Origin: Thermoanaerobacter kivui
Lineage (GTDB): Bacteria; Bacillota; Thermoanaerobacteria; Thermoanaerobacterales; Thermoanaerobacteraceae
Direction of reading: 5' to 3'
Length of the DNA: 64,000 nt
Assembly (NCBI RefSeq): GCF_000763575.1
Contig: NZ_CP009170.1
Coordinates: forward strand, 211,501 to 275,500
Below are positions 1-64,000 of the stretch, piece by piece (position 1 is the first letter of the stretch; each line of letters begins with the position of its first letter). The translations under genes and the position numbers were made by a program. The notes under the pieces are model-generated. The model had not been told where the DNA came from. It searched no databases and saw nothing but the letters and a program-made list of their open reading frames with translations.

Positions 1-20
1 AATAGAGGCGAAGATATAAA

Positions 21-1016
21 TTAATGAAGTATAGTGATTAAAAATATTCCGTATAACACTCCTCCAAACATCAGCACAAAAGGATTGACTGACTTTCTAA
101 TATTTATCCACATTAAATTTAAAATAGCTGAAGTTAAAGCTAACATGGCACTTAAAAAAGCTATTCCTGTTATGTTCCACGGGGTAAACAGTATACCAAC
201 AGTAACTGGTATGGAAGACTGAAACACCATTGCACCTGTTATATTTCCAAGTGCAAGGGTGTCTTTTTTTTGTCCTACCCATACAATAGAATTGAGTTTT
301 TCAGGCAATTCTGTTGCAATAGGTGTTATGACAATTGAAAGTATAAGAGGTGAAATTCCCATCATGTGAGACAAATCTTTTACATATCCTACAAACAAGT
401 GAGCGCCAAAAATTATTCCTAAAAGGGAAAGAGCAAGTTGCGTAGTTATCCAAAACAAGTTGGTGTCTACACTAAACACTTTTGTAAAATATAAAGTTCC
501 TATGTTTTCTTCTATTTTCTGCTCGTCTGAAAAAGTGCGCTTTACGTAGAGAGCGTATGATACTAATATTAATACAACTGCAAAAGTTCTCACTTCATTA
601 AATTGGTTAAAAACAGAGGTAAAAATTGCAACAGTGTATACTAAAATAAAATACATTAAATCTCTGCGAAATACCTTTTTATTTGCATTCATTTTTAATG
701 TTCTTTTTCCGAAAAGAGAATAAATTATGACGGCAGCACCCGTTATCAAAAATCCTAAGGTAGAAAGCATAAAAGGAGCGCCCAGAATAGCACCTGTAGC
801 TATTTGGCTTGCTTCCCTTCCTCCATAAAAAAGTATAGCGATAATTGGTATAATTGTTTCTGGAAGTGCTGTACCTACAGCAGCCAGAATACTTCCGACA
901 ACCCCTTGACTTAAGTTTAGCTTTTTCCCAAACCATTCTATTGAGTTTGTAAATAAGACACAGGCAAAAAGTATAAAAGCGAGACTAAAAAGCAGCATCA
1001 GTATATCTTGTGTCAA
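21..1016 (-). CDS. CaCA-family sodium/calcium exchanger-like membrane protein
   Basis: This is a 331-residue, almost wholly hydrophobic protein of the Ca2+/cation antiporter (CaCA, YrbG-like) family. The two inverted alpha-repeats are visible: GTALPE at residues 48-53 in the first half and TPIATELPEK at about 232-241 in the second. The acidic residue in each repeat binds the cation in this family. About ten membrane segments are separated by a basic central loop near residues 105-120. The start is a TTG with AAGGAG nine bases upstream. It is transcribed divergently from addB and has no operon partner in view. The substrate ion cannot be told from the sequence; Ca2+/Na+ or Ca2+/H+ exchange is the family norm. 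The length is normal for the family and nothing looks damaged. Confidence 0.85.
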   Translation of the reverse strand: MTQDILMLLFSLAFILFACVLFTNSIEWFGKKLNLSQGVVGSILAAVGTALPETIIPIIAILFYGGREASQIATGAILGAPFMLSTLGFLITGAAVIIYSLFGKRTLKMNANKKVFRRDLMYFILVYTVAIFTSVFNQFNEVRTFAVVLILVSYALYVKRTFSDEQKIEENIGTLYFTKVFSVDTNLFWITTQLALSLLGIIFGAHLFVGYVKDLSHMMGISPLILSIVITPIATELPEKLNSIVWVGQKKDTLALGNITGAMVFQSSIPVTVGILFTPWNITGIAFLSAMLALTSAILNLMWINIRKSVNPFVLMFGGVLYGIFLITILH

Positions 1017-1177
1017 TTTTTACAACTCCTTTTTGGGTGGTGTTTTAGACCATTTACAGTAATGTATTGTACCACAAAACGAGAATATAATTCAATAGTT
1101 TGAGTCTCTTCACCAAACATTAATAATGTGGTAACATTTATATTAGATATGTCTTTTCGCTTAAAGGAGTGGACGAT

Positions 1178-4100
1178 ATGAGTATAAGATTTATATATGG
1201 AAGAGCAGGTACAGGCAAGACTACTTTTTGCCTTAACGATATAAAAAGAAAATTAAATGATGGAAAGTCTCACCTCCTTATACTACTTGTCCCCGAACAA
1301 TTTACCTTTGAGGCAGAAAAATATCTTTTAAATACAATTGAAAAAGATGAAAAGATGAGGGCACAAGTTTTAAGTTTTAAGACTTTGGCAAATAGGGTAT
1401 TTACAGAAGTTGGAGGTCTTACCCGTCAGCACATGAAATCCTGCGGAAGGTCAATGCTTATTTATAAAATAATGGAAGACATACAAAAAGACCTTAAGGT
1501 TTATTCTAAAGCCTCCAGGCAGCAGGGTTTTATCAAAAAAGTTTCAGAAGTTATAACAGAGCTTAAAAGATTTGAAGTGACTCCTGAAAAGTTATTAGAG
1601 ATAACTGAAACAATAGATAATTTAGGATTAAGAGAAAAACTAAAAGACATAAGTTTAATATATTCTAAATTTGAAGAGAGTTTACACCAAAATTATATAG
1701 ACCAAGAGGATGAGTTGACTCTTTTAGCAGAGAAACTTGAATATTCTTCTCAATTTGAAGGAGCGGAATTTTGGATAGACGGCTTTACGGGTTTTACGCC
1801 AAAGCAGTACAGGGTAATAGAAAAGCTTTTAAAAAAAGCATCAAGAGTAAATATTACTCTCTGTATGGACACTTCTAATATCTCTGCTGAAATTGATACT
1901 ACAGACCTTTTTTACACCACTAAAAAGACAGAAAGCAAACTTTTAGAGATTTGTCAAAGAAATAATATATCCTATGAAAAACCAGTAAATTTGAATATAG
2001 GGATTCCACAGAGATTTAAAGAAAGTGAAGAACTAAGTTTTATAGAAAAACATCTCTTTTCCTACCCTTACAAAGTATATCTAAAAGAAACAGAGGATAT
2101 AAGCATATTTAAGGCTGTCAATGTCTATAGCGAAGTTGAAGAGACTGCAAGAGATATCATAAGGCTCGTGAGAGATGAGGGGTTTAGGTATTCTGACATT
2201 GTGGTAGCTACTCGCGATTTAAATAGATATCATAAACTCATAAAAGCTATATTTTCTCAATATGGAATTTCCTGTTTTATAGACATAAAGATGGAAATAA
2301 AAAACAATCCCATCATCGTTTTTATAACCTCCCTTTTTGACATTCATTTAAAAAGATGGTCTTATGAGTCTGTTTTTAGATACCTAAAGACAGGTTTTAC
2401 AGATTTAGAAAAAGAGGACATAAACCTTATTGAGAATTATGTTTTAGCTAACGGTATAAAGGGAGATAAATGGAAAGAGGAAGTTTGGAATTACAGGTTA
2501 AATTACAGATTTGATAGACTTTCAATAGAGGAAGATGAAAAAGAGATAATAGAGAGAGTGAATGAGATAAAAGGAAAAATCGCAACTCCCTTACAGGATT
2601 TTTATAAGAAGTTTTCTAAATCAAAGAATATTAAAGAAGCTTGTGGTACTTTGTATGATTTTTTAGTTGAAATGAAATTGCCTCAAAAGATTGAAAAATT
2701 GATTGAAAAGTTTAAACAAGAAAAGGAATTTGACACGGCAAATCAATATGCACAAGTGTGGGATATTGTTGTAGATGTTTTAGACCAAATGGTAGAAGTG
2801 ATGGGGGAGGAAAAAGTTACAGCAGAGCAGTTTGCAAAGATATTAAGCATAGGATTTGATGAATATCAAATTGGAAGTATTCCTCCTGCACTTGATGAAG
2901 TTTTGGTTACCAGTGTCGATAAGATGAAAAGTCACAATGCAAAAGCTCTTTACATAATCGGCGTAAATGATGGTATATTTCCTGCTTCTCTTTTTGAGGA
3001 AGGAATTTTGACAGATGGGGAGAGGGAAATTTTAGCTTCCCACAATGTGGAGTTGGACAGAGATACAAAGACTAAGATATTTGAAGAGCAATTTTTAGTC
3101 TACACTGCCCTGACTTCCACAAGTAAATTTTTAAAGATAAGTTATCCCATTGCTGACCATGAAGGGAAAAGCTTAAAACCCTCTATAATAATTTCCCGCT
3201 TGAAAAAGATTTTTCCTAGAATAAAGCAGTTGAGCAATGTGGTGGAGATGGATACGGAAGAAGAAAATTTAAATAGGGTTTCAACACCTCCTCCCACTTT
3301 TAATGAGATGATAAAGTCAATTAAGATGTGGGATATCACAAATAAAATGCATCCTCTGTGGTTGGATGTGTATAAATGGTATGCTAAAAGTGAATCATGG
3401 AAGCCGAAATTGACAAGGGCTTTAGAAGGACTTTATTACACTAATCAGGTTGAAAAAGTACCTGCCCACAAGGTAAAAAAGTTGTATGGGGATGAAATGT
3501 ATTTTAGCGTATCCAGACTTGAAAAATACGCAGCTTGTCCTTTTGCTTATTTTGTGCAATACGGTCTTAAAGCGAAAGAAAGAAAAATCTATAGTTTTGA
3601 ACCGCCTGATTTAGGGACTTTTATGCACAATGTCCTTGACAGGTTTTCTAAAGCACTGGAGGAAGAAGGACTTACTTGGCAGGATATTGACAGAGAGTGG
3701 TGCGATGAGGCTGTGGCTATTATTGTGGATGACATGATACAAAAAATACCAGGATATATTTTAAACAGCAGCCCCAGATACAAATATCTTGCTGAAAGGT
3801 TAAAAAGAGTGCTTTCTAATGCGGTATGGGTGGTATCTGAGCATATAAAGAGAAGTTCTTTTGTGCCTTTAGACCATGAGGTTGCTTTTGGCGATAACCA
3901 AAAGTATCCTCCTATAAAGATTGTGCTGTCAAACGGTGAGGAGATAAATCTCATAGGGAGGATAGACAGGGTTGATATATTTGAAAAAGAGGATGAAGCC
4001 TATATAAGGATAATAGATTACAAGTCTGGCAACAAAACTTTAGACCTTTCAGATGTTTTCTATGGTTTAGAACTTCAGCTTTTGATATATTTAGATGCTA

Positions 4101-4639
4101 TATTAGAAAGTGCAATAAAGGGAAACACAAATTTAAATCCGGCTGGCATATTCTACTTTAAAATAGATGACCCGATTATAAAGGCAGATAAAGATATATC
4201 AGATGAAGAGTTGCAAATGCAGATTTTTAAAAAATTGAGGCTGGAAGGGCTTGTTTTAAATGATGCTCAAATTATAAAAGAGATGGACAAATCAATTGAA
4301 GGTACTTCTTATATAATTCCAGCAACAATCAATAAAGACGGGAGTGTAGGCAAAAACACCAAAGGAGCTACAAAAGAGCAGTTTGAATTGTTGAGAAAAC
4401 ACGTCAAAAAAACTATACAGCGTTTGACCGAACAGATGCTAGAAGGAGATATTTCAATTTCTCCATATAAAAAAGATAAAGAGACTCCTTGTAAATATTG
4501 CCCTTACTCTTCTGTCTGCCAATTTGAAACGAATTTTAAAGGGAATGAGTACAGGGTTATAAAGAGTAAAGATGTTGAGGAGATATGGAGTATATTGGAA
4601 CAGGAAGTGAAGTCAGATGGAAACCAAATGGACTTATGA
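1178..4639 (+). CDS. addB: ATP-dependent helicase/nuclease subunit B (AddB/RexB)
   Basis: AddB pairs with AddA to resect double-strand DNA ends and start RecA-dependent repair, the Firmicute counterpart of RecBCD. The N-terminus carries a Walker A motif (GRAGTGKTT, about residues 7-15). The C-terminal nuclease domain has IIDYKSGNK and a downstream QLLIY motif. Four cysteines sit at about 787, 1105, 1108 and 1114, the spacing of the 4Fe-4S staple that closes the AddB nuclease fold. I chose ATG 1178 because AAAGGAG lies eight bases upstream; an in-frame GTG nine bases earlier overlaps that ribosome binding site. The 1153-residue length is normal. The 3' end overlaps addA by 23 bp, so the two are very likely translationally coupled. 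Confidence 0.95.
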
Positions 4640-7600
4640 ACAGCAGCTGGCCATAAATACAAGGGGCAGTAATCTCTTGGTGGCAGCAGGTGCAGGCTCT
4701 GGCAAAACGGCTGTCTTAGTTGAAAGAATCATAAAACTTGTCACGGATGACAAAAATCCTGTAGATATTGATAAACTTTTAGTTGTTACTTTTACAAATG
4801 CTGCTGCCTCTGAAATGAGAGAAAGGATAGCAGAAGCGTTGATTTCTAAGTTAGAGCAAAATCCGGAAGACAGGCGGCTTAGCAATCAGCTAACATTACT
4901 TAACAAAGCTACAATCACCACAATTCACTCCTTCTGCTTGGAAGTAGTGAGAAATAACTTTTTTCTCATAGATTTAGACCCTAACTTTAGAATAGGGGAT
5001 GATACAGAAACTTTACTTTTAAAATTAGAGGCGTTAGAGGAGCTTTTTGAGGAATTATATCAAAAAGAGGATAATGAAGATTTTTTGACATTGGTTGAAA
5101 GTTATGGAGGCACAAGGGACGATAAACCCCTTGTAGATATTCTTTTAAAATTGTACGACTTTGTAAAATCACTTCCCTGGCCTGAAAGATGGCTTGGAGA
5201 TGTATTACTGAGCTTCGAAGTTAAAGAAGATTTTAATTTTGAAAAATCGCAATGGGCTGCAGTCATCTTAGACAGTTTAAAAGTAGAAATGTCAGGGCTT
5301 TTAAATGGAATGTATGTGGCAATTGCTAAACTTCATAGTGAAAATAGGCTACAAAGCTATCTTGATAATTTTGAAATAGAGGCGGGAAATTTGGAAAAAC
5401 TTCTAGACTGTGAAAATTGGGAGGAATTTAGAAAACAGATAAATGCTATAGAGTTTGATAGACTTCCCAGAGCAGGTAAAGATGCAGACCCTAAAGTAAA
5501 AGATGAAGTGACAAAAATAAGAAATGAGGTTAAAGCTAAAATTAAGGAGATAAGAAATAAGTTTTTTTCAGATGACATAGAAAAAATTGAAGAAGAAATT
5601 AAAGCTTTGTACCCTAACATGAAGGCTTTAGTGGATTTGATTTTACTTTTTGATAAAAAATATGCTGATAAAAAAAGGGAAAAAAGCATTATAGACTTTA
5701 ATGACATTGAACATTTTGCACTGCAAATTTTGACAGAAGTCGATGAAAACGGGAATGTGAAGCCTTCAGAGGCAGCTTTGATGTATAGAGAAAAATTCCA
5801 AGAAATTTTTGTGGATGAATATCAAGATTCTAATTTAATACAGGAAGTTATACTAAGCACTATAGCCCGAGAAGACACACCTAACAGGTTTATGGTAGGA
5901 GATGTAAAACAGAGCATATACAGGTTTAGGCAGGCAAATCCTTATATATTTTTTGAAAAGTACAATACTTATTCTTCAAAAGAGGAAGATAAAAATAAAA
6001 AGATACTGCTTTATAAAAATTTCAGAAGCAGACCCCAAATCATAGATGCGGTAAATTTCATTTTCAAAAAGATAATGTCTAAGAATGTAGGTGAGATAGA
6101 TTATACAGAGGAAGAAAAGTTAAATTGTGGAGCAGATTTTGGAACACCTCCTCTTGATGCCATTGTAGGTGGACCTGTGGAAATACATTTGATAGAGAAA
6201 AATGATGAAACTCCTGAAGAGGAAGAATTAGAGGTTTATGGGGAAGAAGAGGAAGAGATTATTGACAACATACAAGTAGAAGCAAAGGTGGTAGCTCAAA
6301 GGATAAAGGAATTAGTTACACAAAATGAGAAAAATACCTTTATGGTTTATGATAAAAACCTCAAAAATTACAGGCCTGTGGAGTATAGGGATATAGTAAT
6401 ACTTTTGAGGGCTACAGAAAGATGGGCACCTGTATTTTTAGAAGAATTTATAAATGCCGGTATTCCTGCTTTTGCGGACACAGGAACGGGATACTTTGAA
6501 ACAACGGAGATAAAGACTATAATATCCCTCCTTCAGGTGATAGACAACCCAATGCAAGATATTCCATTGTTGGCAGTTTTGAGGTCTCCTATTTTTTCCT
6601 TTACCCCAGAAGAATTAATTGACATAAGGTTAGAAGAGCCTAATAGAGCTATATATGAAGCACTTAAAAAGGTATCACAAAGGGAGGATGAATTAGGGCA
6701 AAAAGCTAAAAGTTTCTTAGAATCATTGAAAAAGTGGCAAGAGGAAGCCATTTATATACCGGTGGATGAGTTTTTGTGGTATTTATATCAAGACACTGGT
6801 TATTATGCCTATGTAGGGGCAATGCCTCAAGGAGCGCAGAGGCAGGCAAACTTGAGGATTTTGTTTGAAAGGGCAAAGCAGTACGAGGAAACAAGTTTTA
6901 AAGGGCTGTTTAACTTTATCAATTTTATAAACCGCCTCAAAGTCAGCAGTGGCGATATGGGAAGTGCTAAAATAGTAGGAGAAAATGAAAATGTAGTCAG
7001 GATAATGAGTATACACAAAAGTAAAGGTCTTGAATTCCCGGTAGTCATAGTGGCAGGGTTAGGTAAACAGTTTAATTTAAAGGATTTAAGTCAAAGCGTA
7101 TTGTACCATCATTTATTAGGATTGGGCCCTGAGTTTGTGGACTTCAAGAGAAGAATTTCTTATCCCAGCATTGTGAAAGAGGCAATAAAAAACAAAATAA
7201 AGTTAGAAAGCCTTTCTGAAGAGATGAGAGTTTTGTACGTTGCTTTGACAAGGGCAAAAGAAAAGTTAATATTAGTTGGAAGTGTTAAAGACATAAAGGG
7301 AAAAGTGAAAAAATGGTGCAATATTGCTATGTTGGAGAGTAAGGTGCCTGAGTATGAAATTTTAAGAAGTAAAAGTTATATAGATTGGATAGGTCCTGCT
7401 GTTATAAAGCATGCGGATTTAAAACCTTTAAGGGATTTTGCACAGGTACAATATGTGGCTGTGGAAGAGGATAGCTCACAGTGGCAGGTAAGGATTTGGA
7501 ATAAAAAAGATGTGATTTTTGATAAAAAACAGGTTGAGGAAGAGACAAACTTATTGCAAAAGCTTGAAAACTTAGATTTAGATAGCCCTAGCAGTGAATT

Positions 7601-8309
7601 TTATGATGAAGTGACAAGGCGTTTAAATTATGTATATCCTTATGAAAAAGCCTGCCATTTGCCTGCGAAACTTTCTGTTACAGAAATTAAAAGAATTTTA
7701 AACGAAGAAGTAATAGATGAGGACACTACTTCAATATTTGAAAAAACAGTCCTTAAAATCCCTGCCTTTTTAGAAAAGAAAAAAGGACTTACTGCAGCCG
7801 AAAAAGGTATAGCTATGCACCTTGTCATGCAAAAATTAGATTTAAATGGGGATTTGAGTGTAGAAGGCATAAAGAAGCAAATTAAGAATATGGTGGATAG
7901 AGAGATTTTGACAGAAGCACAGGCTAAAGAGATAGACATAAGAAGAATTGAAGAATTTTTTAGAGCTTCTCTTGGAAGGAGAATGTTAAGTTCTCAAAAT
8001 GTAAAAAGGGAAGTGCCTTTCCATATAAAAATTAAAAGTACAGAAGTTTACAAAGATTTGCCTGAAGAATACGAAAATGAATTTATAGCTGTGCAAGGCA
8101 TTATTGACTGCTTTTTTGAAGAAGAGGGAGAAATAATCCTTATTGATTACAAGACGGATTATGTGACAGAGGAAATGATGGAGGAAATAAAAGAAAAATA
8201 TAAAGTGCAGATAGATCTTTATGCAAAGGCTTTAGAAAAGATTACTGGCAAAAGAGTCAAAGAAAAATATATTTACCTCTTCTTTAATGGAATGATTCTG
8301 GAATATTAA
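4617..8309 (+). CDS. addA: ATP-dependent helicase/nuclease subunit A (AddA)
   Basis: AddA is the UvrD-type 3'-5' helicase motor and second nuclease of the AddAB complex. Walker A is AAGAGSGKT near residues 23-31, followed by [10 protein letters not shown] (motif Ia), the Walker B-type FVDEYQDSN near residue 400, [11 protein letters not shown] (motif III region), [11 protein letters not shown] (motif V) and VALTRAK (motif VI). The C-terminal RecB-like nuclease motif is LIDYKTDYV near residue 1175. The 1230-residue length fits Firmicute AddA. It overlaps addB at its start and is followed after ten bases by sbcD, so four end-processing genes form one apparent operon. No damage is seen. Confidence 0.96.
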
Positions 8310-8319
8310 GGGTGATAAA

Positions 8320-9537
8320 ATGAGGATTTTACATACTTCAGACTGGCATTTGGGAAAAAGCCTTGAAAATTTTTCAAGGATTGAAGAGCAGGAGAAATTT
8401 TTAGAGGATTTTGTGCAGATGGTGGAGGAAAACAATGTAGACCTGGTCATAATTGCCGGGGATATATACGATTCTTCAAACCCTCCTGCAAGGGCGGAAA
8501 TGCTTTTTTACACAACTTTAAAAAAACTTTCCAACGGGGAAAGAGTGATTTTGGTCATAGCAGGAAATCATGATAATCCAGAGAGACTTTCAGCTGCAAG
8601 CCCCTTTGCTTATGAGCACGGAGTGATACTTTTAGGTACTCCTAAAAGTATTGTGCCCAAAGGAGACTTTGGGAAATTTAAAATTTTAGATTCGGGAGAA
8701 GGTTTTTTAGAAATTGAGATAAAAGGTGAAAAAGCTGTAATTATAGCTCTTCCTTATCCCAGTGAAAAAAGGCTAAATGAAATTTTTACATCAGAATTGG
8801 AGGAAGAGAAAAGGCAGAAAAGTTACTCTGAAAGAGTTGGTGAAATTTTTAATGACCTTTCGAAAAAATACAGAGAAGATACTATAAACATTGCGGTATC
8901 TCATATTTTTGTTGCAGGAGGAGAGGAGTCAGGTTCAGAAAGGCCTATTCAGTTAGGAGGAAGTTTTACAGTAGAAATAAGGCACCTGCCACAAAAGGCG
9001 CAGTACATAGCTCTCGGACACCTTCACAAACCTCAGAGAATTTCTTCTACTCTTCCTGCTTATTATTCTGGTTCCCCTCTTCAGTACAGCAAAAGTGAGA
9101 TGAACCATTCTAAATGTGCTTATTTAGTAGATTTAAAGGCAGGAGAACCTGCACTTGTGAAGGAAATATATTTTAAAAATTACAAGCCTATTGAAGTGTT
9201 TAGGTGTAATGGCATAGAGGAGGCTTTAGAGATTTGCAATGAATACAGGGATAAAGATATATGGGCATATTTCGAGATTAAATCTGAGTCTCCACTGCCT
9301 TCTTCAAAGATAAAAGAAATGAAGAGCATATTACCGGATATAGTTGAAATAAAGCCAATTTTGCCAGAGGATGAAATGGAAATTGAAGACTATGAGATAG
9401 ATGAAAAAAGTGTAAAGGAACTTTTTGAAGAATTTTATTTAAAGGAAAACAAAGTTCCTCCAACAGAGGAGGTTTTAGAACTTTTTATGAGTATAATAAA
9501 GGAAGAGGATGAGGAAGATGAGACCTCTGAAGCTTAA
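8320..9537 (+). CDS. sbcD: SbcD/Mre11 family exonuclease subunit
   Basis: SbcD is the Mn2+-dependent nuclease of the SbcCD (Mre11-Rad50) complex, which cleaves hairpins and protein-blocked DNA ends. The metallophosphoesterase motifs are in order: HTSDWHLGK (residues 5-13), GDIYDSSNPP (about 47-56), GNHDNPERL (about 84-92), VSHIFVAGG and GHLHKPQ. At 405 residues it is a normal SbcD, with a C-terminal acidic tail rich in Glu and Asp. It begins ten bases after addA and its last 29 bases overlap the start of sbcC, supporting coupled expression of nuclease and ATPase subunits. Confidence 0.95.
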   Translation: MRILHTSDWHLGKSLENFSRIEEQEKFLEDFVQMVEENNVDLVIIAGDIYDSSNPPARAEMLFYTTLKKLSNGERVILVIAGNHDNPERLSAASPFAYEHGVILLGTPKSIVPKGDFGKFKILDSGEGFLEIEIKGEKAVIIALPYPSEKRLNEIFTSELEEEKRQKSYSERVGEIFNDLSKKYREDTINIAVSHIFVAGGEESGSERPIQLGGSFTVEIRHLPQKAQYIALGHLHKPQRISSTLPAYYSGSPLQYSKSEMNHSKCAYLVDLKAGEPALVKEIYFKNYKPIEVFRCNGIEEALEICNEYRDKDIWAYFEIKSESPLPSSKIKEMKSILPDIVEIKPILPEDEMEIEDYEIDEKSVKELFEEFYLKENKVPPTEEVLELFMSIIKEEDEEDETSEA

Positions 9538-12500
9538 AATTGCAGGGCTTAATAGTTTTGTAGAAGAACAAATTATTGATTTTGAAGTCCTAACAGAAAA
9601 AGGACTTTTTGGCATATTTGGTCCCACAGGAAGTGGAAAATCCACTATTATAGATGCAATTACTCTTTCAATGTACGGAAAAATTCCCAGAAATAGCAAG
9701 GATTTTATAAATACTCAATCTACATCTATGTCTTTGACATACCAGTTTGAAATAGGTGTTGATGGGGCAAGAAAAAGGTATATAGTTGAGAGAAATGTAA
9801 AAAGGGACGCAAAAAGCGGCGGTTATAAAACTACATTAGCAAGACTGCGGGAAATAGGGGAAAGTGGAGAAAGAGTTTTGGCAGAAAAAGATAGGGAAGT
9901 TCAGCAAAAAATAGTGGATTTAATTGGACTTACAGCAGAGGATTTTACTCGTTCTGTAGTGCTTCCACAAGGGAAATTTAGTGAATTTTTAAAGCTAACA
10001 GGCAAAGAAAGAAGGGACATGTTAGAGAGGATTTTTGGCTTAGAAAAGTATGGAAGCAAATTACTTGTTAGAATAAGAGATGTAAAGAGAGAAAAAAGTA
10101 ATTTATTGAATGAGGTAAATGCGAAGTTAAGTCAGCACGAAGGTGTTACTAAAGAAGCATTGGAAGATTTAAAGAAAAAGTTTGAGATTTTAAAAGAAGA
10201 AGAGAAAACTTTAAAAGAACAAAAGGATAAATTAGATAAAGAAAGGGAAAAACTTAAAGGGATATGGGAAAAACAGCAGGAATTAAATCAATTTTTGCAT
10301 AAGAAGGAAGTCTTAGACCGTAAGTTAAAAGAAATAGAAGATAAAAAGGAAAAGTTAAAAAAAGCGGAAAAGGCATTATCAGTAAAACCGTATATAGACT
10401 CTTTAGTGGAGACAGAGAAAAAACTCATTTTAAATCAAAAGGATGTGGAAAAGTATTCTAAAGAGTTGGAGGAGGCTGAAAAATTACTTGAGAAGGTAGA
10501 AAAAGAATATGAGGCTTCATTAAAAGAAAAGGAAGAAAAAATTCCTCTCATAATTGAAAAGGAAGAAAGGCTTAAAAGGGCTTTTAAACTGAGAGATGAG
10601 ATAAAAAAGATTAATAGTGAAAGGGAGAAACTTGTAAAGGAGTATAAAGATTTAAAAAAGCAGATAGATGGGATAGAAAGAGAAATAAAAGCCCTGTCCG
10701 ATTCTATAGATATAGCAAAAAAAAGCTTAAGTGAGAAGGAAAAAAGAATTAATGAAATTAAAGTTGATTCGAATAAAAGGGAAAAAATTTTTGCTGCTTT
10801 TGAGATTCAGAAAGAGTTTGAAAGGGCAGACAAAGAGAAAAAAGAAAAGGAGAAAAGAACTTTAGAATTAAAAGAGCTAATAGGTAAGCAGCAGAAAGAT
10901 ATTGAAAAAATAGACAATTTATTGAAACAAAAAGAAAAAGAAATACAAGAGGTTGACAATAATATAAAAAATCTTGAAATGCAAAAGCCTCCCACAAATG
11001 AAGACCTTTTGGACCTGCAAAAAAGTTTAGAAAGAAAAAGATTAGAAATTTTAGAATTAAAAGAAAAAGAAAAGTTAAAAAATGAGACGGAAAATAATTT
11101 AAAAGAAATTTTAAAAATAAAAGAAGAAATAAATAATGAGATAAAAGAGATTGAAGAGAAATTAAAAAATAAGAATAATAGTTTGGAAGAAGTAAAAAAA
11201 GATATAGAGGAACTTGTAAAAAACAACATGGCAGGTGAACTGGCAGAGGGATTAAAAGAAGGTGTTCCCTGTCCTGTCTGTGGTTCGATTCATCATGTAA
11301 GATTGGCACAAAAGGTAGAGGAAGACTTAATAAAAGAAAAGCAGGAAATAAAGGCAAACTTAGAAAAGGATATAATGGACTATCAAAGTAAGCTTTTTAA
11401 ATTAAAAGGTGAATTATCAGGAATAGAAGTCAAAGAAGAGATGTATAAAAAAGAATATGATAAACTGTGGGATATATTAAAAGACATTAACCTTTTAAAG
11501 TTAGAAGAAGAATTAAATAAGATGGAGTCTGATTTTATACAGTGGAAAGAAAAATTAGAAAAATGGAATAAGAGTAAGGAAGAATTAGAGACCTTAATTA
11601 AAAAATTAAAGGAGGAAAAAGCAAGTTTAGATTTAGAACATACAAGATTAAAAGAAGGTATAAATAAAGATATTAGCCTTTTGAAAGAGTTTGAGTCTTC
11701 TCTTGAGGCTATTAGTATAACTTACAGTGAATTAGAAGGTCAGTTAAGAATATCAAGGGAAGAATTGGGGATTTCAGATTTTAAAGAAAAAGTGGAGGAG
11801 ATAAATCAAAAAGAGAGGGAAATAGAAGGCCTGAGGAATGAAATAGAGAATTTTAAAAATACGATTGAAGAATTGACAAATAAAAAGGAAACCCTTTCAA
11901 ACAATCTCAATGCTCTTTCAATAAGGAAAGGACAGATAGAGGAAATAGGTAAGGAAAAAAGTAAAAACCTTCGGGAGAGGCAGCAGGAGTTTGATTCTTT
12001 ATCAGAAGGTAGAGACATAGAAGAATATTTAAAAGAGATTCAGTATAATAAAGAAAAAATTACAAAAATGGAGAGTGTTTTAAAAGAAACTTTAGAAAAG
12101 GCAAGAAAGGATAAACAAAATATAGAGAGTAAAAAGATATCTGCCCTTGAGAGTCGGGACCTTTTAAATAATATGTTTAGGGAACAAAGTGAAAAATTAG
12201 AAAATGCTCTATTAGAAAAGGGATTTAAGGATAAAAAAGAGGCTTTGGAGTATTTATTAGACAGTGAAAATATTAAAAAAATTGAGAAAGAAATTAAGAA
12301 TTTTGAAAATGAATATGTATCTGTAAACAAAAGTATAGACAGACTGATGGAGATATTAAAGGGGCAGAAAATTAATGAAGAAGAATGGAATCAATTAGAA
12401 GAAAGCATTAAAGGGTTGGAACAGGTCTTAAACGAAAAAAGGAAGGAAATAGGCGCTACAGAAAAGGCTATTTCAGATATGCAAGAGAATTTGCAAAAAG

Positions 12501-13051
12501 TAGAAGAATTTACGAAGCAGAAAAAGGAATTAGAGCGTGTAGTGGATATATTAAATGAATTGGACAATCTTTTTCAGGGAAATAAATTTGTAGATTTTAT
12601 TGCCGCAAGACAGCTTAAATATATAACCTTTTTTGCATCAAAAAGGCTTAAGGAAATAAGCAGGGGAAGGTATGCTCTTGAGATTGATTCAGACAACAAT
12701 TTTGTAATGAGAGATGACTTCAATGGCGGAGTAAGAAGGTCTGTAGATACTTTATCTGGCGGTGAAACTTTTTTGACATCCCTTTCTTTGGCTTTGGCTC
12801 TTTCTTCTCATATACAATTAAAGGGAAGAGCACCTTTAGAATTCTTTTTCTTAGATGAAGGCTTTGGAAGTCTTGACGCGGAACTTTTGGATATAGTGAT
12901 GACCTCTTTAGAAAGGCTTAAAAAAGACAAAATGGTAGTGGGCATAATAAGCCATGTAGAAGAATTAAAGGACAGGGTACCCGTAAAACTGATTGTTACA
13001 CCGCCTGCCGCTTCTTTAGAAGGGAGTAAGGTGAGAATAGAATATACATAG
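9509..13051 (+). CDS. sbcC: SbcC/Rad50 family coiled-coil ATPase
   Basis: SbcC is the SMC-like ATPase partner of SbcD. The N-terminal head has a Walker A (GPTGSGKST, about residues 33-41) and the C-terminal head has the LSGGETF signature and Walker B FFLDEGFGSLD. Between them run about 900 residues of Glu/Lys-rich coiled coil interrupted by the zinc hook CPVCG at residues 588-592, which dimerises the complex. The start is uncertain: ATG 9509 (chosen) or ATG 9518, which would give MRPLKL as in many homologues; both overlap the sbcD end. The coding strand is extremely purine-rich in the coil, which makes long spurious reading frames on the opposite strand. Confidence 0.95.
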   Translation: MRKMRPLKLKIAGLNSFVEEQIIDFEVLTEKGLFGIFGPTGSGKSTIIDAITLSMYGKIPRNSKDFINTQSTSMSLTYQFEIGVDGARKRYIVERNVKRDAKSGGYKTTLARLREIGESGERVLAEKDREVQQKIVDLIGLTAEDFTRSVVLPQGKFSEFLKLTGKERRDMLERIFGLEKYGSKLLVRIRDVKREKSNLLNEVNAKLSQHEGVTKEALEDLKKKFEILKEEEKTLKEQKDKLDKEREKLKGIWEKQQELNQFLHKKEVLDRKLKEIEDKKEKLKKAEKALSVKPYIDSLVETEKKLILNQKDVEKYSKELEEAEKLLEKVEKEYEASLKEKEEKIPLIIEKEERLKRAFKLRDEIKKINSEREKLVKEYKDLKKQIDGIEREIKALSDSIDIAKKSLSEKEKRINEIKVDSNKREKIFAAFEIQKEFERADKEKKEKEKRTLELKELIGKQQKDIEKIDNLLKQKEKEIQEVDNNIKNLEMQKPPTNEDLLDLQKSLERKRLEILELKEKEKLKNETENNLKEILKIKEEINNEIKEIEEKLKNKNNSLEEVKKDIEELVKNNMAGELAEGLKEGVPCPVCGSIHHVRLAQKVEEDLIKEKQEIKANLEKDIMDYQSKLFKLKGELSGIEVKEEMYKKEYDKLWDILKDINLLKLEEELNKMESDFIQWKEKLEKWNKSKEELETLIKKLKEEKASLDLEHTRLKEGINKDISLLKEFESSLEAISITYSELEGQLRISREELGISDFKEKVEEINQKEREIEGLRNEIENFKNTIEELTNKKETLSNNLNALSIRKGQIEEIGKEKSKNLRERQQEFDSLSEGRDIEEYLKEIQYNKEKITKMESVLKETLEKARKDKQNIESKKISALESRDLLNNMFREQSEKLENALLEKGFKDKKEALEYLLDSENIKKIEKEIKNFENEYVSVNKSIDRLMEILKGQKINEEEWNQLEESIKGLEQVLNEKRKEIGATEKAISDMQENLQKVEEFTKQKKELERVVDILNELDNLFQGNKFVDFIAARQLKYITFFASKRLKEISRGRYALEIDSDNNFVMRDDFNGGVRRSVDTLSGGETFLTSLSLALALSSHIQLKGRAPLEFFFLDEGFGSLDAELLDIVMTSLERLKKDKMVVGIISHVEELKDRVPVKLIVTPPAASLEGSKVRIEYT

Positions 13052-13074
13052 AGAGAAGGGGATACCTTCTCTCT
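13050..13074. terminator. Possible convergent terminator hairpin between sbcC and ltaE
   Basis: A ten-base-pair perfect stem (AGAGAGAAGG pairing with CCTTCTCTCT) with a five-base loop lies between the sbcC stop and the convergent ltaE stop. No clear U-tract follows on either strand, so termination is plausible but unproven. Confidence 0.4.
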
Positions 13075-14110
13075 AAAACTGTCTTACAATTTTCTCAATT
13101 GCATCGAGAGTTTTTTCAATGTCTTTTTTACTTATGTAATAATGAGTTACAAATCTTACTGCAAAATCATTTCCGCCATTTATTAAAATTCCCTGCTCTT
13201 TTAATTTTAGAGCAAATTCTTTGCCAGTCATTCCTGTTTTTGATATGTCGGTCATTACTATATTTGTTTGTACCGTTTCCAGGTCGAGGTTTATTCCCGG
13301 TATATTTTTTAATCCTTCTGCTAAAAATCTTGCATTGTCATGGTCTTCCTGTAGCCTTTTTGTCATTTTTTCAAGTGCTACAATGCCAGCAGCTGCAATA
13401 AAACCTGCTTGTCTCATTCCACCACCTAACATTTTGCGGTATTTCCTCGCTTTTTCAATGAAATCTTTTGTGCCGACGACTACCGACCCAATAGGGGCGC
13501 ATAAGCCTTTGGAGAGGCAAAACATTACACTATCTGCATATTTGGCTATTTCTCTTACATCTACTTTAAGATAAGTAGCGGCATTGAATATTCTCGCACC
13601 ATCTAAATGAACAGGTATATTGTGTTTTTGAGCTATTTCGTATATTTCCTTCATAATTTCAATTGGAGTTACAGTGCCACCAGCTCTGTTATGAGTATTT
13701 TCAAGGCAGATAAGACTTGTGACGGGGTAATGTATGTCCTTTGGCCTTATGGCCTTTTCTACATCGGCAGGATTTAAGACACCTTTGTTGCTTTTCAAAG
13801 CTTTTGTCTGTACGCCTGCAAGGTATCCCACTCCTCCAACTTCATAAGTTATGATATGGCAGTTTTCTTCTACAATAATTTCTTCTCCTGGATGAGTGTG
13901 AGTCATTATTGAGACTTGGTTACCTTGTGTACCGCTTGTTACTAGCATTGCTGCTTCTTTTCCCAACATTTCTGCTGCCATTTCTTCAAGTTTTCTCACT
14001 GTAGGGTCTTCGCCGTAGACGTCATCACCTACTTCAGCCTTGTACATGGCTTCCCTCATTTCTTCAGTGGGCACTGTTACAGTGTCACTTCTTAAATCAA
14101 TATATTGCAT
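13073..14110 (-). CDS. ltaE: Low-specificity L-threonine aldolase
   Basis: This PLP enzyme splits L-threonine or L-allo-threonine into glycine and acetaldehyde. The start of the protein, MQYIDLRSDTVTVPTEEM, and the block DDVYGEDPTV are typical of the family. The PLP lysine lies in FCLSKGLCAPIGS, preceded by the HLDGARIFNA segment that holds the cofactor aspartate. I chose ATG 14110, with GAGGGG eight bases upstream, over an in-frame ATG 17 codons earlier that has no ribosome binding site. It is 345 residues long, the usual size. It stands alone and converges on sbcC. Its glycine product could feed the glycine cleavage system encoded 19 kb away, which is inference. Confidence 0.93.
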   Translation of the reverse strand: MQYIDLRSDTVTVPTEEMREAMYKAEVGDDVYGEDPTVRKLEEMAAEMLGKEAAMLVTSGTQGNQVSIMTHTHPGEEIIVEENCHIITYEVGGVGYLAGVQTKALKSNKGVLNPADVEKAIRPKDIHYPVTSLICLENTHNRAGGTVTPIEIMKEIYEIAQKHNIPVHLDGARIFNAATYLKVDVREIAKYADSVMFCLSKGLCAPIGSVVVGTKDFIEKARKYRKMLGGGMRQAGFIAAAGIVALEKMTKRLQEDHDNARFLAEGLKNIPGINLDLETVQTNIVMTDISKTGMTGKEFALKLKEQGILINGGNDFAVRFVTHYYISKKDIEKTLDAIEKIVRQF

Positions 14111-14319
14111 TTGTAATCCCCTCTCGCCAATATGATTCATAAAAATTTCTTTTGTTCTCATTATACCATATAATACCTGAAATTTTTAATAATTTATTCT
14201 CATTTATAGTATGGTATCAAAATATTTTAAACAAAGAAATTTAGTATAGAAATAAAAAGTTTAACATGATAAAATATATGTGTGTGGTAGACATTAAGTT
14301 AAAAGGTAGGAGAGTTGAT

Positions 14320-15492
14320 ATGAAATACAATTTTGATGAAATAGTAGATAGGAGAAATACAGATTCAATTAAATGGGGAAATTTAAAAGAGACTTTTGGT
14401 GAGGAAGACATTTTGCCAATGTGGGTTGCGGATATGGATTTTAAAGCCCCTACTGAAGTTATAGAAGCATTTAAGGAAAGAGTCCAACATGGAGTATTTG
14501 GATATACATGGATACAAGATTCTTTTTACGATGCGATTATAAATTGGGTCAAAAGAAGGTTTAATTGGGATATAAAAAAAGAATGGATTTTATTTATTCC
14601 TGGAGTGATTCCAGGGCTTAGTATTGGAGTTAGAGAATTGACAAATGAAGGAGAAAAAGTTTTAATACAGCCGCCAGTATATCCACCATTTTATGAAGTT
14701 ATCAACAATAATAACAGAGTTATAAATAAAAATCCTTTAAAACATAATGGGAAAAAGTTTGTTATGGATTATGAAGATTTGGAAAAGAAAATAGATGAAG
14801 AAACAAAATTAATGATACTTTGCAATCCTCATAATCCTGTCGGAAGGGTGTGGACAAAAGAAGAACTTGAAATATTAGGATATATATGTGTCAAAAATGA
14901 TTTAACAATTATATGCGATGAGATACACAGTGATTTTATTCTAAAAGGTTATAAACATACACCTCTTGCGACAATTTCCAAAGAATTAGAACAAAGGACT
15001 ATAACTCTTATGGCCCCCAGCAAAACTTTTAATATTCCGGGACTTGCTACAGCATTTGCCATCATTCCAAATCCAGATTTAAGAAATAAATATCAAAAGG
15101 CTATTAAAGCCTTGAGAATAGATAATATAACTATTTTTGGAGCTTTGGGATTAGAGACGGCATACAATAAAGGGGAAGAATGGTTGGAAGAGTTGCTAAA
15201 ATATATTGAATATAATATAGATTTTGCTATAGATTATATCCATAAGAATATACCTGAGGTGGAAGTAGATAGACCAGAAGGCACGTACTTACTTTGGCTT
15301 AATTTTAAAAAATTAAATAAAACTTCTGATGAGATATACAAAGCTTTAATAGAAGTAGGTAAAGTAGCATTAAATGATGGAAGGCAATACGGAGAAGAAG
15401 GAGATGGATTTTTTAGGCTTAATGTAGGTTGTCCAAAGGCTACGTTAGAAGAAGGTTTAAGAAGAATAGAAAAAGCAGTAAAAAGCTTATAA
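14320..15492 (+). CDS. MalY/PatB-type PLP aminotransferase or cystathionine beta-lyase
   Basis: This is a fold-type I PLP enzyme of the MalY/PatB branch, which performs C-S beta-lyase reactions on cystathionine or cysteine and sometimes aminotransfer. PMWVADMDF (about residues 32-40) and the internal CNPHNPVGRVW, CDEIHSDF and PSKTFNIPGL (the last with the PLP lysine) define the family. I chose ATG 14320, with TAGGAG seven bases upstream, over an ATG 18 codons earlier with no ribosome binding site. It is 390 residues long and appears monocistronic, ending at a terminator. Substrate preference cannot be read from the sequence. Confidence 0.88.
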   Translation: MKYNFDEIVDRRNTDSIKWGNLKETFGEEDILPMWVADMDFKAPTEVIEAFKERVQHGVFGYTWIQDSFYDAIINWVKRRFNWDIKKEWILFIPGVIPGLSIGVRELTNEGEKVLIQPPVYPPFYEVINNNNRVINKNPLKHNGKKFVMDYEDLEKKIDEETKLMILCNPHNPVGRVWTKEELEILGYICVKNDLTIICDEIHSDFILKGYKHTPLATISKELEQRTITLMAPSKTFNIPGLATAFAIIPNPDLRNKYQKAIKALRIDNITIFGALGLETAYNKGEEWLEELLKYIEYNIDFAIDYIHKNIPEVEVDRPEGTYLLWLNFKKLNKTSDEIYKALIEVGKVALNDGRQYGEEGDGFFRLNVGCPKATLEEGLRRIEKAVKSL

Positions 15493-15496
15493 ATTT

Positions 15497-15525
15497 AAGC
15501 GGGTCTATTAAAAAACCCTGCTTTT
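15497..15525 (+). terminator. Terminator after the PatB-type gene
   Basis: AAGCGGGT pairs with ACCCTGCTT (one bulged T) and is followed by a short U-run. The left arm and loop are part of a 17-bp sequence repeated 290 bp downstream. Confidence 0.6.
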
Positions 15526-15787
15526 AGACTGTAGACAAACTTTGGAAAATAGGATATTTTGCAATCGGTGCGACTTGTTACAAAGCGGCAACAAAACTTA
15601 ACAAGACCAAGGGTGGAGGCAGGGCCGTAGCCATGGATGGCGGAGGCGGGCACTAAGACAAGGATGTCGAATGTGCCCGGTACCCTGCCGGAACCCGAAG
15701 GTCGAGTTTAGTTTTGTCGCTTTGGAACATCGGAGTGACGATGCAAAATATCCTATTTTAAAAATTTTTGACTTTGTCAACAAACTA
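15514..15787. repeat. Structured palindromic element inserted between duplicated 17-bp sequences
   Basis: The 17-mer AAGCGGGTCTATTAAAA occurs at 15497-15513 and again at 15788-15804. Between the copies lies a 274-bp non-coding insert. It has an 18-bp perfect inverted repeat near its ends (15546-15563 and 15732-15749), and GT(A/T)GACAAA just outside each arm. Inside are nested stems: GACC/GGTC (15605, 15700), GGCAGGG/CCCTGCC (15618, 15683), GGGCAC/GTGCCC (15648, 15673) and GACA/TGTC (15657, 15665). The centre is much more GC-rich than its surroundings. No open frame of note is present. It looks like a MITE-like repeat or a structured RNA; I do not recognise a named family. Confidence 0.7.
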
Positions 15788-15814
15788 AAGCGGGTCTATT
15801 AAAAGACCCGCTTT
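15787..15814 (-). terminator. Terminator after the peroxiredoxin operon
   Basis: A perfect ten-base-pair stem, AAAGCGGGTC/GACCCGCTTT, lies 33 bases past the peroxiredoxin stop. On the minus strand it is followed by TTTAGTTTGTT. Confidence 0.65.
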
Positions 15815-15846
15815 GTCGAAAAGAAGGGATATTTTATGAAGTGACC

Positions 15847-16509
15847 TTATTTCAAAGGCTTGTGTACAAACCACCAGTCAAAAGCTTCAATTTCTTTTGA
15901 TTTAATCTTTTCTTTTCTTTCATTTGCAGAAGCTTCATCAGTGGATGGTGGGACTATTACATGGTCTTTAATTAAGTAGTTGTTTGGCCATTTCTCAGGG
16001 AGTGCCACCCCGTATTGGTCTGCTGTTTGCAATGCTTTTAATGCTCTTAATATTTCATCTACATTTCTTCCAACTTCTTGTGGATAATACATTATAAGTC
16101 TTATTGTTCCTTTGTCGTCTACTATAAATACTGCTCTTACAGTATTGGTGCCTTTGCCTGGATGAATCATTCCTAATTGGTTAGAGACTTTTCCTAAGTC
16201 ATCAGCTATGACTGGGAAAGGAATAGCTATGTTTGTGTTGTCCTTTATCCACTCTACCCATTTTATGTGGGAGAAAACTTGGTCAACTGATAGACCTATT
16301 AATTCAGTGTTTAATTCTTTAAAGTCATTAGCTTTCCTTGCAAATTCTACAAATTCTGTTGTGCAAACTGGTGTAAAGTCTGCTGGGTGGCTAAAAAGCA
16401 CAAACCATTTTCCCGCGTAATCCTCAGGCAGTCTCTTTACTCCGTGAGTGGTCACTACCTCCATAGATGGGAATTTTTCTCCTAACAATTTCATTCTAAT
16501 TTCCTCCAT
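15847..16509 (-). CDS. One-Cys peroxiredoxin (Prx6/archaeal type)
   Basis: This enzyme reduces H2O2 and organic peroxides. The peroxidatic cysteine is C49 in [11 protein letters not shown], with the partner threonine/arginine region further on. The 220-residue length and the C-terminal arm ending FDWWFVHK place it with the long Prx6-like group common in archaea and thermophilic anaerobes. C49 is the only cysteine in the protein: the positions that carry resolving cysteines in the DWWFC tail of archaeal relatives are not cysteine here. The ATG at 16509 has AAGGAGG seven bases upstream; a second ATG five codons in is possible. It lies two bases after the Fur-family gene, so it is co-transcribed with its likely regulator. 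Confidence 0.92.
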
Positions 16510-16511
16510 TT

Positions 16512-16946
16512 TTAAACCTCCTTATTTTTCTCATTACATTTTTTGCATATGCCATAAACATTTATGTCAACATTTCTAATTACAAAGCCTTTTAATTCTT
16601 CTACATTTATAATTTCCTCTGATACGGGAAAATCATATACATTGCCACATATCTCACATTTAAAGTGTCCGTGAAAGTAAGTGTTTATATCATATCGCAA
16701 TTCTTTTTCTTTCAAAGATAAAGCATTTACAACTCCTTTTTCCATAAACAATTCCAATGTGTTGTAAACACTGGTTTTTGAAAGGGTTGGTATTTCGCTT
16801 ATCAAGTATTGATAAATGTCATCAGCTGTTGGGTGTATTCTATTGTTTAAAAGGTATTCTAATACTTTTATCCTTATGGTAGAAGGCTTTATATCATGTC
16901 TCTTTAAATAATCTTTTAATTGCTCTATTGTATAAGTCATTTTCAT
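16512..16946 (-). CDS. Fur/PerR-family transcriptional regulator
   Basis: This is a 144-residue Fur-superfamily repressor. The N-terminal winged helix (about residues 1-85) includes [12 protein letters not shown], the DNA-recognition helix pattern. The dimerisation domain has the metal-binding HGHFKCEIC segment and a C-terminal CKKC, giving a structural four-cysteine zinc site. The gene lies between a small winged-helix gene and a peroxiredoxin in one operon, which favours a PerR-like peroxide-sensing role over iron uptake control. That assignment is inference from context, since sensing residues cannot be proved by eye. Confidence 0.9.
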
Positions 16947-16962
16947 TACTTCTTTCTCATGA

Positions 16963-17139
16963 TTATTTTGCTGCGTAGTAGCATCTTTTGGGAGACATTA
17001 TCAAGTCCTCTTTTTTTAGCTCTTTTATAGCTTTGTCTACTTCTTTTTTGTCTAAATTAGCTTTTTGAGCAATATCTCCTGGTCTTAGAGGCTCAGAGGA
17101 TTCTTTTAAAGTTTTTAGTACCAGTTCTTTTAGTTCCAT
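16963..17139 (-). CDS. Small winged-helix DNA-binding protein (58 aa)
   Basis: This is a short intact reading frame with GAGGTGAG five bases before its ATG. The 58-residue product starts MELKELVLKTLKES, continues with PLRPGDIAQKANLDKKEV and ends SPKRCYYAAK. The pattern helix, helix-turn-helix (IAQKANLDKKEVDKAIKEL), then a short wing is a minimal MarR/ArsR-like winged helix. It is the first gene of the operon, 16 bases ahead of the Fur-family gene, and follows a perfect consensus promoter. The single cysteine near the C-terminus (C53) could be redox active, which is speculation. No function is known to me. Confidence 0.75.
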   Translation of the reverse strand: MELKELVLKTLKESSEPLRPGDIAQKANLDKKEVDKAIKELKKEDLIMSPKRCYYAAK

Positions 17140-17189
17140 TTATCTCACCTCATTTGTATTAAATTTAATTTTGTATTTATTTCAATTTT

Positions 17190-17218
17190 ATTATAATATC
17201 AATTTTTCTTTTTGTCAA
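17190..17218 (-). promoter_or_regulatory. Consensus sigma-A promoter of the winged-helix/Fur/peroxiredoxin operon
   Basis: Reading the minus strand, TTGACA (17218-17213) is separated by exactly 17 bases from TATAAT (17195-17190), perfect at both hexamers. An AT-rich partial dyad overlaps the -10 box and could be a Fur/PerR-type operator. The initiator would lie about 45 bases before the winged-helix start. Confidence 0.8.
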
Positions 17219-17291
17219 CAGTTTTTTATTTTATTTTTTCCTTCATGAGGAGAAATTATTAAAAAATGAAGCAGTAATCTTTAAAAAAACA

Positions 17292-17323
17292 TTGACAATT
17301 TTAAAGGAAAAGTATATTATAAT
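17292..17323 (+). promoter_or_regulatory. Promoter upstream of the GalT-like operon
   Basis: TTGACA at 17292 is followed at 17 bases by TATTAT (17315-17320) or at 20 bases by TATAAT (17318-17323). Transcription would start near 17330, inside the first operator-like repeat. Confidence 0.65.
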
Positions 17324-17329
17324 AGTAGA

Positions 17330-17345
17330 ATGCATTCGGTTGCAT
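17330..17345. promoter_or_regulatory. Operator-like dyad, copy 1
   Basis: ATGCATTCGGTTGCAT sits at the expected transcription start. It is a dyad of the form ATGCAnTCGrnTGCAT, similar in style to LacI-family operators. A near-identical copy lies 86 bases downstream. Confidence 0.5.
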
Positions 17346-17369
17346 AAAAGTTTTAGCATTTCTCCCCGA

Positions 17370-17408
17370 TTTGATTAATTTTCATAATTAATCAAATTCT
17401 TTTTTTAA
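17370..17408 (+). terminator. Early terminator in the leader of the GalT-like operon
   Basis: An 11-bp perfect stem (TTTGATTAATT with AATTAATCAAA, five-base loop) is followed by TTCTTTTTTT. It lies between the promoter and the first gene, so it either attenuates the operon or ends a leader RNA of roughly 75 bases. Confidence 0.7.
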
Positions 17409-17415
17409 TCTGACG

Positions 17416-17431
17416 ATGCATTCGATTGCAT
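17416..17431. promoter_or_regulatory. Operator-like dyad, copy 2
   Basis: ATGCATTCGATTGCAT differs from copy 1 by one base and is closer to a perfect dyad (ATGCAnTCGAnTGCAT). It lies just downstream of the leader terminator and 15 bases before the ribosome binding site. Confidence 0.5.
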
Positions 17432-17461
17432 TTACTAAAAAGAATAGGAGAGGTCTTACAA

Positions 17462-18430
17462 ATGTCCGAAATAAGATATGACCTTATAACTGGTAAAAGG
17501 GTAATTATAGCTACAGAGCGAGGTAAAAGACCTCATGATTTCAATGTAAACTATGAGGAAAAGAAAAATAATACTTGTCCTTTTTGCCCAGGAAACGAAG
17601 AGATGACTCCTCCTACTTTAGTTGAAATTAAGGATGAAAAAGGAAATTGGTTAGTGAGAGGTTTTGAAAATAAATTTGCAGCTGTGAATAGAGATTTAAA
17701 AAGTTTTGAGGTGCCATCCCTTTATAAAGCGGAATATGGCTATGGTGTAGCAGAAGTGATAGTAGAGTCACCAGAACACGATGTAACTTTTGGAAGTTTA
17801 TCTTTAGGGCAAATGCAAAAAGTTTTTATGGCAATAATTGAGCGTTATAAAAAAATTGCTCAAGACGATAAAATAAAATACATTCAGGTGTTCAAAAATT
17901 TTGGAGCAAGAGGAGGAGCTTCCTTAGAACACGGGCATTGGCAGATTATAGCTACTTCTTTTATTCCAGATGTTGTAGAAAAAGAGGTATTTGGGACACA
18001 GGAATATATTAAGAAGAATGGTAAATGCCCTTATTGTGAAATTATAGAATACGAAAAAAGAGAAGGAATAAGGGTAATAGCAGAAAATGACAAATTTATT
18101 GCTATAAGTCCGTATGCTTCTCAATATGCTTATGAGTCATGGATAATGCCTAAAGAACATCAGGAGCGCTTTGAAAAGTTAAGTGAAGAGGACCTTATAA
18201 GTCTAACTAAACTGCTTAAAACTATTATTGAAAAGTATGAGGGAGAATTTAATATGCCTCCATACAACATCGTCATCCATACATTGCCGGTTTCCGATAT
18301 TCGAAATTATCATTGGCATATTGAAATAATGCCAAGGCTTACGACAGCAGCGGGGTTTGAATTGGCGACAGGAGTCTATATAAATCCAATGTCACCAGAA
18401 ATGGCGGCATCGGTTTTAAAAATAGAATGA
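17462..18430 (+). CDS. GalT-like HIT-superfamily sugar-1-phosphate nucleotidyltransferase
   Basis: This 322-residue protein has the two half-domains of the galactose-1-phosphate uridylyltransferase family. A zinc-type CPFCPG lies near residues 40-45 and a second CPYC near 193-196. The active-site segment reads SLEHGHWQI, where classical GalT has HPHGQ, and a second histidine cluster YHWHIEIMPR lies near the C-terminus. The variant active site suggests a substrate other than Gal-1-P/UDP-glucose, for example an ADP-sugar, but this cannot be settled here. ATG 17462 has AGGAGAGG eight bases upstream. It leads an operon with a maltokinase-like gene and a GlgM-like gene, so a role in alpha-glucan or maltose-1-phosphate metabolism is inferred. 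Confidence 0.8.
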   Translation: MSEIRYDLITGKRVIIATERGKRPHDFNVNYEEKKNNTCPFCPGNEEMTPPTLVEIKDEKGNWLVRGFENKFAAVNRDLKSFEVPSLYKAEYGYGVAEVIVESPEHDVTFGSLSLGQMQKVFMAIIERYKKIAQDDKIKYIQVFKNFGARGGASLEHGHWQIIATSFIPDVVEKEVFGTQEYIKKNGKCPYCEIIEYEKREGIRVIAENDKFIAISPYASQYAYESWIMPKEHQERFEKLSEEDLISLTKLLKTIIEKYEGEFNMPPYNIVIHTLPVSDIRNYHWHIEIMPRLTTAAGFELATGVYINPMSPEMAASVLKIE

Positions 18431-18454
18431 AACTCTATTGAAAGAAGTGGTCGG

Positions 18455-20002
18455 ATGTATATCGATGAGAATCTCAAATTTGAAGACATTCCTTCAAAAT
18501 TGGAAAGTATAGTAAAAAGTATGGATGATGAGACTTTAAAAAAGTTTAGATGGTTTCAAGAAAAAGCCTACACTATTTTAGAAAAGTATCTATTTGATTA
18601 TGCGATATTACTGCAATATGAGGCTAAAATTATAATTGCGGCTATAATAGCATTTGTAGTAAAAGACCCGAATACAAAAAAAGAAAGCACTTCTTTGTAC
18701 TATTTGCCTTTGATTATAACGAAATATTTGACTAATAATGATTTGATTAGCATCATAGAGGGATTAAATTTTAAAGCTTTTGTATATGATGGTGTTGATG
18801 ATATAGAGTATGTGAAGCTTTTAAATAAAATATTGCGAGAAGAAGGCAGAATACCTTTTAAGTCAGATGCTAAATTGATAGCTGTCAGATTAAAACAAGA
18901 AGACATCTACAAGTCACGTCGGTTGAGCAATAAATCCAGTAACAGTCTCACGTTTTTGCAAAAAGATGAAATTATAAAGACGTATAGAAAGCTTGTCAAA
19001 GGAATAAACCCTGACCTTGAAATGACCCTTGAATTGAGGCGGATGGGTTTTGAAAATGTGCAAGATATAAGAGGTTATTTTTTGTATCAGGACAAAGAGG
19101 GGAAAAAACACACTGTTGCAATAGTTGTGGAGTATATTAAAAATATGGGGGATATGTGGCAGTACACTCAAGATTATTTGGCTTCATTAATCTCTCGCTT
19201 ATCAGGTTGTGAAGATATAGATGAAGGCTATGTAAAAAGTTATTGTAGCGATTACATTGAAGAAGTAAAAAATATTGCAGGAATAATTGCTGACATGCAT
19301 ATTAAGTTGTCACAGATTGATGAAGAAGATTTTGGGAAAAGAGATGCAAACACATCAGACATCCAAGACCTTTTGAAAAGCATAAGAAGCAATTTCTACA
19401 GGCTTTTAAGTTTTATGAAATCGGGAAATTTTGAGGAACCGATAGATTCAATGATAAAAGAAATTGTGCTGCAACAAGATTTTTTAACTGCGAAATTACA
19501 AGAGTTTGAAAACAGCAGCGTTTTTGGCAAATACATGAGATGTCATGGTGATTTGCATTTGGAGCAAATTTTAAAAACTGAAAATGGATACGTGATAATA
19601 GATTTTGAAGGAGAACCGACAAAGCCGATTGAGATTAGAAAGAAAAAAATATCTCCTTTAAAAGATGTAGCTGGAATGGTGCGTTCCTTTAGCTATGCTG
19701 CATGTGCTGCATATTTTAATTACTTGCAACAAAGCGGAACATTAGAAAATGAAAGGATAGAAAGATTACTTTCTTTTTGGGCAGAAGTTGTAACACAAAA
19801 TTTCATAGAAAGCTATGTGAATTTAGTACGAAAAGAGGCACCAGACATTATACCAGAGGATGAAAGTTTTGATGCGGCTCTTGCGCTTTTTAAGTTGGAT
19901 AAAGCATTGTTTGAAGGGCTTTATGAAGTGAACAATAGGCCTTTGTGGTTTAAAATACCTTTGAAAGGCATATTAGAGTGCATTAAGGATTTAAAATTTT
20001 AA
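18455..20002 (+). CDS. Maltokinase-like phosphotransferase
   Basis: The C-terminal half carries the kinase-fold signature of maltokinases (the Mak/Pep2 type, also found fused to trehalose synthase): RCHGDLHLEQIL, then VIIDFEGEPTKPIEIRKKK, then SPLKDVAGMVRSFSYAA. The HGD aspartate is the catalytic base and the IDFEGEP aspartate binds Mg2+. The N-terminal region is diverged from actinobacterial enzymes. The expected reaction is ATP plus maltose to maltose-1-phosphate. At 515 residues it is somewhat longer than typical maltokinase. It lies 24 bases after the GalT-like gene and 22 before the GlgM-like gene, which makes or uses the same sugar phosphate in actinobacteria. Confidence 0.8.
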   Translation: MYIDENLKFEDIPSKLESIVKSMDDETLKKFRWFQEKAYTILEKYLFDYAILLQYEAKIIIAAIIAFVVKDPNTKKESTSLYYLPLIITKYLTNNDLISIIEGLNFKAFVYDGVDDIEYVKLLNKILREEGRIPFKSDAKLIAVRLKQEDIYKSRRLSNKSSNSLTFLQKDEIIKTYRKLVKGINPDLEMTLELRRMGFENVQDIRGYFLYQDKEGKKHTVAIVVEYIKNMGDMWQYTQDYLASLISRLSGCEDIDEGYVKSYCSDYIEEVKNIAGIIADMHIKLSQIDEEDFGKRDANTSDIQDLLKSIRSNFYRLLSFMKSGNFEEPIDSMIKEIVLQQDFLTAKLQEFENSSVFGKYMRCHGDLHLEQILKTENGYVIIDFEGEPTKPIEIRKKKISPLKDVAGMVRSFSYAACAAYFNYLQQSGTLENERIERLLSFWAEVVTQNFIESYVNLVRKEAPDIIPEDESFDAALALFKLDKALFEGLYEVNNRPLWFKIPLKGILECIKDLKF

Positions 20003-20024
20003 AAAGAAAGATTGGAGGTAAATT

Positions 20025-21191
20025 ATGGATAATTTAAAAGTGACGATTTTTACAAATGAATATCCTCCTAATATTTACGGTGGAGCAGGGGTGCATGTAG
20101 ATTATCTTACCAAGGAATTGTCCAAATTGATGGAAGTTGATGTAAGGTGCTTTGGAGACCAAAATTACACCGAAAATAATCTCAGAGTTCGCGGATATAA
20201 GGAATGGGATAAGTTAAAAGAAAATTCCGATGCAAGGTATCAAAAAGTATTAGGACCTTTTTCTATAGACTTGGCAATGATAAAAGACGAAATAGATTCT
20301 GATATACTCCACTGCCATACCTGGTATACTTTTATGGCAGGTTTTTTAGCGAAGAAATTGTACGATAAGCCATTGGTAGTTACAATTCACAGTCTTGAAC
20401 CTTTAAGACTCTGGAAAGAGGAGCAGTTGGGAAACGGATATAAATTAAGCTCGTGGATGGAAAAAACGGGCATAGAAGCTGCTGATAGAGTTATAGCTGT
20501 TTCTAAAGGGTCAAAAGAGGATATCTTGAAATGTTACGACATTCCGGAAGAAAAGATTGAAGTGATTTACAACGGTATTGATTTAAATCAGTATCAAAAG
20601 ACAGATGAAAATGTGGCGCGAAAAAAATACGGAATTGAGGGGAAATATATTCTTTTTGTAGGTAGAATTTCAAGGCAAAAGGGTATTACCCATTTAATAG
20701 ATGCTGTTAAGTATTTGCCTAAGGACATAAAAGTAGTTTTGTGTGCTAGTTCTCCTGATACTCAAGAGGTATTGGAGGAAGTGGAACAAAAGGTAAAGGG
20801 CCATGACAATATTATTTGGATTAATAAAATGTTGGAAAAAGACGAGATAATAGAGTTATACAGCAATGCGGAAGTTTTTGCATGCCCTTCGGTTTATGAG
20901 CCTTTTGGCATAATAAACTTAGAAGCAATGGCTTGTAAGACTCCTGTTGTCGCAAGTGCTACAGGAGGAATTAAAGAAGTTGTGATACATGATGAGACAG
21001 GATTTCTTGTGGAACCAGGAAGTCCAGAAGAATTGGCAAAATATATAAATATACTTTTAAATAACAAAGAATTGGCAATAAAGTTTGGGGAAAATGGCAG
21101 AAGGCGCGTTGAGGAGATGTTTAGCTGGGAAAGTATAGCCCAAAAAACTTATGATATGTACAAAGATGTGATAGATAAGTATAAAAAATGA
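20025..21191 (+). CDS. GT4 glycosyltransferase of the GlgM/actinobacterial glycogen synthase type
   Basis: The N-terminus (FTNEYPPNIYGGAGVHVDYL) and the internal HSLEPLRLWKEEQLG, ISRQKGITHL and EPFGIINLEAMACKTPVVAS blocks match the actinobacterial GlgA/GlgM group. GlgM joins ADP-glucose to glucose-1-phosphate to give maltose-1-phosphate. The EPFGIINLE segment is the GT4 E-x7-E motif that contacts the donor nucleotide. At 388 residues it has the normal length. The ribosome binding site GGAGG is six bases before the ATG. Being third in an operon with a maltokinase-like gene supports a maltose-1-phosphate role, though an ordinary glycogen synthase or other sugar transferase remains possible. Confidence 0.82.
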   Translation: MDNLKVTIFTNEYPPNIYGGAGVHVDYLTKELSKLMEVDVRCFGDQNYTENNLRVRGYKEWDKLKENSDARYQKVLGPFSIDLAMIKDEIDSDILHCHTWYTFMAGFLAKKLYDKPLVVTIHSLEPLRLWKEEQLGNGYKLSSWMEKTGIEAADRVIAVSKGSKEDILKCYDIPEEKIEVIYNGIDLNQYQKTDENVARKKYGIEGKYILFVGRISRQKGITHLIDAVKYLPKDIKVVLCASSPDTQEVLEEVEQKVKGHDNIIWINKMLEKDEIIELYSNAEVFACPSVYEPFGIINLEAMACKTPVVASATGGIKEVVIHDETGFLVEPGSPEELAKYINILLNNKELAIKFGENGRRRVEEMFSWESIAQKTYDMYKDVIDKYKK

Positions 21192-21198
21192 AAATGCA

Positions 21199-21240
21199 AA
21201 AGCAGGACGCTATACTTGTATTGTTCTGCTTTGTTTTTTT
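21199..21240 (+). terminator. Intrinsic terminator of the GalT-like/maltokinase/GlgM operon
   Basis: AAAGCAGGAC pairs with GTTCTGCTTT (one G-U pair) and is followed by GTTTTTTT, eight bases past the stop codon. Confidence 0.85.
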
Positions 21241-21250
21241 ATGTTATAAT
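21221..21250 (+). promoter_or_regulatory. Promoter candidate for the DedA gene
   Basis: TATAAT at 21245-21250 with TTGTTC 18 bases upstream, overlapping the preceding terminator. Transcription would begin about 21257. Confidence 0.5.
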
Positions 21251-21281
21251 ATAACTGGAAAAAATGTTGGATGGTGTATTT

Positions 21282-21902
21282 ATGGAAGGTCAAACGTTTC
21301 TTTATAATGCGATAATAAACTATGGATATATAGCACTTTTTATAGGGCTTATGATTGAAGGAACTGGAACGCCGGGACCGGTGGAAATATTATTTTTCGC
21401 TGCAGCGTATTTGGTTTCAAAGGGGGAAATGAACCTTTTTTATGTGATAGTTATTGCTGCTGCAGGAAATGTCGCCGGCAATATAATAGCCTACTTAGTA
21501 GGGTATTATAAAGGTAGGCCTTTTGTCGAAAAATACGGCAAATATTTAAAAATAACGGTAAAAGACCTTGAAGCCATGGATAAATGGTTTGCTAAATATG
21601 GAGGATTTACTGTTTTGTTGGGCAGGCTTGTAGGTCTTCCAAGGACGCCGGCTATTTGGGCTTCAGGTATAACCCGTATGAATTTTACTGTGTATGTGAT
21701 ATTTTCTGCTATTGCTGATTTTATATGGTCTACTTTTTGGGCAGTAGTGTCTTATCTTGCTGCTATGCAATTGATTAAAATAGACTTTTTTGCGAAAAAT
21801 CAGCCGCCGTGGGTGTATTTTGTTTCCACGGTAGGCTTTATGATATTTTTATATTTTGTTTGGAGGGTAGTCCTTTGGATGAAAGAAAGGTATCTAACGT
21901 AA
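21282..21902 (+). CDS. DedA family membrane protein
   Basis: DedA proteins are integral membrane proteins linked to lipid carrier flipping and membrane homeostasis. The family block is visible: GTGTPGPVEILFFAAAYL near the N-terminus, the glycine-rich GNVAGNIIAYLVGYYKGR, FAKYGGFTVLLGRLVGLPRT with its conserved arginine, and AIADFIWSTFW. ATG 21282 is preferred because an ATG six codons earlier would leave a leader of only about seven bases after the predicted transcription start. The 3' end overlaps the acetyltransferase-like gene by 28 bp, indicating coupling. Confidence 0.88.
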   Translation: MEGQTFLYNAIINYGYIALFIGLMIEGTGTPGPVEILFFAAAYLVSKGEMNLFYVIVIAAAGNVAGNIIAYLVGYYKGRPFVEKYGKYLKITVKDLEAMDKWFAKYGGFTVLLGRLVGLPRTPAIWASGITRMNFTVYVIFSAIADFIWSTFWAVVSYLAAMQLIKIDFFAKNQPPWVYFVSTVGFMIFLYFVWRVVLWMKERYLT

Positions 21903-22984
21903 TTATTAATGTGATAACAGGAGTTTCCGAACTTTTAGATATTGAGGATATATGGCATGAATTAGAAACCGTTTCGGATATTTATCCTTTTAATACTTTT
22001 GAGTGGGTGCTTAATTGGTGGAAATATTTTGGTTATGGGAAAAAATTATGGATATTGGTGATTTATGAGGAAAGCACTCCTATTGGTATTGCGCCTTTTA
22101 TGATAACTTATTTTGAAAAGGGACTTTTGGCAAAAAGGATAAAGTTTATAGGTTCCAACAACAGCGATTATCTTGATTTTATTGTGAGGCGAGGATATGA
22201 AAATCAATTTTATACAAGCCTTGTAAGTTTTTTGGAAAGGCATATAGATGCTTTTACAGTTTTGGATTTAGAGCATATTCCTGAAAAGAGTGAGTTTTTC
22301 CCTTTTATCATGGGTAGCAATCTTTATTACGATTATGACGTTGAAGATATATGCCCTTATGTGGAGTTGCCTCAAAGCTGGGAGGAATATTTGAATAGCT
22401 TAGAAGGCAAATTCAGGAGAAATCTCAATTATGAAACGAGGAGATTTTTTAAAGAGTACGATGGGATGTTTTCTTGTGTAAAAGATATAGATGGACTTGA
22501 TGAGGCTATGGACAATTTAATTGTTCTTCACCAAAGGCGATGGCGAGAAAGGCACATGCCAGGTGCTTTTTATTCAAAAAGAATGAGGGAATTCCACAAG
22601 GATGTGGCACGAGCTATGCTTTTAAAAGGCGCTTTAAGTCTTTTTGAATTAAAAGACGGCAGGAAGACAGTTGCCAGCCTTTTAAGTTATCATGTAGGTG
22701 GTAAGAGGTATTACTATATAAGTGGTTATGACCTTGATTACAGCAAAAGAAGCGTGGGGACAATAACTCTTGGACTTGCTATAAAACAATCTATTGAAGA
22801 AGGAGACAGTGTGTTTGATTTTTTAAGAGGGGATGAAAGGTATAAAAAAAATTGGAATTCTTTAAAAAAGAAGAACATGAGATTTGTTGCGGCAAAGCCT
22901 TCAATAGCAGGAAAGCTGTTTTGCTATTATATCATTGCGGAAAATAAAATTATTAAAAAAATCAAAGACAGGTTTAGCGAATAA
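21875..22984 (+). CDS. GNAT-fold acetyltransferase (CelD/BcsL-like)
   Basis: A 369-residue protein with two GNAT-like halves. The C-terminal part (RNLNYETRRF, HQRRWRERHMPGAFY, then ISGYDLDYSKRSVGTITLGLAIKQ) matches the peptidoglycan/exopolysaccharide GNAT group annotated as CelD or BcsL. Substrates are usually amino sugars or aminoacyl-tRNA, so a cell-envelope role is likely. The start is taken as TTG 21875, with GGAGGG seven bases upstream; longer frames would begin deep within dedA without a ribosome binding site. The overlap with dedA suggests a joint envelope role, which is inference. Confidence 0.78.
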   Translation: MDERKVSNVIINVITGVSELLDIEDIWHELETVSDIYPFNTFEWVLNWWKYFGYGKKLWILVIYEESTPIGIAPFMITYFEKGLLAKRIKFIGSNNSDYLDFIVRRGYENQFYTSLVSFLERHIDAFTVLDLEHIPEKSEFFPFIMGSNLYYDYDVEDICPYVELPQSWEEYLNSLEGKFRRNLNYETRRFFKEYDGMFSCVKDIDGLDEAMDNLIVLHQRRWRERHMPGAFYSKRMREFHKDVARAMLLKGALSLFELKDGRKTVASLLSYHVGGKRYYYISGYDLDYSKRSVGTITLGLAIKQSIEEGDSVFDFLRGDERYKKNWNSLKKKNMRFVAAKPSIAGKLFCYYIIAENKIIKKIKDRFSE

Positions 22985-22997
22985 CCAAACCTGTCTT
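22965..22997. terminator. Hairpin at the end of the GNAT gene
   Basis: AAGACAGGTTT pairs perfectly with AAACCTGTCTT across an 11-base loop holding the stop codon. It lies between two convergent genes and probably serves both, although neither U-tract is strong. Confidence 0.55.
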
Positions 22998-23022
22998 AAT
23001 ATATAAAAGAAGGTAAGAGGCT

Positions 23023-23760
23023 TTATTGGTTTACGGGCTTTGCGTAAAAAAAGCGGATTGGGTCGCTGTACTTAGGAACTACTATGTTATTTGAAGTTTG
23101 TATGTCTATTTTTATTCCATAAAATTTCAATGTATCCACTATTCCACCTTTTAAATTAAGAGCAGCCTGTAATGTTTCAGGATTTCCTATTGCCTTTATT
23201 ACGTAAGGGGGAGCATATCTTGTAGAGTTGATGTTTATTGTAGGTCCTACACATCTTATCTCAGATATAGCTATTATCCTTTGGTCGTTTATTGAAATGG
23301 CTTCAGCACCACCAGCTCTTAATTCATTGACGATTTTTAACAAATCTTCATCATGTACCAAATACAAATTAGGGTCTTCACCATTTCTGGGTTGAATATC
23401 ACTATCATTTACTGTTACTATTATTCCGGGTCCTTTCATATCTGTTAGTCCAGCTAGAACTTTGTATTTTTCCACGTCCTGTTGTAGGTTTTTTAAAGCA
23501 GCATCGCTTTTTGAGGCTGAATCTTCGTATTCTTTAAACCTCTTGTTAAGTTCTTCTAATTGTTGTTCCAAAGCTGTTTTTTCTTCTTCTGCTTTTTTAA
23601 GTTGTTGAATAAGTTCTTCCAGCCTTGCATGATTTGCTGCAGAAATAGACACTGAAGGTTTACCTTCTCCTTGCACAGTTTTAAACTGCATTGAAATCAT
23701 GAGTCCCATTGATATGAATACGAGCATAAGTGATAATGTCTGAAGTATCTTTCCTCTCAT
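23023..23760 (-). CDS. DUF881 family protein with N-terminal anchor and coiled coil
   Basis: A 245-residue protein of the DUF881 (YlxW/YlxX-like) family. Residues 5-24 form one hydrophobic membrane anchor, residues 45-100 are a Glu/Lys/Gln-rich coiled coil, and the rest is the extracytoplasmic DUF881 domain with DMKGPGIIVTVNDSD, HDEDLLKIVNELRAGGAEAI, SEIRCVGPTI and PPYVIKAIGNP. These blocks are typical of the family found near division genes in Firmicutes; here it is monocistronic. GGAGAGGATGTGG precedes the ATG. Its biochemical function is unknown. Confidence 0.85.
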   Translation of the reverse strand: MRGKILQTLSLMLVFISMGLMISMQFKTVQGEGKPSVSISAANHARLEELIQQLKKAEEEKTALEQQLEELNKRFKEYEDSASKSDAALKNLQQDVEKYKVLAGLTDMKGPGIIVTVNDSDIQPRNGEDPNLYLVHDEDLLKIVNELRAGGAEAISINDQRIIAISEIRCVGPTININSTRYAPPYVIKAIGNPETLQAALNLKGGIVDTLKFYGIKIDIQTSNNIVVPKYSDPIRFFYAKPVNQ

Positions 23761-23900
23761 TCTTCCACATCCTCTCCAATAAAAAGACGTACTGCTCTTA
23801 CCTTCATTTCACTTTTTATGTGCTCATATAAATAATATACCATTTAAAATATTAAAATTTATTAAGAAATTATTAAGTTTTTATTACAAAATGGTTACAA

Positions 23901-23933
23901 ACAAAAAACTCCGATATCTTCATATCAGAGTTT
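23901..23933 (-). terminator. Intrinsic terminator of the 174-aa coiled-coil gene
   Basis: On the minus strand AACTCTGATAT pairs with ATATCGGAGTT (one G-U) and is followed by TTTTGTTTGT. The stem overlaps the stop codon at 23925. Confidence 0.8.
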
Positions 23934-24449
23934 GTCAGAATCTATTGCGTTAGTTATAGAATTTTTTAAAGATAATATCTCTTCAAGTTCTTTGTTGTAT
24001 TTGTCTATTTTAAGCATGGTGCTTTTGTATATCCGTATATCTTCTTCGTTTTTTTGTATGCATTTTTTGAGGGAATTTTTTACGCTCTCAAAAAGTGTAT
24101 CATAACTCATGTAATTGTGTATTTCAAGGTCTGGTATTGGATTTGCAATTAGTTCGTCATTTTCTATTTTGTAGTGATAAAAAATGTTGTCAGGTTTTAA
24201 AATTATTTTTTCCTCAATGCTTTTGTCGTATATGATTATGCCTTCTCCTGTTTCAAAAGTTTTTCCAGTATAACTTCTAAGTTTTATATTTTCCATTCCA
24301 ATATATTTTTTTATTGCGAGCAATATACTTTTGATTTCTGATATAGATTTTTCAAGCACTTCTTGCATTTTTTTACTTGCCAATTCTTTATCTTTTTCGC
24401 TTTTTGCAAGTTGTTCCATTAATTGCTTGATTTCTTGGATGTCCCCCAT
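23925..24449 (-). CDS. Hypothetical coiled-coil protein, 174 aa
   Basis: I do not recognise this protein. It is soluble, highly charged and without cysteine. Residues 5-50 and 120-170 are predicted helices with heptad-like patterning, flanking a central beta-rich part (about residues 55-110). There is no signal peptide or membrane segment. The start has AAGAGGTGA before ATG 24449 and a clean terminator follows, so it is a genuine monocistronic gene. It lies divergent from ldh, 150 bases away. Confidence 0.7.
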   Translation of the reverse strand: MGDIQEIKQLMEQLAKSEKDKELASKKMQEVLEKSISEIKSILLAIKKYIGMENIKLRSYTGKTFETGEGIIIYDKSIEEKIILKPDNIFYHYKIENDELIANPIPDLEIHNYMSYDTLFESVKNSLKKCIQKNEEDIRIYKSTMLKIDKYNKELEEILSLKNSITNAIDSDKL

Positions 24450-24531
24450 AAAATATCACCTCTTTCTTAATATTCCACAGAGAAATTATTTTAAACGTTG
24501 AATATCTTAAATTCTAAGAGGAAAAATAAAC

Positions 24532-24560
24532 TTGACTATTTTTAAAGTTTGATAAACTTT
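24532..24560 (+). promoter_or_regulatory. Candidate ldh promoter with overlapping dyad
   Basis: TTGACT (24532-24537) is followed by a perfect dyad AAAGTTT-GAT-AAACTTT (24544-24560) covering the expected -10 region. The dyad may be an operator. It does not match the Rex consensus TTGTTAAnnnnTTAACAA. Confidence 0.4.
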
Positions 24561-24598
24561 TATTAATGGAAAATTAATATTGAAAAGGAGAAGATATT

Positions 24599-25534
24599 AT
24601 GAGCAAGATATCTGTAATAGGCTCTGGATTTGTCGGTGCTACTACTGCATATACACTGGCTTTGAGTGGGATTGCTAAAACCATTGTATTAATAGATATT
24701 AATAAAGATAAAGCAAAAGGTGATGCTCTTGATATAAGCCATGGTGTACCGTTTATTAGTCCAGTTGAAGTGTACGCGGGAGATTATAGTGATGCTGAAG
24801 GTTCTGACATAATAATTATTACAGCGGGAGCAGCACAAAAGCCGGGAGAAACCAGACTTGACTTAGTGAAGAGAAATACAATGATTTTTAAAGACATTGT
24901 AGCAAAACTTATTAAAGTAAATGACACAGCAATATATCTTATAGTTACAAATCCAGTAGATATTCTTACATACGTTACCTATAAAATATCTGGATTGCCA
25001 TACGGAAGAGTATTGGGTTCTGGCACAGTTCTCGACAGTGCGAGATTTAGATATCTTTTAAGCAAACATTGTAACATAGATCCGAGGAATATACACGGAT
25101 ATATAATTGGAGAACATGGCGATTCTGAGCTTGCAGCTTGGAGTATTACAAATATAGCAGGTGTACCAATTGACAATTATTGCAATTTATGTGGAAAAGC
25201 ATGTGAAAAAAACTTTAGAGAGGAGATTTTTAATAATGTTGTAAGGGCTGCATATACGATAATAGACAAAAAAGGTGCGACATATTATGCGGTTGCTCTT
25301 GCAGTAAGAAGAATTGTGGAAGCTATTTTCAGAGATGAAAATTCTATTTTAACTGTATCATCTCCGTTAACCGGGCAATATGGTGTTACAGATGTGGCTT
25401 TGAGCCTTCCGTCCGTTGTCGGACGAAATGGAATCGTGAATATACTTGAATTGCCACTTTCAGAGGAAGAAATTGCTGCTTTTAAAAGATCGGCCGAAGT
25501 TATCAGTAGAGTAACACAAGAGCTTGATATATAA
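24599..25534 (+). CDS. ldh: L-lactate dehydrogenase
   Basis: Reduces pyruvate to L-lactate with NADH, a fermentative end step. The NAD-binding GSGFVGATTAYTL is at residues 8-20, with D33 in VLIDINKDKA selecting NADH. KPGETRLDLV holds the substrate-binding arginine, IVTNPVDILTYVTYK is present, and the catalytic histidine lies in IIGEHGDSELAAWS (about residue 178). At 311 residues the length is normal. The start ATG has AAAGGAGAAG upstream. The LDH-type GEHGDSE motif and substrate loop favour lactate over malate dehydrogenase. It is monocistronic and bounded by a strong terminator. Confidence 0.95.
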   Translation: MSKISVIGSGFVGATTAYTLALSGIAKTIVLIDINKDKAKGDALDISHGVPFISPVEVYAGDYSDAEGSDIIIITAGAAQKPGETRLDLVKRNTMIFKDIVAKLIKVNDTAIYLIVTNPVDILTYVTYKISGLPYGRVLGSGTVLDSARFRYLLSKHCNIDPRNIHGYIIGEHGDSELAAWSITNIAGVPIDNYCNLCGKACEKNFREEIFNNVVRAAYTIIDKKGATYYAVALAVRRIVEAIFRDENSILTVSSPLTGQYGVTDVALSLPSVVGRNGIVNILELPLSEEEIAAFKRSAEVISRVTQELDI

Positions 25535-25556
25535 GAGGGGAAACCCTCTTTTTTTG
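25533..25556 (+). terminator. Intrinsic terminator of ldh
   Basis: AAGAGGG and CCCTCTT pair around a GAAA tetraloop and run into eight U residues; the stem overlaps the stop codon. Confidence 0.92.
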
Positions 25557-25615
25557 TATATAAAAAGTCACAGTGTGAAAAGATAATAATTAAAATGATG
25601 ATTTTTTAGGATGTG

Positions 25616-26080
25616 ATGGTTATGCAAAAAATAACACAACAGGAGATTATACTAAGTGCTTTTGTTGAAGCTCAAAATTTAGAAAAAATCTTGCTTGATA
25701 AAGTTAAAGAGTACAGCAAAGAGATGTTAGACAATCAAACAAAAGCATTGTTAAAACAAATTGAAATAATGGTAAAAAATCACAAAGAAGATATAATAAA
25801 AGCCCAAAAAACTATGCATATTAGTTCGCTTTCCAAAAAGAACATGTCTCAAGAGCCTTTAGACATGCTTCAAGATTTGTTGAAAAATTTGGTCAATATT
25901 CAGGCGTTTTATAACGAAAGTGTTGTTAACATAACCAATCCTTATGTTAGACAGTTGTTTAATCAAATGAGAGATGATGTTATGAGGTTTATTTCTCTTC
26001 TCCAAATAAACATTGAGAGTATGGAGTCAAAGCCCTCTATACCCAATAATACAGTTTTAAATAGGCCGGAGATGAGCTAA
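25616..26080 (+). CDS. Hypothetical helical protein, about 154 aa
   Basis: The product is rich in Lys, Gln and Leu and appears all-helical, with at least four long helices and a Met-rich, Pro-containing tail (SKPSIPNNTVLNRPEMS). The fold could be a ferritin-like or spore-coat-like four-helix bundle, but no metal-ligand pattern is obvious, so I leave it unassigned. The start is ambiguous between GTG 25613, ATG 25616 and ATG 25622; AGGATG lies just upstream. It is separated by one base from the first of two tandem flavoprotein genes, forming an apparent three-gene operon. Confidence 0.65.
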   Translation: MVMQKITQQEIILSAFVEAQNLEKILLDKVKEYSKEMLDNQTKALLKQIEIMVKNHKEDIIKAQKTMHISSLSKKNMSQEPLDMLQDLLKNLVNIQAFYNESVVNITNPYVRQLFNQMRDDVMRFISLLQINIESMESKPSIPNNTVLNRPEMS

Positions 26081-26081
26081 A

Positions 26082-27182
26082 ATGAAAGTAGCTATTATTG
26101 GTGCTGGAGTTTCGGGATTAAGTGCTGCAATAACTTTTGAAAGGTATGGTATTAAACCAGATATTTTTGAAAAAAAGTGTAAAATAGGAGAATTATTTAA
26201 TCATGTAGGTGGACTATTAAAAGTGATAAATAGGCCTGTAAAAGACCCTCTTCATCATCTTAAAAATGTTTATGGAATAGACATTAAGCCAATTGATGTA
26301 ATAGAAAAAATAGTCATGAAAGGACCGACTGTTAAATCTTCTGTAATAGATTCTCATCTTGGATATATGTTACTTAGAGGGCAAGGAGAAAATTCAATTG
26401 AAAATCAATTGTACAAAAAATTGAATATGCCGATTAATTTTAATGTGGATGCGGATTACAAAAAATTAAAAAATGAATATGACTACGTTATTATCGCTAC
26501 AGGCAATTCTCAAATTCCTAAAGAATTGGGTTGTTGGCAGGAATTAGTTACTACATGGGTAAGGGTTGCGGAAGTTTTAGGGAATTTTGATACAAAAACC
26601 CTTATAATGTGGATAAACACACTTTACACTAAAAGTGGATATGTATATCTCATGCCTTACAATGAAAAAAGAGCTGTGTTGGCTATGATAGTGCCTTATA
26701 TTTCAAAAGAAGAGTTACAATATTATTGGGATACATTTTTGAAAGTGGAAAAAATGAAGGTAGACATTGTCAATATGGTAGATTTACAGCACGATTCAGG
26801 CAATTGCTTTCCCCACCGTTATGAAAACCTGCTTTTTGTTGGAAATGCAGGAGGAGCAATAGAGCCCTTTTTAGGGTTTGGAACTTTTAACTCTATTGTA
26901 AGTGGTGTTGTTGCTGCTAAAAGCATAGCATCAGGAATTGACTTTGAAAAAGAAATTAGTTTTTTGTCAAATGCTAATATAAAAATGCTGGAATTTAGAA
27001 AAGCTCTTGACCTTCTGGATAATGATAAAATAGATAGGCTTATAAAAATTCTCACTTTTCCACCTATAAAAAAGCTTGTCTATGACAGTAATTTTAATGT
27101 AATAAAATATGGTTCTATCATCATGAAATATACTGTAAACAAATTACATAACAAGCCTTATGAACACAGAAAGAGGGTATAA
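26082..27182 (+). CDS. FAD-dependent oxidoreductase (geranylgeranyl-reductase-like), copy 1
   Basis: The N-terminus KVAIIGAGVSGLSAAITFE is the Rossmann GxGxxG dinucleotide-binding motif, and residues 29-33 place an acidic residue (IFEKK) for the FAD ribose. YDYVIIATGNS is the second FAD motif and LLFVGNAGGAIEPFLGFG is the third. This order fits the FixC/geranylgeranyl-reductase/p-hydroxybenzoate-hydroxylase flavoprotein class. The substrate is unknown. It is 366 residues and is followed after three bases by a paralogue sharing the same landmarks, so a tandem duplication is evident. Confidence 0.75.
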   Translation: MKVAIIGAGVSGLSAAITFERYGIKPDIFEKKCKIGELFNHVGGLLKVINRPVKDPLHHLKNVYGIDIKPIDVIEKIVMKGPTVKSSVIDSHLGYMLLRGQGENSIENQLYKKLNMPINFNVDADYKKLKNEYDYVIIATGNSQIPKELGCWQELVTTWVRVAEVLGNFDTKTLIMWINTLYTKSGYVYLMPYNEKRAVLAMIVPYISKEELQYYWDTFLKVEKMKVDIVNMVDLQHDSGNCFPHRYENLLFVGNAGGAIEPFLGFGTFNSIVSGVVAAKSIASGIDFEKEISFLSNANIKMLEFRKALDLLDNDKIDRLIKILTFPPIKKLVYDSNFNVIKYGSIIMKYTVNKLHNKPYEHRKRV

Positions 27183-27185
27183 AAA

Positions 27186-28265
27186 ATGAAAGTAGCGATA
27201 ATTGGGGCAGGAATGTCAGGTCTATGTTGTGCTTATACTCTTGAAAAATTGGGAATACATTGTGATATTTATGAAAGAAAACATACAATTGGCAGCCTCT
27301 ATTCTTTCGGGGAATTGCTGTTGCAAATCATCCATAGGCCTGTAAAAGACCCTCTTGAATTTATAAAAAATCAATATGGTATTTTTATTGAACCCTTGAG
27401 CAAGGTAAATACTGTAATTATGAATTCGCCAAATAATACAGCGACCATTAAGGGCAATCTTGGTTACATATTGCAAAGGGGTCAAGGAGAAGAAAGTATT
27501 GAGAATCAATTAGCGAATAATGTAAACTCAAAGATAAATTTTAATGCAAATCCTGATTACAGAGAATTGGCAAAATCCTATGATTATGTGGTAATTGCTA
27601 CTGGAAATAACATTATAGCAAAGCAGCTTACAGAGTTTAAAAATACAGTTTCATCAAAGGTTAAAGGAGGTATTGCATTAGGAGAATTTGAGCCTAATAC
27701 TGTATGCATATGGTTTAATACTAGATATGCAAGGTCAGGCTTTGGTTATCTTGTACCGTTTAATCAAAATAAAGCATCGATAATTCTTGTATCTACATAT
27801 ACGCAAAAAGAAGAACTTGAGGATATGTGGCAGACTTTTTTATACCAAGAGAAATTAAATTATGAGATAATTGAAACTTTTGAGACAGAACTAGACGTAG
27901 GCATAGCAGATAGGCACCAAATAGACAATATATATTTAATAGGGAATGCGGGAGGTTTTTTAGACCCTTTTTTAGGATTTGGTCTTTTAAATTCTATAGA
28001 AAGTGCAGTTTATGCGGCAGAGTCAATAGTACACGGATACAACTATGAAAAGATGGTGAATAAAATAATGAAAAAAGTTAATATGTTTTCAGATTTTAGA
28101 ATTGCGGTAGACAATATGAAAAATGAAGATTACGATAGAATAGTAGAAATGATTAAAAAGCCTTTAGTAAGAAGTTTTATTTACAATACCAATGTGAATG
28201 TAATTAAATATTTGCGTTCTATAGTAAAATTAGCAAATACAAAAGCAAAAAAACCCAGCAACTAA
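27186..28265 (+). CDS. FAD-dependent oxidoreductase, copy 2
   Basis: A 359-residue paralogue of the preceding gene. Shared blocks include KVAIIGAG-SGL near the start, RPVKDPL near residue 45, GYILQRGQGEESIENQL, YDYVVIATGN and IGNAGGFLDPFLGFGLLNS. The two proteins are similar along their whole length, so both halves came from one duplication; neither is truncated. They may form a heterodimer or act on related substrates, which is inference. The gene ends just before a hairpin whose U-tract is on the opposite strand. Confidence 0.75.
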   Translation: MKVAIIGAGMSGLCCAYTLEKLGIHCDIYERKHTIGSLYSFGELLLQIIHRPVKDPLEFIKNQYGIFIEPLSKVNTVIMNSPNNTATIKGNLGYILQRGQGEESIENQLANNVNSKINFNANPDYRELAKSYDYVVIATGNNIIAKQLTEFKNTVSSKVKGGIALGEFEPNTVCIWFNTRYARSGFGYLVPFNQNKASIILVSTYTQKEELEDMWQTFLYQEKLNYEIIETFETELDVGIADRHQIDNIYLIGNAGGFLDPFLGFGLLNSIESAVYAAESIVHGYNYEKMVNKIMKKVNMFSDFRIAVDNMKNEDYDRIVEMIKKPLVRSFIYNTNVNVIKYLRSIVKLANTKAKKPSN

Positions 28266-28272
28266 ACTGGGT
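28245..28272 (-). terminator. Terminator for the short minus-strand gene
   Basis: ACCCAG (28253-28258) pairs with CTGGGT (28267-28272). On the minus strand the stem is followed by TTTTTTTGCTTTTG, a good U-tract; the plus-strand side is poor. Confidence 0.7.
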
Positions 28273-28273
28273 C

Positions 28274-28474
28274 TTAAATATTCCACAATTGAAGTCCTGT
28301 TTTTTCATCGTAAACTTTTTCGAGTTTATTATCGCCGTAATCTGATATTACAAATTCTGCGGCAAATATTATTGTTCCTTCCATCAAATGGCCGCCAAAA
28401 GCATTGCCGTAAGCAGTTGCTACAAGTTCGTGTAAAATTTCAGTATATTTTTCACCTACTAACTTTTGACACAC
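28274..28474 (-). pseudogene. Short minus-strand reading frame, probable 3' remnant
   Basis: The last about 60 codons look like real coding sequence (EILHELVATAYGNAFGGH, then EFVISDYGDNKLEKVY, ending KTGLQLWNI). They end directly before a terminator with a proper minus-strand U-tract. There is no convincing start: a GTG at 28474 lacks a ribosome binding site, and the frame upstream turns into low-quality hydrophobic sequence. I read it as the surviving 3' end of a gene, but a short intact gene is possible. The family is not recognised. Confidence 0.45.
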
Positions 28475-28492
28475 ACGGACTGTTACAAAAAG

Positions 28493-28521
28493 TTGTAAGA
28501 TGAACTTAAGAATAGTATAAT
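28493..28521 (+). promoter_or_regulatory. Promoter of the MNT/HEPN pair
   Basis: TTGTAA (28493-28498), a 17-base spacer, then TATAAT (28516-28521). The start would lie about 65 bases before the MNT gene. Confidence 0.6.
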
Positions 28522-28593
28522 TAATTATTAAGAAGGAAAGATTGGTAAGGTAAGTTAAGGCATAGAAATTAAAACTTGTAAGGAGAAAGATGT

Positions 28594-28902
28594 ATGAGAC
28601 CTTATGAAAAAGAAATACAAAGCATAAAAAATCAGATAATTCAAAAATATAAGCCAGAGGATATATACCTTTTTGGTTCATGTGCGAGAGGTATAATAAC
28701 TAAAAGAAGTGACATAGATATATGTGTGATTATTGCTACGGATAATAAAAGAAAACTCATTCAGCAAATGCTCATAGAACTTGATTACACCGTTGACATA
28801 GATATAATAGTTTACACTCCGGAAGAATGGAAAAAGTACAAAAATGACCCTTCAACTTTCGCTTATTTAATTAAATCAAAAGGAGTGAGTTTGCTTGGTT
28901 GA
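28594..28902 (+). CDS. MNT-type minimal nucleotidyltransferase
   Basis: A 102-residue protein with the pol-beta nucleotidyltransferase core: YLFGSCARG (residues 25-33) followed by SDIDICVII, giving the GS-x-n-DxD catalytic pattern, and a third aspartate in VDIDIIVY. Such stand-alone MNT proteins are paired with HEPN proteins and in studied pairs AMPylate or otherwise neutralise the HEPN toxin. The stop codon overlaps the start of the HEPN gene by eight bases, as expected for a coupled pair. AAGGAGAAAG precedes the ATG. Confidence 0.88.
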   Translation: MRPYEKEIQSIKNQIIQKYKPEDIYLFGSCARGIITKRSDIDICVIIATDNKRKLIQQMLIELDYTVDIDIIVYTPEEWKKYKNDPSTFAYLIKSKGVSLLG

Positions 28903-29290
28903 TTCTAAAAAAATTGAAGACTGGTTTAATATGGCTAAGAAAGATTTTAATGGTGCAAAAATTTTGTATGAACATGGTGGCGATTATTATCTTATATGCT
29001 TTCACTGTCAACAAGCTATAGAAAAATATTTAAAGGGTTATTTAATATCAAAAACGGGTGTAATTAATGAAGGACATAGTTTGGTAAAACTTTGTAAAGA
29101 AGCACAAAAATATAATGAGAATTTCAAAAATTTTCTTAAGGATTGTGCATTAGTAAACTCATATTACATTGAAACAAGATATCCTGCTGAAGAACCTCTT
29201 TATGTGGAGGAAGAAGAGGTTTTGGAATGCATGAGAATAACAGAAGAAATTATGAATTTTATAGATAAATTAGTACAAGAAAAGAACTAA
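28895..29290 (+). CDS. HEPN-domain protein
   Basis: A 131-residue all-helical protein of the HEPN family, with FHCQQAIEKYLKGYLISK (about residues 45-62), EGHSLVKLCKEA and YYIETRYPAEEP near the C-terminus. HEPN partners of MNT proteins are often RNase toxins with an R-x4-6-H motif; that motif is not evident here, so it belongs to the group whose activity is unclear. The start is TTG, with GGAG eight bases upstream, overlapping the MNT stop. The pair sits alone between a promoter and a strong terminator, a portable layout. Confidence 0.85.
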   Translation: MVDSKKIEDWFNMAKKDFNGAKILYEHGGDYYLICFHCQQAIEKYLKGYLISKTGVINEGHSLVKLCKEAQKYNENFKNFLKDCALVNSYYIETRYPAEEPLYVEEEEVLECMRITEEIMNFIDKLVQEKN

Positions 29291-29291
29291 A

Positions 29292-29314
29292 AAGGCGGTT
29301 TTCCCGCCTTTTTT
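29292..29314 (+). terminator. Intrinsic terminator of the MNT/HEPN operon
   Basis: AAGGCGG pairs with CCGCCTT (five-base loop) and is followed by six U residues. It lies directly before the convergent hppA stop and may serve both. Confidence 0.9.
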
Positions 29315-29315
29315 A

Positions 29316-31460
29316 TCATCTAAATAGAGCCACAAAGACAAGGGTTATTGTGCTTATGAGCTTTATGAGAACGTGCAGTGAAGGACCAGCTGTATCTTTA
29401 AATGGATCACCTACAGTGTCTCCTACAACTCCAGCTTTATGAGCTTCAGATTTTTTACCACCGTAATTGCCAAGTTCTATAAATTTCTTTGCATTATCCC
29501 AAGCACCGCCGCCGTTGTTTAAGAATAAAGCCAGTATTACACCAGAAATAGTACCTATCATTAAGAAAGCTGCTGCAGCTTCCTTACCAAGGATTACACC
29601 TACTAATATCGGTGTTACTACTACGATAAGTCCCGGAATCACCATTTCTTTTAAAGCGCCTTTAGTTACAATATCTACTGTTTTAGCATAGTCTGGCTTT
29701 GCTGTACCTTCCATGATGCCGGGAATTTCTCTAAACTGTCTCCTAACTTCAAGAATAACATATTGTGCAGCTCTACCAACAGCTCTTATTGCAGTTGAAC
29801 TAAAGAGATATACAATCATTGCTCCAATAAATGCTCCTATAAAGACTTCAGGTTTTCCTATATCTACAGCAAACCAAGAATCAATAGGTTTACCCAGTAT
29901 CTTTTTGACTTCGTCCAAATATGCAGAGAAAAGCAAGAAAGTTGCAAGAGCGGCTGAACCTACTGCGTATCCTTTTGTCAAAGCTTTTGTAGTGTTTCCA
30001 CAAGCGTCCAACCTGTCTGTCACATGTCTTACTGACTCTGGTGCTCCTGACATTTCAGTAATTCCACCAGCATTATCAGTAATAGGTCCAAATGTATCCA
30101 TTGCAAGTATATAAGCTGTTGTTGACAGCATTCCCATTGTTGCAATAGCTGTACCGTAAAGGCCAGAAGTACCTATGTGAGGAAGTGCTAATTCACCAAG
30201 CTTATATGCTATAAATATTGCTGCGGATATAAATATGACTGGAAGGGCAGTAGACTCCATACCCACAGAAATACCTGTAATTATGTTTGTAGCAGCTCCC
30301 GTTGTGGAAGCTTTGGCAATTTCCTGTACAGGACGTTTATTTACAGAAGTATAATAGTCTGTCAAGAATACAAAGATGTAACTTAGTACAACACCTGTTA
30401 CTACTGCACCATACAGTAACCAATAATTAACTTCACTGCCATCAGGCAAATGGCCAGAAAGCATTATTTTTACTGCAAAGAAAAGAGCAATTAAATTTAC
30501 AATTGTTGTGACGAAATATCCTTTGTTTAAAGCTATCATTGGGTCTTTTGATTCATCTTTTGTATTCACAAAGTAAATACCTATAATTGAGGAAATTATG
30601 CCTATTGCACCAGCTACCAACGGGAACAGTATCCCTCTCCAACCGAATACGGGATAAAGACCTACTCCCAGTATCATAGCACCTATATTTTCAGCAGCAG
30701 TTGATTCAAAAAGGTCAGCACCTCTTCCTGCGCAGTCTCCAACGTTGTCTCCCACAAGGTCAGCTATAACTGCGGGATTTCTTGGGTCATCTTCGGGGAT
30801 GCCGGCTTCTACCTTGCCCACAAGGTCAGCACCCACATCAGCAGCTTTTGTATATATACCGCCGCCCAGCTGGGCAAATAACGCTACAAAAGATGCGCCA
30901 AAGCCAAAACCGACGAGCAAGGAAGGAGCCTCTTTTATCAAAGCTTCTTGACCTGATAGACCTGATAGACCGCCATAAGCCAAAAACAAAGTAGCAACGC
31001 CAAAGAGCGATAAAGCGGTTACTGCAAGTCCTGTTACAGCTCCTCCTTTTAAAGCGATTTGCAGAGCTCTATTAAGGCCAGATTTTGCGCCAGCCGCAAC
31101 TCTTACATTAGAATTCACCGCTATATACATTCCAATGTAACCTGACAATGCTGAGCATAAAGCACCTGTAATGAATGCAAATCCTATGCGCCATGCAAAA
31201 CTTAATGCTGTACCAGTTCCTTCAGATAGATGTCCATAATAATTAGCTACAATAATTATTATAGCTACAATTAAGGCTAAAAGCGCAATTGTTTTATATT
31301 GCCTGTTTAGAAAAGCCATAGCTCCTTCTTTTATAGCGTCTGAAATTTGCTGCATTTTTTCATCGCCTTTATCTTGTGCAAAGATAAATTTAATTAAACC
31401 AATTATAACGAGGGCTGCAATAATTATAACCCCGTAAATTAGAGCAAGATAAGAACCCAA
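29316..31460 (-). CDS. hppA: Membrane-bound H+-translocating pyrophosphatase, K+-independent type
   Basis: Couples PPi hydrolysis to ion pumping. The 714-residue, about 16-helix protein has the catalytic stretches DVGADLVGKVEAG and DDPRNPAVIADLVGDNVGDC, and the C-terminal VGDTVGDPFKDTAGPSL with its conserved acidic residues. Near residue 485 the sequence reads CGNTTKALTKGYAVGS. K+-dependent enzymes have Ala where this has the Lys of TTKA, and this Lys replaces the need for K+ in characterised enzymes. I therefore infer a K+-independent H+ pump. It allows energy conservation from biosynthetic PPi in an anaerobe. The gene is monocistronic. Confidence 0.93.
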   Translation of the reverse strand: MGSYLALIYGVIIIAALVIIGLIKFIFAQDKGDEKMQQISDAIKEGAMAFLNRQYKTIALLALIVAIIIIVANYYGHLSEGTGTALSFAWRIGFAFITGALCSALSGYIGMYIAVNSNVRVAAGAKSGLNRALQIALKGGAVTGLAVTALSLFGVATLFLAYGGLSGLSGQEALIKEAPSLLVGFGFGASFVALFAQLGGGIYTKAADVGADLVGKVEAGIPEDDPRNPAVIADLVGDNVGDCAGRGADLFESTAAENIGAMILGVGLYPVFGWRGILFPLVAGAIGIISSIIGIYFVNTKDESKDPMIALNKGYFVTTIVNLIALFFAVKIMLSGHLPDGSEVNYWLLYGAVVTGVVLSYIFVFLTDYYTSVNKRPVQEIAKASTTGAATNIITGISVGMESTALPVIFISAAIFIAYKLGELALPHIGTSGLYGTAIATMGMLSTTAYILAMDTFGPITDNAGGITEMSGAPESVRHVTDRLDACGNTTKALTKGYAVGSAALATFLLFSAYLDEVKKILGKPIDSWFAVDIGKPEVFIGAFIGAMIVYLFSSTAIRAVGRAAQYVILEVRRQFREIPGIMEGTAKPDYAKTVDIVTKGALKEMVIPGLIVVVTPILVGVILGKEAAAAFLMIGTISGVILALFLNNGGGAWDNAKKFIELGNYGGKKSEAHKAGVVGDTVGDPFKDTAGPSLHVLIKLISTITLVFVALFR

Positions 31461-31799
31461 TTTACATCATCCCTTTCTTTTTTATATATTTTTTATTATT
31501 ATATCACATTATTATTATTATATTATAATATTCCATTTAGTATAGTATTTTTACTACTACTCATTATTATTTCGACAAACTTTTAAAAATTTCTTCAATC
31601 CTTTTTGACTAAATTAGTCTAAAAAATATCTCACTAGTGCCTTTAGTTTTATTTGATGGCTATGAAGTGAAAATGTTAGAAAATAAATAGGACATACTAT
31701 TGAAAAAATAGACATAATGATTTAAAATATTAAGTATAAATAGTGCAACATTTTTAATAGAATTATAACATATCAAATCTCTGAAAGGAGGAAGTTGTG
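31461..31799. other. Divergent intergenic region between hppA and fbp
   Basis: About 340 bases of very AT-rich sequence without an open frame. It contains an ATT-type microsatellite near 31497-31530 and a short perfect dyad GACTAA-A-TTAGTC at 31607-31619. No promoter reaches consensus on either strand, though both flanking genes must start here. Confidence 0.5.
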
Positions 31800-32888
31800 A
31801 TGTCAAAAATAACTTTAACGGTGATTAAGGCAGATGTTGGTGGATCAGTAGGCCATACAGATGTACATCCAGAGCTACTTGAAATTGCTAAAGAGCATCT
31901 TAAAGAAAAAGGAAAAATGCTTATAGACTTTTGTGTAACACATGTAGGAGATGACCTTGAACTTATAATGACTCACAAAGGAGGAGTTGACAACAAAGAG
32001 GTTCACAAGCTTGCATGGGATGCACTTTGGGCTTGTGCACAAAGAGCAAAAGAACTTAAGTTGTATGGTGCGGGACAGGATTTGCTAAAAGATTCTTTTT
32101 CAGGCAATGTAAAAGGATTGGGACCGGGAGTTGCAGAGATGGAATTTGAAGAGAGAAAAAGCGAACCTGTTATAATTTTTATGGCTGATAAAACAGAACC
32201 AGGGGCATGGAATTTACCTCTTTATAAGATGTTTGCAGACCCCTTTAATACCATAGGTCTTGTAATCGATCCTAGTATGCACCAAGGGTTTAAATTTGAA
32301 GTTTATGATATGATTGGACATAAAAAAATAATATTTGAAACTCCCCAGGAGATTTATGACATGTTGGTATTTATTGGAGCTACAGGGCGATATTGCGTAC
32401 GAAAAGTGTATACAAAAAACAATGAAATTGCAGCAGTGTCTTCTACTCAAAGGATGAATTTTATGGCAGGGAAATACATAGGAAAAGATGACCCTGTACT
32501 TATTGTGAGATGCCAAAATGGTCTTCCGGCAGTAGGTGAAGCATTAGAACCTTTTGCTAATCCTCATCTTGTTGCTGGCTGGATGAGAGGATCTCATAAT
32601 GGCCCTATGATACCAGTCTCGATAGAAGATGCTGTACCTACAAGATTTGATGGTCCTCCAAGAGTATGTGCTTTAGGTTTTCAATTGGCAGAAGGAAAGC
32701 TTATAGGACCACAGGACTTCTTTAAAGACGTTGCCTTCAATAATGCAAGGAAAAAAGCATTAGAAATAGCTGATTATATAAGGAGCATGGGACCCTTTGA
32801 ACCTCACAGGTTGCATTTAGAAGAGTTGGAATATACTACTTTTCCTCAGGTTGCTGAAAAACTTCAAGGGAGATGGGAAGAAGAATGA
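31800..32888 (+). CDS. fbp: Bifunctional fructose-1,6-bisphosphate aldolase/phosphatase (class V FBPase)
   Basis: This archaeal-type enzyme condenses the triose phosphates and dephosphorylates the product to fructose-6-phosphate, the one-way gluconeogenic step in thermophiles. Diagnostic blocks are IKADVGGSVGHTDVHP at the N-terminus, FMADKTEPGAWN, DPSMHQGFKFEVYD, RMNFMAGKYIGKDDP and WMRGSHNGPMIP. At 362 residues it has the expected length. I chose ATG 31800 because AAAGGAGG lies eight bases upstream, rather than the overlapping GTG 31797. It is monocistronic and ends in a strong terminator. Its presence is one reason to suspect a thermophilic host. Confidence 0.94.
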   Translation: MSKITLTVIKADVGGSVGHTDVHPELLEIAKEHLKEKGKMLIDFCVTHVGDDLELIMTHKGGVDNKEVHKLAWDALWACAQRAKELKLYGAGQDLLKDSFSGNVKGLGPGVAEMEFEERKSEPVIIFMADKTEPGAWNLPLYKMFADPFNTIGLVIDPSMHQGFKFEVYDMIGHKKIIFETPQEIYDMLVFIGATGRYCVRKVYTKNNEIAAVSSTQRMNFMAGKYIGKDDPVLIVRCQNGLPAVGEALEPFANPHLVAGWMRGSHNGPMIPVSIEDAVPTRFDGPPRVCALGFQLAEGKLIGPQDFFKDVAFNNARKKALEIADYIRSMGPFEPHRLHLEELEYTTFPQVAEKLQGRWEEE

Positions 32889-32900
32889 GGTGCAAGCTGG

Positions 32901-32936
32901 GGATAAAAAGACGGGTCCAACCCGTCTTTTTATCCC
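32901..32936. terminator. Bidirectional terminator between fbp and gcvPB
   Basis: A 16-bp perfect stem with a CCA loop; the arm GGATAAAAAGACGGGT includes an A-run, so the complementary arm supplies a U-run (CTTTTTATCC) on either strand. Confidence 0.88.
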
Positions 32937-32959
32937 CCATTTTTCGATGGTCCTCCCTA

Positions 32960-34414
32960 TTATTTGCTCCACTTTAAAACAGGATTTCTTGCAGCCAGTA
33001 CCTCATCAACCCTTCTTACAGGCGTGTTGTGTGGAGCTTCTTTTAAAAGTTGTGGATTTTCTTTTGCTTCCTCTGATATTTTAATCATTGCTTCAATAAA
33101 AGCGTCTAATGTTTCTTTACTTTCTGTTTCAGTAGGCTCTATCATTATAGCTTCATCAACAATTAATGGGAAATATATTGTAGGCGGATGGAAACCGTAG
33201 TCTATAAGTCTTTTAGCTACATCTAATGTTCTGATATCATTGACTTTTTCTAAGAGACCAGCTAAAACAAATTCATGCATGCATACTTTGTCAACAGCTA
33301 CTTTATAGTGATTTTTAAGTTTTTCTTTAAGATAATTAGCATTTAAGACGGCCATTTCGCTGGCTCTCTTAAGTCCTTCAGCTCCCATAGTTAGAATATA
33401 AGAATAAGCTTTTACAAGCACATTGAAGTTGCCATAAAAGCTTCTCACTTTTCCAATTGAAAGCGGCTTATCATAGTTTAAGCTATATATGCCATCTTTA
33501 AATTCTATTACAGGCACTGGTAAAAAGTCGGCAAGTTCTTTTTTGACACCTACAGGTCCTGCGCCAGGTCCTCCACCACCGTGAGGTGTAGAAAATGTCT
33601 TATGAAGATTTAGATGCACAACGTCAAATCCCATGTCTCCAGGGCGTGTAATTCCCATTATAGCATTTAGATTTGCGCCGTCGTAGTATAAAAGTCCTCC
33701 TGCTTCGTGTACTAGTCTTGCGATTTCTACTATATTTTCTTCAAAAAGTCCTAAGGTGCTGGGGTTTGTAAGCATAAGTCCTGCTACTTCCTCATTTAAA
33801 ACGGCTTTTAACGTCTCAAGGTCTATTGCACCTTCTTTGTTAGACTTAATTTCAATAACGTCAAAACCAGCAACTGCTGCACTGGCAGGATTTGTACCGT
33901 GGGCAGAATCTGGAACGATTATTTTTTTGCGTTTTGTGTCGTTTCTGTGCTCGTGATATGCTTTAATTATCATAAGACCTGTCAGTTCACCATGAGCACC
34001 TGCAGCAGGCTGTAATGAAAATTTGCCCATTCCAGTTATTTCAGAGAGCATATTTTCTAATTCATACATGAGTTTCAAAGCGCCTTGCACTGTTTCTACT
34101 GGCTGGTAGGGATGTAGAGCTGTAAAACCGACAAGGGATGCCATGTCTTCATTTATCTTGGGGTTATATTTCATTGTGCAGGACCCTAATGGATAAAAAC
34201 CTGTATCGACGCCGTAGTTTTTATTTGATAAAAGGGTGTAATGCCTTATTATGTCTACTTCACTTACTTCGGGAAGCTCTATTTCTTCTTTTCTCATCAT
34301 TTGTTGCGGAAGTATGTCTTCTAAAGGTTTTTCTTCTACATCCAACTTAGGGAGAGTGTAGGCTTTTCTTCCTTCCTTTGACAATTCAAATATCAATTTA
34401 TTGTACTTTTTCAC
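32960..34414 (-). CDS. gcvPB: Glycine dehydrogenase (decarboxylating) subunit 2
   Basis: The PLP-binding half of the two-subunit P-protein, which decarboxylates glycine and passes the aminomethyl group to GcvH. The PLP lysine is in [18 protein letters not shown], preceded by [26 protein letters not shown] near residue 75 is typical of the beta subunit. At 484 residues the length is normal. Its start overlaps the gcvPA stop by four bases. It is the last gene of the gcvT-H-PA-PB operon and ends at a shared terminator. Confidence 0.96.
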
Positions 34415-35754
34415 ACTATCACCTCCAGCAGAGCTTTTAACTCATCAATTTCTTCTTTTGTCCTTTTTTCTGTAAAGGCTAGTAACATTGTATTTTTGTA
34501 TTTGTCGTAATCTCTGTGGAGGTTGTATCCGCCTAATATGTCCTTTTCTAAAAGTTTTTTATTAATTAAGTCTACATCTACATCAGCCTTTAATACAAAT
34601 TCCATAAAGAAGGGCTTGCTAAAAGCAGGTTTATATTTTCCTGATGTGGTAAGCACTGAAAAAGCATAATGAGCTTTTTGAGTGCATTGATAAGCCACTT
34701 CTTTTATACCTTTTTTACCCATAGTTGCGAGATATATTGCAGCAGTCAAAGCATTTAATGAGTGGTTGGAGCAAATATTTGAAGTTGCCTTTTCTCTTCT
34801 TATGTGTTGTTCTCTTGCTTGCAAAGTAAGCACAAAAGCACGTCTACCATCTACATCTTTTGTCTGGCCTACTATTCTTCCTGGCATTTTTCGCACAAGC
34901 TTTTGCGTTGTAGCTAAAAAACCAATATAAGGACCACCAAAATTTAATCCGTTGCCAAGTGATTGACCGTCTCCTACAGCTATATCTGCGCCAATTTCTC
35001 CTGGCGATTTGAGTATGCCGAGAGGTATTGGATGTACGTAAGTTATTAACATTGCTTTGTTTTCATGTGTTATTTTCTCGATTTCTTGCAAATCTTCAAT
35101 GATTCCAAAGAAATTAGGATACTGTACAATTACTGCCGCGGTATTACTACCAATTTCATCTTTTAATTTTTCTATATCAGTTACACCTTCTGTGTCCTCT
35201 ATTTCAATTACTTGTATATCTCTAAAATGCATATAAGTTTTTAAAACTTTTCGAGTTTCTGGATTTACAGTTTTTGAAACTAATATGGTTTTTCTTTGTG
35301 TATTTTCACATGCCATAATTGCAGCTTCTGTACAGGCAGTTGCTCCGTCGTACATTGAAGCATTTGTGACTTCCATTCCTGTGAGGTTTGTAATCATCGT
35401 CTGGTACTCAAATATAGCTTGTAAAGTTCCTTGGCTTATTTCTGGCTGGTAAGGAGTATATGCCGTGTAAAATTCAGAATGAGATATTATATGCTTTACA
35501 ACAGAAGGGATGTAATGGTCATATACTCCAGCGCCTAAAAAACTTGTCAGCTCTTCAAGGCTTTTATTTTCTTTGGCGTATTTCTTTATGTGGGCTGTAA
35601 GCTCTATTTCTGACATGGGCTTACCTAAATTTAAAGGCCCTTTTAAGCGAACTTCTTGAGGTATGTTTTCAAACAGCTCTTCTATAGAATTTTTTCCTAT
35701 TGTTTTAAGCATTTCTTTTTCGTCATTGGAGGAGGTGGGAAGGTAGGGAAACAT
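34411..35754 (-). CDS. gcvPA: Glycine dehydrogenase (decarboxylating) subunit 1
   Basis: The non-PLP half of the split P-protein. MFPYLPTS at the start, [31 protein letters not shown] and [18 protein letters not shown] are family blocks. I chose ATG 35754, with GAGGAG eight bases upstream, over a frame five codons longer that begins inside gcvH without a ribosome binding site. The 447-residue length matches characterised homologues. The gene order and spacing indicate a single polycistronic message. Confidence 0.95.
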
Positions 35755-35758
35755 ATTC

Positions 35759-36139
35759 TCACTCCTCATCTAAAAATTTTTTATATTTTTCGGCTGTCAT
35801 CAAATTATCAAGCTGTGATTTATCTTTAAGTTCTACTAATATCATCCAGTTTTCGTAAGGGTCATTATTGACCAGAGAGGGGTCGTCTATAATCGAGGTG
35901 TTCACATCTATTACTTTTCCATTTACAGGTATGTAAACGTCAGATGCAGCTTTTACAGATTCTACAACTCCAAGTACATCGCCAGCAGAGAGTTCTGCGC
36001 CTACTTCTGGAAGCTCAATATACACTATGTTTCCTAAAGAATGCTGAGCATAATCTGTTATTCCCACATATGCTTTGTCCCCTTCCACTTTGACCCATTC
36101 ATGGTCTTTTGAGTAATATAAGCCTTCTAAAACTTTCAT
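35759..36139 (-). CDS. gcvH: Glycine cleavage system H protein
   Basis: The lipoyl carrier of the glycine cleavage system. The lipoylation lysine is in [15 protein letters not shown] (about residue 63), in the usual ESVKA context, and [21 protein letters not shown] opens the domain. At 126 residues it is full length. AAGGAGG precedes the ATG. It follows gcvT after 14 bases. Lipoate is likely attached by the ligase encoded by lplA on the other side of the insertion element. Confidence 0.96.
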
Positions 36140-36153
36140 ATAAAGATTCCTCC

Positions 36154-37260
36154 TTACTTTTTATAATTTTTCTTGTAAAAGTTTTTGCTTATGATTAAAG
36201 CCTTAAGTGGCTTGTTTCTTATCACAATTTCAATTTGATTTCCCATTTCTGCGTATTTTGCGTCAATCAATGCAAGGCCTATGTTTTTCTTTAATGTAGG
36301 TGAGAAATATCCGGTTGTGATATAGCCGATTTTTTGATTATCAGCACGAACTTCATAGCCGTGTCTTGGAATTCCATTGTCTATCATTTCAAATCCTACG
36401 ATTTTACGTTTAAGCCCTTCTTCTTTTTGCTTTAGTAAAGCATCTTTTCCGATGAAATTGCCTTTGTCAAATTTGACGAAAAACTCAAAACCTGCCTCTA
36501 AAGGAGTTATCTCTTCTGAAAGTTCATTTCCGTATAGAGGCAAACCGGCTTCAAACCGCAAAGTATCTCTTGCTCCTAATCCTACTGGTTTAAGCCCATA
36601 TTCTTTGCCTGTTTCAATTATTTTTTCCCATAATTCTGCTGCGTATTTATTGGGCATGTAAATTTCAAATCCGTCTTCACCTGTGTATCCGGTTCTTGAC
36701 ACTATGCAGTCAACACCTGCTATTTTGACATTATCTTTGAAGTAGAAAAATTTGATTTGCGAAAGGTCAGTATCTGTAAGTTTTTGAAGTATTTCTTCTG
36801 CTTTTGGACCTTGTATTGCAAGTTCAGAAACTTCATCTGAAATGTTATTTATCTCTACATCATATACTCCTTTGTTATCCCTCATCCATTTATAATCCTT
36901 TTCTATATTAGCTGCATTTACAACAAGGTAGTAGTGTTTGTCAGAATATTTGTAGACCAATAAGTCGTCTACAACGCCGCCATCGTAATTGCACATAAAG
37001 GTGTAAAAAACTTGATTATCTTTTAATTTAGACAAGTCATTTGTTATGAGATTTTGCAGAAAGGCAAAAGCTTCTCTCCCTTTTACAGTTATTTCTCCCA
37101 TGTGAGAAACATCGAATAGTCCTGCAGCGTTTCTCACTGCTTCGTGCTCAGAAATTATGCTTTCAAACTGAACAGGGAGAGCCCATCCTGCAAAGTCGAT
37201 GATTTTTCCATTGTATTTTTTGTAAAGGTCAAAAAGAGGTGTTTTTTTGAGGCTATCCAA
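36154..37260 (-). CDS. gcvT: Glycine cleavage system T protein (aminomethyltransferase)
   Basis: Transfers the methylene group from aminomethyl-GcvH to tetrahydrofolate and releases ammonia. Signature stretches are [13 protein letters not shown] near residue 50, [15 protein letters not shown] ([13 protein letters not shown] here) and [18 protein letters not shown]. At 368 residues the length is normal. The start is TTG 37260 preceded by AAAGGGTGTGATG, since no better in-frame codon exists. It is the first gene of the operon and lies 20 bases downstream of the riboswitch terminator. Confidence 0.95.
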
Positions 37261-37280
37261 AAGACATCACACCCTTTCAT

Positions 37281-37339
37281 AAAATTTTAAAAGAGGAGTT
37301 ATGATGAGCACAACAAAACAAATGCCATCATAACTCCCC
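37281..37339 (-). terminator. Expression-platform terminator of the glycine riboswitch
   Basis: On the minus strand GAGTTATGATG and CATCATAACTC form an 11-bp stem with a 19-base loop, followed by CTCTTTTAAAATTTT. It lies between the second aptamer and gcvT, so glycine binding probably prevents it from forming. Confidence 0.8.
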
Positions 37340-37345
37340 TGTTTT

Positions 37346-37511
37346 TTGACCTGAGAGCTTCTACTTAGTATTGCTCCTTCGGCGCTCTATACGAGACTTT
37401 CCAGAGGTCTATCCGATAGCGATACTTTTGCCTGAGAGCTTTTATAAAGGCTTGGCGGGCCTTTATATTTCCCCTTCGGCTATCTTTTTAAAAAAGATAT
37501 CTCTCGCTATC
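37346..37511 (-). ncRNA. Tandem glycine riboswitch (two aptamers)
   Basis: On the minus strand aptamer 1 (37511-37415) opens with GATAGCGAGAG and closes with CGCTATC. It contains GCCGAAGGGGAAA and GCTCTCAGGCAAAAG. Aptamer 2 (37413-37346) repeats the pattern with GCGCCGAAGGAGCAA and GCTCTCAGGTCAAAA. These are the conserved core and P3 parts of the gcvT riboswitch, and the two aptamers are separated by only a base or so. The riboswitch is an ON switch for glycine cleavage in characterised cases. The 5' edge is intact, but an insertion sequence begins seven bases upstream. Confidence 0.93.
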
Positions 37512-37517
37512 TTCATC
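37509..37517. repeat. Target-site duplication, left copy
   Basis: ATCTTCATC, repeated exactly at 39111-39119 on the other side of the insertion element. Confidence 0.8.
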
Positions 37518-39110
37518 CATAGTGTAAAATTATCGTAGGATTTTTTAAGTGATAAAAAACAAGAGACAACCCCTGTGATAAAATAGATTATGGAAAACAA
37601 AACAATACAGAAAGGGGTGTCTCTTGTGAAAAAAAATATCTTTGAGGATATTATACTACAAAATGCTCTAAATTTCACTAAGGAAGTAGTAGAAATTTTT
37701 GGTGATTTATTAAATAAAGGAATGAATATTACAGAGCTTGCAGCAAGGATAAAGGAACTGACGGACAAACTAGGTAGAGAGGCAATAGAAGCAATTATTG
37801 AAGAGTTAGATAGGATAATAAAAGAAGATAAGAGAAGGAAAGAAAAATGGGTAGTAGAGAGGAAAGATAAAAAGAGATTAACGACAATCCTTGGGGATAT
37901 AGAATATGAGAGGACATATTACAAATCCAGAGAGGATGGAAGATATACATACTTGATAGATGATGCATTAGAGATAGGACGGCACGATAGGATAGAGAAG
38001 GGAGTAAAAATAAAGTTAGTAGAAAACGCGATAGAAGAATCATATGAGAGAAGTAGTAAAAAAGCATGTCCAGAGGAGTTAAGTAAACAGACGGTATTAA
38101 ACGCAATAAGGGAAATAGGAGAAGTAGAAGTAAAGAGAGAAATAAAAGAGAAGAAAGAGGTAAGGGTATTATACATAGAAGCAGATGAAGACCATGTGCC
38201 TTTGCAAGATGGCAGCAATGAAACACCGCGATTGATATACATACATGAAGGTAAAGAAGAGAAAAATGGTAGAAATGTACTGAGAAATGTGCATTACAAA
38301 GCATATGTAGGAGAGAAACCTGAAGACATATGGATAGATGTAGCAAATTACATAGAAGACAATTACAAAGAAGAGAAGATAGAGAAGATATACATAGCAG
38401 GAGATGGGGCACCGTGGATAAAAGAGGGATTAAAATGGATATTAAAATCAAGGTTTGTGTTAGACAGATATCATTTAAACAAATACGTATTAAAAGCAAC
38501 ATCAAAAGAGCCAAAGTATAGAGATAAGATATGGAGAGCAATAAATGAAGGGAATAAAGAAGGAGTGAAGAAGGTATTTGATGAGCTAATAAAGGCAGCA
38601 GAGGAAGAGAGAGAGAAAGAGAAGATAAAAGAAGCAAGGAAATACATACTAAACAATTGGGAAGGAATAGTGATATACAACAAAGACGAAGATGTAATAG
38701 GGTGCAGTGCAGAAGGGCATATAAGCCATGTATTTTCAGCCAGATTAAGCAGGAATCCACTAGGGTGGAGTAGAGAAGGATTAAAGTTAATGGCGAAATT
38801 AAGGGTATTCAGCAAGAATGGAGGAGACTTAAGAGAAGCAGAATGGGGTAAGAAAAAGAATATCAATGCTGGGAGTTATAATTTAACGAAGAAGCAAATA
38901 AAAGAAGCGGTAAGGAGAGTTAAAACGTCTACAAATGAAAAAATAAACAATATTACGGTTTTGAATATAGGGAAAGTAACGCCAATATATAGGGTTTTAA
39001 GAGCATTAAAATATGCACAAGTTATATAAAAAGCATGATAAGTTGAAGTATGAAATTAACTAAGTTTCAGGGGTTGTCTTAAAAAAATCCTACAGTATCT
39101 TGACACTATC
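37518..39110 (+). mobile_element. ISLre2-type insertion sequence
   Basis: A 1593-bp element with imperfect terminal inverted repeats. The left end starts CATAGTGTAAAATTATCGTAG and the right end read inward is GATAGTGTCAAGATACTGTAG; both continue into GGATTTTTTAAG. A further match GACAACCCCTG lies inside each end, with about 17 extra bases on the left. It is flanked by the 9-bp direct repeat ATCTTCATC, a duplication size I recall for this family. It carries one full-length transposase gene and looks recently inserted. Confidence 0.88.
37626..39029 (+). CDS. ISLre2 family (UPF0236) transposase
   Basis: A full-length transposase of the ISLre2/UPF0236 group. Family landmarks are the [18 protein letters not shown] block, [16 protein letters not shown] with acidic residues, [27 protein letters not shown] and [20 protein letters not shown]. 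The GTG start at 37626 has AAAGGGG upstream and gives 467 residues; an ATG twelve codons earlier is also open. No stop or frameshift interrupts it, so it may be active. The coding strand is extremely A/G-rich, which creates a spurious 321-codon leucine-rich frame on the opposite strand. Confidence 0.92.
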
Positions 39111-39119
39111 ATCTTCATC
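39111..39119. repeat. Target-site duplication, right copy
   Basis: ATCTTCATC, identical to 37509-37517. Confidence 0.8.
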
Positions 39120-39159
39120 TAGAATAGTATTCAATTTTTTTAAAATATGTTATACTTTT

Positions 39160-39187
39160 ATTATATCATATTACCTTTAATAGTCAA
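39160..39187 (-). promoter_or_regulatory. Probable original promoter of the gcv operon
   Basis: On the minus strand TTGACT (39187-39182), a 16-base spacer and TGATATAAT, an extended -10 (TATAAT at 39165-39160). It points toward the riboswitch but is now separated from it by the 1.6-kb insertion. Confidence 0.65.
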
Positions 39188-39220
39188 TAATCGTTAAAAT
39201 CAAGACAAGGAGAGGTGCCT

Positions 39221-40201
39221 ATGCTATACATTTATAATAAAAACACAAATCCATATTTTAATTTGGCGGCAGAAGAATATATTTTGAAAGAATTTAAAGA
39301 TGAGTGCTTTATGTTGTGGCGAAACGGACCCAGCATTATAGTAGGTAAAAACCAGAACACATTGGCGGAAATAAATTTAGATTATGTGAGAGAACATAAA
39401 ATTCCGATTGTCAGAAGATTATCAGGAGGAGGAGCAGTTTTTCACGACCTTGGTAACTTAAATTTTACTTTTATAGTAAACGATGATGTTAGCAGTTTTA
39501 GCGACTTTAGAAGATTTACACAGCCAATAATAGATGTGCTTAGAAAACTTTCTGTCAATGCTGAGTTTTCAGGAAGAAACGATTTAACAATTGATGGTAA
39601 GAAATTTTCAGGTAACGCACAATATTACTATAAAAACAGGATATTACACCACGGGACCCTTTTGTTTTCCTCAAGCATTACCGATTTGTCAGCGGCACTA
39701 AAAGTAAGACCCATAAAATTTGAAGATAAAGGCGTAAAATCTGTATCTAAAAGAGTTACAAACATAAGTGAACATCTAAAAGAGCCTATTACAATAGAAC
39801 AGTTTATAGACCTTATTATGAATCATATTAGAGAGCAAAGTGGTGGCAATGAATTGTATGAATTTACACAAGAGGATGTAGAAAAAATAGAGAAATTGGT
39901 CAGAGAAAAGTACAGTACATGGGAATGGAATTTTGGAACATCGCCTGATTATAGTTTCAAAAATGAAAAAAAATTTGCCGGGGGCACTGTTGAAGTAAAT
40001 TTAAATGTTGAAAAAGGAATAATAAAAGATATAAAAATTTATGGAGACTTTTTTGGGAAATACGATGTCTCAGAATTAGAAAATCTTCTAAAAGGTGTAA
40101 AGCATTCGGAAGAGGAAATAAGAAAAGTGCTTTCAAATATTGATATAAACGATTATTTTGCTAGCATAACTGTTGACAATTTAATCGAAGTGATGTTTTG
40201 A
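39221..40201 (+). CDS. lplA: Lipoate-protein ligase A
   Basis: Activates lipoate with ATP and attaches it to the lysine of lipoyl domains such as GcvH. The family block IVRRLSGGGAVFHDLGNLNFTF (the RRxxGGGxVxHD motif, about residues 67-82) is intact. The binding loop lysine lies in NDLTIDGKKFSGNAQYY, and the C-terminal accessory domain is present. ATG 39221 follows AAGGAG at eight bases; a GTG six bases earlier overlaps that site. The product is 326 residues. Its position opposite the gcv operon fits lipoylation of GcvH in an organism that may rely on scavenged lipoate. Confidence 0.94.
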   Translation: MLYIYNKNTNPYFNLAAEEYILKEFKDECFMLWRNGPSIIVGKNQNTLAEINLDYVREHKIPIVRRLSGGGAVFHDLGNLNFTFIVNDDVSSFSDFRRFTQPIIDVLRKLSVNAEFSGRNDLTIDGKKFSGNAQYYYKNRILHHGTLLFSSSITDLSAALKVRPIKFEDKGVKSVSKRVTNISEHLKEPITIEQFIDLIMNHIREQSGGNELYEFTQEDVEKIEKLVREKYSTWEWNFGTSPDYSFKNEKKFAGGTVEVNLNVEKGIIKDIKIYGDFFGKYDVSELENLLKGVKHSEEEIRKVLSNIDINDYFASITVDNLIEVMF

Positions 40202-40221
40202 TAAAAAATATTTTTAGATTG

Positions 40222-40250
40222 TTGACTTTTTAACCAAAAAGTGATAAAAT
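40222..40250 (+). promoter_or_regulatory. Promoter candidate upstream of the lpd remnant
   Basis: TTGACT (40222-40227), a 17-base spacer and TAAAAT (40245-40250). It could now drive the AhpD-like gene downstream. Confidence 0.5.
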
Positions 40251-40339
40251 ATATACAAACGAAATTGTTAATAATTGTCGTTTTTTATTTTATCAAATTT
40301 AGTCCCTCCCCATTAGGGGGGCGCCTATTAAATGAGATA

Positions 40340-40709
40340 TTATTGGTGGGTAAAACTGCTAAGAGAGACGAATTTGGTGTGAAAGTGTCTGTTGTAGAAA
40401 TGATGCCGGACATTTTTCCTACACTTGATAAAGAAGTAAGTTCTTTTATTAGGACTGTAGCTCAAAGAAGAGGGATTAAAATATATACTTCTTCAACAGT
40501 TGAGAGAATAGATGAAGAAGAAAACGGCAGAAGTATAGTGACTGTTAAAAATGGTGAAAATATAAAACGTATATATACTTCCAACAGCTTGCCAGGAGGG
40601 TGTAGATGCAGAAGCTTTAAAAAGAGCAGTTTACTCCCATCCCACCAGGGGAGAAGCTATTATGGAAGCTGTTAAAGATATCTTTGGAGAATCTGTACAC
40701 AAGATATAA
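40340..40709 (+). pseudogene. Dihydrolipoamide dehydrogenase (lpd) remnant with internal deletion
   Basis: Two pieces of a dihydrolipoamide dehydrogenase survive. The first (40370-40565) encodes FGVKVSVVEMMPDIFPTLD and continues through the NAD-binding domain to VERIDEEENGRSIVTVKNG. The second (40602-40709, a different frame) encodes VDAEALKRAVYSHPTRGEAI and runs to the end, matching the C-terminal HPT segment with the catalytic histidine. The N-terminal FAD domain with its redox disulfide and about 100 or more central residues are missing. It would have been the L-protein of glycine cleavage, next to lplA. It is certainly non-functional. Confidence 0.85.
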
Positions 40710-40802
40710 ATTTTAATCCTTTATCTATACGCTTTCAAAGCTCTTATGGAGCTTTCGAAATATATAAATTTGAGAAATAAAAATAAAAGGAGGTATCTTT
40801 TA

Positions 40803-41135
40803 ATGGCAAGCGTAGACATGAAGGAATTACAAGAAGGTATGAAAAAGCTGGGAGAAGGGGTACCTTCAGTGATGAGGGATTTCCAGAAACTTCACCATGA
40901 TGCTAAAGCCAACGGGGCCCTCTCAACTAAGGAAAAAGAGCTCATCGCTTTGGGCATCGCTGTGGCTGTCCGTTGCTCCTACTGCATCCTCACCCACGTA
41001 AATGCGGCCCTGCAAGCGGGAGCTACCCGGGAAGAGATCATGGAGACCCTAGGAGTGGCTATACTTATGGGTGGAGGACCTGCTGTGACTTATGCCACTG
41101 AGGCTATAAAGGCTTTGGAAGAGGCTGGAAAGTAA
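40803..41135 (+). CDS. AhpD-like carboxymuconolactone decarboxylase family protein
   Basis: A 110-residue helical protein with the AhpD-like redox motif CSYCILTH (about residues 60-67), in which two cysteines and a nearby histidine act in peroxidase or disulfide chemistry. The KEKELIALGIAVAVRC and AGATREEIMETLGVA flanks are typical of the family. ATG 40803 has AAAGGAGG upstream. The gene has markedly higher GC and codons such as CTC, ATC, GGC and CCC that are rare in its neighbours, suggesting horizontal gain. The next gene is an OsmC homologue, so a peroxide or thiol stress role is plausible. Confidence 0.88.
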   Translation: MASVDMKELQEGMKKLGEGVPSVMRDFQKLHHDAKANGALSTKEKELIALGIAVAVRCSYCILTHVNAALQAGATREEIMETLGVAILMGGGPAVTYATEAIKALEEAGK

Positions 41136-41182
41136 AGTTGAATTAATTACAAAATATTGAAATAAGAGGAGAGGAATTGAAA

Positions 41183-41626
41183 ATGGCAATTGAAACTTTT
41201 AAAGCAGTTTCAAGAAAATTACCAGAAGGTTTAGCAGTTGAGAGCGAAGTGAGAGGTTTCAAAATAGTACTAGATGAGCCAAAAGAATTAGGCGGTACAA
41301 ATAAAGGGATGAACCCTGTAGAGGCTTTACTTTGCGCTTTAGGTTCTTGCCAGACAATTGTGGCATCAGCTTTTGCAAAGGCAAAAGGTATAAATTTACA
41401 AGATTTTTGGGTTGAATTAGAAGGAGACCTTGATACAGATGGTTTCAGGGGGAAAGCTAATGTAAGACCAGGCTTCCAAGAGATAAGATTTAAAATGCAC
41501 ATAAAAACAGACTCGCCAAAAGAAAAAGTAGAAGAATTTGTAAAGTTTATAGAAAAAACCTGCCCTGTAGGCGATTCTATAGCAAATCCAGTAAAATTAG
41601 TTTTGTCAGATGTGATTGTTGAATAA
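41183..41626 (+). CDS. OsmC/Ohr family protein
   Basis: A 147-residue OsmC-fold protein. The two reactive cysteines are in LCALGSCQTIVASAFAKAKG (about residue 56) and EKTCPVGDSIANP near the C-terminus, the arrangement used for thiol-dependent reduction of organic hydroperoxides. ATG 41183 has AGAGGAGAGG eight bases upstream. It lies 47 bases after the AhpD-like gene and ends at a strong terminator. Whether it is the OsmC or the YhfA-like branch cannot be decided by eye. Confidence 0.9.
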   Translation: MAIETFKAVSRKLPEGLAVESEVRGFKIVLDEPKELGGTNKGMNPVEALLCALGSCQTIVASAFAKAKGINLQDFWVELEGDLDTDGFRGKANVRPGFQEIRFKMHIKTDSPKEKVEEFVKFIEKTCPVGDSIANPVKLVLSDVIVE

Positions 41627-41633
41627 CAGTCGA

Positions 41634-41669
41634 AAACACTCCACCCCAAAAAGGGGGAGTGTTTTTTTA
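41634..41669 (+). terminator. Intrinsic terminator after the OsmC gene
   Basis: AACACTCCACCCC and GGGGGAGTGTT pair around AAAAA and are followed by a run of seven U residues. Confidence 0.9.
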
Positions 41670-41758
41670 GTTAGGAATTCAGTTCTTGAATAGATAGAGG
41701 ATTTTTAAAACTTTTGTAGAACTATAACAATAAAACTATTGTTTTGGGAGGATTAGAG

Positions 41759-42925
41759 ATGAATATTGAAGACAGAGTGGCAAAAAGAGCAAAGTTGATA
41801 GAAATATCTACCATAAGATATTTCTTTAACATGGCACGAGAGGTGCCAGGGGCAATATCCCTTGCTATTGGAGAGCCAGACTTTGTAACCCCTCAGCACA
41901 TAAGAGATGTGGCGAAAAAAGCCCTCGATGAAGGTAAAACAGGATACACTGTAAATCCTGGGCTTATTGAACTAAGACAAGAAATTTCGAATTACCTTAA
42001 GAGAAGGTATAATATTACCTACAATCCAGAAACTGAAATTTTAGTTACAATTGGAGCTACAGAAGCTATATACGTCGCTTTAAATACTTTGGTAGAAGAA
42101 GGAGACGAAGTATTAATTCCAGAACCTTCATTTGTAGCATACCATCCTTGTACAATTCTTGCAGGTGCTAAATCTGTTTTTGTGCCAACATATGAGGAGG
42201 ATGAGTTTGTATTAAGGGCAGATGTTTTAGAGAAGTACATTACGGACAAATCAAAAGTGTTAATTCTTCCTTATCCTAATAATCCAACTGGCGCGGTAAT
42301 GCCAAAAGAAGCGATGGAAAAGATAGCTGAAGTGGTTAAAAAATATGACCTTATTGTGGTTACTGATGAAATTTATTCTGAGCTAATATATAGTGGTTTT
42401 GAACACGTAAGCTTTGCTTCTTTAAAAGATATGTGGGAAAGAACAGTTACTATAAATGGTTTCTCGAAGTCATATGCGATGACAGGATGGCGCCTCGGAT
42501 ATATAGCTGCACCGGAATATTTCGTGAAACACATGACCAAAATACATCAATACGGTGTGACAGCAGCAGCTACAATGTGCCAGTATGCTGGAATTGAGGC
42601 TATAAAAAATGGGGATGAAGATATTTTAAGAATGAGAGATGAATACGATAGGAGAAGAAAGTATTTACTTCAAAGTGTGAGAGAAATGGGACTTGATTGT
42701 TTTGAACCAAAGGGTGCTTTTTACATATTCCCTTCAATAAAAAAGACAGGCCTTACGTCGACAGAATTTGCTAAGAGACTCCTTTACGAAGCAAAAGTTG
42801 CAGTTGTGCCGGGAAATGCCTTTGGAGAAAATGGGGAAGGATATGTTCGAATGGCTTATGCAACTTCTATGAAAAACTTAGAAGAAGCAGTAAAAAGAAT
42901 GAAAGAATTTATGTCAAAGTTTTAA
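41759..42925 (+). CDS. Class I/II pyridoxal phosphate aminotransferase (aspartate-type)
   Basis: A 388-residue fold-type I aminotransferase. Landmarks are AIGEPDFVTPQHI near residue 38, ILPYPNNPTGAV, VVTDEIYSELIY with the PLP-contacting aspartate and tyrosine, and the PLP lysine in NGFSKSYAMTGWRLGY (about residue 233). The substrate-binding arginine is in YVRMAYATS near the C-terminus. It is close to the aspartate/aromatic aminotransferase group that includes PatA. ATG 41759 has GGGAGG seven bases upstream. It appears monocistronic. Confidence 0.92.
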   Translation: MNIEDRVAKRAKLIEISTIRYFFNMAREVPGAISLAIGEPDFVTPQHIRDVAKKALDEGKTGYTVNPGLIELRQEISNYLKRRYNITYNPETEILVTIGATEAIYVALNTLVEEGDEVLIPEPSFVAYHPCTILAGAKSVFVPTYEEDEFVLRADVLEKYITDKSKVLILPYPNNPTGAVMPKEAMEKIAEVVKKYDLIVVTDEIYSELIYSGFEHVSFASLKDMWERTVTINGFSKSYAMTGWRLGYIAAPEYFVKHMTKIHQYGVTAAATMCQYAGIEAIKNGDEDILRMRDEYDRRRKYLLQSVREMGLDCFEPKGAFYIFPSIKKTGLTSTEFAKRLLYEAKVAVVPGNAFGENGEGYVRMAYATSMKNLEEAVKRMKEFMSKF

Positions 42926-42943
42926 AAATGGTTCTATAATAAA

Positions 42944-43589
42944 TGTTGGGGTAGGCAAAAGAAATCTATAAAAAAGAGAGCACTTATTCTGAATGCCTGC
43001 TATAATAGAAGTGGTTAAAACAACCCAACAAAAGGAGGCATCAGAATAAGTGCAAGGTAATTATATCACAAAATTCTTAAAATCTGAAGATATAATTTGG
43101 GAAGGTGTTATAGAAAATGACACTTCATATTAAGATGAAACAGAAACCACATATTTGTTCAAGATGCGGGGAAATAACATCTAAGATAGATATTTTAAAT
43201 GACAGAAAACAAGAGAATCTAACTGAATATTTCAAAAGATTTAAAGACAGGAATAAAGTAAAGTGGGTTATTATAGACATGATACTAATTCTGTAACAGA
43301 AGGTTACAATAATAAAATTAAGGTGCTAAAAAGGCTTGCATATGGCTATAGAAATTTTCATCGATTTAGAAAGAGAATATTATATTGTAATGCTTAATGT
43401 TCTAACTTAATACTATTTTTAGTGTTAAAGGATATTCAAGGATATTATAGAGCTTTGATAAAAAGGTATAGATAAATACCTACCCATACTTCTAGCTATA
43501 TCTCTTATTGTAACTAGCAATTACAAATATTACCATATTATGTGATAAGATTTATAGGTGGGCATTCAGAAAAATACCCACCCCAACTA
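42944..43589 (+). mobile_element. Degenerate ISL3-type insertion sequence remnant
   Basis: Inverted ends TGTTGGGGTAGG at 42944 and, read inward, TAGTTGGGGTGGG ending at 43589 enclose about 650 bp. The normal element is roughly 1.3-1.5 kb, so half is gone. It holds the broken transposase described separately. No target duplication was found. Confidence 0.65.
43050..43397 (+). pseudogene. ISL3 family transposase fragment
   Basis: The original start survives: AAAGGAGG then GTG 43050, encoding MQGNYITKFLKSEDIIWEG. After a frame change comes the N-terminal zinc finger KPHICSRCGEITSKI. A deletion then joins it to YFKRFKDRNKVKWVIIDM from the DDE domain. A further deletion leads to the family-typical C-terminus VTEGYNNKIKVLKRLAYGY ending ILYCNA. 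At least two frame breaks and several hundred missing residues make it inactive. Confidence 0.85.
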
Positions 43590-43631
43590 TTGACAAAGAG
43601 CTAAAATTTTATGTTGAGTTTTAATAAATTT

Positions 43632-43658
43632 GCCAGGCAGAAGCCTGGCAGATTTTTT
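43632..43658. terminator. Terminator beside immunity-like copy B
   Basis: GCCAGGC and GCCTGGC pair around AGAA and are followed on the plus strand by AGATTTTTT. A related longer stem occurs at 45352-45378, suggesting a duplicated cassette boundary. Confidence 0.75.
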
Positions 43659-43973
43659 AGTCTTTCAATTGCTCTTCATACATTGTCGCAATATCTAAAA
43701 GCTTATCTTCTATAGATGGTTCAACTTGCCATCCATCTGTGAAAAACCACATATATTGTAATGCCCCTTCTTTTTTGGTGGTAATTTGTTCTCTACTGCT
43801 AATCTTCGTAACTCTTCTAATTCCTCTTTTATAAACTCGAGTTGGTCAACCTCTCCATATCCTGGTACACCTTTTTTTCTATCCTCTATCTCTTTTTCAA
43901 GCTCTGGCATTACATTCTCTATTGCTTCTATTAGTTCTCTTACTTTGTATAGCTTGTTCCTTTTAAGTACCAT
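43657..43973 (-). pseudogene. Immunity-like small protein, copy B, frameshifted
   Basis: Starting at ATG 43973 (MVLKRNKLYKVRELIEAIE) the frame matches the intact 106-residue copy A (MVLKRKVRYEI, GIPGYGEIDQLEAIKEELEE) through ENKLPPKKKGHYN. Near 43756 a frameshift occurs; the other frame continues with WFFTDGWQVEPSIEDKLLDI and ends MYEEQLKD, aligning with the end of copy A. So it is a recent single-frameshift pseudogene. It directly follows a toxin-like fragment, and its predicted role is immunity to that toxin. Confidence 0.8.
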
Positions 43974-44225
43974 GCGTTCTTTCCCTCCTTTAATATTTCT
44001 GGATTTGGCACAAATATCTGTCTTGCTTCTCCTGATCTTTCCCATTTTTCATGGGCTGCTACTGTCCCATCTAATACTTTTGTGCCTTTCGGGATTATCC
44101 ACTCCTGTACTTTTTCTGCTTTATTTGTAGGTGGCAATGCAAGTTCGTTCTCTGAATCTTTTAAAGTCTATATGTTAACCAATGACCGCGTGGCTCACCT
44201 TCACCACGTAGCATCTGAATGCTCT
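43940..44225 (-). pseudogene. Toxin C-terminal tip remnant, copy B
   Basis: Reading the minus strand, one frame gives LRGEGEPRGHWLT. After a frameshift at about 44170, another gives DSENELALPPTNKAEKVQEW, then IIPKGTKVLDGTVAAHE and QIFVPNPEILK. These match copy A over its whole visible length. The pattern RG.W.T, LALPPGN, W.IPKGT, VPNP resembles the C-terminal effector domain of polymorphic toxins, possibly an ADP-ribosyltransferase or NADase fold, which I cannot confirm. The 3' end overlaps the immunity-like copy B by 34 bases. No delivery domain remains. Confidence 0.65.
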
Positions 44226-44362
44226 AAATTCTTTAATCCATTTTTATCCTCTTTCTACTTTATTTTAAGGCGGCAAAACTAATTTATTATTAGTTATCTA
44301 AAAACTTTGTTGCCAAATACCATATTTTATCAAAGTAAAAAACTATAAAATAATAAATATTT

Positions 44363-44399
44363 CACCAGTTATACTTTAAATTGTATAACTGGTGTTTTT
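44363..44399. terminator. Terminator past immunity-like copy A
   Basis: A 12-bp perfect stem, CACCAGTTATAC with GTATAACTGGTG, with an eight-base loop and TTTTT on the plus strand. Confidence 0.7.
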
Positions 44400-44443
44400 A
44401 AGTCATTTTGCCAATGTAAATTATTTATATTATATTAAAAATT

Positions 44444-44764
44444 TTACTCTCTCAACTTTCTGTGGTATATATCAGCTATTTCTTTCAGGTTCTCCTCCAA
44501 TAAAGGTTCAACTTCCCAATCTTCGTGAGTAAAATACCATCTATATCTAACCCATCTTTCACCCTTTGGAGGAAGCTTATTCTCCAAAGCCATCTTTTTT
44601 ATTTCTTCCAGTTCCTCTTTTATTGCTTCTAACTGGTCTATTTCTCCGTATCCAGGTATCCCTTGCTTTCTATTCTCAAGTTCTTTATTTACTTTTGGCA
44701 ATACTGCATCTATTTCTTCTATTAAATCTGAAATTTCGTATCTTACCTTTCTTTTTAGAACCAC
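44444..44764 (-). CDS. Immunity-like small protein, copy A
   Basis: A 106-residue intact protein, charged and mostly helical (VLPKVNKELENRKQGIPGYG, IDQLEAIKEELEEIKKMAL), ending with an aromatic-rich segment RWVRYRWYFTHEDWEVEPLL. The GTG start at 44764 gives MVLKR as in copy B and has GAGGTG seven bases upstream. It sits 14 bases downstream of a toxin-like C-terminal remnant, the usual position of an immunity gene. I do not know its family. It is the only intact protein of the two cassettes. Confidence 0.65.
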   Translation of the reverse strand: MVLKRKVRYEISDLIEEIDAVLPKVNKELENRKQGIPGYGEIDQLEAIKEELEEIKKMALENKLPPKGERWVRYRWYFTHEDWEVEPLLEENLKEIADIYHRKLRE

Positions 44765-44777
44765 CTTACTCACCTCT

Positions 44778-45255
44778 TTATTTTAGTACTCCTGGATTTG
44801 GTACAAATATCTGAGAAGCTCCTCCAGACTTGCCCCAGTGCCTTTTAACACTTTAATTCCCTTAGGGATTATCCATTGTTGTACTTTCTCTGTTACATGT
44901 TTCCATGAGGTAAAGCTAATTCATTTACTGGATCACTTAAAAGCTCTGTTGTTAACCATCGCCCTCTTGTATTAGAATTACCACCATAATATCTATAAAC
45001 TACTACGTCTTTATTTAATTCTATCACTTCTGCACCTGGATTAAATGCTTCTATTATATCACGCCTATCTTTTTGATTGTTTATCCCATTTTCTTTTAAA
45101 AACTTTACTACGTCTTTCAGCTCTTTAAACAATGCTTTTTCTGTAGTTTGTGTTGCTACTTCTTTTACTGCTGTTACTGCAGCTTTTTCTGCAACTCACA
45201 CCACTTTCTCTTTTTTTGCTACATCTACTGCTGCATCCGCTGCTTTCGCAATCTA
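44778..45255 (-). pseudogene. Toxin C-terminal tip remnant, copy A
   Basis: The minus strand encodes an alanine-rich helix (AKAADAAVDVAKKEKVV), an in-frame TGA at 45196-45198, then more helix (EKAAVTAVKEVATQTTEKAL). There follows the effector-like part NPGAEVIELNKDVVVYRYYG, RGRWLTTELLSDPVNELALP. A frame change at about 44893 leads to KVQQWIIPKGIKVLKG, and a second at about 44832 to HWGKSGGASQIFVPNPGVLK, ending at 44778. One stop and two frameshifts make it dead. The layout of linker then tip then immunity gene is typical of polymorphic toxin loci whose N-terminal delivery part has been lost. Confidence 0.65.
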
Positions 45256-45351
45256 TATTATTAAATTCTTGGTATTTTTATTTCTTTCTTGCTGTATTTT
45301 CTATTTTATTATTTTTATTGTATAATGTACAGCCTTTTCATTTGATAGACT

Positions 45352-45378
45352 AATCTGCCAGGGCTACCCTGGCAGATT
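45352..45378. terminator. Perfect 12-bp hairpin upstream of the toxin remnants
   Basis: AATCTGCCAGGG pairs with CCCTGGCAGATT around a three-base loop. It shares the CTGCCAGG/CCTGGCAGAT core with the terminator at 43632-43658. There is no U-tract. Confidence 0.5.
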
Positions 45379-45420
45379 ATGAGAAATTAAAAAACAAATG
45401 GCAGAATCTATATCCTTAGG

Positions 45421-45506
45421 AGACAAAGAGACAAAGGGGACGAGACAAATGGGACGGTTCCTCTTGTCTGAATTTTTCGGATGAAAGAAACCGTCCCCTT
45501 TGTCTG
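45421..45506. repeat. REP-like palindrome with AGACAAAGGGGACGG units
   Basis: Three imperfect direct units (AGACAAAGAG, AGACAAAGGGGACG, AGACAAATGGGACGG) are followed, after a 29-base spacer, by the inverted AACCGTCCCCTTTGTCT. The last direct unit and the inverted unit pair over 17 bp with one mismatch. Sequences of this kind are known as REP elements mobilised by Y1 (RAYT) transposases; no such transposase is in the window. Confidence 0.7.
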
Positions 45507-45756
45507 CAGAGCCAGTTCTTCGAATGCAGGAGAGAGAGCCAAAGCAGTTGATAAAGTATATAAGTTTGTTGGAATACCTTACAGTTGGAGGGCAGATAAA
45601 AGCGATGATGAAAACTGGTATTGCTCAAAAGTTCCATGGGCCGCATATAAAAAAGCATCAGGAATAGATATAGACGGCAATATAGGCTTTTGGGTATTGC
45701 CAATTGACATCTTTATTTCAAAAGAAACAGATGTATTTGAATATTCTAATTCATAA
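45504..45756 (+). pseudogene. YiiX-like NlpC/P60 permuted peptidase fragment (3' part)
   Basis: The frame reads SSNAGERAKAVDKVYKFVG, then YSWRADKSDDENWYCSKVPW and GIDIDGNIGFWVLPIDIF. This matches the C-terminal half of YiiX-type permuted papain-like amidases, with the WYCSK cysteine. The N-terminal half, which supplies the histidine in this permuted fold, is missing; upstream sequence is the REP-like palindrome. So an insertion or rearrangement at the palindrome truncated it. Confidence 0.65.
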
Positions 45757-45825
45757 GGCAGGTAATTAACCTGCTTTAAAAGTTGTAAAAACAAGTAAAT
45801 TTAATGAAGATTGATTAACATAAAG

Positions 45826-45881
45826 ACTATATTTTTGTATAGTTTTTTGATTTTTATGTAAAAACTATACAAAAATATAGT
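45826..45881. repeat. 22-bp perfect inverted repeat
   Basis: Two 22-base arms (45826-45847 and 45860-45881) pair perfectly across a 12-base spacer. Each arm contains an inner dyad ACTATATTTTTGTATAGT, so the site is a palindrome of palindromes. It lies about 100 bases upstream of the secreted-protein pseudogene and could be a regulatory site, a terminator-like hairpin or a transposon end. Confidence 0.75.
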
Positions 45882-45979
45882 AGACATTGGTAAAATATCG
45901 CTGTAAAATGAAAGTAAAGAAATCAATTCGTTAAAAAATTGATCAAAAAATACTTAATATTAGAGGGAGGAGAAAAAAA

Positions 45980-46624
45980 TTGATAAAAAAGTTAGTTTCA
46001 TTACTTCTAGTTGTGTTATTTCTTACTGTTTCATCTTTTAGCCTTGCTTTTGCTGATGATTTAAATAACGTAAAAGATATGACAATGAAATCAAAACTTG
46101 AATTATTACAAAAAAATATAACATAGTTCTTTCTGACGTTAAAGTTCTTCCTCCAGGAATTGAACCACAAAAATTTTCAAGTGTAGAAGAATTTGAAAAA
46201 TACTTAAAAGGAAGACAAGTTAGTAACAAAAATCTTATTAATTTAAAAGAAGTACCTAATGAACCAAATGAACAAATAAATAATAATATAGTAAGTACAT
46301 TAGACAGTTCAAGTAGTCTAACACATAGAAAACATGTACATTTATTGGCTTGGTTGAACATACTAGTCAGATTTAATTATTAATTATCAAAGAAATCAAT
46401 TTACATCATGGAATAGTGTTGATTCATGGTATGATGGTTATTCAGTCCCAACAAGTTATGAATGGGAACAAAAAAATTATTCAGCGCAAATATTAGATGG
46501 TGGACGTACTCTCGCGGTAACTATAACAGGTTTAGAAAAGCAATATGTACTAATTGGTAATATATTACAAATAATATCTTCTACAGTAAATTATTATGAT
46601 GAATTTTATTATAATGAAATATAG
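45980..46624 (+). pseudogene. Secreted protein pseudogene with two frameshifts
   Basis: GAGGGAGGAG precedes TTG 45980. The product starts with a clear Sec signal peptide (MIKKLVSLLLVVLFLTVSSF, then SLAFADD, cleavage after ALAFA). At an A7 run near 46116 a one-base change gives a stop; the shifted frame continues with IVLSDVKVLPPGIEPQKFSS. Near 46345 a second shift leads to NYQRNQFTSWNSVDSWYDGY and on to YYDEFYYNEI at 46624. The rebuilt protein would be about 215 residues. No family is recognised. Confidence 0.7.
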
Positions 46625-46654
46625 AATAATTATAAATATAGAATAATTATAAAG
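46621..46654. repeat. Two tandem 17-bp repeats
   Basis: ATAGAATAATTATAAAT is followed directly by ATAGAATAATTATAAAG, immediately after the secreted-protein frame. Confidence 0.6.
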
Positions 46655-46700
46655 TAATCTTTTAAAGTTTTTTGCCTCATAACTATGTTATATAAAAGAA

Positions 46701-48344
46701 TAGGGATGTGCAAAATTAATAAAAATAATCACGAACAAAAGCCAAAATATGTATGACATACAATATATAGTAATAAAAACTGACAATCAAACATAAAGGA
46801 AGTGGTAAAGGAAAAGAAAAGACAAAAAGAGGAGCTAAAAAAGGGCATAAATATCCTGTAGAAGTCAAATGTTAAAAAGTGGCATGAACCAAATTCAGCA
46901 AAAGTTAAGCCGATTGCATCAGACCAACAAGGGACTTAAACTCATCAAATTTACCCAGTTTAATAGCTACAATAGCGACAGTAAGCAAAGTAATATGGCC
47001 AAAAGTATTAACGTTGCTGACAGAATTAATATTTCTAACATAAGCTTTTTCAAAATCTAGAGATTTAAATCGAGAATTATATCTTTCTGATTCTACTCTT
47101 AGTCTATAGACAGCCTTAAAATATAGGGAGTCTCTATTAATAGAAGACCTATAATCAGAAGATATAATAGCATACTTAGTACAGCCTCTATGCTTTTTGC
47201 CATTAAAATATTTAGGATGCTTTATAGGGCAGGCAGAGTCATCTTTAGAATTACAGAACTTGCAAACAAATTTTTGCTTAATAAAACCATCAAAATACTG
47301 CTTGCCGTCTTTGAGCATTTTAATACCTGCTTCACAAACCATATAACCATCATCAGTCAGTGGGGGATTTTTAGAATTACGCTTGTTAAGAGGAATAAAA
47401 CAATGACCATGGAGAGTATTTCTAACATAATTATAGAGTTTCTTAACGTCATAACCTTTATCAGCGATAAAATTAGTACCAGTCAGTTTAAACCAATTAT
47501 TAGTATCAGCAAGTAAAGACAAAGCGACATCAAAATCAGGGACATCAGCAGGAGTAGTAGTTTCAGCGATAGGTAATCCAGAGATAGCATCAACAATAAT
47601 ATGATTTTTATAGCCCCAATAAAACTTATAACGTTTATTAGAAGAATCATTAGAAGCAGAATAAACGCCTAATTTACAATCCTTATCAGACTTAGGCTGA
47701 TTATCTTTAGAGAATTTATTTTTAGAAAAAGACTTAGGGTTATTTAACTTAGTGTTAGCTTTAATAGGGGTAGAGTCCATGGAAATAAACTCACCAGAGA
47801 TAATACCCATATTTTTGAGGATATTGACTTGATTTTGAAAGATAGTGGTTAAATAATCATGAGAGAACTCATTAATAAAACGGCGGAAAGTCCAATAAGA
47901 AGGAAGAGGTTTAAAAATGTTAAAGCCACAAAGATGAGCAATGATAAGATTATTGCGGAGATAATCCAGGAGGTCAGAAATTGTACCGAATCTTAAAGCT
48001 TAATAACAATAAAAGCTCTAAACATTGCATGATGAGAGTAACCCTTACGGCCATGACTAGAGGAAGGGAATTCAGGTATTGAAGACAAGTCTAGATTTTT
48101 AAACATAGAAGAATAAAAGTCTATTTTAGACTGGGAAGTAAAGAGTTCAGGTATATTTAAAAGTAATTGAAGCTGGTACATGTAGGATTTCCTCCTCCTT
48201 AAGAAATATTTTCATGCTGTATATATAATAATTCGACAAATGGGAGGTGAAATCCTACATAAAAGATAAAAAATTCAAGAGTGATAGAAAAAAAGTATGT
48301 CTCCAGAATCGCTTAAATGAAGGCTTTTGAATTTTGCACAAGTC
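46701..48344 (-). mobile_element. DDE-transposase insertion sequence with frameshifted transposase
   Basis: The 10-bp repeat TATAAAAGAA occurs at 46691-46700 and again at 48345-48354. Just inside, GATGTGCAAAATT (left) and, read inward, CTTGTGCAAAATT (right) form short terminal inverted repeats. The element is about 1.64 kb and carries one transposase gene on the minus strand. The exact first base is uncertain by two. A short fragment encoding TKRGAKKGHKYPVEVKC (ending 46875) lies between the transposase and the left end and is unexplained. Confidence 0.65.
46905..48181 (-). pseudogene. DDE transposase (IS4/IS1182-like), one frameshift
   Basis: The first part (from 48181) encodes MYQLQLLLNIPELF through GRKGYSHHAMFRAFIVIK. 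A one-base loss near 47998 (ATTAAGCTTT for ATTAAAGCTTT) moves the frame. The second part runs ALRFGTISDLLDYLRNNLI, SMDSTPIKANTKLNNPK (first catalytic Asp), YWGYKNHIIVDAISGLPIAE, FIADKGYD (second Asp) and RVESERYNSRFKSLDFE (Glu) to the end. Rebuilt length is about 425 residues. Family naming is uncertain between IS1182 and related IS4-like groups. Confidence 0.82.
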
Positions 48345-48541
48345 TATAAAAGAAAAGTTATGAGGTGAAATATTTTAATTGATAAACTCAAAAATAAAAC
48401 TTAACAACAAGTATCACTTTAAGAATAACATTTTTTACTAGTAATGTTTATTGATTTAATATTAATCAGGCATTTTTATATATAATTTAATTTATTAAAA
48501 TAATTATTAGGAATATTTTCACAGTTAGGAGGTTCTAATAG

Positions 48542-48745
48542 TTGGAATTAAAAAAGAGATTATTAAAAATTGTCGGGATAGTATTTATCATTATTGGATT
48601 AATTTGCATTATTGCGATCATAAAATCTGTTATATCTATGGATATAGAGCTTTTTGCAAATATATCTGATACAATAGATGTAATTGCTACTTTATTGTTT
48701 TTGTATGTAGGATATATATTTATAAAGTATAGTGAAGAAAAATAA
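48542..48745 (+). CDS. Small two-helix membrane protein, 67 aa
   Basis: TTG 48542 has GGAGG nine bases upstream. The product has a basic start (MELKKRLLK), a long hydrophobic helix (IVGIVFIIIGLICIIAIIK), an acidic linker and a second helix (VIATLLFLYVGYIFIKY), ending SEEK. It is followed within a few bases by an intrinsic terminator. It looks like a genuine short gene. No function is recognised; small envelope or toxin-like peptides share such a layout. Confidence 0.6.
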   Translation: MELKKRLLKIVGIVFIIIGLICIIAIIKSVISMDIELFANISDTIDVIATLLFLYVGYIFIKYSEEK

Positions 48746-48750
48746 TAGAT

Positions 48751-48783
48751 AAAAAGGCAGGCATTCAGCCTGCCCTTTTTATA
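48751..48783 (+). terminator. Intrinsic terminator of the small membrane protein gene
   Basis: AAAAAGGCAGGC and GCCTGCCCTTTTT pair with one bulged C. The U-run ends directly before a group II intron 5' end. Confidence 0.88.
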
Positions 48784-48784
48784 C

Positions 48785-48890
48785 GTGCGCCCGGCATGGG
48801 CGATAACTAGGCGGTGAAAGTCCGCTGTGGGCTTGGTAGTGGGAACCACTAGCCAAGAGCAAGGATGTCCATCGAGAGACAAAGGGGATG
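48785..48890 (+). mobile_element. 5' fragment of a group IIC intron
   Basis: The sequence begins GTGCGCCCGGCATGGGCG and continues with GGCGGTGAAAGTCCGC, GTAGTGGGAACCACTAGCC and GAGCAAGGATGTCC. This is the domain I 5' pattern of class C group II introns such as the Oceanobacillus iheyensis intron (GUGUGCCCGGCAUGGGUGC). No reverse transcriptase or domain V follows, so it is truncated after about 100 bases. It starts right behind a terminator U-run, the insertion preference known for this class. Confidence 0.82.
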
Positions 48891-49079
48891 GTTTGCTATG
48901 TATCGGGTAAAATTGAGGATTGCGATTTATAATTATTTCCAAAAAGTTTCCTTGTTTTTCCTCATTCCATTTCCTTATTCTCTCTCCATGTGTTATAATT
49001 TTTTTAAGAGCCATTTTTATTCATCTTGATAACTTCACATATGGCAACACGATAAAAAACTTTTGGGGGGAAAGATATT

Positions 49080-50249
49080 ATGGAAAGCTTTGTTTTTTCA
49101 AGCCCTACAAAAATTATTTTTGGTAAGGGAACAGAATATCAAGTGGGTGAAGAGGTAAAAAAGTATAGCAGCAAAGTATTATTTTGCTATGGCGGAGGAA
49201 GCATAAAGAAATCTGGTCTTTACGATAAAGTTGTAAATTCTTTAAAAGAAGCTGGAGTTGAGTTTATAGAGCTATCAGGGGTAAAGCCTAATCCACGGCT
49301 TAGCCTTGTGCAGGAAGGAATAAAATTATGCCGAGAAAACAATATCGATTTTATTTTAGCTGTTGGTGGAGGAAGTGTTATTGACACTGCAAAGGCTATT
49401 GCAATGGGTGCGCCTTATGATGGCAATGTGTGGGACTTTTTTACAGGAAAAGCAAAGCTTGAAAGGGCTTTACCTGTAGGTGTTATTTTAACCATCCCCG
49501 CAACAGGAAGTGAAGCAAGCGATGCTACAGTCATCACAAATGAAAATGGATGGTTCAAAGTAGGGTTTCATGATGAAATGATTAGACCTAAGTTTGCAAT
49601 TATGAATCCAAAGCTTACATATACTCTTCCTGCTTATCAAACAGCCTGTGGTGTTGCGGATATTATGGCCCACGTAATGGAAAGATATTTTACAAATGTC
49701 AAAAATGTTGATTTGACTGATAGGCTTTGTGAGGCTACTTTAAAAACTGTTATAAACAATGTTCGTATTGTGCTAAAAGATCCAACAAATTACAATGCAA
49801 GGGCAGAAATTATGTGGGCAGGTACTATTGCACACAATGGTTTATTGGGCACTGGAAGAATAGGAGACTGGGCTTCCCATAAGATTGAACATGAATTAAG
49901 TGCCATTTACGATATTGCACATGGGGCGGGACTTGCAATTGTCTTTCCAGCCTTGATGAAATATGTATACAAACATGATATAAATCGTTTTGTACAATTT
50001 GCTGTAAGAGTATGGGATGTGGACCTACCTTATGAAAACCTCGAAGAGATAGCATTAGAGGGTATAAGACGAATGACAGAATTTTTTAAAGAGATTGGTC
50101 TTCCTGTTACGCTCAAAGAAGCAGGCATTTCTGATGACAGATTTGAAGAGATGGCCAATAAATGTACAAACAATGGCAACAAAAAAATTGGCAATTTTGT
50201 AGAATTAGGAAAGGAAGATGTTATCAATATATATAACTTAGCAAAGTAA
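49080..50249 (+). CDS. Iron-containing alcohol dehydrogenase (butanol dehydrogenase type)
   Basis: Group III alcohol dehydrogenase that reduces aldehydes with NAD(P)H in fermentation. GGGS of the nucleotide site is in ILAVGGGSVIDTAKAIA (about residue 95), with PATGSEASDATVI downstream. The metal ligands are D and H of GVADIMAHVME and the histidines of ASHKIEHELSAIYDIAHG. At 389 residues it has the usual length and is closest in layout to the BdhA/YugJ branch. The ribosome binding site GGGGGGAAAG precedes the ATG. It is monocistronic with a terminator. Confidence 0.93.
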   Translation: MESFVFSSPTKIIFGKGTEYQVGEEVKKYSSKVLFCYGGGSIKKSGLYDKVVNSLKEAGVEFIELSGVKPNPRLSLVQEGIKLCRENNIDFILAVGGGSVIDTAKAIAMGAPYDGNVWDFFTGKAKLERALPVGVILTIPATGSEASDATVITNENGWFKVGFHDEMIRPKFAIMNPKLTYTLPAYQTACGVADIMAHVMERYFTNVKNVDLTDRLCEATLKTVINNVRIVLKDPTNYNARAEIMWAGTIAHNGLLGTGRIGDWASHKIEHELSAIYDIAHGAGLAIVFPALMKYVYKHDINRFVQFAVRVWDVDLPYENLEEIALEGIRRMTEFFKEIGLPVTLKEAGISDDRFEEMANKCTNNGNKKIGNFVELGKEDVINIYNLAK

Positions 50250-50257
50250 GATTTCTG

Positions 50258-50286
50258 AAAGTCAGTCATTCTTGGCTGACTTTTTT
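50258..50286 (+). terminator. Intrinsic terminator of the alcohol dehydrogenase gene
   Basis: AAGTCAGTC pairs with GGCTGACTT (one G-U) and is followed by a run of six U residues. Confidence 0.85.
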
Positions 50287-50416
50287 AATGGGATTTTATA
50301 TTTTTTTAATAATTAATTAATAATTTGTTACAATTTGGACATAAAAAACTGATATAATTTGTGATATAATCAATATGATGCAGTAGAAGTTAGTATTTTT
50401 AATATGGGGGATCGAT

Positions 50417-52927
50417 ATGGAAAATAAGGCAAATTTAAAGCGCAGTGAAAGAAGAAAGCATAAAGAAAAAAGTAAAAATAAAAGTACAGTAAGGAGTATA
50501 TTAAAATTTATAATATATGCTGTTATAATCTTGATATTTGCAGGGATTGGGGCGATTGGCGGCAAAGTTTTGGCTATAATTAAAAATACTCCACCAATTT
50601 CACAGGAGGCTTTGACATCACAAAACCAGTCCTCTATTGTATATGCGAATGATAGCAATGGACAATGGAAAAGAGTAGCAATACTTCACGGCGCTGACAA
50701 CAGACTGTGGGTTCCTATAGAAAAAATACCCAAAGATTTACAGAATGCTTTTGTTGCTATAGAAGACCAAAGGTTTTACAGAAATAATCTTGGGATAGAC
50801 CCGAAGAGAATCATTGGAGCGCTTATTGCAGATATTAAAGCAGGGGGTAAACCGGTTCAAGGAGCAAGTACAATAACGCAACAGCTTGTAAAGAATACTA
50901 TGCTTTCCAGCGAAAAGACGCTTTCAAGAAAAATACAAGAGGCTGTCCTTGCGTGGAGATTAGAGCAAAAGTACTCAAAACAGCAAATACTTGAAGCTTA
51001 CCTTAATACCATATATCTTGGAGGACCTAATGTAAATGCGTATGGAGTCCAGGCGGCAGCTTTAGCTTACTTTGGCAAAGACGTAAGCCAGTTGAATTTA
51101 GCTGAGTGTGCTATGATTGCTGGTATTACCAATAATCCTTCACTGTATTCACCTTATGCAAATTTAGAAGCTGCTACAGAAAGGCAACACCTTGTTTTGA
51201 AAGAGATGCTCGAACAAGGATATATTACAAAAGAACAATATGACAAGGCAATAGCAGAAAAACTGGTATTCAAAAAAACAAATTTTACCACATATGACCA
51301 TAAATATTTTATAGACCAAGTGATAAACGACGTAGCTGATGCACTGTCTAAAAAGCTCAACATCTCCCATGATGAAGCAATAAACAAAATATACAACGGA
51401 GGGCTCAGAATTTATTCAACAATGGATTTGAGAATACAAAGTTATATTGAGGAGGCGTTTAAAAATCCGAAACTTTTCCCTGTAAATTCAAAAATTAAAG
51501 ATGAAGCCCAAGGTGCAATGGTTGTGATGGATTGGAAAACAGGTGAAGTCAAAGGACTCGTAGGTGGCCGTGATACTTCTAATATAGTTAGAGGATTCAA
51601 TAGGGCAACTCAAGCTTATAGACAGCCTGGTTCTTCAATAAAACCTCTTACGGTTTACGCACCAGCTTTAGAGAGTGGGCTTACTGCTGCAACAGTTGTT
51701 GATGATGTTCCCACGACTTTTGGCAATTGGACTCCTCACAATTACGAAAGTTCGACTTACAGAGGACTTGTAACGTTGAGAGAAGCTTTGACTCATTCAT
51801 TAAACATTCCTGCGGTCAAAGTTGTTGATAGAATAGGGATAGCTACTTCTGCTAATTATGGCAAAAAGTTTGGACTTGATATAACCAAGAATGACATGTA
51901 TTTACCTGCTCTTGCTCTTGGAGGCCTTTACAAAGGGGTTACGCCGCTTCAAGAAGCTGCTGCTTATGGGGCAATTGCAAATGGAGGAGTTTACACAACC
52001 CCTATCACATTTACAAAGATTACAGATTCTGAAGGGAATTTGATTTTAGAAAATAAACCGTTAAGACATGTAGTTTTAAGCGAGCAAAATGCTTATATAT
52101 TGACGAGTATAATGGAAGACGTTGTAAAATATGGGACAGGTACTCGTGCAAGGCTTCCTAATATGCCTGTTGCTGGGAAAACAGGTACTACTGATAATTA
52201 CAGCAATGCATGGTTTACCGGTTTTACACCTTATTATGTTGCAACAGTGTGGATGGGTTATGACAATAATTCAATGACTTTGAGAGATGATAGAAGAGGC
52301 GTTGTTGTAGGTGGCTCTTTTCCTGCAGAAATGTGGAAGACAGTTATGCTTCAAATACACAAAGACTTACCCTATAAAGATTTTGTAAGACCGCCAGGAA
52401 TCATTTCTGTCACAGTATGTAAGGATTCCGGAGAACTTCCTACGGATTTGTGCCATTTGGATCCTCGGGGTGACAGAACCTATGCTGAAATTTTTGCACA
52501 GGGTACTCAACCCACAACTTATTGCACTGTTCATGTTACAGCAAAAATAAATTTTCAAAATGGAAAGCTTGCAACTGCTTTAACGCCTCCTGAGCTTGTA
52601 AAAGATGCTGTATTTATAGACCCGCCAGGTAGAACACCAGCGCAAAATGCAGTGGCACGAGATGGGAAATATGTAGTGCCGACGCAATATGATGACACCA
52701 CTTCAATATTACCGGGGAATAATGAATCTAATAATGACAGCGCACCAACTGATAATGGCCAGCAGCCACCATCTGACAATAACAACAACACACAACCTCC
52801 TGGTGGAGAATCACCTAATCCGCCACTTAATAATGACAATACTCAGACGAATCCTGACAATACTCAAAATACAAACTCTAATATCTTACAAAAACTCTTT
52901 CCAAGAAAAGGAAATAACAGACCATAA
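50417..52927 (+). CDS. Class A penicillin-binding protein (PBP1A type)
   Basis: Bifunctional peptidoglycan synthase. A basic cytoplasmic N-terminus (residues 1-30) is followed by one membrane anchor (about 31-52). The GT51 glycosyltransferase domain has AIEDQRFYRNNLGIDPKR and QGASTITQQLVKN. The transpeptidase domain has the catalytic serine S406 in the SSIK motif of RQPGSSIKPLT, then THSLNIPAV (SxN) and VAGKTGTTDNYSNAW (KTG). A Pro/Asn/Gln-rich low-complexity tail ends the 836-residue protein. It is monocistronic. Confidence 0.94.
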   Translation: MENKANLKRSERRKHKEKSKNKSTVRSILKFIIYAVIILIFAGIGAIGGKVLAIIKNTPPISQEALTSQNQSSIVYANDSNGQWKRVAILHGADNRLWVPIEKIPKDLQNAFVAIEDQRFYRNNLGIDPKRIIGALIADIKAGGKPVQGASTITQQLVKNTMLSSEKTLSRKIQEAVLAWRLEQKYSKQQILEAYLNTIYLGGPNVNAYGVQAAALAYFGKDVSQLNLAECAMIAGITNNPSLYSPYANLEAATERQHLVLKEMLEQGYITKEQYDKAIAEKLVFKKTNFTTYDHKYFIDQVINDVADALSKKLNISHDEAINKIYNGGLRIYSTMDLRIQSYIEEAFKNPKLFPVNSKIKDEAQGAMVVMDWKTGEVKGLVGGRDTSNIVRGFNRATQAYRQPGSSIKPLTVYAPALESGLTAATVVDDVPTTFGNWTPHNYESSTYRGLVTLREALTHSLNIPAVKVVDRIGIATSANYGKKFGLDITKNDMYLPALALGGLYKGVTPLQEAAAYGAIANGGVYTTPITFTKITDSEGNLILENKPLRHVVLSEQNAYILTSIMEDVVKYGTGTRARLPNMPVAGKTGTTDNYSNAWFTGFTPYYVATVWMGYDNNSMTLRDDRRGVVVGGSFPAEMWKTVMLQIHKDLPYKDFVRPPGIISVTVCKDSGELPTDLCHLDPRGDRTYAEIFAQGTQPTTYCTVHVTAKINFQNGKLATALTPPELVKDAVFIDPPGRTPAQNAVARDGKYVVPTQYDDTTSILPGNNESNNDSAPTDNGQQPPSDNNNNTQPPGGESPNPPLNNDNTQTNPDNTQNTNSNILQKLFPRKGNNRP

Positions 52928-52934
52928 AAAACTT

Positions 52935-52975
52935 AAAGCATACTTGAAGGCCTGGCTTTCGAGTATGCTTTTTTT
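52935..52975 (+). terminator. Intrinsic terminator of the PBP gene
   Basis: AAAGCATACT pairs with AGTATGCTTT across a 17-base loop and is followed by seven U residues. Confidence 0.88.
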
Positions 52976-53021
52976 ATAAAATGTGTTATTATTAAGGTAA
53001 TGGATGGTTGGAGGGGTCAAT

Positions 53022-55307
53022 TTGAAAAAAATTATTTTTTTGATAGTCATTTTAGTGATAATTTTATCAGGATGTAGTGATTTAAAAACGCCAGGGGAAG
53101 CTATAAAACCTCCTAAGAATATGGCAGCTGTCATTTCGCAGGATGGAAATTTGCCCCTTTGGACAATTAGCAGCAGTGGAGAGAGGTTTTTTGATACGGC
53201 TTTTATATCGGATGACAAAATTGCTACTTTAGTGTATAAAGACAGTGGCATATATTTGAGAAGTTATAAAAAAAGTGAAATGATTAAAGAGAAATTTTTA
53301 GGTACAAAGGCAGATTACAGAATATTAGATAAAGCTTTAGGTAGATTTGTTGTTAAAAAAGGTGAGGCAGAAATAATACTTTATGATGACAAACTAAATG
53401 CAATTTTAAATTTTAATGTGGAGGCAAAAAAAGATGTCTATCAAAAAAATGCATTAGATGCCATATTATCTCCTGACGGCAATGTTCTTGCTATTTCAAA
53501 TGTATATTACAAGGACAATTATCCAGTTGACGGTGAAATTATCCTATTCAATAAAGGGAAGATTGTCCAAAAAATAGATAATGTAATACCGCAACTTGCA
53601 AATTTCAGTGATGATAGCGGTAAGTTTTTGTTTGTTGACTTAAGTAGTGAAAATAAAGGCAATAACACTTTTGTATATAGTCGAGAAGGGAATCAGATAA
53701 AAGGAATGAAAGTGCCCATTTATTCTTCAATAATGAAGGAAAATTTAAACATAGCAAAAGTTGCGGCTGTATTATCTGGCGATGGAAATGCAATTTTGTT
53801 TTCTAATTATTATGGTGATGGGCTATATATAGAAAAATTAAATGACAATAAGATAAAAATTCCGATGGCAACAGAAAGATTTTACACTAATAAAAATGCG
53901 ACCAAATTTGTCATAGGCAATTATGGAGTTTCTAAGATTTATGATGGTTATGGAAAACTTTTAGATTATATTGTAGTGAACTATGGACTTATAAATGATG
54001 TACATTTTGAAGGTAACAATACTTTCTTTGCGGTAAATGGGACGACGGTTCCTAATTCAAAGAGTAAAGATTACATAGGTGTTATGGATGAAAGCGGAAA
54101 TATGGTATGGACTGCGAAAGTTTATGATACTGTGGCTATGCTTAGATTTTCTCCAGATGGCAAAAAGATTATGGCACAGTCCTCAAGATTTATATCGGTG
54201 TACGACTATCACAATGATAAAATAGATGTTATACCTCGTCCTATAAATGGTAAATATCCTGAATTTATTTGGAAAAGGGTATTAAATGAAGATAATGAAG
54301 GGGAAAGTGCTTTTATATTTACAGATGAAGTAGGAAATATTTATGCTGCGAAAAATAAAACTTTGATAAAATCAACAAAAAATGGTAATCAGTTTTGGAT
54401 TGTAGATACAAGTAAGCCGATTAAATTTTTCGCTTTGTCTCAAAATGGGGAAATGATCGCTTTAGCTGTAGAAGATGACAAAGGTAGTGAAATTATAGTT
54501 TACAATAAGTCGGGAATGGTGATATCTCACAAATATATAAGAAAGGGGCATCAAATCACTTCAATTGCAGTATCCCCTGATGGAAAATATTTTTCTTATG
54601 CTGTATCCACTCCTGAAAATGAGGAATATGGGTCATTTATAGACTTATTTAATGATAAAGGGTACATGATATGGGAACAAAAAATTAAATCAATACATGT
54701 TTATAATTTGGATATAAATAAAAATGTGGTTACTGCATGTTTTAATGATGGTAAATTTTCAGGATATTTAGCTTTAGATTTTAGTGGTAGAATGCTTTAT
54801 AATAAAGATATGAAAAACAATATGCCTTTTATAAAAAGTTCGAGAGATGGCCAAATATTTTTTATAATGGGCTTAGATGATGAATTTGCGTTTTATAATA
54901 GAGAAGGTACGTCCTTAAGTGAAAGTTATACCAAGAAGGGCATTATACAAGATGTATTAATGTCTGAGGATGGTAAAGTTGCAGTATTGATATCTTCTAG
55001 TGAAGATTATAAAAAGTACGATATCACTTTTTTCAATAATTTTAAAGCCATAAAAAATGTAACTTCAGATTGGGGTATTACAAAAGCAGTCATGACACCT
55101 GATGGAAAGTACGTTGTAATTCTATCGCGGGAATACAGTAATATAATGAATAATGATAATAAATTGACCATGTATGACAGTGAAGGAAATACGTTATATA
55201 CTTATTATCATAAAAGTGGTATTTATGATATTTCGGTTACAGATGACGGTACGAATTTGTACTTGTATTGTGCAGACGGTTATGTATACAGATATCGCAA
55301 TAAATAG
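53022..55307 (+). CDS. Lipoprotein with WD40/PQQ-like beta-propeller repeats
   Basis: With TTG 53022 as start (GGAGGGG five bases upstream) the protein opens LKKIIFLIVILVIILSGC, a lipoprotein signal peptide with lipobox LSGC. An ATG at 53004 would put six extra residues ahead of it. The mature part of about 740 residues has many repeats of the form SPDGK-hydrophobic-SxY (LSPDGNVLAIS, FSPDGKKIMAQ, VSPDGKYFSYA, MTPDGKYVVIL), typical of WD40-like or PQQ-like propellers. It would sit on the outer face of the membrane. Ligand and role are unknown. An M28 peptidase gene follows after 26 bases and may be co-transcribed. Confidence 0.8.
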   Translation: MKKIIFLIVILVIILSGCSDLKTPGEAIKPPKNMAAVISQDGNLPLWTISSSGERFFDTAFISDDKIATLVYKDSGIYLRSYKKSEMIKEKFLGTKADYRILDKALGRFVVKKGEAEIILYDDKLNAILNFNVEAKKDVYQKNALDAILSPDGNVLAISNVYYKDNYPVDGEIILFNKGKIVQKIDNVIPQLANFSDDSGKFLFVDLSSENKGNNTFVYSREGNQIKGMKVPIYSSIMKENLNIAKVAAVLSGDGNAILFSNYYGDGLYIEKLNDNKIKIPMATERFYTNKNATKFVIGNYGVSKIYDGYGKLLDYIVVNYGLINDVHFEGNNTFFAVNGTTVPNSKSKDYIGVMDESGNMVWTAKVYDTVAMLRFSPDGKKIMAQSSRFISVYDYHNDKIDVIPRPINGKYPEFIWKRVLNEDNEGESAFIFTDEVGNIYAAKNKTLIKSTKNGNQFWIVDTSKPIKFFALSQNGEMIALAVEDDKGSEIIVYNKSGMVISHKYIRKGHQITSIAVSPDGKYFSYAVSTPENEEYGSFIDLFNDKGYMIWEQKIKSIHVYNLDINKNVVTACFNDGKFSGYLALDFSGRMLYNKDMKNNMPFIKSSRDGQIFFIMGLDDEFAFYNREGTSLSESYTKKGIIQDVLMSEDGKVAVLISSSEDYKKYDITFFNNFKAIKNVTSDWGITKAVMTPDGKYVVILSREYSNIMNNDNKLTMYDSEGNTLYTYYHKSGIYDISVTDDGTNLYLYCADGYVYRYRNK

Positions 55308-55333
55308 TATTTTATTGGAAGGGGGCTTTTAAT

Positions 55334-56503
55334 TTGAAAAGCATTGACTATTTAAAAGAATTAACTAAGTTTGAACACAGGGGCTCTGCGACAAAAAATG
55401 AAAGGCAAGCCGCAGAATATATTTTACAACAATTGAAGAGGATGGGGTATAAAGTTGAGAAGCAGACTTTTAAAACTACAAGAGACAATCTATATATGCT
55501 TCCTTTACAAGTGGGTGTTTTGCTATTTATTTGCGGTTTTTTCTCATTGATGTACGGCGGACCTTTAGAAATAGCACTATTTTTACTCAGTTTATTTGCG
55601 ATAAGTCTTTTGTTATTAGAAGTAAGTGGTAAGCCAGTTGAAACAAGTATAATGCCAAAGTTTTTATCTCAAAATGTTTTTACAAGTTTTGATGAAAGCC
55701 GCAGCAAAAGAATAATTGTATCAGCTCATTATGATACGCAAAGAGGCAGTATAATGTTTCATCCTAAAATTGTTGATAAACTGAGTATCATTTATAATAT
55801 TTCTTATGTGGGATTTGGGCTTATACCAATTGGAATTTTGTTTAATATTTTCAATTTAAAATTTATAGCCTCTGCAATATTGTATATTGGACTTGTTATT
55901 GTTTTTACTGATATAGTTTTCATGGCTATATGTGAAATAACAGGTAGGTACACACAAGGGGCAAATGATAATGGCACAGGGGTAGCTTTAACTTTAGCAT
56001 TGGCAGAGTATTATATAAACCATAAAGACAAATTGCCAGATAATGTTGATGTGATATTTTTATTTACTGGCAGTGAAGAAACAGGAGAAAGAGGGATGAA
56101 AAGTTTCATAAAAAAATACCGCAAAAAACTTTCTAAAGATACTCAATTTATAATACTTGACAACCTTGGAACTGGTAAAATTACATACCTTGAGGGGGAA
56201 GGAATGATATTTTATAAAAAAGCTGGAAAAATGTTACTTGATATAGCAGAAGAGATGGAAAGAAGTCATGCTGGAAAAGTTCAAAAAATGAAAAATTTGC
56301 TCCTTCCCACAGATGCTCTTCCAGCTATGGCAGCAGGTTTTGATGCTATAGCTTTCCTTGCAAAAGATGAAAATGGAAGACTAGGTAACTACCACTGGCA
56401 TACAGATACGATAGAAAATGTTGACACACAACTATTAAGTTATGAAGAAGAGTTTTTTAAAGAGTATTTAGTTAAAGTAGCAGAAAGGTTGAACAAAATG
56501 TGA
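55334..56503 (+). CDS. Membrane-associated M28 family zinc peptidase
   Basis: A 389-residue aminopeptidase-like protein. The M28 zinc-site pieces are visible: IIVSAHYDTQRGS, YTQGANDNGTGVA (bridging Asp), FLFTGSEETGERGMKSF (catalytic and ligand Glu) and the distal histidine in NYHWHTDTIENVD. Inserted after residue 60 and again around 150-205 are hydrophobic pairs of segments, so the catalytic domain is anchored in the membrane. TTG start with GAAGGGGGC upstream. Substrate unknown. Its position after a propeller lipoprotein suggests extracytoplasmic peptide processing, an inference. Confidence 0.85.
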   Translation: MKSIDYLKELTKFEHRGSATKNERQAAEYILQQLKRMGYKVEKQTFKTTRDNLYMLPLQVGVLLFICGFFSLMYGGPLEIALFLLSLFAISLLLLEVSGKPVETSIMPKFLSQNVFTSFDESRSKRIIVSAHYDTQRGSIMFHPKIVDKLSIIYNISYVGFGLIPIGILFNIFNLKFIASAILYIGLVIVFTDIVFMAICEITGRYTQGANDNGTGVALTLALAEYYINHKDKLPDNVDVIFLFTGSEETGERGMKSFIKKYRKKLSKDTQFIILDNLGTGKITYLEGEGMIFYKKAGKMLLDIAEEMERSHAGKVQKMKNLLLPTDALPAMAAGFDAIAFLAKDENGRLGNYHWHTDTIENVDTQLLSYEEEFFKEYLVKVAERLNKM

Positions 56504-56533
56504 GCTTATTATGAAAAAGACCAATGAAGAGAA

Positions 56534-56800
56534 GACATTTTTGAATGGGTAGGATTACATCCTCAACTTTGTGCAGATGATGGAGACAGGTATTTAAGGG
56601 AATTATTAAGAGGAGCACAAATAGATGAACTTTATGTTGCTGCCTGTGATCCTACAATGCAGAAGAAAATGTACAGAGATGCTTTTAATGATGCAGGTTT
56701 TTCAAGAGATAAGCATATTGGAATCGAAATAAGAAACATGAATACACAGTAGGTTATAGATGAAATAAAGAAAGCTGTACACTTAACGGGAAATTGTTAG
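56534..56800 (+). pseudogene. HdrA-like heterodisulfide reductase subunit remnant
   Basis: One frame encodes EWVGLHPQLCADDGDRYLRE, then DELYVAACDPTMQKKMYRDA and HIGIEIRNMNTQ, an in-frame TAG at about 56750, then VIDEIKKAVHL. These segments match a stretch of the iron-sulfur flavoprotein subunit A of heterodisulfide-reductase-like complexes. The flavin and ferredoxin domains are absent and there is no start codon with a ribosome binding site. It marks loss of an Hdr-type electron-bifurcation gene. Confidence 0.72.
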
Positions 56801-56833
56801 TTCTACCTGTGAAAGTTAAATAAAGTAACTATC

Positions 56834-56858
56834 TGGCCGTATGGCCAATTTTTTTTAA
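56834..56858 (+). terminator. Terminator after the HdrA-like remnant
   Basis: TGGCC and GGCCA pair around a GTAT loop and are followed by a run of U residues (ATTTTTTTT). Confidence 0.75.
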
Positions 56859-56920
56859 TAAAAATCTTTGCTTTTTAAAAGAGCAATTTTGCTTTTTGTT
56901 TTATGACAAAGATATGTTAC

Positions 56921-56954
56921 AATATGTATGCAAGCAATTACTTGCATACATATT
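56921..56954. promoter_or_regulatory. Palindromic operator upstream of tetR
   Basis: AATATGTATGCAAG and CTTGCATACATATT form a perfect 14-bp dyad with a six-base spacer, 13 bases before the TetR-family start. Its size and place are those of an autoregulatory TetR-family operator. Confidence 0.75.
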
Positions 56955-56967
56955 GTGAGGTGTTTTA

Positions 56968-57552
56968 ATGGGTGATTCGGTGAAGGAAAAGATAGTTATG
57001 TCTACTTTAAAACTAATTTCTGAAAAGGGATATAAGTCTACAACTACAAGAAATATTGCAGAAGAGGCAGGAGTAAATGAAGTTACAATTTTTAGATGTT
57101 TTGGAAGCAAAAAAGATATAGTGCTTTATGCATTAAAAGAGCTGGAATTATTAAAGCCTGTAAATGAAAGAATATTAAACAAATGTACATGGGATTTAAA
57201 AGAAGACCTACTCATGTTGGCTCATGAATATCATAAAAATTTTACAGAAGAAAAAGCGAAAATTATGATAGGTTTGAGAAGTCCAGAGATTTTTGAAGAA
57301 GTAAAAGAATATCTGCTCAGGATTCCAAAAGGCTTTAAAGAAGTTTTGATAAAGTATTTTGAAATAATGTATGAGAAGGGATTATTAAATACTGAGGATT
57401 TTGAACTTTTGGCGTTTGCTTTTATATCATTGAATTTCGGCTTTGTTTTAATGAATGTTTCCTATGGTAACAAGCTATTTGGTTTTAGCGATAGAGAATT
57501 TGTCAAAAAAACCATAGAAATTTTTGTAAAAGCAATAGAAAAAAGTGATTGA
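56968..57552 (+). CDS. TetR-family transcriptional regulator
   Basis: A 194-residue repressor-type protein. The N-terminal helix-turn-helix is visible in KIVMSTLKLISEKGYKST, TTRNIAEEAGVNEVTIFRCF and GSKKDIVLYAL (residues 7-55). The C-terminal ligand domain has no recognisable motif. The strong palindrome just upstream suggests autoregulation, and 51 bases after its stop begins a three-gene module with an acyl-CoA dehydratase activase, likely under its control. The inducer is unknown; a metal or an acyl compound would be consistent with the neighbours, which is speculation. Confidence 0.88.
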   Translation: MGDSVKEKIVMSTLKLISEKGYKSTTTRNIAEEAGVNEVTIFRCFGSKKDIVLYALKELELLKPVNERILNKCTWDLKEDLLMLAHEYHKNFTEEKAKIMIGLRSPEIFEEVKEYLLRIPKGFKEVLIKYFEIMYEKGLLNTEDFELLAFAFISLNFGFVLMNVSYGNKLFGFSDREFVKKTIEIFVKAIEKSD

Positions 57553-57603
57553 AGTAGTGTAAAATATGATATATGATGTACTTGGAGGAGAGGAGAGCAA
57601 ATA

Positions 57604-58587
57604 ATGAAAATAGGTATTCCAAAAGCTTTAATGTATTATTTTTATTATCCATTCTGGAAAACTCTTTTCGAAAGCCTAGGTTTTGAAGTGGTCACCTCTG
57701 ACGATACTTCAAAAAGTATTTTAGACATAGGGGTAAAAGAAGCAGTTGCGGAAATATGTGTACCTATGAAGGTATATACAGGACATGTTTTAAACTTGCT
57801 GGATAAGAATGTTGATTACATATATATTCCTAGGTTTGTAAGCTTAAGGAAAGGTATATTTATGTGCCCTAAATTTATGGGGTTGCCTGACATGATAAAA
57901 GGTCTTTTTGATGGCATTGAGAATAAAATTTTGACTCATAACATAGTGTCAAAAAGTACTGACATATCAGAGTTTCACAATTATACAGTTTTTATCGATA
58001 AATTGGGTGTGAGTAGAAAAGATTTAAAAAATGCTTTAAAGAAAGCCCGAGACAAATGGCTTGAGTTTAGAGCTTTGAATAAGCAAGGATATGATATAAA
58101 TGAGCTTTTGACGAGTGATAAACCAAAAAAATATGATGGCGATATTACAATAGGTCTAATTGGTTATGTATATAATGTTTATGATAGATTTGTCAATATG
58201 GACTTGCTTAATGTTTTTCGCAAGCTCAACATAAAAGTTGTGACTTTTGATATGATGGAAGAAAGGATAATACAACGTCAATTGAAAAAATTTAAAAAAA
58301 ATATGTTTTGGGAATTTACTAATATGCTCTTAGGTACAGCTTATGAGTTTATGGAAAGAGATGACATTGATGGTATTATTCATATTACTGCCTTTGGATG
58401 CGGTCCTGATTCAATTCTTGAGCCTTTTTTAACTATAGATTCTGAAAAACACAAAAAACCTTTTATGACTTTAAGAATTGATGAGCAAACTGGTGAAAGC
58501 CACGTAATTACACGAGTTGAGGCATTTACGGACCTCATAAGGATTAAAAAATATAAAGCTGAAAAATCTGTGGAAGGCGTGATTTAA
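57604..58587 (+). CDS. DUF2229-like acyl-CoA dehydratase activase-related protein
   Basis: A 327-residue soluble protein starting MKIGIPKALMYYFYYPFW. It has EICVPMKVYTGHV, with a conserved cysteine near residue 51, GIFMCPKFMGLPDM, and FGCGPDSILEPF near residue 264, followed by RIDEQTGESHVITRVEAF. These segments match the DUF2229/HgdB-like part of proteins related to 2-hydroxyacyl-CoA dehydratase activases. The three cysteine sites could bind an Fe-S cluster. It directly abuts the next, related gene. In many clostridia these domains are fused to the activase in one very large protein; here they are split. Confidence 0.78.
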   Translation: MKIGIPKALMYYFYYPFWKTLFESLGFEVVTSDDTSKSILDIGVKEAVAEICVPMKVYTGHVLNLLDKNVDYIYIPRFVSLRKGIFMCPKFMGLPDMIKGLFDGIENKILTHNIVSKSTDISEFHNYTVFIDKLGVSRKDLKNALKKARDKWLEFRALNKQGYDINELLTSDKPKKYDGDITIGLIGYVYNVYDRFVNMDLLNVFRKLNIKVVTFDMMEERIIQRQLKKFKKNMFWEFTNMLLGTAYEFMERDDIDGIIHITAFGCGPDSILEPFLTIDSEKHKKPFMTLRIDEQTGESHVITRVEAFTDLIRIKKYKAEKSVEGVI

Positions 58588-59685
58588 GTGAAGATAACAT
58601 TTCCTTATATGGGTTCTCCTTATATGTATGAAAAATTATTTAGTTTGCTTGGTCACGAAGTTATAACGCCACCGCGGCCATCTCAAAGAACGATAAATTA
58701 CGGTGTAAAATATAGTCCTGAATTTGCTTGTTTTCCTTTAAAGATTATTTTAGGGACTTATCTTGAGGCTTTAGAATTAGGAGCGGATACTATAGTGACT
58801 TCTGGTGGGAATGGCCCCTGCAGGGCTGGTTACTATGGAGAGGCTCAGAAAAAAATACTTCAAAACATGGGTTACGATGTAGAATTTATAATATTTGATG
58901 AGCCGAAAAGAGATTGGAAATCTTTTTTGGAAAATGTAAAAAAGATAAAAGGAAATAATTCATGGCGACGGGTTATTAAAACTGTAAAAACTGTATATGA
59001 TATGGCAAAATCAATGGATAAGGTAGAGAAGATTGTAGAAACGAAGAGGGCTTATGAGTGTAATAAAGGGGAGTTTACTAAAGTATGGCGTGAAATTACA
59101 GAAGAATATAGGAAAATAGAATCTTCTGAAGATGTAAAGAGGGTAGAAAAAAAGGCGATCGAGAGGTTAAATAGTATAAAGATTTGTGAAGTACCGGAAG
59201 AAGAAAAGATAAAGATTGGAATAGTAGGAGAAATATATGTAGTTATGGAACCTTCTATAAATGCTAACATAGAGGAGGTTTTGAATAGTTATGGTGCAGA
59301 AGTGGAAAGGTCTCATTACATTTCCGAATGGATTGATTTTAATTTAATACCTTTGCCTTCTTACAAGGAGAAAGAACACGAGATTTTGAAAAAAGCTGAA
59401 AAATACATAGAGATAATAATTGGAGGCCATGCTAAGCAATCTGTCGGTGCAATAATTGATTTTATGGAAAGAGGATTTGATGGAGTTATTCACTTGAAAC
59501 CTTTTGGATGTTTACCAGAACTGGTTTCTCAAAGTGTGATAGATAAAATAATGAGAGAATATGACTATCCAATTTTGTCACTTTCTGTAGATGAGCAAAT
59601 GGCTATTGCCAATGTATTAACGAGAATAGAAGCTTTTTTAGATGTAATAAAACTAAAAAAACACAGAAAAAGGATAGCGAGGTAG
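58588..59685 (+). CDS. Second DUF2229/HgdB-like activase-partner protein
   Basis: A 365-residue paralogue of the preceding protein. The shared plan is visible in MKITFPYMGSPYMYEKLFSL, PEFACFPLKIILGTYLEALE, TSGGNGPCRAGYYGE, FGCLPELVSQSV and LSVDEQMAIANVLTRIEAF. Cysteines in FACFP, GPCRAG and FGCLP align with the first protein's sites, except that GPCRAG adds one. The GTG start follows the previous stop codon with no gap, so translation is coupled. Two related but different partners for one activase suggest a heteromeric Fe-S component. Function is not known. Confidence 0.78.
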   Translation: MKITFPYMGSPYMYEKLFSLLGHEVITPPRPSQRTINYGVKYSPEFACFPLKIILGTYLEALELGADTIVTSGGNGPCRAGYYGEAQKKILQNMGYDVEFIIFDEPKRDWKSFLENVKKIKGNNSWRRVIKTVKTVYDMAKSMDKVEKIVETKRAYECNKGEFTKVWREITEEYRKIESSEDVKRVEKKAIERLNSIKICEVPEEEKIKIGIVGEIYVVMEPSINANIEEVLNSYGAEVERSHYISEWIDFNLIPLPSYKEKEHEILKKAEKYIEIIIGGHAKQSVGAIIDFMERGFDGVIHLKPFGCLPELVSQSVIDKIMREYDYPILSLSVDEQMAIANVLTRIEAFLDVIKLKKHRKRIAR

Positions 59686-59691
59686 ACAAAA

Positions 59692-60654
59692 GTGGAGAAA
59701 ATATATATTGGTGTTGATGTAGGGTCAGTAAGTATAAAGGTTGTAGCCATTGATGAAAATAATGAGGTCTTGTTCAATTCGTATGTGAGAAATGTTGGGC
59801 AACCAATTGATACTGTAAAGGATGAACTAGCAAAATTACACAATGAATTGCCCGACAAAGAAATAGGCGGGGTTGGCGTAACTGGAAGTGGTAGACAGCT
59901 TCTTGGGTATGTTCTAGGTGCAGATGTAATAAAAAATGAGATAACTGCCCATGCTACTGCTACATTGCAGTTTCATCCAGATGTTAGTACTATTTTTGAA
60001 ATTGGCGGCCAGGATTCTAAACTTATTATTATAAATGATGGAACAATAGCTGATTTTGCCATGAATACAGTTTGTGCTGCTGGTACAGGGTCATTCCTTG
60101 ACCATCAAGCACAAAGGCTGGGGATAAAGATTGAGGAATTTGGTGAAATTGCATTGACTGCAAAGCGAGATGTGAGAATTGCAGGTAGATGCACAGTCTT
60201 TGCAGAATCTGATATGATATCGAAACAGCAATACGGGTTTAGTAAAGCTGAAATATTAAAAGGTCTTTCTAAGGCCTTAGTGAGAAATTATATGAACAAT
60301 CTTGTAAGAGGAAGAAAATTGAAGCCGGTTTTTGTATTCCAAGGCGGTGTGGCGGCAAATATTGCGATAAAAAAGGCGTTTGAAGAAGAAGTAGGACATG
60401 AGGTAATTGTGCCAAAGTATTATGACATCATGGGAGCAATAGGAATAGCGATGTTGGCAAAGGATGAAATGAAACGGACAGGCAATTCTACTAAGTTTAA
60501 AGGGTTTGAGGTTTCAGAGGAGAAGTTTGAAACGACGAGCTTTATTTGCAAAGCTTGTCCTAACGAATGTGAAATAATACAAATTAAAGCAAACGGCAAA
60601 GTAATAGCGATGACAGGAGATAGATGTGGCAGATGGTCAAACTCTGTTATATAA
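59692..60654 (+). CDS. Acyl-CoA dehydratase activase (BadF/HgdC family ATPase)
   Basis: An ASKHA-fold ATPase that in characterised systems drives low-potential electron transfer into a dehydratase or reductase by ATP hydrolysis. IGVDVGSVSIKVVAID is phosphate 1, FEIGGQDSKLI phosphate 2, and VFQGGVAANIAIKKAF the adenosine motif. The cysteines that bridge a 4Fe-4S cluster between subunits are in NTVCAAGTGSFLDHQ and AGRCTVFAESD. Beyond the usual about 260 residues it has a C-terminal extension with four more cysteines (CKACPNEC and GDRCGRW). It is 320 residues and follows its two partner genes. Confidence 0.9.
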   Translation: MEKIYIGVDVGSVSIKVVAIDENNEVLFNSYVRNVGQPIDTVKDELAKLHNELPDKEIGGVGVTGSGRQLLGYVLGADVIKNEITAHATATLQFHPDVSTIFEIGGQDSKLIIINDGTIADFAMNTVCAAGTGSFLDHQAQRLGIKIEEFGEIALTAKRDVRIAGRCTVFAESDMISKQQYGFSKAEILKGLSKALVRNYMNNLVRGRKLKPVFVFQGGVAANIAIKKAFEEEVGHEVIVPKYYDIMGAIGIAMLAKDEMKRTGNSTKFKGFEVSEEKFETTSFICKACPNECEIIQIKANGKVIAMTGDRCGRWSNSVI

Positions 60655-60672
60655 GCATAAGGAGGCTTAGAT

Positions 60673-61575
60673 ATGGCCCATCATCATGATCATGGTGAGA
60701 TAAGCAAAAAGAACTTAGTTATTGCGATGATACTAAATTTTGTGATAACAATAGGCGAAATAATAGGAGGTATATTGTCAGGCAGTTTATCTCTTATATC
60801 AGATGCACTCCACAATTTTAGTGATGGAATCTCAATAATTGTAAGTTACATTGCAATAAAAATATCTAAAAAAGAGAACAATGAAAAAATGACATTTGGC
60901 TATAAAAGGGCAGAGATACTTGCGGCGCTGTTTAATTCGGTGGTTTTGGTAGTTATATCTTTATATCTTTTTAAAGAAGCATATGTAAAATTTTTTAAAC
61001 CGGAACCGATCGATGGCGTTTTAATGATAGTAGTTGCTATTATAGGACTTGTGGCAAATACGTTATCAATGTTTTTACTGAGGGAAAATGCTCAAAAAAA
61101 TTTAAATATAAAATCGACATATATACATCTGCTTTCTGATGCTTTGTCATCGCTTGGGGTAGTTATTGGAGGTATATTTATCTATGCATACAATATTTAC
61201 TGGATTGATCCGCTGCTAACAGTTTTAATAGGAGCTTATATAATAAAAGAAAGCTTTGAAATAATAGATGAAACGATAGGAATATTGATGCAAAAAACAC
61301 CCGAGAATATAAATCTTGACATCATAAAAAAGGAAATTGAGAAACTTCCAGACGTAAAAAATATACACCATGTACACGTGTGGCAAACTAATGATAAAGA
61401 TATACATTTTGAGTGCCATGTCAACACAAGAGATGACATTAAATTAAGCCAAGCGAAATTATTAATGGATCAGATTGAAACTATTCTTGATGAAACTTTT
61501 GGCATACATCATGTTACTTTGCAGATGGAATATGAATGTTGCGAGAATGTTGGGCTGATAAATAGAAAGGGTTAG
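60673..61575 (+). CDS. Cation diffusion facilitator metal exporter (CzcD/ZitB type)
   Basis: A 300-residue six-helix transporter that exchanges Zn2+ or related metals for protons. The His-rich start MAHHHDHGE, SLISDALHNFSDG in helix 2 (Asp/His/Asp metal site) and HLLSDALSSLG in helix 5 are diagnostic, and a cytoplasmic C-terminal domain contains HHVHVWQTNDKDIHFECHV. GGAGG is eight bases before the ATG, 18 bases after the activase gene. It is probably the last gene of the TetR-activase operon. The link between an Fe-S activase and a metal pump is unexplained. Confidence 0.9.
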   Translation: MAHHHDHGEISKKNLVIAMILNFVITIGEIIGGILSGSLSLISDALHNFSDGISIIVSYIAIKISKKENNEKMTFGYKRAEILAALFNSVVLVVISLYLFKEAYVKFFKPEPIDGVLMIVVAIIGLVANTLSMFLLRENAQKNLNIKSTYIHLLSDALSSLGVVIGGIFIYAYNIYWIDPLLTVLIGAYIIKESFEIIDETIGILMQKTPENINLDIIKKEIEKLPDVKNIHHVHVWQTNDKDIHFECHVNTRDDIKLSQAKLLMDQIETILDETFGIHHVTLQMEYECCENVGLINRKG

Positions 61576-61609
61576 TAGTACAAAAAAGTCTCTAGCTTAG
61601 TTCGCCAAA

Positions 61610-61638
61610 CAAGGGGAGAATAAAACCTTCTCCCCTTG
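61610..61638. terminator. Terminator between the CDF gene and the convergent membrane gene
   Basis: CAAGGGGAGAA pairs perfectly with TTCTCCCCTTG around a seven-base loop; CTTTTATTATT follows on the plus strand. Confidence 0.75.
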
Positions 61639-61644
61639 CTTTTA

Positions 61645-62133
61645 TTATTGTTCTTTCGCTTTTTTGAAGTAATTTTCAAGCAATGCAATTACTATAATTC
61701 CTAGCGTACCTCCTATTAAAGCTGTTATAAGCTGTGGAGTTGTAAAAGCTTGTACAATTTTTAATGGAACTTTTACATTGAACAGCTGCATTATATATTT
61801 TACTGATAGGGCCAGCCATATAAATTTAACTACAGCACCTACTATCATTCCTATTACTTTGTTTTTTTGCGTTGAAAAAAGTATTACATATAATCCATTA
61901 CCTACCATTATAAAAGGAATCATGAGAGGAAATCCCATTATGCCTACTAAAAATGCAATTACCGGTGTTAAAAGTCCTATTATAATTCCTGACCACATTC
62001 CAACAGTACCAGCGGCAATTAGAAGCATAGCGTTTACGAGGGAGCCTGTTATTAGTTGAGGCATTTTTAAAAACTGAAATATTAAAGTAATAGCTAATAG
62101 GATAGCTGTTCTAGTTATAAATTTTGTATTCAC
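61645..62133 (-). CDS. ECF-transporter S-component-like membrane protein
   Basis: A 162-residue protein with about five or six hydrophobic helices. The opening [20 protein letters not shown] followed by [20 protein letters not shown] and [20 protein letters not shown] is the layout of small substrate-binding S components of ECF vitamin or metal transporters. No T or ATPase component is adjacent, so it would share a general module. The GTG start at 62133 has AAAGGAGG eight bases upstream; a longer frame lacks one. The substrate is not determinable, and no riboswitch is seen upstream. Confidence 0.65.
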
Positions 62134-62232
62134 ACAAATCGCCTCCTTTCCTCTTATTGTCAATTATATTTTATTACTTTAGAAGAAGAATGTCAAATAA
62201 ATATCAACGTTCCAAAGAAATTTTTGACTCTG

Positions 62233-62261
62233 TTGACTTTCGCACAAAGAAAGGATACAAT
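62233..62261 (+). promoter_or_regulatory. Promoter of the fetAB-type operon
   Basis: TTGACT (62233-62238), a 17-base spacer and TACAAT (62256-62261), about 43 bases before the GTG start. Confidence 0.65.
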
Positions 62262-62303
62262 TTAGATATAAATGTAACAATTGTTACAATAGAGGTGATT
62301 TAT

Positions 62304-63029
62304 GTGAATGAAATAGAATTTAAAGATGTAAGCTACAATCGTTTTGGAAAAGAGATATTAAAAAACATTTCTGTAAAATTTGAAGGTGGAGCAATACATA
62401 CTATTGTCGGCCCTTCTGGAGCTGGAAAATCCACGTTGATTAAACTGATAAACCGATTGATAGATCCAACCCATGGCAGTATTTTAATAGACGATGTGGA
62501 TATTAAAACAATAGATGTGATAGACTTAAGAAGGAGAGTTGGAATGGTTTTTCAGCAGCCTCATCTTTTTGAAGAAACAGTTAAAGAGAATATTGAGTAT
62601 GGTCCAATGCTTAAAGGCGAAAAAAATGTCAATGTGGAGTATTATTTGAGCATTGTAGGATTGAATATTGAGTATGCTACAAGAGATGTGAAAAATTTAT
62701 CAGGAGGGGAACAGCAAAGAGTTTCTATAGCGAGAACTCTTGCAAATAATCCTGAAGCTCTTTTACTTGATGAACCTACTTCAGCCCTTGACCCTACTTC
62801 TACAGAAATAGTAGAGAAATTGATATTTAACCTAAAAGAAAAAATGAATTTGACGATTATTTGGATAACTCACAACATGGAACAGGCTAAGCGCATTGGA
62901 GATTACACAGCACTGCTTAACAAAGGGCAATTAATAGAATATGCTAAAACTTATGATTTTTTTACAAATCCCCAAAATGAAATTACAAAATTGTTTATAC
63001 AAGGTAAGTTAAAGGAGGAAGTTAAATGA
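62304..63029 (+). CDS. fetA: ABC transporter ATPase, FetA/YbbL type
   Basis: A 241-residue ABC ATPase. Walker A is [11 protein letters not shown], the Q-loop is [13 protein letters not shown], the signature is [14 protein letters not shown] and Walker B is [13 protein letters not shown] with the H-loop in [13 protein letters not shown] 62304 ([15 protein letters not shown]) with GAGGTG six bases upstream is preferred over a frame 60 codons longer that begins within the promoter region. It overlaps the next gene by four bases, and that gene encodes a FetB-type permease, which defines the pair as a candidate iron or metal exporter. Confidence 0.88.
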
Positions 63030-63781
63030 GTGTATTGTCTTTGACATTGGCGTCAAGTCTTGTGCTAATATCAATTTTTGTTTCTTATTACCAAAAGCTA
63101 GGGATTGAAAAGGAAATAGTTATAGGTACTATAAGAGCAGTTGTGCAGCTTACAATAGTGGGATACATTTTACACTACATATTTGCTGCAAATAATGCTT
63201 TATTTACCTTGGCAATGGTGGCTTTAATGATAGTAGTTGCTGGAAATAATGCTTCAAAGAGAGGGAAGGGCATACCGAATGTTTTTTATTTTATCACTTT
63301 TTCAATTGCCTTAAGTGCCGCGATTACAATTTCTCTGCTCATTTTGTTTGGAAATATACACTTTAGACCCCAGGAAGTTATACCTGTATCAGGAATGATA
63401 ATAGGAAATTCAATGGTAGCCTCAGGACTTGCTGTTTCAAGACTAAAAGACGAAATAAAAAATAAGTCAGAGGAAATAGAGGCGTATTTGTCACTTGGTG
63501 CAACTTCAAGGCAAGCCGCACAAAAAGTGATAAAGACTGCGATAAAGACGGGAATGATACCAACAGTTGACAGCATGAAAACTCTTGGTATCGTCCAACT
63601 TCCAGGGATGATGACAGGTCTCATATTGGGAGGAGTGGACCCTATTGAGGCAGTTAAGTACCAGATAATGGTTACTTTTATGCTGGCATCAACTGTTGCT
63701 ATATCCTGTTTTAGTGTAACTTTCTTGACATATAGAGAATTTTTTACAAGTAATCATCAGTTAAAAGAGGTAGGGAATTAA
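63026..63781 (+). CDS. fetB: UPF0014 membrane permease, FetB/YbbM type
   Basis: A 251-residue permease with about seven helices. [35 protein letters not shown] (here [21 protein letters not shown]), [13 protein letters not shown] and [16 protein letters not shown] are the family blocks. With FetA it forms an ABC exporter; in E. coli FetAB helps resist peroxide by exporting iron. The ATGA overlap with fetA shows translational coupling. The neighbourhood with a CDF exporter suggests a metal-homeostasis region, which is inference. Confidence 0.9.
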
Positions 63782-63800
63782 GTGGCGAGATGGGAAAGAA

Positions 63801-63824
63801 AAGGCAGGATTACCCTGCCTTTTT
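63801..63824 (+). terminator. Intrinsic terminator of the fetAB operon
   Basis: AAGGCAGG pairs with CCTGCCTT and is followed by a short U-run. It abuts the convergent partial gene. Confidence 0.85.
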
Positions 63825-64000
63825 ATGGAATAGATATTTGTGATTTAACTGGGTTGTATTCATACATTAATGATATTCCATCAGTGGAGATATTGAACAT
63901 TAGCTTATCTTGATTCCAGAAGTTTGCCTCTATTTCATCAATTTTTGTATCTTTAAATAATGTTTCTAAATCAGTTTTTTCTCCTGTTTTTAGATTGTAC
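63823..64000 (-). CDS. 3' end of an unidentified gene (partial)
   Basis: The minus strand is open from the window edge to TAA at 63823-63825. The last 59 residues include LKTGEKTDLETLFKDTKIDE, NFWNQDKLMFNISTDGISLM and end PVKSQISIP. Alternating polar and hydrophobic strands with an N-W-x-D-K pattern suggest a beta-propeller or similar beta-rich, possibly secreted protein, but too little is present to name it. It converges on fetB. Confidence 0.6.
   Translation of the reverse strand, partial: YNLKTGEKTDLETLFKDTKIDEIEANFWNQDKLMFNISTDGISLMYEYNPVKSQISIP

Follow-up and report, generated by a model that had tools for sequence, protein, structure and literature searches.

A truncated L-protein gene at the glycine cleavage locus of Thermoanaerobacter kivui and its likely replacement by another dihydrolipoamide dehydrogenase

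Which protein serves as the L-protein (dihydrolipoamide dehydrogenase, Lpd) of glycine cleavage in Thermoanaerobacter kivui? The question is raised by a 64,000-nucleotide stretch of its genome (NZ_CP009170.1, positions 211,501 to 275,500; hereafter the window), in which the gcv genes and lplA are accompanied by the remains of an lpd gene. An earlier note on this DNA had offered two readings, namely that glycine cleavage is decaying here or that another dihydrolipoamide dehydrogenase serves it. We assessed the remnant, the neighboring genes and their promoters, and the Lpd genes elsewhere in the genome.

The lpd remnant downstream of lplA

The intact same-place gene of the relative G001, which encodes a lipoyl-Lpd of 551 aa, was used as the reference for the remnant. 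Searches by tblastn confirmed the two Lpd-like pieces in different frames that had been described earlier, and alignments with relatives located two deletions.

40367-40576, plus strand: lpd remnant piece 1 (tblastn), 70 aa corresponding to G001 residues 281-350, 91% identity
40569-40706, plus strand: lpd remnant piece 2 (tblastn), 46 aa corresponding to G001 residues 506-551 (C-terminus), 83% identity
40369-40371, plus strand: deletion junction 1, about 0.86 kb lost, seen as the gap between query parts 1-169 and 170-374 in the relatives
40574-40577, plus strand: deletion junction 2, 472 bp lost, seen as the gap between query parts 170-374 and 374-581 in the relatives

The matches have E-values of 7e-40 (piece 1) and 1e-24 (piece 2), with one stretch as the search space, and neither contains an internal stop. 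Piece 1 represents part of the NAD-binding region past the GGGxIG motif and gives a partial Pfam Pyr_redox match. In the whole-genome search, the lipoamide_DH profile (TIGR01350) matches 40370-40567 with an E-value of 9.2e-10 and 37.6 bits, below its cut-off of 408.8 bits. Piece 2 retains the HPTxxE motif (as HPTRGE), followed by the stop codon. The 144-aa ORF at 40241-40675 is a mechanical frame, which leaves piece 1 for another frame.

As previously noted, the FAD motif and the redox disulfide are absent. More specifically, the FAD-binding GxGxxG (residue 104 in G001), the disulfide motif GGTCLNxGCIPTK (residue 132) and the NAD-binding GGGxIGxEFA (residue 268) all fall within the deleted part, and the C-terminal His-Glu motif HPTxxE is the sole survivor among the motifs sought. 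The N-terminal lipoyl domain and a central segment are lost as well. Deletion 1 extends from just 5' of the ribosome-binding site to approximately residue 280 (867 bp relative to G002, 861 bp relative to G008), and thereby removed the ribosome-binding site, the start, the lipoyl domain, the FAD domain and the NAD motif. Deletion 2 measures 472 bp relative to both genomes; in relatives, ATAC flanks the second gap on both sides, a pair that appears to resemble those of many slippage deletions. With two deletions and a frame change, no start-to-stop frame is left, and about 435 of the 551 residues, or about four fifths of the gene, are missing. Lpd activity is not expected of any product. The remnant is a pseudogene of the L-protein gene of the gcv locus.

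In relatives, the intact protein is a fusion in which a Biotin_lipoyl domain (E-values of 6.8e-20 in G008 and 1.2e-18 in G001) is followed by pyridine nucleotide-disulfide oxidoreductase domains. A full-length frame lies 3' of lplA in six of the ten genus genomes (G001, G002, G005, G007, G008 and G009). G004 carries the first part of lpd up to the contig end, T. kivui (G000) has the remnant, G003 has no lpd at this place, and in G006 (90% complete) neither lplA nor gcvT nor lpd was matched at the thresholds used. The surroundings of the remnant, with lplA before and osmC and aspC after it, are like those in G001, G002, G005, G008 and G009, and the order in G007 is lplA-lpd-osmC; in the T. kivui window, cmd lies between the remnant and osmC. 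Pieces of a group II intron were observed between osmC and aspC in G008 (L033:14725-16553). Among the best 80 of 137 public LplA loci, an Lpd gene is found on the stretch in 22 and the lipoyl-Lpd fusion in 9, six of them from Thermoanaerobacter or Thermoanaerobacterium and three from assembled genomes with only a higher-rank name.

The two pieces are 91% and 83% identical to the G001 protein, compared with 84% and 70% to T. kivui's own Lpd3, described below. The remnant is therefore a decayed orthologue of the lipoyl-Lpd and not a copy of lpd3, which supports the previously suggested loss of the locus's own L-protein. That the remnant is an assembly or sequencing artefact is hardly credible. 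The comparison covers one genome per species, but the T. kivui genome is a single contig of 2,397,824 bases with a completeness of 99.99, and the deletions are large and clean with uninterrupted flanks. Two clean losses of about 0.86 and 0.47 kb are not explained by base-calling error, and G003 shows a loss at the same place.

The gcv genes and their leader

The other components of the locus, together with the leader region of the gcv operon, are as follows.

36154-37260, minus strand: gcvT, intact, TIGR00528 above cut-off
35759-36139, minus strand: gcvH, intact, TIGR00527 above cut-off
34411-35769, minus strand: gcvPA, intact, NF001696 above cut-off
32960-34414, minus strand: gcvPB, intact, NF003346 above cut-off
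39215-40201, plus strand: lplA, lipoate-protein ligase, intact, TIGR00545 above cut-off
37336-37516, minus strand: tandem glycine riboswitch in the gcv leader, RF00504, 62.5 and 46.7 bits
37518-39110, plus strand: ISLre2-family insertion sequence (IS), transposase at 37590-39029, NF033529 386.1 bits versus a cut-off of 200
39160-39187, minus strand: likely original gcv promoter, TTGACT-16-TATAAT, 11/12 consensus match

To gauge selection on these genes, we compared the mean dN/dS of T. kivui against seven relatives with the values among the relatives. The former are 0.074 for gcvT, 0.094 for gcvH, 0.132 for gcvPA, 0.045 for gcvPB and 0.040 for lplA; the latter are, in the same order, 0.100, 0.099, 0.098, 0.059 and 0.080. 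Among these five genes, only gcvPA exceeds the relatives' value, and does so slightly. G003 stands outside the averages and G020 was left out; gcvPB of G009 and G007 and gcvPA of G007 entered as partial genes with split frames, osmC was calculated without G004, and aspC without G004 and G007. Each value averages over species and is blind to change as recent as the IS insertion. The frames in question, gcvPB of G009 (L034, at about 7613) and both gcvPA and gcvPB of G007 (L038, at about 7039 and 8220), are each split into two, reflecting either sequencing errors or real frameshifts.

The promoter-separating insertion of the earlier note was confirmed: it is the ISLre2 element, which lies between the riboswitch and the likely gcv promoter. 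Its ends are inverted over 28 nt with 82% complementarity, and it is flanked by a 9-bp target duplication, ATCTTCATC, at 37509-37517 and 39111-39119. The element is one of five genome copies identical over 1592 bases, which indicates that the insertion is recent; a 9-bp duplication flanks two of the other four copies, an 8-bp duplication one, and the remaining copy has none. The target site is uninterrupted in all six relatives compared, with the nine letters identical in three and one base different in the other three. As a result, the likely promoter now lies about 1.6 kb from the riboswitch, and the corresponding stretch adjoins the riboswitch in the six relatives. The gcv operon of this T. 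kivui genome is thus without the promoter-riboswitch arrangement of its relatives, and its regulation may have been altered. An outward promoter in the IS was considered and set aside: on the minus strand, 37678-37650 and 37630-37602 match the consensus, possibly by chance, with 22 promoter-like matches over the region against a shuffle mean of 14.0 (sd 4.0). Among the literature listings and passages available to us, which cover the field in part, no published account of the lpd remnant or of the IS in the gcv leader was found.

Could the system as a whole be on its way out, with lpd lost, the promoter cut off by the IS and the other genes intact only because these losses are recent? The presence of the remnant, the recent IS between likely promoter and riboswitch (perfect 9-bp duplication, five identical copies), and the slightly raised dN/dS of gcvPA (0.132 versus 0.098) are consistent with such a decay, as is a hairpin that resembles a terminator, lies within the IS and is oriented towards gcv (one found, against 1.5 expected in shuffles). 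We nevertheless consider decay improbable. None of the four gcv genes is shortened, nor is lplA, and their dN/dS is low; the two riboswitch aptamers score at the level seen in six relatives (61.9-62.3 and 44.9-49.4 bits), and three intact Lpd remain in the genome. Furthermore, in a 2025 study (PMC12044746), for which the reference genome was G-1 (OZ020628), gcv (TKV_RS01195-01180) is reported to be one of the most strongly upregulated loci upon deletion of rexA in T. kivui, so the strain studied there transcribes the operon. At the coding level, the proposed decay of glycine cleavage is thus unsupported, given full-length genes with dN/dS values of 0.05-0.13 and the reported rise in gcv RNA.

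The same study also reports that, with up to four mismatches, a sequence recognised by Rex adjoins gcv (PMC12044746). With the consensus given there, TTGTTAANNNNTTAACAA, we obtained 121 plus-strand matches in the window at up to four mismatches, so this level is uninformative; those near gcvT are at 37276, 37541, 37542, 37699 and 39191. The best match in the window has two mismatches, lies at 40219-40236 and overlaps the former lpd promoter, and another match lies 5' of tusA in the lpd3 cluster (L009:7104). Compared with shuffles, the counts are 1 versus 2.23 expected in the window and 1 versus 0.38 expected in L009. A match with two to three mismatches recurs at the place of the lpd promoter in all nine stretches from relatives (L032-L040), where the DNA is conserved anyway. 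A Rex operator at the former lpd promoter was therefore not adopted; the site there is at chance level, and the matches serve as a lead.

The likely former lpd promoter and the genes behind the remnant

Between lplA and the remnant lies a promoter-like site, and two genes in the same orientation follow the remnant.

40222-40250, plus strand: likely former lpd promoter, TTGACT-17-TAAAAT, with TG before the second hexamer
40803-41135, plus strand: cmd, carboxymuconolactone-decarboxylase family, Pfam CMD 5.7e-24, directly 3' of the remnant
41177-41626, plus strand: osmC-like gene, Pfam OsmC 2.5e-25

The promoter region is conserved in relatives, and in G003 it lies directly 5' of cmd. A scan that ended at 41000 found no terminator-like site between the promoter and cmd. 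Most likely, the former lpd promoter now transcribes cmd and osmC. The G+C content of cmd is 51%, compared with 32-38% for lplA, osmC and gcvPB. Because cmd lies closely behind lpd in G012, G013, L052 and L058, a horizontal gain seems less likely than long-standing membership of the cluster followed by loss in the other Thermoanaerobacter.

The same arrangement could be taken to mean that the remnant is still functional, either as a regulatory leader or through a small peptide encoded by the 144-aa ORF. It has a promoter-like site, an open frame and genes downstream, and G003 keeps the promoter region 5' of cmd after its loss of lpd. However, the ORF joins piece 1 to an unrelated frame, with no more than a partial Pyr_redox match; the original start region of lpd is gone, and this frame continues into a full Lpd in G008 and G002. 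A plain 5' leader of cmd-osmC requires no product, and a function of the remnant itself is very unlikely.

Candidates for the L-protein of glycine cleavage

A profile search of the whole genome for an intact lpd elsewhere, as had been proposed, found three genes above the lipoamide_DH cut-off, and all three keep the FAD, CxxxxC, NAD and HPTxxE motifs.

Genome 1.912 Mb: Lpd1, 553.9 bits
Genome 1.502 Mb: Lpd2, 541.9 bits
Genome 92565-94001 (0.093 Mb): Lpd3, 478 aa, 502.5 bits

Of the two branches left by the earlier note, the service of another dihydrolipoamide dehydrogenase is thus the better supported, with three candidates that may fill this role.

The lpd3 gene is preceded by tusA, a presumed yeeE, dsrE and tusB, and followed by a second gcvH, whose product exceeds the GcvH cut-off and is 73% identical to that of the gcv operon. 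No lipoyl domain match was obtained in Lpd3. This cluster, tusA-yeeE-dsrE-(tusC)-tusB-lpd-gcvH (L009:7141-11465), is kept in G003, G008 and G009 and split over contigs in G004. A gene between dsrE and tusB, presumably tusC/dsrF-like by its position, is broken in T. kivui (L009:8840-9268, genome ~91.84-92.27 kb) by roughly 64 additional bases, where a 32-bp repeat recurs at 64-base spacing, and is an open frame of 120 codons in G003, G008 and G009. The sulfur-relay proteins adjoining an Lpd and an H-protein may point to a lipoyl carrier in sulfur transfer.

For Lpd2, a neighboring gene looks like lipA. Lpd1 belongs to the Wood-Ljungdahl cluster, together with cooC, metF/metV and gcvH, and good expression would be expected of it in an acetogen. 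The names we use for the genes at 1.903-1.922 Mb in part follow PMC4320612, which gives a Wood-Ljungdahl gene order in agreement with the ORFs there.

Compared with full-length orthologues of the missing protein, Lpd3 shows 88-91% identity, and Lpd1 and Lpd2 show 41-43%. This similarity and the adjoining second gcvH place Lpd3 first, and we give it about an even chance of being the replacement L-protein. It is possible, if somewhat doubtful, that Lpd1, with its own gcvH, is the working L-protein instead, which would be a variant of the same explanation. Lpd1 is intact and above the cut-off, and its gene clusters with metF/metV, cooC and gcvH, but its identity to the lost protein's orthologues is only 41-43% versus 88-91% for Lpd3. 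An analogy in its favor comes from Clostridium ljungdahlii, whose sole lpdA lies beside metFV and is predicted by the authors to be the glycine-cleavage L-protein (PMC8515935). With Lpd3 in a sulfur-relay-like cluster and Lpd1 in the Wood-Ljungdahl cluster, each may also have a job of its own.

The distribution of lpd3 among the relatives was also considered. It is present in both genomes that lost the gcv-locus lpd (2/2) and in five of the nine gcv-bearing genomes overall, which makes weak the notion that the gcv-locus lpd was lost only where lpd3 is present. In a protein tree of 14 Lpd, one of 11 inner branches is well supported and some gcv-locus copies fall among the lpd3 copies. Gene conversion could account for this placement, and the tree carries no claim here; it includes the G003 lpd3 row with an upstream stop as X, and the gcv-locus rows of G005, G007, G009 and G020, as well as G021, without N-terminal parts.

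Taken together, it is highly probable that lpd at this locus is a pseudogene, that its role as L-protein has been taken over by another Lpd, and that its old promoter now serves cmd-osmC. The lipoyl-fused L-protein gene was cut by the two deletions, and the T, H and P genes stayed intact; in the sequence of events that we propose, the dihydrolipoyl arm of the H-protein would be reoxidised by another cellular Lpd, with Lpd3 as the likeliest substitute and the Lpd of the Wood-Ljungdahl cluster next. The likely former lpd promoter was kept, with the transcription of cmd-osmC as its most likely present task. The loss of lpd is in itself an ordinary gene loss, probably buffered by paralogues. A more far-reaching version, in which T. 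kivui was rewired in two steps, is rather unlikely: there, the lipoyl-tethered L-protein would have given way to an Lpd shared with the sulfur-relay or Wood-Ljungdahl H-protein, and the IS would supply or reshape a promoter upstream of the glycine riboswitch, with cmd-osmC under the former lpd promoter. If glycine cleavage works in T. kivui, its L-protein has to be encoded away from the gcv locus. This is useful for T. kivui engineering and for one-carbon models of acetogens, in which an assignment to the nearest lpd would be wrong.

These features can be set against known systems. With the lipoyl-domain Lpd (TIGR01350) 3' of lplA in other Thermoanaerobacter, the remnant shares its position, its promoter region and 91/83% identity, but it lacks the start, the FAD, disulfide and NAD motifs and ~435 of 551 residues. 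Lpd3 (TIGR01350, 478 aa), with 84%/70% identity to the remnant pieces and 88-91% to the lost gene's full-length orthologues, differs from that gene in being intact, in giving no lipoyl domain match and in its place in the tusA-yeeE-dsrE-tusB-lpd-gcvH cluster. A further parallel is offered by glycine cleavage operons that rely on an Lpd from a different locus, for example in Escherichia coli, where gcvTHP uses the lpd that belongs to the pyruvate dehydrogenase genes. There, likewise, T, H and P stand together with a distant lpd, and in T. kivui the L-protein would presumably also come from another locus. Unlike in E. coli, the T. kivui arrangement arose by losing a local L-protein gene, the remains of which are still visible.
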